From Cystobasidium ongulense (lineage: Eukaryota > Basidiomycota > Cystobasidiomycetes > Cystobasidiales > Cystobasidiaceae): a DNA stretch of 64,000 bases. Of the stretch, positions 1 to 64,000 are shown piece by piece (positions within the stretch are counted from its first letter, which is position 1; each line of letters begins with the position of its first letter). Location of the stretch: contig BQUP01000004.1 in the NCBI GenBank assembly GCA_022835595.1, forward strand, positions 806,001 through 870,000. The letters are read 5' to 3'. The notes under the pieces are model-generated. The model was not told where the DNA came from, did not search any database, and worked only from the letters and a program-made list of their open reading frames with translations. The position numbers and the translations under genes were made by a program.

Positions 1-2990
1 CGCCAGCAGGCGCAGGCGGATTTATGATGCAGGATGAAGCTTCGAGTGCCGCTGCAGCTGCAGGACTCGCACCGGAATTGCCAACAGATATCGCAGGTGT
101 AGGAGAATTGGCTTTCTTCAAAGCTGAAGATGCCGCTTATTTCAGCAAGATCTTGAAGCCTGAAGAGGATGAGAGCAGCCTGAGTGTGGAAGAGTTGAAG
201 GAGAGGAAGATCATGCGATTACTCTTGAAGATCAAGAATGGTGCTCCACCTATGCGAAAGTCTGCTCTTCGTCAAATTACAGACAACGCTCGTCAATTTG
301 GAGCTGGCCCCCTTTTCGACAAGATCCTTCCCCTTCTCATGGAGAGGACGCTCGAAGATCAAGAACGCCACTTGCTCGTCAAGGTCATCGACCGTATCCT
401 GTACAAGCTTGACGATCTAGTTCGACCATACGTACACAAAATCCTCGTCGTCATCGAGCCCCTCCTCATCGATGAAGATTATTACGCTCGAGTTGAAGGA
501 CGAGAGATTATCTCTAATCTGTCGAAAGCTGCCGGTCTTGCGCATATGATTTCGACAATGCGCCCGGACATTGATCACGTTGACGAGTATGTCCGAAACA
601 CGACGGCAAGAGCCTTCTCGGTGGTGGCCTCTGCTCTTGGTATTCCAGCTCTCTTACCATTCTTGAAGGCAGTGTGTCGGTCGAAGAAATCGTGGCAAGC
701 GCGGCATACTGGTATCAAGATTGTACAACAGATCGCCATCATGATGGGTTGTGCAGTATTGCCACATCTGAAGAACTTGGTCGAAGCTGTCGCTCATGGC
801 CTCGAAGACGAACAACAAAAGGTCAGAACGATGACAGCGTTAGCTATCGCTGCCTTGGCAGAAGCCGCTGCGCCATATGGTATCGAGTCCTTCGATTCGG
901 TCCTTCGACCTCTCTGGACAGGTATCCGAAAACATAGAGGAAAAGGTCTGGCTGCTTTCCTCAAAGCTATTGGTTTCATCATCCCTCTCATGGACCCCGA
1001 ATACGCAAATTACTATACTAAGGAAGTCATGATTATTCTCATCCGAGAGTTCCAGAGTCCAGATGAGGAGATGAAAAAGATTGTCCTCAAGGTGGTCAAG
1101 CAGTGTGCTAGCACGGAAGGTGTCTTGCCCGCTTACGTGAAGCAGGAAATCCTACCAGATTTCTTCAAGAATTTCTGGGTCCGACGCATGGCTTCAGACC
1201 GACGAAACTACAAGCAAGTCGTGGAGACCACAGTCGAGCTGGCTCAGAAGGCGGGCGTGTCAGAAATCTGCAGTAGAATCGTGAACGATCTCAAAGATGA
1301 AAATGAATTGTATAGGAAGATGGTCATGGAGACTATTCAGCAGGTCATTTCAAGCTTGGGTGCTGCCGATATTGATGAGCGGCTGGAAGTGCAGCTGGTC
1401 GACGGCATTATTTATGCATTCGAGTCTCAAACGACTGAAGACAATGTAATGCTCGACGGTGTGGGTACTGTAGTCAATGCTTTGGGTGGGTAGCTTCTCT
1501 CAAATAATCTGAGATCCCAATAGCTGAACTTTCAATTTCAGGCATCCGCGTCAAGCCATACCTCATGCAGATCGTGTCCTCGGTTCTATGGCGCTTGAAC
1601 AATAAGAGTGCCAAAGTTCGTCAGCAAGCTGCAGATCTGACGAGCAGACTTGCCGTTGTTATTAAACAATGTGGTGAAGACGGTCTTCTCGCTAAACTAG
1701 GTGTCGTGCTCTTTGAGCAGCTCGGTGAAGAATATCCAGATACACTGGGAAGGTACGTCAATTTGATCTCTGATGAAAATGTTGTGCTGATGGGAATTGC
1801 CATCACAGCATCATCGCCGCTGAAGGTGCTATTGCAAATGTTGTCGGCATGACTCAAATGAGTCCGCCAGTAAAGGATTTACTCCCCCGCATGACTCCCA
1901 TCTTGCGCAATCGACACGAGAAGGTACAGGAGGCGTGTATCAATTTGATTGGGCGCATTGGTGAGTTGCCTGCTCCACTTTCACCTTTTGCTACTCATGC
2001 TGATTGTAAATTGTTCCCAGCCGATCGCGGTGCAGAGTTTGTTTCAGCACGAGAATGGATGCGAATCTGTTTCGAGCTGCTCGATCTACTCAAAGCTCAC
2101 AAGAAAGCTATTCGCCGTGCTGCAGTCAACTCCTTCGGTTATATTGCGAAGGCTATCGGACCTCAAGACGTGCTCAGTGTGCTGTTGACAAATCTGCGTG
2201 TTCAAGATCGTCAGTCTCGCGTGTGTTCCACGGTCGCCATTGCTATTGTCGCAGTAAGTACCTCAATTTCTGCTCATTAGTGAGTCGACTAACTGTTATT
2301 CGATATAGGAAACATGCGGTCCTTTCACGTGCATTCCAGCAATTTTGAACGAGTACAGAACGCCAGACCTGAACGTACGGAATGGCTGTCTGAAAGCCAT
2401 GTCTTTCCTCTTCGAATATATTGGAGAGATGGGCAAAGACTACATTTACAGCGTGGTCACATGCTTAGAAGATGCTCTTACCGACCGTGACGCTGTGCAC
2501 AGACAGACCGCAGCTGGTATCGTCAAGCATCTAGCGCTGGGCACCGCTGGTCTAGGCAACGAGGATGCTCTACTTCATCTCATGAACTTGGTCTGGCCGA
2601 ACTGCTTTGAAACGAGTCCGCATGTTATTGGCCAAGTTATGGATGCCATCGGTACGTACAATTCTTTGATCTTTGACAGGATATTCGGCTAACATTTTGA
2701 ATCATTCAATAGAGTCAATGCGAGTCGGTCTTGGACCTGGTGTGCTTATGAGCTACATATTGCAAGGTTTGGTGCATCCAGCACGAAAAGTTCGCGAGGT
2801 ATGTCAGATAGCAGGCCATCGACATCTTCGAATTGCAGCTGATCTTTACCGATTCCAGGTTTACTGGCGGATCTACAATACGTGCTATCTAGGCGCACAA
2901 GATGCCATGGTCCCTTATTATCCCAACCTTGGTGACTTGAGCGACGAGAAGAATCAGTATCAACGAGACGTTCTATACATGTGGATCTGA
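1..2990 (+). CDS. HSH155: SF3B1/Hsh155, U2 snRNP splicing factor 3b subunit 1 (5' end outside window)
   Basis: SF3B1 is the large HEAT-repeat subunit of SF3b in the U2 snRNP; it clamps the branch-site helix during spliceosome assembly in the nucleus. The window enters the gene in the linker before the HEAT repeats (GGFMMQDE matches TGFHMQTED of the human protein) and runs to the C terminus. Nearly every HEAT repeat is recognisable, for example [35 protein letters not shown] and [20 protein letters not shown]. The lysine matching human K700, a cancer hotspot, is conserved at 819-821 (EQQKVRT). Seven exons are seen; introns lie near 1486-1541, 1754, 1963, 2254, 2653 and 2799, each keeping the frame into conserved sequence. 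The stop is TGA at 2988-2990. The N-terminal U2AF-binding region is missing only because the window begins here. Identity is very secure. Confidence 0.97.
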
Positions 2991-3100
2991 TGTGAATAGG
3001 GACCGATAGTATTGTATCATAACGACACTGGATGCAGAATCATGAGCTAAATCTACAACAACAAGACCTTACTGGGGTCATTCGCCACCTGCAACTGAGT

Positions 3101-4994
3101 TCATGAAGCGAAAAAGTCATTGCGAATTTGTTGGATTCGCTCTTTGCCCAGTACTTCGTAGAATCGATTTGGCAATTTCGTGCGCACATATTCTTCCCCT
3201 CCCCTGCCTCCGAGATAACCCAAGCTTGCCATCTCTTGCAAAAGTAGGTCGATGCGGGCATCATTGTACGGAGGATCCGTCGCCTTGGAGATTGCGAGCA
3301 GGCTATCAAGAAGAGTAGCATAAATTTGTGCAGACGGTAACATGTTGAAATGTTTCATTTCTTCCAAATAATCAAAAGCTGTTTCGAGGTTTGCTGCAGC
3401 GTCGCCTCCTTGCAAGTAGAGTTTGATCAAAAGCTCGTACACATGTTGATCTGGCTTGATGTTTGAATAATCCGTCCGCATGGTTTCCAAGAATTCCTGC
3501 GCGCGCGCAATATTGCTGCCGTCCCCGTCTTGGCTTCTGTGGTTGGTCAGGCAGCTTTCCAACAATACTTGAAAGGTGCCAAGGTCGGGTTTTGGATATT
3601 TCGCTTGCCCGGAAAGCACGCGTTCTGCGAGCTCCATCTGCTCCTTTTCCAGGCGATGTTGACCACAGGCTTTCAGGAGTGCGTTGATCAATTGTATAGG
3701 AATCGGTTCGTCTCGATAGTCGATCCATTGCTGAACTTGCTCCAGCATATGCTGTAGGACGGAAAGATGTTGCAAACCGTCGTGGAATATGCGATATGAA
3801 GGTCTGACTATTCTGGCGGTGTTGCGTGAAGGTAAAGAGGCTAGTTCCGAGAAGCGTTTCAAGGCCTCATCAAGACGTCCAGCTGCGATGTTGACTCTAA
3901 CCAGAGGTGCTATGTGCCACTCCTGAATTCCCCCATATCCATTCAGTAATGGCAAAAGATGCCGTTCATACACCGACTCGCATGCATCGACTAGGGCATT
4001 CTTGCTGAAGTGGTTTAGGGCTTTCACTGCAAGACCTTCGCTTAGGTTGTTACTCCGTTCATCCAGTATTTCGATAGCTTTCCATGTGCAGTTCGGCTGA
4101 GGAGTATATGTAAGCATTCCGGTGTTCTGGGTGCGCTTCGAAAATGATCACTTACATCGTCATGGTCAATCCCTGCCTGAACCATATCGTACAAAACCTG
4201 GTCCGACACAGGCTGTAATGCACTCTGCTGATAGGCCTTTAGGAGGCCAATAGCTAGCTTTGTCTCGCCTACATCACAGACCAACCGCATCACGGAATCG
4301 AAAACAGCTTGAGTAACTTTCGAAAAGTTCAGGTAATTCTCGCTGTAGGTAGCCTTTGAAGTAGATGCTGCCGGAGGTGTATCGTTGGCAAGCTCTATAA
4401 GGGCTCGTACAGCCGCTTCTACACTTTTCTTGTGAAGGAAGTACTGAATAATTAATTCGCGTGTGTAGATATTCGGTTCCACATGCGACGATGCCATCTG
4501 TGCGAAGACACTCGACAGAGGCTGATCTGCCACTATGTGAGCCTATTGACGAAAGTCAGCTTGGCCTATAGACTACGCAACTTGCTCGGTTCGGTTATGA
4601 TGCTCACTCTCAAGACCTGATTGAATACTCCCACATCGGGCTCGACTCCTGCAGCTCTGGCATCGTCCAATAGACGCAGAGCCTCGCGATAGAATCCATG
4701 AACGGCGAAAGCTTTCGCCAAAGCTTCGTAGGTGGTGGAGTCGGGACTTTCCTCCAGCTGCGCTAGAGTCTGCTGGAGCTGAGAGGCCGACTGGAGTGCT
4801 TTGACGAGGTTGCCTCTGTCGGCGAACCGACTGATGAGGGCATTGTACCGCTGAACAGGTGTGCTGATGGGTGCATAGACCAGCCGTGGCCGCTCATTTG
4901 AAGCAGCTGGAGCAACAGCTACTGCCGAGGTCGATTGCTGCCTCGAAGCTGTCTGGCAGACACCGCATCTCCAGCGGCCAACAGCACGGCGCAT
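3101..4994 (-). CDS. Pentatricopeptide-repeat-like protein, probably mitochondrial
   Basis: Three exons: 4994 to about 4610, a middle exon to 4156, an intron 4155-4097 (59 nt), then 4096 to the stop at 3101. The N terminus is Arg/Ala/Ser-rich with few acids (MRRAVGRWRCGVC, then an Ala/Val-rich stretch), as expected of a mitochondrial presequence. The body is made of helical hairpins with PPR features: YNALISRFADRGNLVKAL, TYEALAKAFAVHGFYREAL, YELLIKLYLQGGD and IYATLLDSLLAIS, spaced about 35 residues apart. PPR proteins bind organellar RNA in a base-specific way and steer its processing, stability or translation. Which fungal PPR protein this is (Pet309, Cia84, Ppr or Dmr type) cannot be told by eye. 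It starts about 170 bp from POP3 on the other strand, so the two share a promoter region. Confidence 0.75.
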
Positions 4995-5165
4995 CAGCTT
5001 GATGAGGACCTTGAGGCGTACGCCTAGCTTGATACAGAAGGTTGAAGGTAACCTGGAGCTTCACTGTAACATGATTATGGTGGCTAAATTTTTGGTAGGC
5101 TACAAGTGCACTTTCGATCAACCACCTTTATCTTCCGCGACAACTCAGTACGACAGACTGCAAGC

Positions 5166-7232
5166 ATGGCGACAATACGGCAGAAGGCCAAGGGTGCCGG
5201 GAAGCCCGAGAAGAAGACTGTCAAGCCCGTACTGACGAGCGCTCTAACTATCCAATGGTGCGTACAGCTGTCTAAAGGTTTCCTGTCTTTGTCTGACAAC
5301 ACCGAATACAGGCCTGAACTGTCAATACCGGCACAAGCTCAGATTGAAGCATCGCTTTGGGATGTACTTAAGCCTTTGGCCGAAGCCAGAATGAAACAGT
5401 ACCAGCCAGCATCCCCGGAAATGCACGTCGACACGCCACCGCAAGCATCAACTTCGCGTACCACGCTCGATACACCCAACGCGGGAAGCGATTCAGACGG
5501 ACCAGTAGTAATGCCTACCGAGGCTACCCAGCCAGAATCTGTCGCATTAGGCGCCGATGTCAACGAAATGCATTCAGAACCCGCAAAGCCTGTAACGCTG
5601 TCAAAACGAGCCAAACATCGCGCTCACCTTCGCAAGAAAATAGAGAAACGCGACGCTCATCTAGCACCTGACATGCACGAATTGAGCTTAAGATCAGGGA
5701 AACGTGTGCAAGTACCGGACAGACCTCAGCCAGAGGCTTTCATAAGGAAACTCCGTCTAGACAAGGGGAAAGCTATGGCAACTCGCCCAGAGATATGCGA
5801 TTCGCTTGTAATTGGTCTCAACGCCGTAACTCGATATCTAGAAGAGAGCTTGGATACCGGAAGATGCGAATTGGCGGGACTGCCAGTCACATCGTCTGCA
5901 AGCTTCAGTAACAGAACCGCGAAGGACAATTTGCGGTTATTTATCCCAACACCAAGCCATGGCACCAGACGAGACAGAAGAGCATTGAAAGCAGCTCTTG
6001 ATCCAGATGAGAAAGCAAAAAAGCGACAGAGAAGTCGGAACAATATGTTGGATAAGTTACCTGAAATGCCGCCTTACCTCAAAGTACCCAAGGAGGAGCC
6101 TGCGTTGGCATGCGCTTTACAAGATATGCGAGCTCGATTTGGCAAGATTCGCGTTCCCAACCCTCATGAATTTGCGTTCTTGAAAGTCGTTGAACAAATT
6201 ATTTTCGGCCTAAATGCGAATGATAGCGGTAAAGAGTCCGCAGGAGACGATGTCAAATGTTTTTCGAACAGCGACAAACACATGGGAGAATATTCTCACA
6301 TCGACACGCAAGCTGTGCAGTCACTTGTAAACATGAACAATAGTGCTTTGTCAGAGAATCGAGACCGCAGTATCTTACTGTCGCTCTTTACGCGCTTTGA
6401 TCCTGAATGGTTCAGATTGTGGAACCGCCGCACCCAGACGCTCGCAAAGGCCGAATCTCTTGTGCCCAGAAGCTCGGATCAATTATCAAAAGGCACAAGT
6501 GCATTGTGGAAAGCTCCAAGGAAGCCTCTTCAGCTCGTCTTCGTCGCGAAGGGAGACATCAATCCACTTCATCTTGTTCAGCATCTATTGACGAGCGTTA
6601 CGGCCAACAACTCGCTCAACATTGCTAGGAGGAAAGCGGGAAAGGATGCCGATGCCACGGCCACCGACAAACCATCGCACACCTCTCATTATTATGAAGA
6701 CATCTACCTTGTGACTCTATCCAAAGGCGCCGAGGAGAAAATGGCAGGTCTACTTGCTTTAAGGCGAGTGTCTGTCTTAGCATTCACAGTGAGCTTAGGC
6801 CTTAAGCTTTCCTTCAGGCTTTGCGCTGACACACTTTCCTGACAGCCGAACGATTCACCGGAGTATAACAAGCTTGTTGCGCTTGTCAAAGCCCACTTGC
6901 CTCGACCTATGTCAGCAGAATGGTTGATACCTGCCATCAACGCTTCCACTACAGCAGTTTCCAACCAAGGTAATCTTGTACCAGCGCACGTCAAGCACCT
7001 CCAGACTACTGCACCTACAGATATCAAAGCGCTTCGTGCCGAACGACAAGGAGAAAAGAAGAGAAAACGTCAGGCAGCTCAAGAACAAGAACAGAGTCGA
7101 GAAGTTTCGAAAAAGCTGCGGTCCAGCTCGTCCGGATCTTCCATGGTAGCGTTGGAAAGTGCATCTTCAGCGACCCCGGAGTTGACTGACCCAAGCAACT
7201 TGATTGTCACGCAACCGCCGCAAGACTCGTAG
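5166..7232 (+). CDS. POP3: Pop3, RNase P/MRP protein subunit
   Basis: Pop3 (Rpp38 family, L7Ae-like fold) is a protein subunit of nuclear RNase P and RNase MRP, acting in tRNA 5' and rRNA processing. The start chosen, 5166 (MATIRQKAKG), precedes the diagnostic KPVLTSALTIQW|PELS motif, which is joined across a short intron (donor gtgcgt, acceptor tacag before GCCTGAACTG). The fold's core is visible downstream: LQLVFVAKGDINPLHLVQHL, then YYEDIYLVTLSKGAEEKM and LLALRRVSVLAFT; a second intron (gtgagc...ctgacag) leads to WLIPAIN, VPAHVKHLQTTAP and DIKALRAER, all typical of fungal Pop3. A long basic, poorly conserved linker (about residues 70-400) makes the protein much longer than yeast Pop3 (about 195 residues). 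An in-frame ATG at 5106 exists but adds no conserved sequence. Confidence 0.85.
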
Positions 7233-7303
7233 GAGAAATTTCATGCAGACAGGATGTCACATTCGTAATTATGTAGCATAGATACAACGAATGACAAAAA
7301 AAA

Positions 7304-9783
7304 TTAGGCCTCTGTCGTATCACCTCCCTGAGCTGTCTCCCGAGACTTGAGCTTCTGTCTTTGTTTTTTGCCAAGACGCTTCTCTTTCGCTTTCGGCTCT
7401 TCCACATCTGCGGTACCGTCGTGCGCACGCTTGGTAGCCGAGTAGTCCTTGAATGTGTACTGTTCTTCTTCGGCTGGGAGTTCATCTCCCCATTTACGCC
7501 TTGCGACGGCCTTCTTGAGCTCTTTCATCTTCTTGCGATTACTGCGCTCCCTGTCGTCCGGTCTGCGATATGGCGCCAGCTTCTTGAGAGACTCGTAAGC
7601 GTTTAGCTCGGCGTCGGTGGCCATGAGAATCTCGACTGGCGTTAGCCCTTCTCCATTCTCGCTGATACCGCGTGGGTTGAGCGCTTTTGTAGTGTAATGG
7701 AAGCGCGTTGGCAAATCTCCGATCTAAATCACAGAATCCATGATAATCAGCTTTTCGTGTGAACGACTATGTTCCGACTGCGCATGAACAACTCACCATG
7801 TCTTCGTGATCAAGTTTGTAATATTGATCCATATACTCTTCAATGCGCCTTCGACGCTCCTCAGGGTCTGCGATAGCATCATAGTCTTCTGCATCGAGAG
7901 CTGGCTCCTCATCTTCGGCTCCTTCTTCTGCTTTTCCTTTGCCCTTATCTTTCTTCTTCTGTTTCTTGTCCTTCTTTCTATCTGCACGACTTTTTTTGCC
8001 TGTGATACCGGCTTCCGTAGGATCGTACGCCTCTCCTCCTGGTGCATAATCTTCTTCCTGCACGATATCTGTTATGTCAATATCATCATCCCAGACAGGT
8101 TTGCCATTTAAATCAACATCCTAGCAGGGGAGAAACAAGTCAGCTACGAAACAGTATCTGATACTTGTGATACGTACAGTCTCCTGGTAAAATAGATCAT
8201 TGAAGACCCGTTGCATTTTGCTGTCGTGCGTTTCGGGATCATACTCGGTTTCGAGGTCTAGCGCAGTCAAGTCAAAGCCTTCTGCTGCACCAGCGACTTT
8301 CTTAATCTGGGCGATCTTATCAAGAATCTCCTGCTTTTTCAACGTGTTCAACCTATCGCGCCCTCGCATGCGTTCTGCTTTCTCTTCCGCCTTTCGTGCA
8401 GCGGCGGTCTCTCTCGCTTGCTTGCGAGAAGTGTCTTCGCGACGCATCGATGTTCCGATATCACGGGCGTGAGTCAGAATTTCACCGCCAGACCTGTTGT
8501 GATGTAGGTAGTTAACGACCGGGCATTATGTCGTACATAGAAACCGAACTTACGCTTCCTCGAAACGGAAATTGTAGCGTTTCTCGAATTCTTCAGCCTT
8601 TTCCAACTCGTCATCGGAGCCATCATGATCAAGCATTATAGCATTGGAACCGCTGGCTGATGGACCAGGGGCGGGACCTTCGTCATCTTCCATGACAATC
8701 TCTTTGTAAGATGGAAGGTGATTAGACTTCTTGTCAAGCCAGCCTCGATTGAGAATGAAGCTGAGAATTTACAGGTTAGCTAGAGCTTTCTGAATAGTCC
8801 TCGCTAAAAAGCTACTTACTTCTTTAAGAAGTCGTCCTCAGCCTTTTGATCTGATATAGGAGCAACGCCGTCCGCCTTTGATTCAGGGCGCATAGCAAGG
8901 ATCTTGTTCAACTCTTTCTCTCCAACATTTTCTAGCAAGAAGCGTTTATATTGATCTTCATCGTCGTCACTGTCCGCTCCATCACGCCGGACCAGCAGAC
9001 CGTCTTCTTCGTCCGAGTCATCATCGCCGTCTGCATCATCCACAGCATTCAAGAATGCTGCTTTGGTCTCGCGCCTTAGTGCTTCCTCCTCTTGAGCAGG
9101 CGTTATTGTACTGGTTCCATTTTGGCCTTCCTCTTCATCAGAAGCGAATCCACTTGCAGCATTCGCCAGCAAGGCTCGACGCTGATATTCCTTGAGCTTC
9201 ATTGGCTTGGCATTTCGTTTCTTTCTCTCAGCATTGACAGCCTTTAATGCTTGACCGAGCTTCTGTTCTTCCGCTATAGTACAGCCACCAGATCGTTGTA
9301 TTTCAGCTAGGTGCATCTGTGGCTGTTAGGCCAAATTGACGACGGCCTTTCGAACTCACCTTGGAAAAGATTGCCTTCGCTATCATACAGAGCAGTATCT
9401 TTGGACTGGATGCGGCCTATCATCTTGAGAATTGCAGCATCGACTTGAGGCGTGACGAACTCGGCGTCAGAATCCTCTGATGAATAGTCTGTCTCGTCCT
9501 CGGAGTCGTCCTCTTCTCGGCCATACTTGTCCTTGACTGGCGCAGATCAGCAGCAGAGATGCATACAGCATCAGCATACGTTATTATCTCTCCTCTCAAG
9601 CCGTGCAGGTGCTTCTGTAGGCGGTGTCTTGTCCATAAAAACCTGGCTGCCAGTCGATCACAACTCACGCTTTGAAAGCTCTTCACGACGTTTCTTCGCT
9701 TCGTACTTCTCGGCAAAGTTCTTGTTGACGTTAAGAGATGGCTCTCCTTGGGCACCGCTCTGTCCTACTTCGAAGAGATCCAT
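7304..9783 (-). CDS. KRI1: Kri1-like ribosome biogenesis factor
   Basis: Kri1 is a nucleolar protein that binds Krr1 and is needed for 40S ribosomal subunit assembly. The reading starts at 9783 (MDLFEVGQSG, then LNVNKNFAEKYEAKKRREEL, the family signature) and runs through about nine exons rich in Glu/Lys/Asp. Recognisable family blocks are the acidic segment DDADGDDDSDEEDG followed by LENVGEKELNKIL, the Kri1 repeat FNDLFYQE around 8180, the lysine-rich YEKKSRADRKKDKKQKKKDK-type region, YKLDHEDMIGDLPTRFHYT, and the C-terminal domain with LMATDAELNAYESLKKLAPYR. The stop TAA at 7304-7306 lies only 71 bp from the POP3 stop, so the two genes are tail to tail. Exon edges inside the acidic part are approximate. 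Confidence 0.88.
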
Positions 9784-10513
9784 CTTGAGCTAATAGTCAG
9801 TTGGCTTGGATGAGATAGGTGAATCCATGCAAAGATCACGTTTTTTGCAGCTGGACGAAGATGCGAAGGCAGGAAATTGCTATCATCGGAACTGGGACAG
9901 CAGCTTACTGCGTATCATCCTTCCCACGCTATTAGACTGGTCCTACTACTTTAGACCCGCAGTGGTGTCTTCCAGACTCTGGGCTAGTTATTAGGCGGTG
10001 GCTACGGCCATCTGGAGCAACTCTCCGAGTCTCGCGCTGCTGAGCAGATCTCAACACCACAACAGCGAGAATGAGACTACTGTCATGCTCGAATGAGTTT
10101 CTGCTGCTTACGACTTCGATAAGTGCTATTGGCCTCACCTGGTCCAAGCGCCTGTCCGAAGAGCACAAAAGCCAGACTTTAATCGGGGTATGGGACGTGT
10201 CAGGTCGAAATCGCATCCAGTGAATCCAAAGAACATCGCTTCTACATCTCATCTTAGCGATACGAAGGAGATGTGATATTGAAATGATGCGTTCTCATTG
10301 GTATATAAAGCAGGTCGAAATGGGTATCGATGGCTTCTCTCATCCAGCACACCACCGGAACTACTACCAGCACCACCAGCACTTCCTTCATCTCGAGACC
10401 TCACCCAAGATCTACCGCATATAGTTATCCACTATACTTGAACAGATATCACAGTTCGTGCAAGTCTTTATAATGCGATATCAGCTCGTATTGACCTCTT
10501 CACGCTCGCATAG
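9784..10513. other. Intergenic: Kri1 promoter and upstream region of the 10514 gene
   Basis: There is no supported gene in this 730-bp divergent gap. Short open frames (for example 9806-9994) show no conserved sequence. The part next to 10300 carries a CCAAT-like ATTGG (reverse orientation) directly followed by a TATA box, listed separately. The stretch from 10330 to 10480 is CA/CT-rich, like a fungal 5' leader. Confidence 0.5.
10302..10309 (+). promoter_or_regulatory. TATA box (TATATAAA)
   Basis: A perfect TATATAAA about 205 bp before the ATG at 10514, preceded by ATTGG (10297-10301). Few genes in this window have such a clear TATA element, so it supports the small gene downstream being regulated rather than constitutive. 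That last point is inference. Confidence 0.5.
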
Positions 10514-10909
10514 ATGTCTCAATTCACTTCATCTGCCAGCCTCTATAACCTATCAGGCGCTGGTCGCTCTGTGTCGAGTGTAGATAGCTTCGGCTCAAGC
10601 ACGCAGGTCTTCGAATGCTTCCAAGTTTCTACTTATGAACATACATCGACTATGGTAGCTCGGGTGGTACTCAAATCCAGCTTGGCACAACGTATCGCTG
10701 GTGCTCGAAAGCACAAGACATCTGCACAAGAAGCGAGCAAGTCCATAGAGAACAAGCTTGAGAGTGAGAAGCTTAAGCGTCAAGACAATATGACCAGAAC
10801 AGAGAGAATCCAGGCCAAGTTCCTCGAGAGCGAAAAAGAATGGAAAAGGGATGCTTGCAAGGATACGGACAAGCGGATTGCTCAGTCCATCGCATCGCTG
10901 GGCCTCTGA
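10514..10909 (+). CDS. Small Ser-rich hypothetical protein with charged C-terminal helix
   Basis: This is an intronless frame of 131 codons. The first half is Ser-rich (SASLYNLSGAGRSVSSVDSF); the second half is strongly charged and likely helical (RIAGARKHKTSAQEASKSIE, KLESEKLKRQDNMTRTERIQ, EKEWKRDACKDTDKRIAQSI). No signal peptide or membrane segment is seen, and I do not recognise a family. Support for a real gene is the good start context (agATGTCTC), the TATA box at 10302, its place in a gap otherwise empty on this strand, and the biased composition of the translation. It might also be a lineage-specific stress protein or a chance frame. Confidence 0.5.
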   Translation: MSQFTSSASLYNLSGAGRSVSSVDSFGSSTQVFECFQVSTYEHTSTMVARVVLKSSLAQRIAGARKHKTSAQEASKSIENKLESEKLKRQDNMTRTERIQAKFLESEKEWKRDACKDTDKRIAQSIASLGL

Positions 10910-11209
10910 GCTCAGTTCCAATATCATAAAAGCCAATCCGAGAAGCGTCCAGCATAATCCAGCAGTACTCGCATCTACCCAGCATGTTTATTTCCAGTAT
11001 CATAGCCCTTTGTAGCATTGAAGCCGTTCTCGCATAACAGACCTTTGTCGTGGTCATCTGATCCCCGACCAAACATACTTCTGTCGCCCGAAAAGCAACA
11101 TACTAACTTGCGAGCTGCTTGCTTTCTCGGATTTTGCCTGCTCGCTCTCACTTGCTATATTGAGAAAGATCCGCCAACTCGATCACAAGCGAAGCAGTCA
11201 CTGATTGAC

Positions 11210-13037
11210 ATGTCACCTCGAGGCTCATCATCATCCAGCTGCAGACCGACGCGGCCGCGAACTACCATGTTCAAACCAGGCTCCGACAATGGCACCGGCC
11301 ATAGTCATGGGCAGCGGGAGTACGAGCTGCTGGAAGGTGGTCAAGGTCGTTTGAACGGCGAAGGCGAGTGGGCATGTTTGGGAAAGCTGCCTGGACCGCT
11401 GGCATGGGCAGCGCGCAAGCTGGGAATCACCTCGAGACAATCTCTCTGGCGCAACGTCTTGCCTGTGGTTACCCTGCTTCTCAGCGCAAGCCTGTTCATC
11501 GTCGTTGCAGTGTCTACTCTGCGATACCTCAAGCTCTCTGGCATCTACCTCCCTTCATACAGACATATCCCCCCAGTCTCGCAAGCACAGATAGAAGCAG
11601 CTACAAGCCGGCACCTCACCAACGATCAATGTACGGATCTCTACCCAGGTCTGTTCGAGTGAGTAGTTCGTCCTACCTTTGCTTTGTCCGCCACCTCAAT
11701 GCATTTTGCGGTAGCCCCTAATTTCGGATGACATGTACTGATGGATCACAAACAACTTTTGTTCACACAAATTCCTACAGTGAGGCAGACCGGATATCGC
11801 AATACTGGGAGAAAAGAGGAGGGATAACGCTCGCACAAGTGGACGCTGCTGCGGATCGCGGTCAGGTGGCACGTGTTATGGTCTACAACAATGAGGTACT
11901 TATTCGCTATTAGGATTATACCCCATGTATATACAAACTAACTTCTTCGACGCTTGTCCAGCTGTACGTCAAGCGTTTTGAGTGGGAGCGGCATTCGCGG
12001 ACACGGTCAGCCTTAGCTCTCATCAACGACGCAATTCTCACATCAACCGAGCCCATCCCAGATGTCGAATTCGTTATCCAAACAGATGACCAGGTCCGTT
12101 TACATCTTCAGGGGTTTCTAGTGTGTGTAGTCGTCCCTTTCTGACACATTGTCGCATTTTCAGGGAGACGTTGGACAAATTCTTCCCATATTTTCTCTCA
12201 GCCGAAAGGCCTCGGCTAATTGGCTGTGGTTGATGCCAGGTAGGCGTTACCTGTCTTATCAGTTGTGTGTGCCTTCGTATTAAAGATTCCGATCCCCTTG
12301 TAGACTACGGTTTTAACGCTTGGCCTGAACCCAAGGTCGGAGCATATACCGAAGTTCTCCGCAAAGCAGCGAAGTGGGATGCCAAGATGCCATGGGCGGA
12401 CAAGATACCTCAGCTCTTCTGGAAGGGTGCCTTTATGGTGGACGTTAGACGAAAGCTTGCAGATCTGGCAAGGGCCTACTCTTGGGGTGCTATCGAAGAT
12501 GTTGACTGGCGGAATAAAGATACCGTAATGACCATGGACGAGCACTGCAAATACAAGTTCCTGGGTCATGTGGAAGGATGGTCATACTCTGGGCGGCTAA
12601 AGTGAGCTCACTGGCCTTCCCCGGAGTTCTGGACATCGGACTGACTCTCATTCTTGCTATGTTCAAGATATATTCTAGGCTGCAACTCGGTAGTAGTCGC
12701 ACACGAGATGGAATACATCCAACATTTCCATCATCTCATTAATTCAACGATGGGTTCACCAAATCAAAACTTGGTAGTCGTACCAGGGCAAGACTGGAAA
12801 GATCTCCCAACCATCATGGACAATCTATTGGAAGACGATAAATTTGCCGAAGAACTTGCAAATCGACAATTTATGTTTTGGCAGCATTATATATCCAAGA
12901 AATCGATAGACTGCTATTGGAGATATTTATTCCGTAAATGGGCGGAAGTCCAGCGCTTTACACCAGAGTTAAAATATGGAGACACACCCTACGTGTCGTT
13001 CAATCTCATAGGAAAGACCTCATGGGACCCATATTAA
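11210..13037 (+). CDS. GT90 (Cap10-like) glycosyltransferase, type II membrane protein
   Basis: Fungal GT90 enzymes transfer xylose or other sugars in the Golgi; Cap10 and Cap59-neighbour homologues act on capsule or wall polysaccharide in basidiomycetes. Six exons fit well: 11210-11658, 11781-11895, 11962-12093, 12164-12239, 12286-12601, 12668-13037. After a cytosolic tail there is one membrane anchor (about residues 85-110, LPVVTLLLSASLFIVVAVST), then a stem and the PF05686 catalytic domain. Family motifs are DYGFNAWPEP (for the usual DxGxxxWPEP), IPQLFWKGAF, and EHCKYKFLGHVEGWSYSGRL followed by KYILGCNSVVV. An in-frame ATG at 11018 would add a doubtful leader; 11210 gives a normal type II topology. 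The substrate cannot be told from the sequence. Confidence 0.85.
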
Positions 13038-13784
13038 AGCAGTCGTATTATCTCGTTGTACTGTAAGATATCTTGCTCATCTTAGCCCATCCGGGCATGT
13101 ATTAGTACGTTCCGCATACACGGCAGTACTTTAGAATACTAGTTAGACATCATTGATAGCGCACCAGGTAGTGAACAAGCGTAATTATGTAAAACCAACT
13201 TTCTTAACGAAGCGTCGCCATGCCTAGCTCTTGCCGTCAGCTACTCGCGGGCGGTTGAGAGAGGACGACTCGAGTGGAGTCGAGCTTTCATCAAGCTGCC
13301 TGGGCTGTGGAAAAGCGCCGTCAAGCGGGATCTAGTCTTGATTGGAACTATGCCTTTCGTTGAATCATTGTCGCCTGGGCCTGATGAATTCGTCATTGCA
13401 ATGCGGGCCCTCGAAAGAAGGGTACTGCCTAGATTTCGAGCACGATAGATGGGAATGCACTGTGTTGCGTTACTGCACCTGGGCATGAACGTCCCTGCGA
13501 TTATCATTACCCCAAAGAAAGATGGTGAGTATGTTTCGAGATAGAACAGTAAACCTTGTTACAATCCAGAACAAAACAGAACAAAAAGCACTGTGAACAG
13601 GGAAGGTATGAGGAAGAGAATTATGAGGGGAGCAGCGATAGTATCGTTGCTGTACAGACTTTGCCATAAACAGCATCCAATAGGTGCGTCTTATTGCGAT
13701 AGGTGTAGCTTGGTGTTAAGTGCGAGGGTTTACGAGCGAGATTCTAGATTGGGCTCGGACTCGCACACAATATAAGGTGAACAT
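13038..13784. other. Intergenic, tail to tail
   Basis: This 747-bp gap lies between the 3' ends of the GT90 and PWWP genes. Open frames here (for example 13241-13507 on the minus strand) are short, lack splice-joined partners and show no conserved motif. Nothing else is seen. Confidence 0.5.
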
Positions 13785-15773
13785 TTATGCGGCTGCTTCG
13801 ACAGGCATATCTGTACCATTTTCTTTAACCTCTGTAGAGTCAGCAGTCTTCTCCTCCTCAACGACAGGGACAGCTTCCTCCTTCTTTGTCTCTTCCACTG
13901 GCTTTTCTTGCTCAGCGTCGCCGTTCGTTTGTCCCTCTGCATTGACTCCACCATTGATGCCATTTGTACTGGGTGCAGGAGCGGAGTCTTCCTTCTTTTC
14001 AGATTCTTCCTTCTTCTCCTCATCCTCTTGCATGACAGTCAAATCTCCAGCGTTTGTCTCGGCAGGAGCAGAGGTCTCTTCAGCGGCATCTCCAGATCCA
14101 GTAACTGGGGCTGCAGATGGCTCCTTGTTTAACATCCCTTTCCATTGCTCCATCAAGGCATTCGCCCGCTCCTTGATCTTGAATTCTGCTTCCCTGGGGA
14201 TCTCCTCTGTCAATGCTGCCATCTTCTTTAAGACTTTGCCAAGCTTGGACGACTGTGTGCCGATGGGGATGATACCAGAATAGTTGGTCAGTAGCTATCC
14301 GACTCGATTTGCTAGTGACGAATATTAGACTCACCGCCAACCATTGAGGTTGCATGTCGAATGATTCCATCTCCTTGAAGGTAGTGTCATATTTAGGCAT
14401 TTGCTGTAGTAGATGAGAAAGTCAGCTATCCGCTAGCTGTTGCAATCGATATACTCGCTTATGCGGATGCACGCACATCGGACTCGGGGAAACCCTTCGT
14501 CAAGAACGCTCTTTGTAGGAGTGCGCGCCAATTCTTCACAGTCTTCTCTTCTTCCGAACCATCTACAGGAGAGTGAACGCGTGATGCCGCAAGAGTCAGC
14601 CTATCTGCAAGGAGCTGGATTGGGAGCAACACCACTCACCTTCTTCTCCACCTGCAGCTGCACTGGCTGACTTTTCCTTTGTCTCCTTTGCTGCCTTGGC
14701 TGACTTGGGCTTATCGTCAGTCTGAGTAGTATGGAAGCATGCAGCAAATCAAAAGGGTAGATAGAGTGGGGAGGGCATTGATGGCGGAACCGACCAAGTA
14801 ATGTATTATGCGATTGAGGCGTTTAACGGCGTATCAAGTGGGCAGATTTCGAAGTGATGAGAGGGTTTTGGCGATATCAACATATGAGGTAAGCGGGTAT
14901 TGCCGTATCGGTGAGACGGGGAAGTTGTAAAAAGAGAGGATTGTGAAGCGCACGAGTGTCAGCATACGGCCGAACTCAAGACACTGGCTACCCTTCCAGA
15001 TTCATGAAGCCCAAAGACCGAAGATCACGCACCTTTCTCTTCTTAGCAGCAGGTTCCTTCTTTGCCTTTGGTGCAGCTTCCTTCTTGGCTTTAGTAGCTT
15101 TAGGTTCCTTATCCGCAGCAGTTCTCTTTCTCTTCTTTCCAGCTGCAGTTTTCGTATCAGCATCGTCATCTAACATATCAACATCTTCTTGCTCCTCCTC
15201 TTCTGGTTCTTGTTGAGCGGCAGCATCCTTCTTCGCTTGCTCAGCTTCCCATTCTGATGGATCCTTGGCAATTTCGTATCCTTGTCTTAGCTTGCCTTGC
15301 TTCTTCTTCGAGTCTTCGCTAAGGTAGGCATCGATTATCTTTGGAGTGAGCTGACGGAGCTCTTTTGGGTATGCCCAGAAACTGTTTCACGTTACAACGG
15401 AATGGACGATGAGCAAAACGAGTCAGCGAAAGCACATCCTTGACGCGATGAGCGAGCCGTGACCTGGAGGAATAGTGGACATACTAGTCTGCATCGGGGT
15501 AGAATCTGACGCAGAAAGGTCTGCCAGCCTTCTGTCGTTGAGTAGCCTCAGGAGCCGAGGAGGCCTCGACAATCTGAAAGATCCCACGGCAGCAGCACGA
15601 GTTCCGAATAGCGTCAGCAAGAAGAACCTTTCGAGTGTTGCATTGTCTGGAACTAAGGTACACACCTTGCCTGGCCATTCAGGGTATCCCTTGATCTTTG
15701 TGAGGACGACATCTCCCACGCTGAAGTCGGCAGCGGTGGGAGCGGCAGGCTTGGACGCTTTCTTGGGAGGCAT
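13785..15773 (-). CDS. PWWP-domain chromatin protein, LEDGF/HDGF-like
   Basis: The protein starts at 15773 (MPPKKASKPAAP) with a PWWP domain: FSVGDVVLTKIKGYPEWPGK is split from IVEASSAPEATQRQKAGRPF, CVRFYPDADY and FWAYPKELRQLTP by two introns. PWWP domains bind methylated histone H3K36 together with DNA. A lysine/alanine-rich AT-hook-like basic linker follows (KKRKRTAADKEP, KAKKEPAAKKRK). Then comes a helical region resembling the TFIIS-N/LEDGF integrase-binding fold (VKNWRALLQRAFLTKG, then KLGKVLKKMAALTEEIP and FKIKERANALMEQWKGML), and finally an acidic, glutamate-rich tail to the stop at 13785. The layout PWWP + basic linker + helical bundle matches LEDGF/HRP2-type transcription-elongation adaptors; the fungal counterpart is usually unnamed. 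About six exons; joins between 14700 and 14300 are approximate. Confidence 0.78.
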
Positions 15774-16435
15774 GGCTGGGTACGGTCCGCTTCGAGACTG
15801 GGTCAGTCCAGACGAGATAAGTGTGCAAGCAACAAGGCACGCAGACGGTTGTTCAGTAGCGTAGCGGCGACGAGGTAGGAAAGAAACGCGACCCGGGAAC
15901 GCGATGGACGAGCATGAGCGGCGAGCGATAGAAGCGACGGTCAGCATTCGACACCCACGAGTGCAGGAATCTAGCTCGACTCACCTGAACTGCGAAAAGC
16001 TTTACCTTGTTATTAAGCGTGATTCGACTTGTAAGAAAGAAGGCGAAAGGCGGAAAGAGGAGAGCAGGCGGCAACTCGCTCAAAGTAGGAGAAGCGCGAA
16101 GGGTAATGGAAAAGTTCGATCACATTAATGGGTCATTACCATTTGAGCGGGACAATGGTAATGCTGTTGTTACTGATGACTGTCAACCGCAGGTATGCTA
16201 GTAGCAATGCTGACTAGCAGGTCGATACGCGAATTGCAAGTAGATGCCGAGGGAATAGCTGCATGGGCTTTTTGGATTGCATTGCCTTGCATCAGTGTCT
16301 ATACTGCAGCTTGGAAGCGTATATGAATATATCCTCTCCGGTATGTGGCTAAAGAGCAGGACATTGTGCTATGACACCACAAGTAGTAGTTCTAGGTAAA
16401 GTATACCTCTCTTCCATCCGTCAAAGTACCCGACT
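15774..16435. other. Intergenic: PWWP gene promoter / ATP16 3' flank
   Basis: A 662-bp gap behind the PWWP gene start and after the stop of the F1 delta gene (both on the minus strand). Frames here, such as 16007-16201, are short and purine-rich without conserved sequence. No feature is supported. Confidence 0.5.
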
Positions 16436-17362
16436 CTACTGCTTCAAGGCAGTCTGGAGAGCCTCGAAGACCTCAATTTCCACGCGTGCTTCGGCTGCAA
16501 TGTCGGTCGATAACATCAGCTTGTGTGACAAGGAATGCAATGAGTCGAGGAGTGTCGAGGAGTGGACGCACCTTTCTCGGCCTCGCTTCCGGACCCATCG
16601 ACAACTCGTTGCGCTTCCTGTAGACCTGCTCGGACGGCCTAAAAGGAGGAAGGACATGATGTTAGCTCAACACCTCAAACTCAGCTTGCACGGGTGACGC
16701 ACCTCTGGCGAGAAGTCCTCGATAGGGAAGGCCTCGACGGCGTTGATAGTAACGCTGTTTGAAGGGTGCTGTAGGTTTTACTCAGTTAGTATGTGCAAGT
16801 TCGATGTTGATGCCATAGTTCGGACCACGCACAATGCTGGCGAAGCCGCCGGATGCTAAAGAGGGACAGTAGCAGGATTAGTTTCTCCATGCTAATACGT
16901 ACTTGCGTGACAGATCCACTCACCAAACCACTTCTTCGATTGACCGGCGCTCTCGATAACCTCGATGACACCTGGCTTTAGAGGCTCGATAGCGGGAACG
17001 TGGTTTGCTAGGATACCCATATCTCCAGAGACGGCAGCAATGTTGATTTGGGTCACTTCTTGGGATGAGAAGATGGCCTGTCAATTTATCGAAGACGAGC
17101 GCCGTGATCAATCAACCATTGGTTCGCGGGAGGAGAGAACCGACGGGCGGGAAAGTTCAGCCTGACAGCACAGCACACATTGGTGACAGCCTGATTGACG
17201 CACCTCGTGAGGAAGGACGAGAGACAGCTTGATCTTGCTCGAGTCGACTGCCTCTGCGTAGCCTCGTCGGAGGATGGCAGCAGCGCCAGGACGGCTGGCG
17301 GCGAGAGCAGCTCTGCGCGAGAGCATGGGGAGAGCCCCCCGAGCGACGGTGTTGCCTAGCAT
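16436..17362 (-). CDS. ATP16: Mitochondrial ATP synthase F1 delta subunit
   Basis: The F1 delta subunit (bacterial epsilon homologue) belongs to the central stalk of ATP synthase in the mitochondrial matrix. The start at 17362 opens a presequence (MLGNTVARGALPMLSRRAAL, Arg-rich, without acids) followed by KIKLSLVLPHE. After an intron the conserved beta-sandwich continues: AIFSSQEVTQINIAAVSGDM, GILANHVPAIESLKPGVIEV, then ASGGFAS, HPSNSVTINAVEAFPIEDFS and AVRAGLQEAQRVVDGSGS. A last short exon encodes AEARVEIEVFEALQTALKQ, the C-terminal helices, ending at 16436. About six exons; the two 3' introns (gtgcgtcac...ttttag and gtgcgtcca...attgcag) are clear. It is divergent from the TFIIA gene with about 525 bp between starts. 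Confidence 0.92.
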
Positions 17363-17888
17363 GGTAACAAGTGAGGTAGTAACGGGCTTGTCTAGTGCTT
17401 GCTGTGTGTGTATGGATTACGCCGGGTCGAGCAGAACAGAGCCAAAAAGCGACTTCTTCGAGCTTCTGCAGCTCTGATTTCGACGACGACGACGAACGAC
17501 GATGAAAGCGAAAAGCAATGCACGCCTTGGAAGCACTCCAACCGCGCTGCAGGGGAGCACTCACGCACAGCTCGCCGACACGACACCACGCACCTGCTCC
17601 AACACACCTGCGTCCTGTCCAGTCCACTGCTCTGGGCCAGGCGCGCACACCACGCTCTTGCCCGCTGCCCGAGTCGTGGGCCTCGCGGATCAGCTGCAGG
17701 CCTTGATTGTGCTGGTGCAGCGGTGCACGACGATAGACGCACGACTGAGATAGGCAAATACGAAGGTCGTACACACGCTCTGCTGGAAGTGCGCTCTCTG
17801 ACATCAACGAGCCTTCGAAGGGTAGTGCAAGAGCCGCAAGTCGTCAACTACAGGACACTCCCCTCGGTCAGAGGAAAACACTGCAACT
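17363..17888. other. Bidirectional promoter region ATP16 / TOA1
   Basis: This is a GC-rich 526-bp divergent intergenic region. Several long open frames cross it on both strands (for example 17157-17807 minus and 17399-17899 plus), but they have no conserved motif and owe their length to GC content. No TATA box is evident. Confidence 0.5.
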
Positions 17889-18870
17889 ATGTCCAATAAG
17901 GTGGTGGTAAGCATACACCCCTGTTCCTGTTCACAAACAGAACAGAAGCTGTAGCTCTGTTTCCCTTTGCGTTCCTTCCCTGCTCCGCCGTGGTCGTTGG
18001 TCTCGATGACAGCCCCAAACGTACAGAGCTATCATTGACAAGGTCATCAACTCTGTGAGGCCTGACTTTGAAGAGAATGGAATTGAAGAAGATGTGCTCG
18101 TAGCTTTACAGCAGGTTAGTCTTCTTCCTCCAAATCTACACTGGCATGGCACACATATTCTTTACAAAGCTAACGATTGAAACGCCACCATGTGAATAAT
18201 CAATTTGAAAACACTCTTTCTCTTGGACCTGCTGTTTATCACGGATACACAACACACAGAGATGGGAGGCAAGACTAGCCTCTTCAAGAGTTGCCGATTT
18301 CTCCTCGGATCCGAGATTAGGAGCATATCAACGAATGCTACCCCCTGTTCCTGAAAAACTTCCTCAAGGCGACGATACACAGACACATCAGCAACAACAG
18401 TCCACCGCTTCTACTTCTGGAGATTCTACTGCTGGACCGAGCGTAGTTAAGAAGGAGGAAGCTGGAGAAGCCGCTGGAAATGGTACAAAAGCAGAGAATG
18501 GCAAGGTAAGTTGAGCCTCTGCTTTCACATATATTATTGCGAGGGATTCATCCTATATTGACATGTACACTTTCTATTCCTTGAAACACTCAAGAATAAA
18601 ACCAAACCAGCATTAAATCCAGATTCAAACGAACTAAATTCAGATCTCGATGAATCAGATGATGATTTATTATCAGATGATGAAACTGGAGCGGATGAAG
18701 ATGGATTAAATGCTTTAAATGGAGTAGGAGAAGGCGATGTTATAGTTGCAGTATATGAAAAAGTACAACGAGTTAAAAATAAATGGAAAATTACGCTAAA
18801 AGATGGAGTTATTTCCGCTGATGGTAAAGATTATCTATTTGGTAAATGTCAAGGTGATTTCGAATGGTGA
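17889..18870 (+). CDS. TOA1: TFIIA large (alpha/beta) subunit
   Basis: TFIIA stabilises TBP on promoter DNA during RNA polymerase II initiation. The first exon encodes only MSNKVV (17889-17906); after an intron ending gatgacag the second exon gives PQTYRAIIDKVINSVRPDF and EENGIEEDVLVALQQ, the N-terminal four-helix-bundle part. A third exon (RWEARLASSRVADF) leads into a Gln/Thr/Ser linker. The last exon carries the acidic stretch (NSDLDESDDDLLSDDETGAD) and the C-terminal beta-barrel motif VYEKVQRVKNKWKITLKDGV, ending DYLFGKCQGDFEW at the stop (18868-18870). Both TFIIA domains are complete. The protein is about 250 residues, normal for fungi. The last exon is more AT-rich in codon choice than the neighbours. 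Confidence 0.95.
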
Positions 18871-19607
18871 ACTCTATTGAGATGGAACTTAGACTATTGT
18901 TGGGATCCAGGATCAATATTCCGTTTATGATATCCAAGCCTAGGAAATGGTAAACTACTCTACCCTGCCCCTTTCGCTACGACGAGAACCCCATCGGTGT
19001 CAGTGTCAAAGGCAGACGAACAAACAAAACCGCAAGAGCGGAGCCAACGTTAGAGGCACTTCGTTCTATAAATACAAAATGTTGTCAACATAGCTAGTAT
19101 TTCTCTGTCTCTCTCTCTCTCTCTCTCTTCATCAGGGATTAAAGAGCTGCAAAAAAACAAATGTAATGCTACAAGGGATGCAATCGTTTCGCTCAAATAT
19201 GAGTGTTTGTTTCAATGCGTACTGGCGCTGCTTCTGACATGCCTTCTCGGAGCTAGATTATGTAACTTTTTGAAGGCGTCTTCTGTCAGACACCGACGAC
19301 TATTCGATTCGTGGTGGATCAGATACAGCTCTTATGCAATCTGCTGCAACGTTATTAATACGCAGGTGTTATTCAAAGAGTCAAGTCGGCAAGCGACATG
19401 ATTGTATTTGCCATAAATGGCGATAGAAAGTGTGTATTGCATAGTTCGGGCGAAACAGAAATGATCGAATGAAAGAGAGGTAACCTGACCAAAGAAGGGT
19501 ATGAAAACAGTCTACTCGGTCCAAGCAGCCCTCTGTCCGTTGATCTTCCCTAATTCTCCCAGCCTAAGCATTTTGTTGCTTCTCAGCACGATCTCACTAG
19601 AAGAAGC
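18871..19607. other. Intergenic, tail to tail, with TC microsatellite
   Basis: A 737-bp gap between the 3' ends of TOA1 and RPS2. It has a pure TC/CT dinucleotide run at about 19106-19129 and no supported gene; the frame 19207-19401 has no recognisable product. Confidence 0.5.
19106..19129. repeat. (TC)n microsatellite
   Basis: About twelve uninterrupted CT/TC units in the shared 3' flank of TOA1 and RPS2. Simple repeats of this kind arise by slippage; no function is implied. Confidence 0.85.
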
Positions 19608-20841
19608 TTATGCGGAGAACTTCTTAGCGGTGAGAGTGAGGTGAGAAGAGAACTCAGAGTATGGCTCCTCTGGTAGCTCGAGTCGTGGCCATAATTCAGG
19701 GGTGAGGATATGGTAAGTTTGCGAGATGGCAACGAAGGTGGCCTTGAGGAAATTCTAAAATGAAAAAGCAAGTACGTTAGCGATAAGCAAATAAGCTATT
19801 ATGAACGCTTTGAGTAATGCATGACTTACGCCCATGGTGGATGTAGCACCGCGCGAAGCAGTGTAGCAATCTTCGACACCAGCGAGCTGTAGGATTCGCT
19901 TGGATGCTGGTGCGGCGACGAGACCTGTTCCTCGTGGAGCGGGGATGAGCTTGATGGTGACGGAAGCGCACTTGCCCTGGGTCTTGGCTGGGATGGTGTG
20001 TGGCTCTCCGAGCTTGTTACCCCAGTATCCTAAGATCACAATCTATCAGTCCTTGATACATTCAAGCTTTACGTTTGAGCTTGTCTCACCTCTTCGGACA
20101 GGGACGACAGCGAGCTTGGCGAGGATGATAGCACCACGAATAGCGGTAGCTACTTCCTTGGCGCACTTTACGCCTAGACCTAGATGACCATCGAAATCAC
20201 CAATGGCGACGAAAGCCTTGAAGCGTGTTCTTTGACCGGCACGAGTCTGCTTCTGGACGGGCATAATCTTCATAACCTCATCCTTGAGCTTGGGCAGGAG
20301 AATGTCGATGATTTGGTACTCTTTGACGGGGAGGGAGAAGAGGTAGATCTCCTCGATGGACTTGATCTTGCCGTCCTTGACGAGTCGGCCTAGCTTGGTG
20401 ACGGGGACCCTGTAAGCGAGGTGATAATTAGTGCTATTCCAAGACATATTTCCGGTAGCTAGCTAGCTAGCGAGCGAGCGAGTGGATAATAGCGACGTTG
20501 CGTATCTTGCTGTGAGCGTAGGTTCACTTCGATGCGGGTTTGCTGCTGTCCATCTTTCCTGTCAACGTTATGCATGTTCACATCTCCAATTGACGATCCA
20601 TCTAGCCTTCCCGAAACGTAGAGTACCGGCGTCGTCCACTGTCCAATGTCCGTATCCACTCGCGTCGCTTGGCTCGCTCGCTCGCTTCGTCCCGCTCGTC
20701 AACTCACCACTCCTTCTCTTCGTCCTTGCGTCCACCGCGTCTTCCACGGCCTCTGCCACCACGACCGCGGTCAGCACCACGGCCTCTTCCACCGAATCCA
20801 CCACGAGCTCCAGCTGGAGCGACTGCTGCTGCGTCTGCCAT
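19608..20841 (-). CDS. RPS2: 40S ribosomal protein uS5 (Rps2)
   Basis: uS5 is a core small-subunit protein at the mRNA entry channel. The start at 20841 gives the eukaryote-specific Arg/Gly-rich N terminus ([19 protein letters not shown]), then KDEEKEW. After intron 1 (20410-20707, 298 nt, long for this genome) come [38 protein letters not shown]-like sequence ([20 protein letters not shown]), [20 protein letters not shown] and LAVVPVRRG. Exon 3 gives [20 protein letters not shown] and [19 protein letters not shown], and exon 4 [20 protein letters not shown] to the stop at 19608. All landmarks of the family are present. It is divergent from the antizyme gene. Intron 1 carries the inverted repeat described separately. 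Confidence 0.97.
20410..20707 (-). other. RPS2 intron 1 with inverted tetranucleotide repeats
   Basis: This 298-nt intron splits the codon for Trp in KDEEKEW/VPVT. Read on the plus strand, GCGAGCGAGCGAG (20470-20482) next to the 3' splice site and CTCGCTCGCTCGC (20673-20685) next to the 5' splice site are perfect 13-nt inverted complements; a (TAGC)n run adjoins the first. I found no box C/D pair (TGATGA...CTGA), so a snoRNA is not claimed. Confidence 0.8.
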
Positions 20842-21460
20842 GATTGTTGTGTGGAGTGTTGCTGGATCCTGCTCTTGATGCGAGTCTCGACCTGGAGGTG
20901 TGCGCAATGAGCCGTGTCCGTCGTTGATGCTGAGAATCGTCGGCGAGTTGCGGCGTGCAGCTGAAATAGGGGCTGGAAGAAAGCGGCAGGGAAGGCTCGC
21001 CTGAGAATGGCGGACAGTATCAGGGGCGGAATGGAGAGAGAGTTGGCAGCTGTACGAGGACATACTAGCACTGTGTAAGATATATGCAATGTACACCAAT
21101 TGCTTGCACACTCTCACAGGGTGTATTCCCCGACCTGCCCGTCTGTGCCACCTGCAGCACCCTGGTGCAGCTGTATTTGCCACATTCCACGGCTGAGCTG
21201 GCCAGGCAAGCGCGAGTGGCTGACTCTGGCGCATTCTGTCGCATCGGCGCAAGTCTGCTCCATTCCATCCACCACATCCACACCACACCACCCACAACCC
21301 CCAGAGGTGAGCAGCATTGCATTGGACACTACACACACACCACTGACCACCTGCCTTTCTTCCCCCGCCAATTTGAACCATCTCGCTGCCACCCAATCCC
21401 ATCGACCAACTCACAACCCAACCAACCAACACACACAGAACCCAGACACGTTGGCGGACC
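20842..21460. promoter_or_regulatory. Bidirectional promoter region RPS2 / antizyme
   Basis: A 619-bp divergent region. Its antizyme-proximal half (about 21255-21445) is a CA/CCA-rich tract on the plus strand (repeated CACACCACACCACCC and CCAACCAACCAACACACAC), typical of highly expressed fungal promoters and leaders. Long frames crossing it (for example 20704-21462 minus) are composition artefacts. Exact start sites cannot be seen. Confidence 0.45.
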
Positions 21461-23068
21461 ATGTCGTCGAATCCAGAAATACCAAATTCAAATCATAATA
21501 ACAGTATACGCCTCGACGGAGGTGCCGCTGTCTGCGGCGCACCTCTGTCTGATGGGGCTTCATTCTTCAACGGGTGAGCACGCATCCACTTCGAGAGCAA
21601 GAAAGAAGGTCAAGCGAGGTGGACGGATGGGACATGCTGGGAGGCAAGGAAGGAGGACGAGAGAGCATGTTATGGTCTGGGGGGATGCTGTATGGCTGTA
21701 CTAGAGCTGTCAACTCTCAAGCAGTCACACCCGCAGCCAGCCAAGCATGCACTCGAATCAGCTCCCGCCAAAGAAGCCTCCCATTCATCCCCTCGCTCAA
21801 TGGCCGGACACACCACACACACCATACTGACATGTCTGCCCTACGTCTACAGCAGCGCATCTACTCTCCCATCGTGCACTACGATGAGCGCAAAGGCTCA
21901 GTGCTGGCCCTGGTGAGTATTGCCCTGTCGCGATCGCTGGATTCGGCGCACGTTGCTGACTGGTGTCGTCTACAATCCACTCTTTCCCTCCTGCTCGTCA
22001 ATCGTGTCAAATACGAATTACTGCCTTCGACCATGTATCGACGCATTGACCCGCCGTTATCCTTGTCCGACCTACTTGCATCATCTGCCGCACCCATCAA
22101 CAGACGTCGGTCAAGCACGAAATGCCTCCCTTAAGGCCTCGGGAGGTGCACTCGGAAGTGAGAGATCCGCGTGCTGGGCCAAGTCCGGTAATGGTCAATC
22201 TACAATGACGGTCAACTCTATCAACAAGTCCAACAATGCCACTCTTCGATCCGCTGCTCCTGTTCATATTGAACTAGGCTCGGTTCAAGGTCTAGTTGGG
22301 TCTGAAGGATTCGGTCAAATCAATAACAATGGTATCAACAATGTCAACAACAAGAACAACAACAACCAGGAATTCATCACATCAACCTATCCCCCCTCAC
22401 CTCCCCCAAGTGACGCTGCTCAGCTCTCTGGCGAATCGGCAGCAGCCAAGCCTCTGACGATGGCGAATGTCTCGACATTCTCCACCGCAGCAGCTGCTGC
22501 TACTGTCGTTGGTGGATCTCCCTTTTCTGCCATCTCCACATCCCCTACCACGGATGAGGATGATGCGGAATCATCAGAGGGAGAAGGAGACTCTGCATCC
22601 GAGATTTCATTCTCTTCGGATTCATCAAGCTCTTCATCTATTGCTGCCTCGAACAAGGATCACCAATTCTTGGCATCAGTCTTTGGTCCCACCTACCTCG
22701 ACTCTTTCTCCAAGCTTGGCGTTCAGGTCACCCTGCCTACCCAGGATGTCTTCCCTGCCGAATTGGGCTTGAAAGGTTCCGCTGTACTATCTGCTACCCA
22801 GCATGGTACAAAGACAGCCTATCTCTGCCCAACAGACATGGAAAAACTGGACAGCCAAACTCTGGTTGATTTATTGGAAATCGCAGATGAAGATTTGGAA
22901 TGCTCGGCCCTTGTCATTTGCCTTGAACGTAAAGGCAATGATGAGGATGAGACGCTAGCTGAAACCCTACATGCTCTTATGTATGTTGGTGGATCTATCG
23001 TAGCACCAGATGCAGGTGTTGTCAAGTATGATTCGGACAAGTACATCCTCGTCGGATTGGACCTCTAG
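21461..23068 (+). CDS. OAZ1: Ornithine decarboxylase antizyme, decoded by programmed +1 frameshift
   Basis: Antizyme binds ornithine decarboxylase, blocks polyamine synthesis and sends the enzyme to the proteasome; polyamines induce the +1 frameshift needed to make it. Proposed exons: 21461-21573, 21853-21912, 22104-23068. Frame 0 (MSSNPEIPNSNHNNSIRLDG to KAQCWP, 57 codons) ends at UGA formed across the exon 2/3 junction. The +1 frame then reads DVGQARNASLKASGGALGSE, resembling the post-shift DAPxPPLKIPGG of other antizymes. A long low-complexity spacer (Asn, Ser, Ala and acidic runs) follows. The antizyme domain starts about 22670: ATQHGTKTAYLCPTDMEKLD, TLVDLLEIADEDLECSALVI, CLERKGN, ETLHALMYVGGSIVAPDAG and the end ILVGLDL. 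Total about 378 residues, longer than the animal protein (about 228) because of the spacer. It is divergent from RPS2. Family assignment is strong; exon 1 is less certain. Confidence 0.85.
21908..22105 (+). promoter_or_regulatory. Split +1 recoding site CCC-UG|A-C of antizyme mRNA
   Basis: CCC is 21908-21910 and TG 21911-21912 at the end of exon 2; intron 2 is 21913-22103 (donor gtgagt, acceptor caacag); exon 3 starts AC at 22104-22105. Spliced mRNA reads TGG CCC TGA CGT in frame 0 and, after slipping one base at the stop, CCC (U) GAC GTC GGT, which enters the antizyme frame. CCC-UGA is among the shift-site variants known besides the common UCC-UGA. Without splicing, frame 0 instead meets a UGA at 21914-21916 that cannot lead into the antizyme frame. 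Confidence 0.8.
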
Positions 23069-24064
23069 ATTCATATGTATCAGTTACAGCAACATCATCT
23101 CGCCTCCTACTCCTATCTCAAGTCGATTCTTCATTGAATCCTCTCAATTCACATACACTCTCTCTCGCAACGTCACTCGTGGTTCTCGCCTCTCGACATA
23201 CAAACTTCAATTACATCTCTACACTCCTGTACTCCTCATTCTTCTCTTACATTGACTGGTTCTTACACATTTCTGCAAAATCTCGACTCTTATCCACCTT
23301 TTTCCGGCCCTCCTATGAATGTGCGCGTTATTTACAAATAAACTTCCAAACAGAAAAAAAGAAAATCATATTTAAAACATATTCGGATCGTTTCATTCAA
23401 GGAGATTACAATAAAGCGATATCACTTCAATTGCCTGTTCTCTTTCCTTATCTGTTACTACATTGGATTAAAAGCTTTTCTGGAAAGGTTTACTTCTTTG
23501 ACACCAAGCTTGTTTGATAAATAATACATACAGTAAACCCCGCATGTTCTCTCCCCTCTTCTCTCTCGCTTTGATTACACATTCCATTTTTACTTACTTA
23601 AATGATGAAAAAGACCCATAAATATTACCCCCCGGAAAACTACAAACCCACAAGGGCAGACTTGACTTTTCTGCAGCTATCGGCCTGTCTCTGCTTGCTA
23701 TCTTGCTCCTTGCATTTGCTGTGCATTCATTGCCTGGCGCCTACAACGACATACCTTGATTCAGCCAGGTTTCCGAGCTCGTCGCTGGAACGGCCTAGGT
23801 GAGGAACCTGCAAAACCGGGCGATGCTGAACCGTGATCTGCGTATCTGTTGTGTCAGCTCTCACGAGGGTGATTGCTATATCCTGTACTTGTTCACAATA
23901 GCTTCTCGCTGTCAGGGAATTGCAGGTGGCGCTGAAGGTTGTTTACGCGCGCGCGTCTGTTTTGACTCGAAGCTTTTCACCGCTTAGAAGGTTGTTACTC
24001 TTCCACCTAATTGAGAGTCAGCTACAGCAGACATCACCTTCATCGCAAGTGCTAGCAATTCGAA
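23069..24064. other. Intergenic: antizyme 3' flank and thymidylate synthase promoter
   Basis: A gap of 996 bp between two plus-strand genes. The first part (to about 23560) is CT- and AT-rich, like a long 3' UTR; the second part precedes thymidylate synthase. A GCGCGCGC run lies at 23946-23953 and an MluI-box-like ACGCGT at 24126-24131 falls inside the coding region rather than here. No gene or RNA is supported. Confidence 0.5.
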
Positions 24065-25268
<1,204 letters not shown>

Positions 25269-25546
25269 TTGTTTAGCACTCTTATTTCTTTAAAATATAG
25301 TCTTTGGCGTATGAGAAGTAACTCCAGCATTGAAGCCAGTCAACCTGTCGTGGTATTACCGTTGTATACTAGCTCGAAGTTCAACCGCAATCATCTCGTT
25401 CGAGTTTCTTAACTTGTACAGTACTTTTATTCATACAGTCGATGTTCGCTCTAATATGGATACAAGTATGCTATCAAGAAACACAATGTAGTTACAATCG
25501 CAACTACGCGGGAGTATGCTGATAAAGACGTGCAGGATATCGTAAG

Positions 25547-27519
25547 TCATGGGTCTCCAAGCAAATCATTATTATTCGACTGTCTCGCCGCGGATAGTGA
25601 GGGAGCCCGTCTGCCTGCTGTTCCATTAGCTGGCATTTGACTTCGCAGACTCGCGGATGACCGACTTCTACTATGTAATGCTCTCTCATTGCTAATGCTT
25701 GTACGCTGCTGATGCCTGCTTTGATATTCTTTTGCCATTTGCATTTCAGTCTCTAGCTCGCTCGTTGCGAGCCAACCGCTATTTGATGCGTTCTTATCGC
25801 CCATTAAACTTGACACTAGTCCTGCACCAGCTGACGAAATATACCTGCCAAGAGACCCTGGCAGGCGCGGTAGTTGAGTACTATTCTTGTTCGACAATGC
25901 GGATATTGGGGCAGAGCTCTTTGAGTTCTTCCTCGTTCTGCGTTGTGAGATTGCTGACAAACTTGAGGTGCTTGTGCCATTGGTGGGTGGTGGATTTGTG
26001 CTAGGACTTGGATCAAATGGACTTCTGGGCCGCATGCGCAAGTTCGTCGATGTGCTCGATGGGGCACCTAGGCGGTCGCTAGAAGGCAATGAGGTATCAA
26101 GGGAAGTTGAAGAATTGCTCACTACCGATCCGTGAGATGGCAGATCTATAGTGTCTTCTAGATTGTCTACGGAAATGAGGGGAGATCTCCCCTGCGACCT
26201 GGAAGTGTTTATTGTTGACGAGAATGGCTTGCTTATATTTGTGCCCGCAATTTGCACAATTTGTAAGGTCTTCTGCAAGGTACTCGTAGATTCCGTAGGT
26301 TCCTTTGGTGCGTCTGATCTGCTGGGCCGAATTGGACTCCCGTTGGGCCGATACGGTGAAGAAGCAAAGTCTTGGGTCCCGTTAAGATCAGACAAATCCG
26401 GTTGACGACCCAAGCCGTCATCGGAATCTCCATACTCGGAAGTCGTACTAGACAGGTAGTTAAAGTGGCTGGAAGCTGAAGCTTGCCGTGTATGGTCGAA
26501 ACTCGACCTTTGAGAGGAAAAGGGTGAACCGCTATTCGAGGTTGGATCTGAGTCACGATAGGGTGTCAGAGGACGTGGTGTCTCCGCTAGAGCTTCCAGC
26601 CGAAGTGAGTCCGACCGGGAACGACGTGACGCAGGTTGAGTGCTATTCCTGCCCACCATTGCAGAAAAGGATGGAGCCTCCGGAGCTCTGGACTGACGCA
26701 TATAAAGCTGAACTTCGTCCTCTCCTGATCTCTGTACAAATTCTACATCTTTACTAGGCGGCTGCTTGCAAGCGTCAAGAGGAATATACAAGGTCTTCCT
26801 TGGATAGATTGGATCTTTAGCCCATATTTTGTTGGCAGACCGAATAGCGGGTACCTTCTCGTTATGAACGCAGAACAAGTATCAGTATATAACCGAACTA
26901 GCAGTCCATCGTGGTCGCTTACGGTGCATCCATATAGTAGGGCAAGTCGCTGGAGGGTATCGCCTTCTTCCACTGGATGAAGCAGAGCTTCACGGCCTCT
27001 CGGCCTACTCTTTGAATGGCTTTCTCTTCCTAACGGGTCGTTTGAGAATGGGTCGTCTTCTATCGCTCGACCTTTGCCTTTGATGCTTAATCGACGCAGC
27101 TCGTCCAGGCTCCGCCTTGTATCATTTGGGCCGGCAGCTTCGGTCGACAAGCTTTCTTGACTTGTATTCGTAAAGGACAATGTATCAAAGCCGTTTAGTA
27201 GGCCATTTAGACCGGTCGATGTGAGTCTGAACAAGGTAGGGCGCGTAGCCTCGGGGTTTATATGCCCATTGCTGGGCTTCGCAGGGCTCGTGCTAGCTTC
27301 GGGAAACGAGCCCAATTCTGGAGAGGCTTGGAACAGAGGATTAGCTGGCAGGCTTGGTTTGAGGACTTGTTGTTCGCTGGCAGGCTGCGCCGACGCATCT
27401 ACTGTTGCTGCTGCGCTATTGCTGCTGCTGCTCGATGACGCTGCCGGCAGCCATGGATTGCTGTCGGCGTATTCGCTGGCAGCGTCTTCATTGCCGGCAC
27501 TACTTGGCGGCCATTCCAT
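25547..27519 (-). CDS. Intracellular LysM-domain protein with long Ser-rich tail
   Basis: Two exons. Exon 1 (27519 to about 26927) has a low-complexity Ser/Ala/Asn N terminus and then the first half of a LysM domain, LLHPVEEGDTLQRLALLYGC. The intron (donor gtaagcgac, acceptor cgagaag) splits the domain; exon 2 continues VPAIRSANKIWAKDPIYPRK and TLYIPLDAC, completing it. LysM domains usually bind GlcNAc polymers, but there is no signal peptide, and in eukaryotes such cytosolic LysM proteins (LYSMD or TLDc kin) act inside the cell. The remaining 400 residues are Ser/Pro/Thr-rich and probably disordered, with a helical segment (ELETEMQMAKEYQSRHQQR) near the end. The stop is at 25547. Function is unknown; it is divergent from VPS53 with about 170 bp between starts. 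Confidence 0.8.
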
Positions 27520-27691
27520 CCCATTAATGCTACCGTGGAATCATGTAGGATAGTATCAGTTTGACGTATGAACGACAAGCTTGAGTCGAGCGTGTGGAAG
27601 CTGTCAATGTCGATCGTCCACAGCGTCGCCGGCATGTAAGGACTGCCAACGACTGCACCGCTCAGACTGACCGTCGTGCTCGAGTGATAGC

Positions 27692-30600
27692 ATGCAATTG
27701 CTCCCGAGCGAGATACTGCAAATTCAAGATGCGCTGCTGCACGATGATGGAGACGCCGCCGCACGCGACCTACTTGACGAGCCGGACTTCTCGGTCGAAG
27801 ACACGTTGAATCAGCTGCTGGAAGATGATTCTGGCCAGCAAGACCCTAATGCAAGCTATGAAGACGAGCCCAGTACAAGCAAGAATCCATATACACGCTT
27901 AGACACGCTCCAGTATGCCATCCAGGATCGCGTGCGTGCACACCGGCGGCGGATGGACCAACTCAATCGAGAAATAGCAGCTGCCCAAGCAGAAGACACA
28001 ATGTCAGAGGCCCAGGAACAGATAGCGGAACTCTTCACACAAATACACCATCTACGTTCTGGGGCAACGGAATCAGAGATCATTGTCCGGGATATCACGC
28101 GCGAGATTAAGAATCTCGACATTGCCAAGAAGAACATAACTAGTAGTATTACTGGTATAAAGCGCTTCCAGATGCTACTTGTCGCCTTTGATCAGCTACA
28201 GAAGCAGCAGCTTCAAAGTCGTAGATACAAAGAGAGCGCGCAGGCTTTATCGGTAAGCTGTTGCCACCGCGAATGCCTTAGCACAAGCTGAGAGTGCTTG
28301 CTGTTTGTAGACTGTCAAGGAGCTGGCTAGCCATTTCCGTTCGTTCTCGTCAATTGATAGGATAGCTAGTGTCCTTCAAGGCATACAGCGGATACAAGGG
28401 TCAATCAGATCTGAAATCATGAAAGACTTCGAAGCGGTGTAGGTTTGCACCTACATGCATATAAGCAGTCCTTCGCTGAATAGACTTGTCTGCTTCAGCC
28501 TGGGTCGCTCACGGGATGGCACTGTTTCGAGTAATCCGGAAGGCATTACCATCAACCAGCTCAGCGATGCTTGTTTGGTAATTGATGCTATTGGCGAAGA
28601 TGCCAGGTAGGTGCCAGCAATATGAAGATTACAATGAACATTGCTAAATCTAGAGATCACGCATAGACGAGATCTGCTTGAATGGTATTGCAATCTGCAA
28701 TTGAGAGAATACCGGCGCATATTCAGACCGTCGGAAGAAGCTGGGCAATTAGATAATCTGTCAAGACGCTTCGCCTGGTTCCGAAGACTTATCAAGATGT
28801 ATGAGGAAGAACAAAGTAGGATCTTCCCAGCAACCTGGAAGATGCCGGCTTGTCTTTGCGGTGCCTTCAGCGCTGCTACCAAGTGTGTTGGAAAAGCACG
28901 CGACATTTCGTTGGCACGACTGATAGAGCCTTGCTTTCTCAGAGACGATCTCAAAAGCGTTCTCGTCCGAGTCGCTTCGGGCTTGACCGTAACTAAACTC
29001 TTGGAAGCTTTGAACGCGACGACAGAGTTTGAGGTAGAGATGGCAAGGAAGATGGGCACGCCGGTAAGTCCCACATCGCTTCACGAATGATGTGAAACTG
29101 AGCTCACGCCCTCTTCAGTTTGAAAAAATAACCAACCTATCGCCAATCACACATGGGGCGCCTATAGTCTCAATTGCATCCGTCTTCGAACCATACTTTG
29201 GTATTTTTGTCGATGCACAAGATCGTACCCTATCTGATATGATCAATGGCTGGCGGAATCGCAAAGCCTCCGCTGAAGTGCATCGAGACGGAGAAGGTGA
29301 GGACCAGACTAGCAAAACTACAGGCATTCTACCTTCCAGTACCGAGCTCTTTTACTTCTATCGAGAGACGCTGGAAAGCTGCGCCAAGCTATCGACAAAG
29401 TCCGCCTTCTTGGAGCTGTGTAATGTGTATAAGAAGTGGCTGAAAGTGTACGCGGAGGAGGTCTTAGGCGGGGCACTTTCAAAGTGAGTCAGGTCATGCT
29501 GTCTCAGTTGGGCTGCACGCTAAAATTGCTCCTAACTAGAACCGACAAGCGGTCCATTGAAGGTCGTTTAAATCGTCAAGAGGTGCTGCAGGCATGTTCC
29601 GTCTTGAACACAGCGGACTATTGCGCCGAAACAACCTTGCAACTTGAGGAACGTCTCAGACAGAAGATCCACCCGGATTTTGCAGATCGCGTCTCTTTGG
29701 AGAACGAAAAGGAGTTGTTCTCGACGTAAGCCCTACTACCCACCATATTGCTGTTCAAGGAAGAGCCTGACAGATTATTGCTCCCAGTGTCACGGCTACC
29801 GCGATATTGGCCTTACTCAAGGAACTCGAATTCTCTTGCGAGCCCGCTTTCAACGCTATGTTGAGATCACCTTGGAAGGAGAATCCCATTGTATCCTCGG
29901 ATTCGCAGTACATTGTGGATCTCACAGATGCGATCACTCGTGTATCCGATATTGTGAAGACCGAAGTTGAACACCGCAAGTATTATCGTAGCTTTTGTGA
30001 CAAAGCTGTTGGGTGAGTCTCGCAATAGGTAATGATAGAGTTTGACTAAACAGATTGTACAGCTTGATTCTAGCACGATTTACCCAAAGTATTGTTAGAG
30101 CTAGACCGATCTCGACGACTGGAGCTGAACAGGTGGGTACAGATAGCAGCCGTCAAATTTTTATAGTAGCTCACATGCTCTCTGACTATCCCATCATCAG
30201 ATACTCCTGGACGTTCAACGCCTGAAGAGCTGCCTCCTACAATTACCGAAGCTTGCTGGGGAAGGAGCTGGATCAACGGCGTTAGCGTCGTGAGTAGATC
30301 ATGGCTGCCAATCCCTGCAAAATAAAATGCTTACTTGGCATTCTGCAGGTACAATCGAATGGTAACGAAAGGCTTGAGCAAGATTGACATTCTGCTTCAA
30401 GTGATGATGTGTCCGGAAAATCCAGCAGAAGCTTTTGTCGACCATTATCTAGTCTTGATTCCGTGCCAGTCATTCTCAGATTTCCAGAAGATGCTCGACT
30501 TGAAAGGTGTGCGCAGGACCGAACAGAACAACCTGCTGGATATCTTCCTCGCCAAGACGTCGCTACTGCGGGATTTGTCGGACTCCTCGGTGTTGACAAG

Positions 30601-30922
30601 TATAGAAATGGATGCCTCTACACAAGCGACAGCAGCAGGTACCAATACGAGCGGAACTTCTCTCTCGGCGTTCGGTGGTCTTCAAGGTGTCTCCTTCTCC
30701 TCGCCGAATTCAGCCCTGGCCCACAATCTCAATACCTTTATTGGGAGTCTCCCGGCCTTACCGGGTCACTCATCTTCGCTTTCTATGAGCAGTGCTCCTT
30801 CACGCAGTAGCACGCCCCAAATGGCACGTAACAATTCGGATCAAGGTAATAACAATGCTGGGAATGCCACCTTTGGATTCAAGAAAATCGGCCGACTTTT
30901 CACCAAGGATGCACAAAAGTAG
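27692..30922 (+). CDS. VPS53: Vps53, GARP tethering complex subunit
   Basis: Vps53 with Vps51, 52 and 54 forms the GARP complex that tethers endosome-derived vesicles at the trans-Golgi. The start at 27692 is followed by LLPSEILQIQDALLHDDGD and FSVEDTLNQLLEDD, then the signature coiled-coil segment LRSGATESEIIVRDITREIK, NLDIAKKNITSSITGIKRFQ, MLLVAFDQLQ. Later exons carry RDLLEWYCNLQLREYRRIFR, WFRRLIKMYEEEQSRIFP, ARDISLARLIEPCFLRDDLK, FGIFVDAQDRTLSDMI and the C-terminal helical repeats (YNRMVTKGLSKIDILLQVMM, DFQKMLDLKGVRRTEQNNLL). About ten exons are joined by short introns. The C terminus has a fungal Ser/Asn-rich extension ending FGFKKIGRLFTKDAQK at 30922. Family assignment is secure; some internal exon edges near 29500-30120 are approximate. 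Confidence 0.92.
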
Positions 30923-32133
30923 CAGGTCTTCGTTCTCTTCTGTTGTTGTAATGGTACATTACTGTCTGCCAACCTTCTTAGTCATACCCGTAGGAATAGA
31001 TCAAGTCAATCATCGTTGGTAAAGTTGGTGAGTTGTGATACGTTGCCTTCAACGCTGACTTGCCCTTCGTTTGCATCAGAGTCTCTTGGATGGACAGCAT
31101 GGCACACTCATACTATCTATGTCTGCGCTAGTCCACTTATAATCGTAGCTGAGAGAGTATTAGGTGTTCCATGCTGTCCATTCAAGAGTTTTTTTATTTA
31201 AACAATGGTAAATAAGGCCGATTATGTGAATGATTTATTTCTAAGATTGTATTTGAGTGGATTGGCAGCGATGATCTATGTCGCCTACAATCGATCAGCG
31301 AGAGAGACGGCATTTAAGAAGCGAGCATAAGCGGGTCAGTAATTAATTTGTCTTCCTGGTCCATCAAACAGCTAATGATGCCACCAGCAAGAAATAGACG
31401 CTGAAATCATTTGCACCGCCAAACAGGTCCGTATGTGGATGCAATGTACCATTACAGCAACAGAAGAGAACGAAGACCTGCAAGTTTGTGCATCCTTGGT
31501 GAAGAGTCGGCCGATTTTCTTGAATCCAAAGGTGGATTGCCAGCATTGTTATTGCCTTGATCCGAATTATTACGTGCCATTTGGGGCGTGCTACCGCGTG
31601 AACTTGGCGGTATTGCCTTGAGATTTACCAGGCCCAGGTCGTATCAGTAGTGCAACACCAGATCTGATTCGTCTACAGTAATGGCTGTTTTCTTGCGTTT
31701 GCGTGGATCTCCTGGAAGTATATGCAAACATACGCCTTCGGTTCGGCGAAAGGTCCCCTCCGGCTGGATTGCTCAACAGGGACGGGCCTTCTTTTCACGA
31801 GGCAAGGAAAGATCTTTATGTAGACGAAGGCAAGGGGAGAAGAGACAGCAGCGAGAAGAAAGCTTCGTGGATCTCAATCTGAAAGGGTTGATCGGCAAAG
31901 TTCCCAAGTGAAGGAATCGGACCTGCAACACTCAAACCACAAGGAAGTTCAAGGGAACAAAAGGATGGAGGGTCAGACGCACTGACATACGATGCGAGCT
32001 TACACAGCTGGCCTCTGTAAGTACTCGGCCCGCCCACTAGTCGTCCCAGAATTTAGCCGGTGGCGACAAAAACTTTGTAAAAGCTTTCTACACCCCCACA
32101 GAGGTGAGAGATGCAAAAGAGAAGGAAACCAAT
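30923..32133. other. Gene-poor stretch before the tRNA
   Basis: No frame above 80 codons with any conserved sequence was found. Frames such as 31016-31201 and 31681-31911 lack motifs and splice partners. The sequence is of mixed composition without tandem repeats; it may be the long 3' flank of VPS53 plus old intergenic DNA. Confidence 0.45.
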
Positions 32134-32227
32134 AGACCACTACGGGGCTCGAACCCGCGATCTTCAGCTTTGTACAAATCGCATTGATTCATCGTAGGCT
32201 GACGCCGTACCATTTGGCCAAGCGGCC
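32134..32227 (-). tRNA. tRNA-Arg(ACG) with a 22-nt intron
   Basis: On the minus strand from 32227: acceptor stem GGCCGCT pairs with AGTGGTC (32141-32135, two or three G-U pairs); D arm TGGCCAAATGGTACGGC; anticodon stem TCAGC/GCTGA; loop CT-ACG-A...A giving anticodon ACG; variable loop AGATC; T arm GCGGG-TTCGAGC-CCCGT; discriminator U at 32134. The intron sits in the canonical place, one base 3' of the anticodon (TGAATC...ACAA, 22 nt). The D-arm and anticodon region closely match yeast tRNA-Arg(ICG) (GGCCxAATGGTxACGGCGTC, CTACGAA, AGAAGAT). It decodes CGU/CGC/CGA after A34-to-inosine editing. Internal A and B boxes are therefore present, and a TTTT run follows within 20 nt as Pol III terminator. 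Confidence 0.9.
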
Positions 32228-33397
32228 AGCTTGTGCTGGTTGATATCCAAACGTTGGCCTGATACGCACAGTATATGACCACACAGGTGAGCGTATAAAG
32301 CGTCTAAATGGCATACAGTGTTGTATCTTGACTTTTTTACTGGTACCTCTATAGCCGTGACTTGGTGCAGGCCGGGCCCAAACCGACTCTTTCCTATGCC
32401 TTCCTCCACCTTCTAAGTTCATCGACACCCTACATTCATATCTATGGAAGCCAGACGACGTGTCCTCCTAAGCATATCCTTGTCGCAGAGGTCGACCAAG
32501 ACAGAAACTCCATTAAACTTCGAAGATAATCAAGCACAGCATGATGTGTCTTTATCTCGCAGCAGCAAGAAATCGTCTGAGACCATGTATATGGCTGTTC
32601 ACGCGAAGAGACAGAGATCAGAGGGAAATGTCAATTGTTCAGGTACTGCATACTCTCGACACTTGCTGTCTTTTTTGGTCAGCCTCAAGCCGTGCCTCCG
32701 ATCTGAACAAAAGCAGGCCGACTTGTCTGACACCTTTGTGCTTCGGACTAAGTCGCATAAGTGTATCTACAAATTATGCACACTGCCAGTGCTAGGTCGA
32801 GCTGCACACGAGCTTGTTCAGACGGCTTCTATTGCCTACCACCAGTCATAATCGTGAACAAGACGTCCAACGACACCTTATGAAGCTACCAAAGTTCATC
32901 TGTCCAGTCAAGATGCTTCAACGAGAGCAGCTTATGAGCACCTAGCACTTAGCCAATATCTGAATTATGGCAAGGAACGGTTCACAAAACTCAGTTCGTC
33001 GATGCGAATATGCCTTGCTTCCGCTGCCCGTCAGGGTTTGCCTATGCTCCGTCCATAGCTTCTCCAGCAACCTCACCGGCGCCTGCTCGCTCAGCAGAGG
33101 GATCGCTGCAGAAGGCCAATCTAGGAGATAGCCATTTTACATACAAGCCATCGGACAAGCTCGTTAAGAAATCGTGCGGACGTGGACGAAGTCTTTCCAG
33201 ATAGTATTGTGGTTATTGTGAGGAGCTGATAATTCCGAATCATGGCAGTGCAAGCAACTAAGCTTCTCTTCTCTTCTATTTCCCCAATTTCGTGGAAACA
33301 TCCATAGATATCCACTACGTGTCCGTGATCATGGAAGACCGTGCTGCTGATCAAGGATATGCCTTCCGCCTTCCAACGGCCTATGCCTTCCAAAAGG
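32228..33397. other. Gene-poor stretch after the tRNA
   Basis: The longest frame (32444-32851, 135 codons) has no recognisable motif, no biased third positions and no neighbouring splice-joined exon, so it is not called. Otherwise nothing is seen. Confidence 0.45.
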
Positions 33398-33405
33398 TAT
33401 AAAAG
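33398..33405 (+). promoter_or_regulatory. TATA box (TATAAAAG)
   Basis: TATAAAAG lies about 155 bp before the open frame at 33554 and just after two copies of TATGCCTTCC. It may be the promoter relic or promoter of the unrecognised 33.5-34.7 kb unit. Confidence 0.35.
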
Positions 33406-33553
33406 CACAGCCTCCAAGCTGGGTCATCTCTTGTCTTCCCAATTAATTATCAAGTAAATATTCCACTACTACCTAATTATATACTCCCCGGCAGCAAGCC
33501 TATAAACAATCGCATACAAAGCGAAGGTCCTCAAACAATATCCGAAGCAAACA

Positions 33554-33778
33554 TTGCAACCTACGGCAATCCCGAGTTTTGAATGTGATCCGCCTGGCAT
33601 GCGTAATAGGCAGCTGGGACGAGGACATGGGAGGCTATCTCAGCGGATAAAGATAGTACCCGAGCTTTCATTGGTGGTAGACTGGCCAGAGGATACTCCA
33701 GAAGCCGTGAAGGCAATATACCTCAGGGTACTAGAGACGCGTGGAAAGCCCGGCCAGACGCTGGTCACTAAGGCCTAG
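33554..33778 (+). other. Short unrecognised open frame
   Basis: The frame (first ATG at about 33599, MRNRQLGRGHGRLSQRIKIV, then LSLVVDWPEDTPEAVKAIYL) has a balanced, protein-like composition but matches no family I know. It lies just upstream of the larger unrecognised frame at 33974-34645 and may belong to the same old unit. The whole stretch looks decayed rather than active. Confidence 0.25.
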
Positions 33779-33973
33779 GCGTTCTGCCAGAGCGTCACCA
33801 ACTATTTGAGTGACAAGACCGTCGCTAAGGCGTGGTTAAACTACAAAGATAAAAAACCCAGGTGGTCTGGTGAAGAAGCAGCTCTTCGAAGCTGCCAAGC
33901 TGTTCTGTTATAACGAGACGCTCAAGGAGCTGAAGACAGTGGCAAGACTGGAAAGCCATCCAAGCCAGTCCTT

Positions 33974-34645
33974 ATGGCTGAAAACTGGAGTGAAAGCTTC
34001 CTAAAGCTGCACATTAGTGAGAAAGGCCGCCATAGGAGCGAATCTAAGACATTCGGTCTTTACGACGCCGAATATGGATTTGGAATGTCTGAGGACATTA
34101 TTAAAGCTTTAATGCTAACATGCGAAACATGCAATCCAGGCAAGGCAGCCAATGCCACCAAACAGATCAAACTGTCAATCTCTGCGGACCGAAAGGAAGC
34201 CGCACAGGCGTTTAGTTGGAAGCCAACTCTCACGCAAGATTTGTCTGCTTTACTGGGGATAGTAGCAAACAAGGACAACTCCGAGCAATCACTGTTAGCT
34301 CGAGTGCTGTTCTTCGATTACTTTGTCTTGGAGTTGTTCGTCATGGACAAGACTCACAGAAACAGCGTTAGTGCTTTCGCACTAGACATGCTATACGACC
34401 AGATCTGCAAAAATGCGCAGTATAATGGTAAGATTGTACCGGACATGGCCATCACTCCAATGTGCAGGATGAGCACACTTGTCAACACTGCCAGGGTGGA
34501 AGTCGTTGCTTCAGAGGGAGCTTCCCGTCAAGGCTACTATTATTGGGGTCTCAAACCCAGAGATGCGGACGCAATGAAGGTTTTGAAAGATCTACAGAGA
34601 TGCCTGGGAAGCACTCACCAGGTACTGAAGACTCGCAAAGCTTAA
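33974..34645 (+). CDS. Unrecognised protein, 223 codons; possibly part of a decayed gene
   Basis: A continuous frame without obvious introns. The translation looks like a folded protein: KTFGLYDAEYGFGMSEDIIK, TCETCNPGKAANATKQIKLS, SLLARVLFFDYFVLELFVMD, then SAFALDMLYDQICKNAQYNG and YYYWGLKPRDADAMKVLKDL. There is no signal peptide, membrane segment or catalytic motif that I recognise. The region upstream appears related in composition but is not open in one frame, so the unit may be a relic, of host or mobile origin. The start at 33974 (MAENWSESFLKLH) is only the first ATG of the open part. Its setting, in the most gene-poor 4 kb of the window and beside a tRNA gene, fits a mobile or lineage-specific origin; that is inference. 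Confidence 0.4.
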   Translation: MAENWSESFLKLHISEKGRHRSESKTFGLYDAEYGFGMSEDIIKALMLTCETCNPGKAANATKQIKLSISADRKEAAQAFSWKPTLTQDLSALLGIVANKDNSEQSLLARVLFFDYFVLELFVMDKTHRNSVSAFALDMLYDQICKNAQYNGKIVPDMAITPMCRMSTLVNTARVEVVASEGASRQGYYYWGLKPRDADAMKVLKDLQRCLGSTHQVLKTRKA

Positions 34646-35308
34646 AGCTATCACGTTCTTGTTTGTTTCAGTGGAGCTGCTTGTCCCAATCTGTAATGTC
34701 ATGCACGAAATGGAAGTGATTGATAGCGAGTTCGGTGAGTTGCCCCTGGTCTTACCTATACTGACAATGACGACCGTCTAAGCTGACCTCGATATGATAA
34801 AGGCCTCAAAGACTGTAGAAACTTGTCTCACTATTAGCCGATTCAAAAACGACTCAAAAAATGATTTAAGAAACGATTTCAAAAACGATTTCAAAAACGG
34901 GTCTCAAGCCAAAAGAACAGGCCTCATCAAATAAAACTTGCTCTTGCCTTCGATATCGAGTCATGGCATATCTGTTCGAAGCAAAAGGAATCACGTACTC
35001 TTAACACTTTCCTCTTGTAGTCAAACTGCAATTGTCCATTTCATGCTCTTTGTAGCTAATGAAGCTTGTTTTGAGTAAAACATTATGCTAACTGACAACG
35101 AGACGAGGAGATAAAAGCTAATAAGAGAGAGTAACGCATGCTTTTGTATATATGCTGCTGTATCTTTACAAATTAAGAACGAGAAAGGAAGAAGCAAATT
35201 GCTAAGCTTGCGAGAGAAGTAACAGTCGAACTGAGCTTTGACGGAAAAGAACGATACTTGCGGATCTGAAGGAAGTTTGCCATTTTTGAGAAAGGCTAAA
35301 TTCGATAA
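34646..35308. other. Intergenic with short degenerate repeats
   Basis: A 663-bp AT-rich stretch downstream of the unrecognised frame and after the protease stop. It contains the small repeat array described separately and no supported gene. Confidence 0.45.
34840..34900. repeat. Degenerate tandem repeat (AAACGATTTCAA)n
   Basis: About five imperfect copies of a 11-12 bp unit (CGATTCAAAAA, CGACTCAAAAA, TGATTTAAGAA, CGATTTCAAAAA twice). Too short to classify; probably slippage-derived. Confidence 0.65.
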
Positions 35309-37323
<2,015 letters not shown>

Positions 37324-38250
37324 GGCGGATGGATGGAGGGTACAGACGAGAGAGCGTAGAGCGTCGACCTGCGACGGGACAGATACTTATGGGTTGGATT
37401 GGAGATATGCTTCTTGCTGCGCGCTGCGGTCGACGTCGTCGTCGTTCTTTGAGCGATCGGGCGTTTCTATTCTTCTTTCTTTTGGTACATGAACGCGGTC
37501 TGCAGGATGGAAGAGTGATTTCAATCTGGGCTGGCTGGATGGATGGACCCAGTGGACTGCTGCTCTGTTCAGACTGACCTCTACCTCACCGTCTACCGAG
37601 CTGAAACACGTCAACCACGCTTCTTGACACACTGATGGAACACATTTCAAACAAGCTGCGCGTTGACGAGTGGCAAAAGTAGCATACAATGGGTCAGCAA
37701 AGCAGCACCGCAGTATCGGCAGCTTTCAGCAAGTGGGACCAGTTTGTAAAGAACCGTGGCAGTCCAAGGAGCGCGACTTTTTGAATTGCATTGACGTGCA
37801 AAGTGGCTTTGTCCGCAGTCACTGGGTGGGTGGCGGTGTGGCGCTCCATTATTGTGCCTTCTTCTTCGGCAAGCGCATGTCAGAGCAGACTGTGATAGCA
37901 ACGAGCTGAAAATATATCTTCTGGTATCGACAATTCTTATGAGGGCCTCGGCAGTTGCTCTTGCTCCATGAACAGGTGCAGGCCGGTGTATGCAATATCT
38001 GTTCAAGCTAAGCCCATTGCTCTGAGGGAGAGCCAGGAAGACTGAGTTGCCATGTCCTATGCAACCTTGGTGGTATGTCCATGCAGCTACATGCTCTGAG
38101 CAGAGTAAAGTAGAGTGTCCAGCAGCCAGCGACGCTCTTGTCGAATAACAGGTGATCGGAGCAAGCATGCATATCAGCGTGAGTGGGACACGAGCCAGCT
38201 AGAGAAGCACGACTGCACCTTGCTAGAGGGCAACCACACGCTCGCTCAAC
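37324..38250. promoter_or_regulatory. Divergent promoter region protease / NDC80
   Basis: A 927-bp intergenic region. Frames such as 37647-38168 (minus) cross it but have no conserved sequence. No TATA box or repeated operator was noticed. Confidence 0.4.
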
Positions 38251-40644
38251 ATGCGGCGGCAGACGCTGGCCACGGACAACAACAGCGCGATACCAGCGCC
38301 GCACACCGCTGGCAGGCAAAGGCAGTCGATTGCTCCAGGCGCGAGAGAGGGTAAACACGCCGGAGCTGGAAGACCATCAACGATACATGGCGGACCGGCT
38401 CAGGCAGGAAGCAGCTACAATGCACCCGCTACTGTTGCGAGGACAGGCAGTACCTATGGGGGCAATGTCGCCCTGGGGTGGAGCGCTGCAAGAGGAGACG
38501 CCGGGAACCTGAGAAGCAGCTACGCGCCAACAACAAGGTGAGCTTTGTCGATAGGAAGCGAGTACTTTTAGATACTGATTGAAAGAGACACTATCAGCGT
38601 CCGGAGGACCTCTGTTTATACTGGCCCTTCAAATCAAGCCACTCGCCGTCAATCAACCTTTCCAGGAGGACCAGGACAGACTCAGCCACCAGTCGCGTCA
38701 ACACCCGGTCATGCTCAGACATATGCCTTGACAAATCGTACATCCAAAGACCCACGTCCGACTAAAGACCGTAGTTTCCAGAAAAAAGCTCGTGAAGAGA
38801 TCACATCTTTTTTAGAAAGTCAAGGATATCCTCAAATTATAACTGAAAAGACTCTTACAAATCCAACTACGAGAGATTTTCAAGAGATTTTCAAATTTAC
38901 CTATCATTGTTATGATGGAAGACCTGTTAGTAGCTTGAATAACTTGCAAAAGAAATTCGAAGATGAAGTTCCTGTATTACTCCGAGCCGCTGGATATCCT
39001 TACACTTCGGACATTAGCAAGAGTCATCTTCAAGCGATTGGTGCTCAACATAGTTGGCCCGGCATGTTGGCAATGCTACATTGGTTTGTTTGTGCTATCA
39101 ACGTGAGCAATCCCAACCTACAAGCAAGCCTTCCTACCTGCTAATAGCTCTGATCATGCAACAGCGCCGGCAACAAGCTTTCATGGAGTATGCCGATGTG
39201 CAAGTCGATATAACCCAACTCGATGTACCGCAAGCTACAGATCGCATGCAGCATCGAACAGAAATGTGGGCAGAATATCTATCGTCCTCATATCCAGAAT
39301 TTCTTGCAACAGAAGACTATGACATTGAAAATCAACAAAGGAAACTTGAAGACCGCTATGAAGCTTCTGCTGAACAGACGAAAGCTGATTTGTTGAGAGC
39401 AACAGAGGAAATTGAGATTTTGAAAGCAGAGTACAAGGCGCTCTGTCAGGAATCGGTGGGTTCATGACCAGTCCTCAACCATGTCGCCCTCACTTTCGTG
39501 CTCAATTCTGATTGCTTGAACTCTCATAGCCGCCTCTGGAGAAATATAAACATGAACGAGGCAAGCTAGATAGTGATATAGTCGGTATGGAAGCATACCT
39601 CGCCCGACTGAATGCCGGGGCTCAAAAAAGCGCAGCACGCTGTGAAGAGTTCCGTAAACGCATAACAGATCTTGAACAACAAGAAAAAGCAGCAATCGCA
39701 GAAAGAGAGTCTTGTGTTCGCATAGTAGAACTTCAAAACCTATCAGAAGTTGAAATTCATCGCTTAACTTCCGATAGGCAAACTCTAGATGGAAAATTAC
39801 GTATGGCAAGACAAGAACGTGAAGAAAAATCTAAGAGATCTTATGATCTTGAAATCAAACGTACACAATCGTATAATGCTATTGAGAGATTAGTGGAAGA
39901 ATACGAAGCTAGAAGTACCAAAGTTGGACTTATACCAATACCGCCAACTGGGTATGAGCATATCGACTTTCATCAAGAGTTGGTCGGATCAGCGGCAACG
40001 GCTACAGGCATGGCACCTGATTGTACAACGACAATCAAGCCCGCTATCGCTCGATTACGCCAAGATACACTGGCTAAACGGCATATAGAGGAGGATAAAG
40101 CGTTAAGCGTAGAAGAAGCACTTTCCGATGTTCGCGATCGTACGCAGAACAAACTGGCAGAATGCGAAGAGGTAGAGACTCGCTACAATACTTTGCAAGC
40201 TGAACTTGCGGCAGGCAAAGAGGTATGTGGCACAAAGAATCTAAGTTGTAAACGAGAATGAGCTGGCTAACACCGCCTTCACATTTCATTTTCAGTCAAT
40301 TGCAACGGAAATGACTGCCAACTATGCCGAACTAGATCGCTTACAGCAGCAATGCAATAGCATTCGCACTGAAATGTCAGGCGGTCTACTAGCGATTGAA
40401 CAAAGATTGCAATCTCTAAGGAATGAACACGAGAAACGTACAAGCGATGTTGAAAAATTCCGTAGAGACTGCTCCGATGCAATTGCTCATAATTTGGAGG
40501 ATATAATTGCATGTGAGTGTGAATCTTTTTCATTTTACTTTCAGACTGCATGTTTCTATGCCCGAATCTGGCTAATGCTTTGAATGGACAGTTAAATCCT
40601 ATATCATTCAGCGAGTGGACGAATTGGATGCGGAAGTGGCGTAG
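38251..40644 (+). CDS. NDC80: Ndc80/Hec1 kinetochore protein
   Basis: Ndc80 is the microtubule-binding subunit of the outer kinetochore complex Ndc80-Nuf2-Spc24-Spc25. The start at 38251 opens a basic disordered tail (MRRQTLATDNNSAIPAPHTA), the usual Aurora B target. After an intron (donor gtgagc after ACAACAAG, acceptor tatcag) the CH domain follows: KDPRPTKDRSFQKKAREEIT, TNPTTRDFQEIFKFTYHCYD, FEDEVPVLLRAAGYPYTSDI, KSHLQAIGAQHSWPGMLAML and HWFV. Three later exons are almost pure coiled coil. The last small exon (after an intron with acceptor ggacag near 40591) encodes KSYIIQRVDELDAEVA, with TAG at 40642-40644. Total about 660 residues, normal. There is no sign of damage. Confidence 0.95.
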
Positions 40645-41013
40645 ACGTGGTATAATAAGTCTCTCTGTCGTTGTACGTCCTGCCTTACTGTGTATAACGT
40701 GTAATACACATGTCCATCAGGCTGGTTTAGGTGATACGGTTGTCATGCTCTTATGATCAAGACATATGCCTTTCATGGCCCTAATTGGATCTCGCAGCCT
40801 TCGATGGGCAAGCCTTGCATTTGACAATAAAAACATGGTGCTCTTTCCGCAGAAGATATCATAAAGTCAGCCAGATCATACATTGCAGATCATGACTATG
40901 CTGAAATATTCCGAGGTACAGACAACAATGCTACTACAAACTACAGTAGACTGAATGAAGCTGCGTAATAAATATACTGAAATGCCTTCTGACTACTTGA
41001 CCAGAGCTCGCTT
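40645..41013. other. Intergenic, tail to tail
   Basis: 369 bp of AT-rich sequence between the NDC80 and Brc1-like stops; nothing further is seen. Confidence 0.5.
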
Positions 41014-44000
41014 TCACTCATCTTCGACTTCATCGATACTATATTGTTCAAATTCCTTCTGTTGTTGCATGACTGCTTTAATAACTGCTTCACCAGAGTA
41101 GATCGGAATATTCTGCTTAACGAGGTGCTCCCACGTAGATCTTTCCGCAACTGACGAAATGATATAAACGTCGGCGCGATCTAACACTTGCTTAACGGTT
41201 GGTAGCCTCTTGATGACTTTGGCGCCAGCTGCTTCAGAGATAGCCTTGAGGGCCTCAAAGCTTGGTAGCACATTAGGGGTAATATAGAAGGTGTGGTCAT
41301 CGAGAAGTTTGCTTCTTCGGGCCAAGGACAATGATCTGGCAAGGCTCATACTGTGCTTAGCCTCTCCTGCCTTATCCTTGAGAATATATCTATCTTCGTC
41401 TACACATGGGAGGGAGCTCAGTAATAGGCTGGCCACTACCGACTAGCGCAAGCAAACCTACCAAGGAGTTGACCAGCGGCCACAGAGTCATGCACCCACT
41501 GTTCCGTTACAAAATATGCGCCCATTGGAATAGCAGAGAGGAATTTGACGGTTCGGCTGATGCTCTTGACTACTAGGTGTGTACATCCTTCGATATTGTC
41601 GCCCAGCATTTTACAGCCCAACTTCATTAACGCCTGATGGTGTACAGCTTTAGTCATAGCATCCGTCTAAATTAGCCGAGATTGGCCGGACTCACTTTAC
41701 GCTGCGGGTCTGAGATCGCTGCACCTGTACTTGCAATGTGAGGTTTTCTGCCCTGGCTTACAACCTTTGAGACGAGAAGCTTTTTTCTGTAGGCAAGAGA
41801 AGCTATTCAGCGCAATGGAAAGCGATATCTGCGAACTCCGAAGCACTTACGCTGGCTTGCTATCGCTCGTATGCTCATGTTCTGGCGAAGCAGCTCTCGC
41901 TTGAGGTTGCTTGGCTGAACCTCGACCTTTGATTGCTTTGCTCACAGTTGACACGTAAGGTGTAGCAGGGGACGCCACGCGCGCTCGCTTAGCAGCCTTT
42001 GCATGACTAGGCGGAGCAGAAGCATCGACATCACTATCGCTGGTGCTCTGAGTCCCGCCTCTACCACCATGCGATCCATTCCTTGCATGGGTGGAAGGCG
42101 TTTTCTTCGAAGCACTGCTTGGTGCTTTACCACCAAACATCTCATCCAACTGTGCTTTCCCTCCCCCGCGTTTCTCCTTCTCATAAAGCATCACATCCGG
42201 CATGATAGTGTCTCTTAACTTCTGTGTAGCAGCTTGCGCTGCCTTCCTTCCAGTATAACCGAATGAATTATTGTTATAGCCGCTGTCTAAATCACCTAGA
42301 CTGGCCAGTTCTCGTTTGCGCTTCTTGTCAGCAGGCTCTTGCTTGACCTCCTCGTAATCAGAAACTGAAGAAGGTGGTTCAATCGCTCTGTTGGGATGTC
42401 TGACATTAGGTGTAGATGCTGCAGTGCCCTGAATGGCCTTTGCAGATATCTTTTTGGCCTTTCCTTTCTTGCCAGCAATGGCTGCAGATGTTTCAGACGG
42501 ATCTTCACTAGCTGACGGGGAAGGAGGGTGATGGTATTGTGTTGCTGCAATAGCATCTTTGATCGAGGGGAGTGGTGAACTTTCTGGTTCCATTTCCAAT
42601 GCTCTACTATATTGTGCCTGTTTTTGCAGAGTAATATCCATTTCCACCGGTGAGGTGTCACGCTCTGATGGAGCAGGAGAAGAAAGGAGAAGTTCTTCCT
42701 CTTGTGCCTCATCCATCTCGTCCACGATAGCATCATCCAGATTCTTCAATGACAAATTCTTCTCACTTTGCACATGGGATTGCTGTGCCCATTCTGTCAC
42801 ATCGTCGAGATCGATAGCACGTCCAGCAGCAAATTTAGGCAAGTCCTCTTCAATGACTGATGTTTCAAAGTTGAGGTATCTTGCGTCCGCTACATCTGCT
42901 GCAGACCAGTGTCGAAAGGAATCTTCAATCCAGAGATGGTTGAGAATCGGGATACCCCAAGGTTTGGCGTGGGTGACTTTGCTTCCAGATTGTACCGAAG
43001 CAATGAGATGTGTAGTCTTGTTTTTGGTCAGAGTGCCTTCGAAAGTGCCACCCAGCAACTCTATCATTCGCTTGATGGTCTCGCGAGCCGGTCCAACGTA
43101 TCCAGATACCGTAAAGTTGGTCTCTCTGAAGCCCTCTGCAGCATCCCTTGGCCATGGCCAGTGTAGGAGGCGTTTGGTGGGAGAAGGTAATACGGCACCG
43201 CTATGACTTAGATCGTCGAATAAGACGTGAATGAGCCAGTCTAGATTTCCCAATGTCTTCCCGGAATCGTAGGCCTGCAGATTCAACGGAATCGCTTAGC
43301 ATTTATGCATAAGTATTGAAGAAAAGGTAGCTTACTTTCCAGAACTCCCATCCTTCACGAAAACCGACGATCACTATATCTGCTCTGTCTATCAAGACCG
43401 CATTTTCTTGGATGTTAGCCCCAGCTAATGGATCACCTCCGTATTCTTTAATTTTGCGTAGTAGAGTTTGCAGCTTTTCTGGACCAAGTTCACAACTAGT
43501 AGCAATATAGACTGCTTTTCCTGCCAAAAGCTGTTTTGATGGATCGCTGCTGATCATAGCAGGCGAGGCGGTCTTCTCCCTTGTACTGACTTGACTTTCG
43601 CCATCGAGCACATGAGGATCTAATATGGAACTGCTATAGTTGTTGACAGTAGGAGCTTGCTTTCCTATACTCTTGAAGAAATTCTGTAGTCGCTCTTTAT
43701 ACGGAATGGGGTTTCGTACCACTACATCAAAGCAAGGGGGATTTGGGAAAAGGTAGGGGTCTTCAGGGACGCGTAGATGAAGTTTAACGCAGTCATCAAT
43801 CCTTAAAGTCGAAGGAAGGATATATTAGCAGGTTGTATGCTATACTTGGTGAGGTAGGGGAAACGCACCAATGCGGCAAGACGGCCCTCATACCCAGCCG
43901 CAACCCGCTTCCGAGCAACCTTTGTGACTTTTTCTGAACGAGGAAGCTGGTTAGTGAGAAACACATGCAAGAGGAGGAGGAGACCCACCCCTTCTAGATT

Positions 44001-44771
44001 TAAACAGATCAAATGTGTAACTTCAGCAACTAGCGGTCCACGCCACTGCCCTCCTAAAGCCGATACGATTCCCTTGACAGCCTCAGAATCGCCAGGTAAA
44101 AGACCTTCCGTGCATATTGTGACTCCAGAGAAGATCTTGGCAGGATCAGGAGAAAAGCACTGCTCTTCTTGACGTTTCCTATGATCACATGTTTTTGTGA
44201 CCCACAGTGGCTATTCAATCAAGAAAGTGTCAGACGAGAGCTTCCAAGAAGCGGCTAGCCGGTATTGGCAGAAGGTTGAGTTCTAAGCTTACTGTTACTA
44301 TTGCTATCAAATCTCCACGTCTACCTGTTGCATTCGGAGCAGTGCTAATATGTTTCCCACTTGCTTCGGCGGCTCGTATAACTTGATTGTTCCGACTTTC
44401 AACGGCTTTGTGCCCATGATATTGCATGGTCATAGTGATTATATGAGTCACATCTTCAAGATCTACATTTTCTTTCATAGAAGCAGCTGTTTCTCCATCG
44501 GGTGCCGTCGTTGTTGTTTCTTGACTGCCTTCGCTTGCAGGCAGCAGCTTGCATGGAGCCGCACCGTAGGCGTTCAGAAGGTCTACGAGCTGTGTGAAGA
44601 TGACGAGTCAAATCATCAGCAATCCGAAGCTGTCAGCATGGAGCCTAAGCTATCGTTGCGCCTCACCTTGTCCCGCACGCCAGCATCGACGCTTTCGTCA
44701 ATAAAGTAGCGGACATGCGCGAGCTCTCTTGAAGGCTGCACCGGAGCAGCCTTTGCTTCTGCAACAGCCAT
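41014..44771 (-). CDS. BRC1: Brc1/Rtt107-like multi-BRCT genome-stability scaffold
   Basis: Brc1 (fission yeast) and Rtt107 (budding yeast) bind H2A phosphorylated at the SQE motif and link Smc5/6 and SUMO/ubiquitin ligases to stalled forks. The start at 44771 (MAVAEAKAAPVQPSRELAHV) is followed by several N-terminal BRCT units: HIITMTMQYHGHKAVESR, ICTEGLLPGDSEAVKGIVSA with LGGQWRGPLVAEVTHLICLN, the block KAVYIATSCELGPEKLQTLL, and the unit FTVSGYVGPARETIKRMIEL then LGGTFEGTLTKNKTTHLIAS and WIEDSFRHWSAA. A long disordered middle (about residues 500-880) has Ser/Pro clusters. The C-terminal tandem BRCT pair (KLGCKMLGDNIEGCTHLVVK, then FYITPNVLPSFEALKAISEA, VYIISSVAERSTWEHLVKQN) is the expected phospho-H2A reader. 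About eight exons; stop at 41014. Confidence 0.85.
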
Positions 44772-45646
44772 GGCGGGCGGAGCACCAGCAGCAGCGTTGT
44801 GGTGGTGGTGCAGACAGCACGACACAGCTGCACAAGCTCGACCGCCTTTGAAGAGGTGGTAGAGCAGCGGAGAGGTGATGGATCCAAGTCTGGAAGACGC
44901 GTGCGACATTGCCAGCTGGAAGGTGTGTTTTGTCGCCACCGACGAGCGAGGACAGGAAGAGGCTGTTCACGATGGAATTGCAGTACTCGCTTATGAGCAT
45001 TGTCAACGAACAACAGCAGATGCGTTCTTGAGCTGGTCAGCCTCAACCCGGTCAGGTCTGTTGTTGATTTGTTGTCATTCTTCATCGTCGGTTATGCGCA
45101 TCGACTATCACATCAGTGAAGTGGACCGGTTGCACTGGTGAGAGTTTCAGAGGTACGGTAGTGAGCTGCACAGTCGACACAACGTAGCTGCGTGCTGTCT
45201 GCGACCTAAGCCAGGACTTGCAACACCTTCGCCTTTCGCGGTCAATGTAGCAATAAACGGAAATTGGAATGATGCAGCATGATAGACACCCTCTGACACA
45301 AGGTATCTATGACAGGAGGGGCAGACGAGATCAACAGAGACCGCATGCTACTTCTGACCTTGCAAACACTCTGAACAGCACTGCAGATCAGTCAAGTAGC
45401 GCTTCCAACACAAGGCAAAGGCAAGGCAGGACCTCGGAGATATCATGAAAGCATGGAAATGGATTAAGCAAATACAAGACGGCTAGAAGATATCGAAGGT
45501 GTAAGAAAGACTAGTAAGGCCAGAGTATTAAACTACTACAACTCGGCATCTACCAGTCACACATGAAAGTGTATCATGGCACGACGAGCGAAGCGGCTAC
45601 ATGTAAAGAGTAAAGACCCGGAAAGCAAACAATCAAGAAGGATGCT
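44772..45646. other. Intergenic: Brc1-like promoter / H2B 3' flank
   Basis: 875 bp. Frames near the Brc1-like start (44799-45141 plus, 44663-45085 minus) are overlaps in other frames without conserved sequence. The distal part follows the H2B stop. No hairpin of the animal histone type is expected in fungi, and none was seen. Confidence 0.45.
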
Positions 45647-46203
45647 TTACTTGGTGGATGAGTACTTTGTGACACCCTTTGTGCCCTCTGAGATGGCGTG
45701 CTTGGCCAACTCGCCGGGCAGGATGAGACGGACGGCAGTCTGGATTTCTCTGGATGAAATAGTCGACTTCTTGTTGTACGAAGCGAGCTTGGAGGCTTCA
45801 CCTGCGATTCTCTCGAAGATGTCGTTGACGAAGGAGCTGTGTGGAGATGTCAGTATGCAAGGATGAGAGAATGCATAAGATTGAAGAGAGACTCACTTCA
45901 AGATCATCATGGCCTTGTTGGAGATACCAGTGTCGGGGTGGACCTGCTTGAGGACCTTGTAGATGTAGGTCGAGTAGGTCTCGGTACGCTTCTTCTTGCG
46001 CTTCTTCTTGTCATCAGAGCCAGCTGCGGTCTTCTTGGTGGCCTTGCCTGCCTTTCCTCCGGTGGACTCTGTGATACAACATGTCAGTCGAGGTCCTTCA
46101 ACAAGCTCAAGTAAGAGTAGGACGCACTGGCTGCCTTTCCGCCGGTAGCGGGGGCTTTGCCTCCAGTGGAGGCTGGGGCTTTGGATGCTGGCTTGGGAGG
46201 CAT
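45647..46203 (-). CDS. HTB1: Histone H2B
   Basis: H2B is a core nucleosome histone. Three exons from 46203: [20 protein letters not shown] with tail lysines, an intron (gtgcgtcc...atcacag), then [20 protein letters not shown] and [12 protein letters not shown], a second intron (gtgagtctc...cacacag), and [53 protein letters not shown] to the stop at 45647-45649. The histone fold and the ubiquitylation site context (VTKYSS) are intact. It is transcribed away from H2A from a shared 443-bp region, the usual arrangement for balanced supply. Confidence 0.98.
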
Positions 46204-46646
46204 GGTGGGAGGATGTAGATGGAAAGTGGCAGAGTGATTGGATTGCGTGAGGAAAGAGAGAGAGGTGAGACGGAAGCTGCTGTCTTTTCAAATACTTTGC
46301 CACCAAGAATCCGAGTAAACAGCAGTGGCATTCGATCGAAGTGTGGCGGTCGTGAATACAGCTCTTTGCGTCCACGGAGCATGCCAGACAGAGGCATGCA
46401 TGGTTAAACGATAAGTTACGATGCTGTTGCTTGTTTGGACGGTGGGTTGTAGCGCTGGCGTGCCCTGGTTCAGGTGAGGCTTCTGCAGGCCGGTTATGAA
46501 GGCCAAAATAAACAGACATGCAATGATCGGTGGCAAGCGAGCAACAACAAAACCTCATCTATTTGTCCGTCCATCTCTTTCTTTCTCCCCAACCGCTCCA
46601 CACGCACACTCTCTCTCTCTACCCCAACCCACACACCCTTGCAAAC
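46204..46646. promoter_or_regulatory. Bidirectional histone H2B/H2A promoter
   Basis: The 443 bp between the two histone ATGs must hold both promoters. Close to the H2A start is a CT-run (about 46606-46620) and a CCCAACCCACACACCC leader; a GCATG-rich part lies at 46379-46404. I could not assign a known histone element. Confidence 0.6.
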
Positions 46647-47339
<693 letters not shown>

Positions 47340-48621
47340 GCCCTTACTTCATGTCACTCAGCTTGCCAACCTCTTGGTCGGTGACGCTGCAGTTCTCAAG
47401 GTTGCTGTTCACTCAAGTACACCTACACACACTTTCGACCTTTCTATGCTTTAGTAGTCCTGTTGCTATTCACTAGTGTTTTCCCCCAAAGTGTTAGGAC
47501 GCTCTATCTATCGTGTTGTTTTGATTTCCATTTCGGCCTTTCTTTTTACGCTGAGCAATGCAACTTGCTTTTACTGCATAGGTCTCTTCACTTGCTTTCT
47601 GTTAGCCTCAATACCACAGAGCTTGATTTGGGATTGCTAATGCACCCCATCCTGGTCATCAAAGCTATCTTACGCCAACTCCAGGTTCACACGAATATGC
47701 TCTGCACCTGTGCGAAGCCTTGTTTGGTCACGTGTTTCTATCCACACTACCGACCTTCCGTATGATAGGCTTGACAATAATCTGACGACAACGCGGCTGG
47801 ACAAGTGCATTGATAGCCAGGCAGACTACAAAGGCTTTCAATGCCCACTTAAGTGTACAGTGTCCTTCTGCCTCTGCCTGTTCCTCATGCGCGTCGAGAT
47901 TGCCAGCCAAACAAACACGTGCACGCAAATGTCGAACTCTGAATTGCGAGCGAGTGAGTGCGTAGTGAAGGTCTCCAACCCGCCAACCTGCTGTTGCATC
48001 TCCCGACTCGTCTCCACACTCATTCAATTTACTCTAAAGCCTCACTACTCCCTCGAGTCGGCAGCAGGCTCTCTTCATCCACTCCCAGTCCTCTTTTCTT
48101 GTTCGACTTCTAAGGCTGTACGTGCGCAGGACAAAAATGATGGAGGGACAGTAGATCAGCGGAGATAGAGCTTGGAAACCGACGTCAATTGCTAGTATCA
48201 CACAGCAGCTTGCTCTATAGCATCGCCAGCCAGTCCGCCATTGCTTGAGCATTCCTCGAGTCGTCAAATTGGCTGCGATCAGGCCTTCTTGAGACGCAGC
48301 GAGTCTGTTTACTGCTGGAGAAGCACAATTGACAAGCATCGTCTACACACACACACCTACACGGTAGACCCACACTCTTTTATACAACACACACATGCTC
48401 CGATAGACGCATCTTGGAGAGTTCTCGCAGATTCAGTGCTCGCTTCAGCTCCGGATCCTTTCAATTGCTGGACGGCTCGCACTCTGAGCTTTGTAGACTT
48501 GTGAGGAGCAAAATTTACACAAGACACATTGAAAGCATCGTGGCCAGAGTAGCTGACCTATGACCCTGTTTATCCCTCGAGATAGCCCCACCCACACTCT
48601 TTGGACTTCTCGACATCATAC
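47340..48621. other. Intergenic: H2A 3' flank and long leader of the next gene
   Basis: 1.28 kb with no supported gene. The frame 47710-48168 has no conserved sequence. The last 300 bp contain CA repeats (48344-48396) and CT-rich sequence, fitting a long 5' UTR for the large membrane protein. Confidence 0.45.
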
Positions 48622-51600
48622 ATGATGGCCGCCACACTAGGGGTGCCCAGCCAGCCATCATCAGCATTAGCATCTTCCCCAACGAACGATATACCCATTC
48701 CAACCCAGCAAAGAATACTCCGAGCAACACGCTCTGCAACTACCTTTCGTGCTCCTCACTCAAGCGATAACGATCTCTCAGCCGATGGATCACACGTTGC
48801 GAACAACACAGGCAGCAGTGGCGGACTGTCACTCTCTCACCATGCATTATCACTATCTCCTCCCCCAGACCTATCCTTCTCCAAATCATCACTTCATTCA
48901 GATCAAGAGACTGAATTCCTATCTAGACCTGGTGGAAGTGGAGTCTCTTTCAATCAACCTTATCTAGACACACATTATCAGTCGCAGTCTGCGCCCGAGC
49001 ACGAACACGAGCGCGTGAGGATAGCTCCGTCAAGTAGAGGTCACGATCCTTCTTCTTACCCGTACCATCAGAACGATAGCTGGGGAAGCCGTGTTTCTGC
49101 CAACAATACTTCCAAGTCCCGCATTCGATTAGACAGCGTGTTTGGAACGCAACTACCTGGTTTCCCATACCTCAATTCGGCAGCTGCAGCCACCTCATCA
49201 GCAATACATCCCGTAAATCCACACTACCACATTCATCATGGTTCTTCCTCAAGTGCCGACCTACTCAAAGGAAGATCTTCGTACAACTGGAGTGAAAGAA
49301 GCGCTTCCGTTGCAGGGCATCACCCAAGGGCGCCAACGTCGCACAGTATAAGAAGTGTGCATGGAAAGGAATCAGTAATGTCGCTCGGTCGACTCACTCC
49401 AGCATCGAAACAACGGCTGAACGCAGTCGCAACATCGGCTGCGGGAGATGTGGATACTTCTTGCTCTGGAGAGACGGGAGAAAGTAATTCTTCAGATGAA
49501 GTGGATCTTGATTTATCGTTTGATATGGACGTCCTTCGTGCTCGTCAGATGCAGCAATATCACGCAAGACAGCAACGTGATCTTCAACAGCAGCATCAGG
49601 CGCAACCTGTCGGAATCTCATCGTTGCAGGTGCAAGCTGAAAGACAGGCTAGAATTAGAGCGCTTTCATCTACTGAAGCCGTAGCACACAACAAATCTGG
49701 GCATGTGGGAATAGACATGCCACGAGCTAGTACTGCAAATGAAGAAGCATCACTTGGCCTCCTGTACCATGGCAGCGAAGAACACAGACGCTACCTTCTG
49801 GGCGGAAAGAAGCGACTTTCTCGCTCAGCTGTGGAACTGCGCCCTGCTACGAATAAATTGCACGCTTCAACATCATCCATGACAGGTGCTCCAATTGCGT
49901 CTACATCGCGGGGACCTTCAACAATGCGAAATCAGCCGAATCATCCATATCGCCAATCTGGCAGGTTGTCCTCCACCATGCCGGCGTGCAGTAATGGCTC
50001 TAATCAAATTAGCAAGTCGAGTCGTGCGTCTTTAGATCTGGCAGTAGATATACCCCTGTCTCACGATGATACGCGAGCCCCTCATCCTACCTTCATGGAC
50101 GAAGATGAGACTAGTGCACATCTAGGATGGTCATTCGCGACTACACCGCCATTGTCGCCTGCTGAAATCGTGACATACGCTGAAGGAGCAGGAAACATCA
50201 GTAAAGGACAAAGACGCTATAGTGCAGGAGCATCGAATCTATTTCAATCGATAGACAGAAAGAAATCGTCTACTGAATTGTTACAAAGAAAGAGGAGACC
50301 TTCCTTTCCTTTGATGTCACTCTTTGACAAAACTGGTAGAGCATCTGTTGCTGGTGCCATTCCTTTTAGAGCGGGTGATACGAACACCGCTGCGTCCCCA
50401 CACAGCCCAGATAGTGATCCTTCTTGGGGATCCCCTACGCCTAGAGGATCTGTTACTCTCGATTTCACGGCCACACAACATGGGCCTCCTCAACAACAGA
50501 ATCAACAAAATCAAAATATTCCTCTTTATCCTATTCCATCTACCGGACCTCGAAATCACGGCTATTGCAATGCCAGTATTTCAGACCTGGCGAGAACCCC
50601 TGAAAGCAATGCCGGTCAGTTACCCCTTCCACCTCGCTTGAACGATCCAGCTAGACTGGGTGCGAGTCCAATCAGCAGTGTAGGTACACCAGGTACTCTT
50701 TCCCCAGATATAGGTGCTACCAGTTCTACCTTTTCCTCGCCTCGTTCTCCGAACGATGATTTGCCGACGCCAAGAACCGCAGATTTCGCTCATCCTCATG
50801 ATAGAGATGATACTAGATATAGTCAATTCAGTATGAAAGCTGCTTCTGATGGGGGAATGAGCTTTGCTAGCGCTGGCAGAGAAACGGTGGAAGCTGTAGA
50901 TTTCTCGAAAAGGGAGAGCAAAGTGTTTGGGATAGGAGGAGAACCACTGGCTGGTCTATCACCTAATCTAGAAGCTATACCTGAGCAGAATGATAGCCCT
51001 CAGAAATCAGTCCTTCAAACTTCGACTTCTAAATCCTCTGCTTCTTCCGCCACCGGAGGATCTCCGAAGACAACCAAACCTCCGAGCGCCTCTCAAAACC
51101 AAAGCGGTGGTGGCGGACTTCAATCTTCTCAAATACAAAATGAGCAGCAGCAGCAAAGTCAAGGACACAAAAGACAGTCATCGTCGCTCTTCAGATTTCC
51201 TTTCGTTTCTTCTCTTCGCAACCCTTTTGCTGCACGTTCTGCTTCTGGTCCCTCTATCACGGCTGCTTCTGCTCATCTCAACGATCAATCATCATCAAGC
51301 TCACACGACTCGCCATCAGGCTCCGTTGAAGAGCTTTTAATTCCAGCTGCTGTTGCTGCTGGTATTGCTCAGAAGAGCGTTGCGGCCGCTAAAGTTGCAG
51401 GGAAGAGATCGGATTCACCCAACTCGTCGGAGGAGTCTCACTTCTTACCTCCTTCAGATCCACCAACCCCTCCTCGACCTGGTGCAACTTCACAGGCGTC
51501 CAAAGGCATCGACCCGTCTATGCTTCGGCAAGGTCCCAACATAGGCAAAGGTCGCTTATCTGGCCTTGGCCTTTCTTTCCCTTCCACATTCATAAATTCT

Positions 51601-52422
51601 TTACCGCCCCGTCAAGTCTCCGAGCATCAACCGACGAACCATCATCAGATACAACAACCTCATCGACAAGCATCTCTTCCTGTCTTGTCTTTCTCCGCTG
51701 CTAGTGACGAACAACACGAAGCTAGTGGACGCTCGGTCGAAAGTGAAGAGGCCGCAATTCAAGTCATTCCTGACGAAAACGGATATGGGAGACCTGTTGA
51801 GCCACGAAAGAGTTTAACGTTTACTAGGAGATCAGTTTCTGATAGTGGGCAGCGTCCTTTCCCTACTTCGGCGCCAGCTACCACGGTGCAGTTCAATCAA
51901 GCCTCTACTGGGCTGGATAGTCGGATGCAGCAATTTCACACGGGTGAATTCGGCTCTTCCCCTGCCCGACCTGATACAGTCCTCGAGACCCAAATTCAAA
52001 CGCATGCACAATACAGAAGACCTCGGACTAGACTCCTATCAGCACAAGGATTCGATTTGCGTGGTCGTGTCGACCGATTGCGTCCTTCACAACTTCTCTT
52101 CCTCGCAGCTTTTGTCGCTGGACCATGGTGCTTCATCGTAGGAGGATGGTGCCTTCGTTCTATCGATGGCGATTATACATCCGCTAAGGGTATACGGTGT
52201 CGCTGTCCCGCTGCATCAGAATCGTGTGATTGTCAGGCAGAAATTTACAAACAAATCAAATTGTCAGGAGGTCAAGTGGACAGGGTATTACAATCCCAAA
52301 ATGGACAAGTGAGGAGGATGGATAGATTTGTACTGGCGAATAGAGTCGCAGCTCTCACATGCGGTACGGGCACCCTCGTCCTGGCTATCACTGCCCTCAT
52401 TGTCGTCGGACGAGCCTGGTGA
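48622..52422 (+). CDS. Large Ser/Gln-rich protein with two C-terminal membrane segments
   Basis: A single exon of about 1266 codons (ATG at 48622, or 48625). Roughly 1100 residues are low complexity (Ser, Pro, Gln, His) with many possible phosphosites and basic motifs such as KSSTELLQRKRRPSFPLMSL. Conservation-like sequence is confined to the C terminus: GFDLRGRVDRLRPSQLLFLA leading into a first membrane span (FLAAFVAGPWCFIVGGWCLR), a Cys-rich loop (IRCRCPAASESCDCQ), then RMDRFVLANRVAALTCGTGT and a second span (TGTLVLAITALIVVGRAW) ending the protein. There is no signal peptide. The tail resembles the unnamed fungal serine-rich membrane proteins with a GPWCWxxGGW-type first span; a role at the cell cortex is only a guess. 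It is the longest uninterrupted frame in the window. Confidence 0.82.
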   Translation: MMAATLGVPSQPSSALASSPTNDIPIPTQQRILRATRSATTFRAPHSSDNDLSADGSHVANNTGSSGGLSLSHHALSLSPPPDLSFSKSSLHSDQETEFLSRPGGSGVSFNQPYLDTHYQSQSAPEHEHERVRIAPSSRGHDPSSYPYHQNDSWGSRVSANNTSKSRIRLDSVFGTQLPGFPYLNSAAAATSSAIHPVNPHYHIHHGSSSSADLLKGRSSYNWSERSASVAGHHPRAPTSHSIRSVHGKESVMSLGRLTPASKQRLNAVATSAAGDVDTSCSGETGESNSSDEVDLDLSFDMDVLRARQMQQYHARQQRDLQQQHQAQPVGISSLQVQAERQARIRALSSTEAVAHNKSGHVGIDMPRASTANEEASLGLLYHGSEEHRRYLLGGKKRLSRSAVELRPATNKLHASTSSMTGAPIASTSRGPSTMRNQPNHPYRQSGRLSSTMPACSNGSNQISKSSRASLDLAVDIPLSHDDTRAPHPTFMDEDETSAHLGWSFATTPPLSPAEIVTYAEGAGNISKGQRRYSAGASNLFQSIDRKKSSTELLQRKRRPSFPLMSLFDKTGRASVAGAIPFRAGDTNTAASPHSPDSDPSWGSPTPRGSVTLDFTATQHGPPQQQNQQNQNIPLYPIPSTGPRNHGYCNASISDLARTPESNAGQLPLPPRLNDPARLGASPISSVGTPGTLSPDIGATSSTFSSPRSPNDDLPTPRTADFAHPHDRDDTRYSQFSMKAASDGGMSFASAGRETVEAVDFSKRESKVFGIGGEPLAGLSPNLEAIPEQNDSPQKSVLQTSTSKSSASSATGGSPKTTKPPSASQNQSGGGGLQSSQIQNEQQQQSQGHKRQSSSLFRFPFVSSLRNPFAARSASGPSITAASAHLNDQSSSSSHDSPSGSVEELLIPAAVAAGIAQKSVAAAKVAGKRSDSPNSSEESHFLPPSDPPTPPRPGATSQASKGIDPSMLRQGPNIGKGRLSGLGLSFPSTFINSLPPRQVSEHQPTNHHQIQQPHRQASLPVLSFSAASDEQHEASGRSVESEEAAIQVIPDENGYGRPVEPRKSLTFTRRSVSDSGQRPFPTSAPATTVQFNQASTGLDSRMQQFHTGEFGSSPARPDTVLETQIQTHAQYRRPRTRLLSAQGFDLRGRVDRLRPSQLLFLAAFVAGPWCFIVGGWCLRSIDGDYTSAKGIRCRCPAASESCDCQAEIYKQIKLSGGQVDRVLQSQNGQVRRMDRFVLANRVAALTCGTGTLVLAITALIVVGRAW

Positions 52423-53187
52423 AAAGTACAAACGGACAATAACGGTAAGCACGACCACGTCATGTCTTCGCACGCCGGACAAGTTGTTAATCGCCCTGCT
52501 TTCAGAGTACTGCAGTACGCTTTACACGACAAAGTAGCCTTCAGATATTTTACAGCAGTAATCAACGCATCAGTTCAAGACGAATTATAGCTAAGCGCTT
52601 AGCTAGTGACGCCAGATTATATGTATACACATCTACGACTTTATTTACTTATTATTTATTCGCAACCTACGAGTTCGCCAAGACCGCCAACCTCACGATA
52701 CGAGAACCTCTTACACAGTCACAGGCAGCGGGTCGTCGAGCTCGCCCTTGTATCATGCGGTGTATAAGACCACACTGACCCTAGTATCATATCTCTTCAG
52801 CATCTTGTCCAGCGGTGTGCACATGGATTGTCTATCTCTCGGCGAGTGGCGTCGATGGTAGTTCGGGCCAATTCCTTCTTCAGTGCTATCTCACCTTTCA
52901 TACAACGAAATGCTCCAAGTCCGATAGCGACTATACTGACATTGCTGTTACAGCGCCGGGTTGGGTCTATCTCGATAGATGGGCTATGCTTATCACATAG
53001 CCTAGGGCAAGGCTAGCAGCGTGAAGCAGGATATGCCACCCCGTCATTGCAGATAGTCTCTCCTCATTCTAACACACCAACCTCCAACCCTGAAGCACCG
53101 TAGCACCCCTAGGAACAAAACAGAGCCTGTGGCAGGCAGAACCTCCCTAGGCCTCCGCTTTGCAAACTTTCAGAACTTCAAGCAGAG
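52423..53187. other. Intergenic
   Basis: 765 bp between two plus-strand genes; short frames only (52815-53016). CCTAGG occurs several times between 53105 and 53150. No gene or RNA is supported. Confidence 0.45.
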
Positions 53188-54504
53188 ATGGACGACCCTC
53201 TAAATCCTCCCGACCAGGCACCTGACGATGGTATACCGGTCAATAATGCCCTCGAACCAGAGCCTACCACCACCATTAGACGCGGTCGAACAGCTGATGG
53301 CCCGGATGAAAGTACATACACCTCCTCCTTGACTAGGGCCACTACCATACTCGCCAGGGAAACGCAAACTAGTAGCCGGAGCACCGCCGCAGCTATCTCC
53401 ACTAGGAGGACAACCATTTCAAAGGAAGATACAACAAGCACTTCAGATACTGAGACTGAAACTGAAACTGAGATTAGTGACACCACTGAGTCTACGTCCA
53501 CTACCGACAGTACCACAACCACTAGGCTTTCATCATCCAGTGAAATTGAGACCAGCACTACATCTTCCACTACGTCTTCTAGCACTATCGAGCATATTCC
53601 GACAAGCACCGAGACTAGCATTAGAGTTGAGGAAAGGCCTGAAACCCACGAGGTCAAGCCTAGCAAACCCTCTCTGGATCCGTCTCCTACTAGGCTACCC
53701 AGCAAAGGCGACGCTAAGGATGACGGCCTAGGTACCGGTACCATTATCGGTAGGCTTCCACTTGACAGCTTTTATCGATCAATTCTGACTTTTCCACGTG
53801 GGCTCGTAGGTATCGCTCTGGCAGCTTTTGTAGGCGCTGGTGTCCTTGTGATTGTCATCGGTGCCCTTCTACGATGGAGGAGGAAGAGGATCATTGCCAA
53901 GAAATCGGAAGGTCTACCTGCATTTAAGACAATTCTGGATTTTGCAGATACGACTAGTGGGAAAGATAGCATAGAACATGCTAATCGAAGGGCCGCAGAA
54001 GACATTCCGGTTACCCCGCCTTACCGCCCAGAAATGCGCCAGCCTCAAAAGCGTCAGTCGTGGTATGATGGGCATCAGATATCGGAACATCGAGATGGGG
54101 AGGACTATACCTTTCAGCCAACGAATGCCCAGCCACCAACAGCCGGAAACGCCCTTGCTCGTGCTAACACGGGTCAATATAGACATGTTGACCGCCGTGC
54201 CCAGACTATGGATGACCGCCTGGCTGACCATGGCATGCCTGAATATGCTGATTATGGAGTAGCGAGGCCGCCTCCTCAACTGATGCCCGGCAAGTACGGC
54301 TCGCAGCAGCAGGCAGGAGGAGCCTTTGATCCTATGAGGGGTCAGAATGGATACGGACAGTACCCACAGCCAAATGTGAGAGACGCTCACAACGACCGCC
54401 GTAATGTTGCACCAGTTCGCAATCGTCACTTCCCAACCGCTCCAGGAAGATCTTACACTTCAGACAACCCATACCCTTTCGTCCCCACCGCGCTCAACCA
54501 TTAG
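53188..54504 (+). CDS. Ser/Thr-rich single-pass membrane protein
   Basis: A single exon of 438 codons. The N-terminal 190 residues are Ser/Thr/Glu-rich (TETETETEISDTTESTSTTD), fit for heavy O-mannosylation, followed by FPRGLVGIALAAFVGAGVLV and IVIGALL as one membrane span and a stop-transfer RWRRKR. The cytosolic tail of about 215 residues is Gln/Pro/Tyr-rich (KRQSWYDGHQISEHRDGEDY, YGQYPQPNVRDAHNDRRNV). There is no N-terminal signal peptide. The architecture recalls fungal wall-stress sensors (Wsc/Mid2 types: S/T-rich ectodomain, one span, short tail), but a Cys-rich WSC domain and signal sequence are absent, so that is only an analogy. Threonine-codon usage ACT/ACC and frequent AGG/CTA codons differ somewhat from neighbours. 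Confidence 0.75.
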   Translation: MDDPLNPPDQAPDDGIPVNNALEPEPTTTIRRGRTADGPDESTYTSSLTRATTILARETQTSSRSTAAAISTRRTTISKEDTTSTSDTETETETEISDTTESTSTTDSTTTTRLSSSSEIETSTTSSTTSSSTIEHIPTSTETSIRVEERPETHEVKPSKPSLDPSPTRLPSKGDAKDDGLGTGTIIGRLPLDSFYRSILTFPRGLVGIALAAFVGAGVLVIVIGALLRWRRKRIIAKKSEGLPAFKTILDFADTTSGKDSIEHANRRAAEDIPVTPPYRPEMRQPQKRQSWYDGHQISEHRDGEDYTFQPTNAQPPTAGNALARANTGQYRHVDRRAQTMDDRLADHGMPEYADYGVARPPPQLMPGKYGSQQQAGGAFDPMRGQNGYGQYPQPNVRDAHNDRRNVAPVRNRHFPTAPGRSYTSDNPYPFVPTALNH

Positions 54505-54946
54505 TTCTTTTCAGAAGTCCCATCAATTCCGACCACTTGTCACCTTCATTCTAGAAATAGTCGCATTCTATGAGACGTGCCTCTAACTGCACCGTTCTTC
54601 GTATCTTGTCGTTCTCCAGCGCAGGATCGCGTGCTAATTGTTTAGCAGTTTCGTCGCAATACATATGACTTAGTGCCTTGCACACCGAGCGAACTTAGTG
54701 CCTTGTCAGACTGAGTCTATTGACCTTTGGGAGGACTGGCTCGCCAAGTGACAATGTATAGTTCTGGTAACGGAAATTAGCTGATTTCAGAATTGCGGGA
54801 TATCTTACAACATCATTGCTGCGAAGCGCAGGGTCATCAAAGATACAAACACTTCAACAATGCTCGATGACCACCGTATTGCAGTTTGGGGTCTGATAGA
54901 ATAGCAAGCAAGCCTGCTCGGAATTGCGCGGTTGCCGACAGCATCG
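54505..54946. other. Intergenic, tail to tail
   Basis: 442 bp. It contains a direct repeat GACTTAGTGCCTTG / AACTTAGTGCCTTG at about 54667-54706. No gene is seen. Confidence 0.45.
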
Positions 54947-55598
54947 CTATTGGCGACCTTTCCCTTTCGATTGCCGTATTCTTTCCTGATGTTGAGTAAC
55001 TTGCTCTTCTAAAGCTGAAATCTGATTTTGTACTCGGTGCTTCTCCTTTTCCATTTCTTTGATCATGTCCTTGTGGATCTGGCTTAATTGGCGCGCAAAT
55101 AGTCGGACTTTGATGGGGTTGCCTTCTTGTGTAGCTTTTAAAATTCCTTCTAGACCAGCCTGATTGAGGATGACCAAACTTAGCATATACAAAGTAATGT
55201 TATCGAGCTGCTATTGCATACCTTTTGTCGTCGAAGTATACCAACTCGTTTGACATTCTGGTTAGTGACCTTGCCATTCTTTTTCTGAACGAATGTGAAA
55301 GTTAGCTAGCTGATACAATCCATCGCCTGATACAAGAGGGTCAACGTACTAGTTCCTCATTTGTAGACTTAATTTGCTCGCGCAGAGTAGCTATAATCTT
55401 TTGATAGGGATCTCGTTCTGCATCGCTCTCGACAGAGGGTATGCTCTCTTCGGTCTCTTCGGAAGCAGGACTGCCTTCGTCGCTCGTGGAGCTACTGAGG
55501 ACCTCTTCAGCAGCAGCTACTGCGCTGCTTGCGGCTATGGAAGACTCGTATTGCGCAGTAGTAGTCGTCGTGCTTGATGATGCGTTGATCGCGGACAT
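54947..55598 (-). CDS. Hypothetical acidic coiled-coil protein
   Basis: Three exons: about 55598-55351, a 63-nt middle exon, and about 55160-54947. The N terminus is Ser/Thr/Ala/Glu-rich and acidic (SSTSDEGSPASEETEESIPS), followed by DPYQKIIATLREQIKSTNEE, then KKNGKVTNQNVKRVGILRRQ, AGLEGILKATQEGNPIKVRL, FARQLSQIHKDMIKEMEKEK and a C-terminal coiled coil ending RIRQSKGKGRQ. The spliced product is about 175 residues. The clean introns (gtacgttg...cgttcag; gtatgcaat...tcaatcag) in frame with a continuing helix are good evidence of a real gene. I do not recognise the family; nothing suggests a membrane or secreted protein. Confidence 0.6.
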
Positions 55599-56008
55599 TG
55601 TAGAAAATGCAAGGTCGAGATGGGACGGCGGCGCGACACAGCGAGGGCTACACGGACAGATGGCTCGAGCCAGCTGCTGGCGGTGCGGTTCTCATCCAAC
55701 GCTCTCTGTGTGCGTCTTGAAACTTGCGAGAATGGCTGCTGGAATAGTGGTGACAAGGCAGAGGCAGAAGTGTTCCAAAGCTGCAGCTCTAAGCTGTGGA
55801 CGCCACCGCGTTGTGCTTTGCAAGGTGATGGAGCAGACTCAAGTCTGGCTTCTGGCGCGTAATGTGATGGAGGTATACTCGAGTGCTCCTGAAGCTTACT
55901 ACAATGGCGAGAAGACCCACCGCCATGCAAGCACGAAAGCTCCAGCTAGAAGGCATCCAGTCGCCACCACTCCTTCTCATGCTCTGCCCAACCCGCCGAT
56001 ATGTGAAC
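55599..56008. promoter_or_regulatory. Divergent promoter region
   Basis: 410 bp between the starts of the coiled-coil protein (minus) and the DUF2439 protein (plus). It is GC-rich next to the minus-strand start. No distinct element is seen, and the frames crossing it (55441-56118, 55535-55930) are composition artefacts. Confidence 0.4.
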
Positions 56009-57236
56009 ATGGCCTCGAAGGCGCAGCTGGCGTTCATAGTACGTCTTGTCTGTCACTCAAACACCAGTGGCTGACTGAGGCATCCTCAGCGCCGGTACAC
56101 CTGCTTGTATACGCGTGATCTCAACAAGAAGGTCAGTAAACATCACCACCGACATGAGGCCAATCGCTGAAACTCGTCGGTAACAGGCAAAAGCATGGCA
56201 AGATGGCTATCTCGTGCGTAGACGACTAATATGCTGGATGATTTACAATACAATCTTAACCAAATTGGCACCAGGTCTTCCACCATCTTAACGCGAAGAT
56301 GATACTGCTTTCCGACAACTTCGTCGTACTGGATGAATGCTTCTTTCGCGGCCCCGGCTTGAATGTTATGCGAGACATACCAAGAGATTATCGAGTGCCG
56401 TCTGACACGCCAGTCACATTTTCAAAGTATCTCTCAACGCTCGACGAAGCTGTCTTTGAAGAGGAGAAGGTGTGTCTGAATGAAGTGGACACATTCACAA
56501 GCTTACCATTCAACACCAGGACATAAGCGAGCTGTACGAGAAGAAGAGGAAGAAGCATTCGACAGACCTTGATGACTTTGTTGACTCAGATGACGATAAT
56601 GCGCAAACCCGACCACCAAAGCGAAATCACGCAACAATTTCACCCGCGGAGCGACAGACACCTATGCCTGCGAGTCGTCCTTCAGGTTGGCTCTATAGAA
56701 TAGGCCAGGACGGCCCTCAAAGAGCGTCACCAGCGCATGATGTAGCTGTAGGAAGTCCAGCTGGTCCGTCCCTTCGGAGAAGTCGACCTATCGGGACTCA
56801 GTCAACGCCATTACGTCCACAAGCTGCTCTGCTTCATCAAAGAAATGCTCAGATTTCTATACCGAAGACAACAACTCCATTCAGACCTCCCTCATTCGTT
56901 GCAGTCGGTCCAGCGAGTTCTCCAGTTGCCGCCAGACCAGCTTCGGTTCATCGACGAACGCTAGGGTCAACGCGACCTTCTTCATCCTTAGCTAGGCAAA
57001 GTCTGCAAGCTGAGTGGTCAAAGTACGCAGATCAGTTGCCGACCAGTGCGAGAAAAACAAAACCCGCGTCAACGAACAGCACTTCGCTTCAGGGAGAAAG
57101 CCTTGCAAAACGTGATGAACGGCGAGCGGCACATCTAGAGAAGGTTAAAACTCGGCCAGAGCCTGAGATAATACCTCTGAACCAGAAAAGGAGGGATGGA
57201 GAGCCCGGCGACCCATCTAGCTGGCTGTTTGATTAA
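56009..57236 (+). CDS. DUF2439 (Mte1/Dbl2/ZGRF1 N-terminal) DNA-repair protein
   Basis: Proteins with this N-terminal domain (Mte1 in budding yeast, Dbl2 in fission yeast, ZGRF1 in humans) help Mph1/Fml1/FANCM-type helicases handle recombination intermediates and telomeres. Five exons: 56009-56038, 56090-56131, 56187-56213, 56275-56469, 56520-57236. The domain starts at once: MASKAQLAFI, then RRYTCLYTRDLNKKAKAWQD and GYLVFHHLNAKMILLSDNFV, VLDECFFRGPGLNVM; the family pattern is Y-x-C-L-Y-T-x(5)K-x-W-x-D-G-x-L. The rest is disordered and basic with Ser/Pro/Arg, ending EPGDPSSWLFD, a short acidic-aromatic end that could be a partner motif. There is no helicase domain, as in yeast Mte1 and unlike human ZGRF1. 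Product about 337 residues. Confidence 0.82.
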
Positions 57237-57496
57237 CGACTTCCTTGCCACAGGTATATTATGCGGGGTTTTACGACGACCTTGTTGTACAATTAAGCCT
57301 TGCAAGATGTTCGATGATTGCCCTTGTGAAAGAATGTCCGCTGTTTCTTTCAGCTGTTCCGTACGGTGCCAGGCTGTAAACAAGCAGTTTGCCGTTGCGG
57401 CGGCAACAACCTGAAGGTAATCGAGGTGCATAAACGCGTTGAGTCCCCTCCAATACGTTATTGCAAGGCTGCAAGCCTCCAACTGGTGCTAGAAAC

Positions 57497-60246
57497 ATGG
57501 CCTCAGCTGAAGGCTACACAGTGCCGGGCCAGAATGGCGACGCCAAAGCTTCTACAGGCGAGGGCGCAATATCGACGTCTGGGCATTCGAGCGAGCCAAC
57601 GTTTTCAGCGGCATTGACGGTTTGGAAGGGTAAGCCTGCCTGTTAACACGTAGCGCCTGCCTTCTTACAATACTGATGCTTCGAGGCCGGCTGTTGTGGT
57701 TGAAAGACATCAATCTGAGCGACTTGCAGAAGACGCTCGACGCGCAAGGCCTCGAGATCATCGATAATCAGAAAGAGAACATGATGGGAAGAAAGAAGCT
57801 TGCTGAACAGACTCGAGGTAAGCTCGCTAACAATATACTTTGCATTGACACAAGCCCGACTGCATGCTGATATGGATTGGATCTCTCGATAGAGTTCAAA
57901 AAGGTGCCAGACGAAGACAAGCTCGGCATGTTCAAGACGCTCCTGAAAGGTGAGTACTGGTCTCGGGTCGAGAGTACCTCACATGCAGACTATCAACGGC
58001 TAACTTTGCATACTGTAACATCTAAACAGCTTATCAGACGGAGATTGACAACTTGACACGTCGAAGCAAAACGGCAGAGAACGCCTTTCTCAATGTATAC
58101 AAGCTTCTCGCCGAGGCGCCAGACCCATACCCACTCCTGGATGCAGCTGTCGTAGGTACAGCTCCTTCAAGGTTCGACATGCATGGTATTGAAGCCGAAT
58201 TCTTTGACAGGATCAAACGGCACGTGCTTCAGAAGCCAAATTATTGGAGTCCGAAGTAGCACGCCTCAAGGACGATAATGCGTCGCTGAAGAAGGACCTC
58301 GTCGAAGCGCAAGGCGTGGAGAGGGAGCGCAAAAAGCTGCAAGAGAAGAACGAGAAGCTCGAAGCTAAAATGGAGGAGCAGATCGCAGAAAAGGTCACTG
58401 CTAAAGAAGCAGAATTAAACGCTACGTATGACGAGAGACTCAGGAACTATGAGGACAGGTGGGTACTGTGTCGGAAAATAAGTGCTCCCATCGTCACTTA
58501 CGCTTCTCTGCGTTCAACAGAGAACGAGACCTGCAAAAACAAGTCACCACTGTCAAGCAGCAACTTCGAGATTTACGCATGAGCAACGAGTCGACCCAAG
58601 CTAAGCTTCTTGACCAGGGATCAAGGCAAGGTGGGATAAACATTCTGTATCGTTTAATGTGGAAACCGATGCTGACCCATCTCACAGACCAGGAAGTCGA
58701 AGCTAGATTGCAAGAGATGGACCTCCTGACGGCAGACCTTGAACGTGCAAACAGTCGTGTGGCTGAAGTTGAGAGGAGGAACGAGAAACTACGCGCAGAG
58801 ATAGAGCTTGTACGGAGTGGCAGCGAGTCCGCGGACAAGGTCAAATCCTTAGAGCTACAAATTGCAGATCTACAATCGGAAGCAGAACGGCTATTGCGCT
58901 CGCTGGATCTGCAGAAAGAAGAAGCTGATAGACAGAAGCAGCTAGCTTCGAAGCGAGAGCAGGAATTCACCAAGAATAGGGAGACTTCGAAAGCGGAACT
59001 TGTCAGCTTACGTGAAAAGGTGCAACAATATAGCGACTATGACGAAATCAAGCGAGAACTTGAGATCATGAAGGTGAGACCATTGCAATAGCGCACGCGT
59101 CGATTGTGTACTGATCGTTTCTGCACGGTCAGTATATCGAGTTCGCAGGTGCCGAAATCGATAACGACGCCGATGGCGCGATGACGGAGTTCGCTGATGA
59201 AGACGACGACTTTGGGTCTTCTCTGAACGGTCCAGCATCGTCGATGCGGTTGCCGAATCCGAATGCCGAGAAGGCCAACCTACAGCATGGTCGACCTCTG
59301 GAAGGGCTTCTGATGTCGAAGAATCGAAAATTGCAAGACGGCATGACCAGACTTCGTGTCGCCCAAGAGGAGCTGACTGGAAGCCTGCAAAACACCAGAA
59401 GCGAGCTAGAGGAGACCACAGCCAGATATGAAGAACAAAAGAGCTTGAACGAAAAGCTGGAGAATGATCTTATGAGGGTCAACAGCTCTACGCCAGGCCC
59501 TTCCGGAACAGGTGGAACTGGTACGCCTCGAGGTGGCGCTACGTCGTCTAGTCTTCTAGCACCTGCAGATGCTTCCGATCCGCTAGCAGCGTTAAACATC
59601 GGTAGGAAGTCAATGGTCAGTTCTTCGAACTTGTCAAGAGACGCATGGCGACGTGCTCACACTTTCCCCATAGGACTCGTCTCCAGCACCACAGGTGCAG
59701 TCATCAGCCGAGACTTCCATCCTACCCATTATTACCAGCCAGCGTGACCGCTTCAGGCAGAGAAACGCCGAGCTGGAAGAGCAATTACTTCGGCAATCCG
59801 AGACTGTATCGGAGCTGAGGAACGAGATTAAGACGCTGCAGGCTGATAATCTCAAGCTTTACGAAAAGGTTCGATACCTCGAATCCTATTCGGCGGGTGT
59901 CGGATCAGGTTCGCCTGCGCCAACCAGTCTGCGGAACTTGGTGGGCAATACCCGCCGGGATGAAGAGCTTGGCAAGTACAAAAACATGTACGAGGATCAT
60001 ATGAATCCCTTCGAAGCCTTCAAAGGTCGAGTATGTCTGTTTACGACCTCCGGAAGTGTATACAAGCTGACTTCATGCTGCGATTTGTAGGAACAATCTC
60101 GAGCGGTTGGCAACCTAAATCCGGCGGAAAAGATCCTGCTAAACCTGTCAAAGTTCACGCTGGGAAACCGCGCCGCACGCAATATCTTCGTCATATACTC
60201 CCTTGGATTACATGTTTTCGTCTTCATGTCCTTATTCGGCTCGTGA
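57497..60246 (+). CDS. COY1: CASP/Coy1 Golgi coiled-coil membrane protein
   Basis: CASP (Coy1 in yeast) is a tail-anchored golgin that interacts with COG and Golgi SNAREs in retrograde transport. The start at 57497 ([14 protein letters not shown]) leads to [10 protein letters not shown] and, over short introns, [36 protein letters not shown] and [19 protein letters not shown]. Most of the protein is coiled coil (for example [16 protein letters not shown]-type heptads at 58850-59060). The diagnostic C-terminal CASP domain is present: [77 protein letters not shown], then the tail anchor [23 protein letters not shown] and TGA at 60244-60246. About ten exons. Nothing unusual in structure. Confidence 0.92.
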
Positions 60247-60546
60247 GTGGAAAACAGCACGAAGATTAGTAGAAAGAAAGCTGAAGCTTGTGCAACTACA
60301 GAGCGTCCGGTCCAAGCGACTTAGAGACTGTACCAGCACCGCATGTATGAATGGCCTGATAGATTCGACGTATGTGTCTGTTTCAGTACCGCCTGTTGTC
60401 AGCTCGCAAGTGCCGCATTTCCTGCACGGTTTAAGCGTGTTTGCAGCGTTGCCAACTAGCGTGCATTTTCCTTCTCCGCCTTTATGTTAACACAACAACA
60501 CATTTATCTACATTACGACAACGTCTCTTACCACATTGCGATGTTA
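60247..60546. other. Intergenic, tail to tail (COY1 / MED14)
   Basis: 300 bp. It might also contain an unrecognised 3' exon of MED14, as the annotated MED14 end has no clear family match. No open frame here is convincing. Confidence 0.4.
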
Positions 60547-63073
60547 TCAGACTTGTTGGGGTATCATGCTCGCTTTCAGGGAGAAACACTGCCCGAGAAC
60601 CAGCTCGATATCTTGAATACTCTGCTTACCAGCGGATTCCTTTATTATACTGACTGGATATTCAACCTTTCGCATATCCACTTTGCGCTGTACTGGAGGC
60701 GGGACCTTCTTCCCCTTAGAATCGATAAACATAGCTTCACGCGAGAATGTGCAGCTCAGAACATAGTCTTGCAGTATTGGCGGGCCACTGATCGCGTCCT
60801 TGGGGGTCGGCGAAGATGCTGCAGTGATGCTTGTGTTTATCGACCTGACAGTTGCACACCGTTCTGCGAGCTGTGTCAAGCGAGCGGAGATCGGTCTCAC
60901 CCTCTGCGATTGCGACTGTGGACCTTTCGTAATGGTGAGCAACTCTTCATAGCGAAGTTCCGGTCCATACTGAGGTGACGGTAGAGACCCTTTGCTTAGA
61001 GCCTGATTTCTGATTTCTATTGTCTTCCGATCTTTTGGGAACGAAATGTCTAGCATGCCTTGCCATATTGTTGGTGTATTGTTCGTTTGTATGGCCTGTC
61101 ATAGACGAAATGGAGACATCAGCCACTGCCTAGGCAATGCGGCGGAATATTTGTACGAACATGGTAGTGCAGGAGCTCCATTTGATAGTTGAGACACAGA
61201 TCCTCTGCATAGTTAGATAGCTTTAGGTTTTAGCCGGAATAGAACAACTTCTAGTAAGCAAATCACTCACGCATGACCGAGAAGGTTTGCACGAAGGCCA
61301 AACCCTTCTGCTCATGTTGTGGGCTGTTCTCGGTAGAATGGTCGCGTCCTTCCTTCTCCTTTGCCGCACATTCAGACAAACGTGTATTGCACACTTGTAA
61401 AATATGCTCTCTCATCGCCCCTATAGGGTGTTGCTGGACTGCACCGGGATATCAGGATCGATGTTCTGCGGAGACAGCGAGAAGGTGACTTACCGTCTCT
61501 CCCCCTGATGTCAAAGCTAAAATCAACGAGATACCATTGATCCGTTGGCGAATCCCCGCCTAGTGTGAATGCAGCTTTGAAATAACCTGGACAATGGAAG
61601 GTTACTCTACCATCATCTGTATGCCGAGATTATCAGCCGAGGCTCGAGTGCATGGTCGAAGAGTGCATGCTCGAAAAGCCATAAGTAAATAAGCTTACGT
61701 ATCCGGTAAGGCCTGCGCAGTAGCTGTACGGGTATGAGCTCCTGCAGCTGCAACCGCAAGCGGATGACGGATTCCAGATCCTGTAGCAATGCCACCACAG
61801 CCTCATCCGTCAACTTCGGAGGAGGTATGAAAGAGTCCTGCACAACTTGGAAGGTCAGCAGTGTGTATTGAAGGGTAAGAAATAAGTACCGCATACGTGA
61901 AACAGGCTTGGTAGCTGAGAGTATGTTCCAGTTGTCAATACTTCGACTGCGGTGATCAAGTCGTAATTGCGGACTCTGCATCATGAAGAACCAAGTCCGA
62001 AGATGTGAGCACGAGAAAATAACTCTTCGAAAGACCAGCCATGTATACTCACCTAGCACCAGCCAACAATCCCTCGACACCTTGCAAAGCCTGTACAGCT
62101 CTTTCAAGCTGATAATTTTGTCTCTGAAGAAAAGCGATAAGATTCATAGATCTTTCGACATCCTGTGTATTTTCTTTAGCCCATCTCAAGAGAACGAGAA
62201 GCTTGATAATTTGACGTCTTGTTGTGATTACATATTCAATAATTGTACGTTTACGGTCGAAGTCTGATTGCGAGGGTAGCCTAGTTTGTGATTAAGAAAG
62301 AGACAAACAAGGGACCGCGTTAGGTAAAGATTCCAGTTCTCTCCGTTCGAGAACAATTCGTTGACTATGCCTCGCAGCAGGTCAGGCTAGACTAAAGGGT
62401 ATGCTCACACTTCGACGATCGATTGCAGGTCGGTATATGACCTAGCCACGAGTCTCCTTACCAGCTCATAGAGCGGTACAAGGCTCTGATGTGCAACAGC
62501 CGGCAACTCTGCTAAACCCTTCTTGAGTTGTTTCTCCTTGTATCGCTCCATCTCTTCACTTTCGACGACGGCCGTAGGGTGTTCATTCTGCACCTTTGCT
62601 TCGCCATCCGAAGAGCTAATCTTCTTCCCCATTGACTGGGAAGCGATGAAGTCTTCTTGTTTGATGCTATTCCCACTCATTGCCTCATCCATGGATGTTC
62701 CATTCGCTTGCTGATGGTGATAGTCGCCCTCTGTATGTCCGTTTGTTGCCCTAATGGCAGCAACAGGTGAAGTAGCGCGAGGTGTAGCGGCTCCATTGGT
62801 ACCCTCGGACGAGACCGAAGTACCTCTATTGCTCAACGAGCTGCCTCCTAAGCGTATCTTGAGTCTATGCCCAGCTGCAGTTCCACCTCCAGTTGTAGCG
62901 GCACTTCCTTCCAGCTGGTTTGTGGCAGCATCAGCAGTAGCTGCTGCATCTGGAGACGTAGCAGCATGGCTGCTGTTTGTACTCCCGTGACGAGACATGG
63001 TCTGTCCTCCAACTCCATACCCGCGTGCATGCTGCTGCTGCTGCTGTGGATGCTCTTCACCAGACGCCTGCAT
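60547..63073 (-). CDS. MED14: Mediator subunit Med14 (Rgr1)
   Basis: Med14 is the backbone of Mediator joining head, middle and tail at RNA polymerase II promoters. From 63073 the protein begins with a Gln/His/Ser/Thr/Ala-rich leader (CAG run near 63031-63050), then the conserved MED14 domain: KGLAELPAVAHQSLVPLYEL, VRRLVARSYTDLQSIVE, LPSQSDFDRKRTIIEYVITT, RRQIIKLLVLLRWAKENTQD, MNLIAFLQRQNYQLERAVQA, then RVRNYDLITAVEVLTTGTYS, DSFIPPPKLTDEAVVALLQD, DGRVTFHCPGYFKAAFTL and DQWYLVDFSFDIRG. Further exons give KEGRDHSTENSPQHEQKG, EDLCLNYQMELLHYHVRTNI and MLDISFPKDRKTIEIRNQAL. About eight exons. The frame stops at 60547, giving some 690-720 residues, shorter than yeast Rgr1 (1082); the 3' end may be incomplete. 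Confidence 0.85.
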
Positions 63074-63874
63074 CGCAGGGTAAGGGCAGCATTGTCAAGA
63101 GCAGAGCCAGCTTCGGCTTGAGGTCGACGAGAAATGAATTGTTGCGGGTCAATCCAATTGATGGGTCCATTTAGGGTGTGAAGGTGTTTCTTGTACTCAA
63201 ACATGCTCGTCGTTACTTCAAACTTGATTGTGAGGTTGTTTGCAACAGCAAGGTGTCATGAAGATAAGATCCGGCCAAAGGTCGCCACCAAGGCTTGCAA
63301 ACGAGAGCACAAAGTGAAAGTGGATCTGGAGCTAATGCTTCCTTTACAGCAAACACAGGCACAAGCAGTCTAACTATACATCAAATATAACCCTTCGCCT
63401 TGCTGCCTTGGCTTTTGAAGGTAAATAAAAAGGCTAGACATACCAAAAGATGATTGTTGACAACGAGAAACACACACGACCACAAAGAACGGAATGAACG
63501 GAACGCAACTCAAGTAGATGTTAAACTAGTACTAAAGACTTAAAGAGGGATATTAGAGAGGAATGATAACTGTATAACTCGACAAAATTGTCGATGGTAC
63601 TGATGAGACGATTTCACTATAGGTACGCGAAAGGTCCTGAAGATGCCTTGATTGTTCGAGCTCGTTGTGAAAGGTTAAAATTCAAGCTGATAGTCTTAGC
63701 GACTTCCAACTCGACTACCTAGCCCAAAATGGCTGTTCCCCCAAACAATCGAGATAGTGAAAGGATTGAAGCGAACTCTTCAGGGTGCCTTGTAGGGTAT
63801 CTTGCAACTGATCCATACATTTACTGATGAAATGATTGAGAGCGTGGATGTTATAAACCTTTCTTTGAAGTGGG
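63074..63874. other. Intergenic: MED14 promoter
   Basis: 801 bp upstream of MED14 and downstream of a possible minus-strand gene. Frames here are short and overlap in other frames. No TATA box is evident. Confidence 0.45.
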
Positions 63875-63957
63875 TTATAATAGGCCGCAATCCCGGAGAT
63901 TGGCTTGAATGACAATATCGTTGACCGCGGAAAGTACGAACTTGATTTGACTCGTGT
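63875..63957 (-). CDS. Possible last exon of a minus-strand gene running out of the window
   Basis: An acceptor (tgtag) at 63960-63958 followed by an 83-nt exon reads TSQIKFVLSAVNDIVIQANL and RDCGLL to TAA (63877-63875), a plausible compact C terminus with an amphipathic helix. A second frame over the same bases is also open to 63715 (FKPISGIAAYYNPLQRKVYN), so the choice is uncertain. I recognise no family from so short a piece. Confidence 0.35.
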
Positions 63958-64000
63958 CTACATCGAATCAAGCAATCAGTAACGTGAATGTGACCAATAC

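Follow-up and report, generated by a model that had tools for sequence, protein, structure and literature searches.

Antizyme curbs polyamine production, and the protein and its +1 slip are already known, as is the antizyme circuit itself. What this locus of Cystobasidium ongulense raises is the question of how an antizyme shift site can be made when its stop codon is interrupted by an intron. Our answer is that the shift-site stop codon appears to be assembled only on removal of the predicted intron 2, and that the window - the whole stretch of 64,000 nucleotides that was analysed - very probably holds a fungal ODC antizyme gene with programmed +1 frameshifting at a splice-made CCC-UGA-C site and with a two-stem-loop element downstream of it. 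The frameshift, its stimulation by polyamines and the binding of ODC are properties that we infer from the antizyme family.

Predicted exon-intron layout and reading frames

A profile search matched PF02100, the ODC antizyme domain, to the gene (E 2.7e-12; 47 bits against a cut-off of 24.2), and the match spans profile positions 43-113 of 114. The layout of the gene, from its leader to its final stop, is given below.

21307..21438, + strand: probable 5' leader intron, 132 nt, GAG/GTGAGC ... ACACAG/AACC, with a branch-like CTGAC at 21343 (called from sequence only)
21461..21573, + strand: coding part of exon 1 with the ORF1 start, 37 codons plus 2 nt; donor GTGAGC follows
21574..21852, + strand: intron 1, 279 nt, GTGAGC...CTACAG, with CTGAC at 21827 and tandem exon starts at 21853/21856
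21853..21912, + strand: exon 2, 60 nt, with UGG at codon -2, CCC as shift codon and UG of the ORF1 stop
21913..22103, + strand: predicted intron 2, 191 nt, GTGAGT...CAACAG, with an AG-free body; interrupts UG/A
21914..21916, + strand: UGA met on RNA that retains intron 2, in the antizyme frame
22104..23068, + strand: exon 3, with the last base of UGA and then ORF2 in the +1 frame; stop TAG at 23066-23068
22853..23062, + strand: ODC antizyme domain, PF02100 profile match, in the +1 frame

ORF1 starts with the ATG at 21461, and a sequence scan of 21100-21460 found no ATG upstream of it. On the predicted spliced mRNA, where 21912 is joined to 22104, ORF1 has 57 codons, or 56 if exon 2 uses its alternative acceptor, and its 3' end at the join reads TGC TGG CCC TGA C. 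On this mRNA a short ORF1 ending in a stop is followed by the antizyme domain in the +1 frame, and ORF2 is open in that frame up to the TAG at 23066-23068. The site is CCC-UGA, a type known in antizymes, and not UUU-UGA, the Agaricomycete type. Exon 2 ends with TGGCCCTG, followed by the donor GTGAGT, and intron 2 interrupts the ORF1 stop between G and A, UG being the end of exon 2 and A the start of exon 3. By consensus, this donor and the acceptor CAACAG resemble good splice sites, and branch-like motifs are found in intron 2 at 21956 (CTGAC, ~144 nt from its end) and at 22046 (TTGAC, ~54 nt).

A preliminary description of this DNA had given coordinates for the shift site and the exon junction, all of which proved correct when the sequence was read again. 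Its ORF1 length of 57 codons was borne out as well (56 if the tandem exon start 21856 is used), and its proposal that the +1 frame leads into the antizyme domain agrees with the PF02100 match at E 2.7e-12. That CCC-UGA is a known antizyme shift variant also stands, though the variant is rare according to excerpts of PMC5009743, in which two such sites were known at the time of an extensive survey.

Codon usage was judged against 2,388 codons taken from elsewhere in the window (four open frames or genes), a reference that includes stop-to-stop open frames, one of them (48586-52419) without a Pfam match. By this measure the joined ORF1 has coding-like codon usage in frame 0, with 0/2,000 mononucleotide shuffles as good, and so has ORF2 (0/2,000 shuffles). 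Exon 2 alone gave no significant coding signal (P 0.13), its 60 nt being too short to decide.

Several further features were observed in and around the gene. The tandem acceptor CAGCAG at exon 2 (21853/21856) would yield two ORF1 products that are one serine apart and leave the frame unchanged. The probable leader intron has a long AG-free stretch, with CTGAC ~92 nt before the intron end, and at 132 nt it exceeds both introns, of 99 and 91 nt, in the neighbouring thymidylate synthase gene, a length comparison that is limited to these two introns, the heuristic intron list probably containing false positives. That gene (24065-25268, + strand; three predicted exons) lies directly downstream of the antizyme gene, and the PDB entry closest to it is 2aaz, presumably the thymidylate synthase of Cryptococcus neoformans. 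On the opposite strand, an open frame of 262 residues (20707-21492, - strand) reaches into antizyme exon 1. Rfam at gathering scores returned one tRNA for the whole window (32134-32227, - strand; 47.8 bits), which a bacterial-mode ARAGORN scan missed and whose 94 nt may mean that it carries an intron; over 21300-23500 Rfam gave one chance-level match (E 1.3). Searches with the ORF2 protein brought 6 pattern matches among viral contigs and 91 among prokaryote genome contigs, 0 of which were confirmed in either set. A PDB sequence search with the 383-residue open frame yielded nothing but antibody light chains (5 matches up to E 1; best E 0.37).

The predicted 21912-22104 junction and the RNA downstream of it

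The junction was tested among 182 GT-AG pairs, with donors at 21860-22059, exon starts at 21900-22329 and introns of at least 45 nt. In 6 of the 182 the ORF1 stop falls no more than 12 nt from the join and ORF2 lies in +1, and the strong donor at 21913 is used by 2 of those 6, with exon starts at 22104 (after CAACAG) and 22296 (after GTCTAG). The first AG after 21916 is the intron 2 acceptor at 22102. AG was absent in 6/20,000 mononucleotide shuffles of the intron 2 body and in 53/63,818 windows of the same size on the + strand of the window. On that strand two AG-free gaps reach 186 nt or more, and one of them lies inside intron 2. The longest + strand AG-free gap of the window, at 23121-23352 (231 nt), is found just after the antizyme stop.

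The RNA that follows the predicted junction may form a structured element with these parts.

22120..22123, + strand: AAAU abutting stem 1, nt 19-22 after CCC in the spliced mRNA; a published feature (PMC4505036, excerpts)
22124..22147, + strand: stem-loop 1, putative 3' frameshift stimulator, 7 bp with a 10-nt loop; kept in the longer fold
22148..22174, + strand: stem-loop 2, directly adjacent, 4 bp, a 1x1 mismatch and 4 bp with a 9-nt loop; ends at nt 72 of ORF2

This putative element provides what we regard as the strongest support for the predicted junction. According to excerpts of Yordanova et al. 2015 (PMC4505036), many basidiomycete antizyme mRNAs carry, ~19 nt past the shift site, a pair of adjacent stem-loops that AAAU abuts, and AAAU is invariant in the sequences that bear the structure. 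In the spliced mRNA predicted here, stem 1 begins 19 nt after UGA and AAAU begins at nt 19 after CCC; the available text of PMC4505036 is ambiguous on which count its 19 nt means. It is in the spliced message only that the element reaches the published distance, which is why it supports the joining of 21912 to 22104. Taken with the sequence itself, these published traits of basidiomycete antizyme mRNAs sustain the earlier claim that an intron splits the UGA and that an exon junction sits exactly at the shift site. Although we have a single sequence, frame and RNA element agree with each other, which argues against a sequencing error. Initiation from the ATG that intron 2 contains at 22033 was considered too and rejected: its frame first stops at the TAA at 22132, after CCT and within stem-loop 1, which misfits the published spacing.

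How stable the element is depends on how much RNA is folded. The two stem-loops make up the 51 bases after AAAU, and a 53-nt fold reached -22.9 kcal/mol (z -2.17), with 4/200 shuffles as stable; with AAAU included, z was -2.31 and 6/200 shuffles were as stable. The second stem-loop directly adjoins the first without a break in pairing in these isolated folds, an arrangement that is lost in an 85-nt fold from 22104, where stem 1 is kept and stem 2 is replaced by an enclosing helix. This longer fold was no stabler than its shuffles (z -0.20; 78/200 as stable), and part of its enclosing helix would sit under the ribosome at the shift site. Across both strands of the window, 2/460 AAAT sites have an abutting GC-rich stem of at least 6 bp and 1/460 has an adjacent second stem-loop in addition, a count that is not independent, as the pattern was written after the antizyme structure had been seen. 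Loop 2 has 9 nt, or 7 nt if the A.A mismatch counts as paired; the loop 2 published in PMC4505036 has 7 nt with six invariant bases. Excerpts of the same paper report mismatches or bulges in stem 2 especially outside Agaricomycotina.

Decoding of the spliced message and rival readings

In the mechanism we envisage, splicing of intron 2 would join the UG of exon 2 to the A of exon 3 and thereby generate the ORF1 stop together with CCC-UGA-C. Ribosomes on the spliced mRNA would then terminate once 57 codons have been read, or else enter ORF2 by a +1 slip on CCC, with more slippage at high polyamine levels, and the AAAU-abutted two-stem-loop element ~19 nt downstream may aid the slip, as has been proposed for other basidiomycete antizyme mRNAs. 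Spliced RNA would be needed for the shift site because retention of intron 2 (58 residues before UGA) and skipping of exon 2 (a 47-residue product with no shift site) would each give a short ORF1 peptide only. All predicted introns - in the 5' leader, intron 1 and intron 2 - lie upstream of the ORF1 stop or within it. Under the mammalian exon-junction rule, a complex left downstream of a terminating ribosome leads to mRNA decay; no exon-junction complex would remain downstream of ORF1 termination here, and the mRNA would be spared that decay.

Could the antizyme frame be reached in another way? It had been claimed that unspliced RNA would stop at 21914-21916 with no route to the antizyme frame. 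The stop is indeed there, but the second part of the claim does not hold, as this UGA belongs to the antizyme frame, and on unspliced RNA that frame is open from 21917 to 23065. One may thus think of a scenario where intron 2 now and then stays in the RNA and readthrough of UGA 21914-21916 yields antizyme, with no frameshift and with a product made of ORF1, 62 extra residues encoded by the intron, and antizyme. The shared frame of this UGA and all codons up to 23065 would permit it, and still it strikes us as very improbable. The frame of intron 2 is open by chance in ~22% of 20,000 Markov simulations (P ~0.22) and thus unremarkable, while its codon usage in the antizyme frame is non-coding-like, being matched or bettered by 98% of 2,000 shuffles. 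Moreover, when a phase-2 intron begins with the donor GTGAG, a UGA at that place comes as a by-product, and intron 1 shows one too; readthrough would leave the stem-loop element ~190 nt further from the stop. There is similarly little to commend a different splice that fuses ORF1 to ORF2 in a single frame and makes frameshifting unnecessary. Such a fusion is allowed by 5/182 GT-AG pairs, one of them with the strong donor 21913, but all 5 use exon starts at 22159 or 22165 (CGGAAG, GTGAGAG), which lie in a purine-rich stretch inside stem-loop 2, and AAAU and stem 1 would be deleted. Hardly credible to our minds is a +1 shift at another stop, obtained when donor 21913 is joined to exon start 22296 so that ORF1 ends in GTC-TGA-A with a stop that is whole in exon 3. 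This junction, with its acceptor GTCTAG, is one of the two with the strong donor that passed the stop-near-join test; however, it lies 192 nt beyond 22104, would skip 11 AG exon starts that come before it, CAACAG at 22104 among them, and would delete the published-type 3' element.

With frameshifting at the splice-made CCC-UGA-C as the preferred reading, the question becomes what, if anything, the intron adds to it. Its place inside the shift site is probably a neutral accident that has no effect beyond the need to splice. By simple arithmetic, when two coding introns are spread over ~1,140 coding bases, CCC-UGA is hit by one of them with a probability of ~1%, and isolated cases are therefore to be expected among hundreds of antizyme genes; a 2007 survey by Ivanov and Atkins is said to have covered close to 300 antizymes. 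Alternatively, regulated splicing of intron 2 could act as a second polyamine- or stress-responsive switch atop frameshifting. That intron 2 has one of the two + strand AG-free gaps of at least 186 nt, and possibly a distant branch point, would be in keeping with such a switch, as would the loss of the shift site upon retention or exon 2 skipping. TTGAC at 22046, 54 nt from the intron end, could however serve as a more ordinary branch point, and an intron anywhere upstream of ORF2 could act in a similar all-or-none fashion, so we hold a regulated switch to be unlikely. A coupling of splicing and frameshifting, in which intron 2 is spliced conditionally and antizyme is switched off whenever the intron is kept or the 60-nt exon 2 is skipped, seems to us decidedly doubtful.

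Relation to known antizymes

The antizyme, its +1 site and its 3' element are of known kinds; what is unusual is the placement of an intron in the stop codon of the shift site. A recoding site interrupted in genomic DNA is missed by searches of unspliced genomes, and a split site offers a natural experiment on whether frameshifting or mRNA decay is altered by an intron placed there. No intron inside an antizyme shift site is described in the available excerpts of PMC5009743, PMC9604110, PMC4505036, PMC2375905, PMC4759687 and PMC12551717, nor is a split antizyme shift site found among the literature matches listed, a scope outside which fall the 2007 Ivanov and Atkins survey and a 2000 yeast-to-mammal paper.

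With mammalian antizymes the present gene shares the antizyme domain and a +1 shift at the last ORF1 codon, while some of the mammalian mRNAs differ in having a stimulator of the pseudoknot type, 3 nt past the shift site (PMC5009743, excerpts). The same source gives UCC-UGA as the site in the majority of antizyme genes, in contrast to CCC-UGA here, and reports that frameshifting at CCC-UGA was significantly below that at UCC-UGA in one mammalian cassette. GlAZ of Ganoderma lucidum, as far as excerpts of PMC9604110 go, resembles our gene in its short ORF1 (66 aa), in a shift structure at TGA and in being one antizyme gene. One of the gene models predicted there contains a GT-AG intron, the place of which relative to the shift site is not given in these excerpts; GlAZ differs in its shift structure, given as TTTGA.

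Among basidiomycetes more broadly, excerpts of PMC4505036 assign UUU-UGA to all Agaricomycetes analysed and to one Dacrymycete, and describe the four Tremellomycete sequences of that study as lacking a 3' structure, from which the present gene would probably come from a basidiomycete outside those classes. Agaricomycete-type antizymes are further marked by a conserved nascent peptide ahead of the shift site. Relative to the basidiomycete antizymes of that paper, the shift codon is CCC here and UUU there, and the stop codon here is interrupted by an intron, a word that is absent from the portion of its text available. Yet the present gene has in common with them the layout of ORF1, +1 shift and ORF2, the ~19-nt spacing, AAAU at stem 1, an adjacent and mismatched stem 2 and, as in some basidiomycete antizymes outside Agaricomycetes, UGG at codon -2 (PMC4505036, excerpts).
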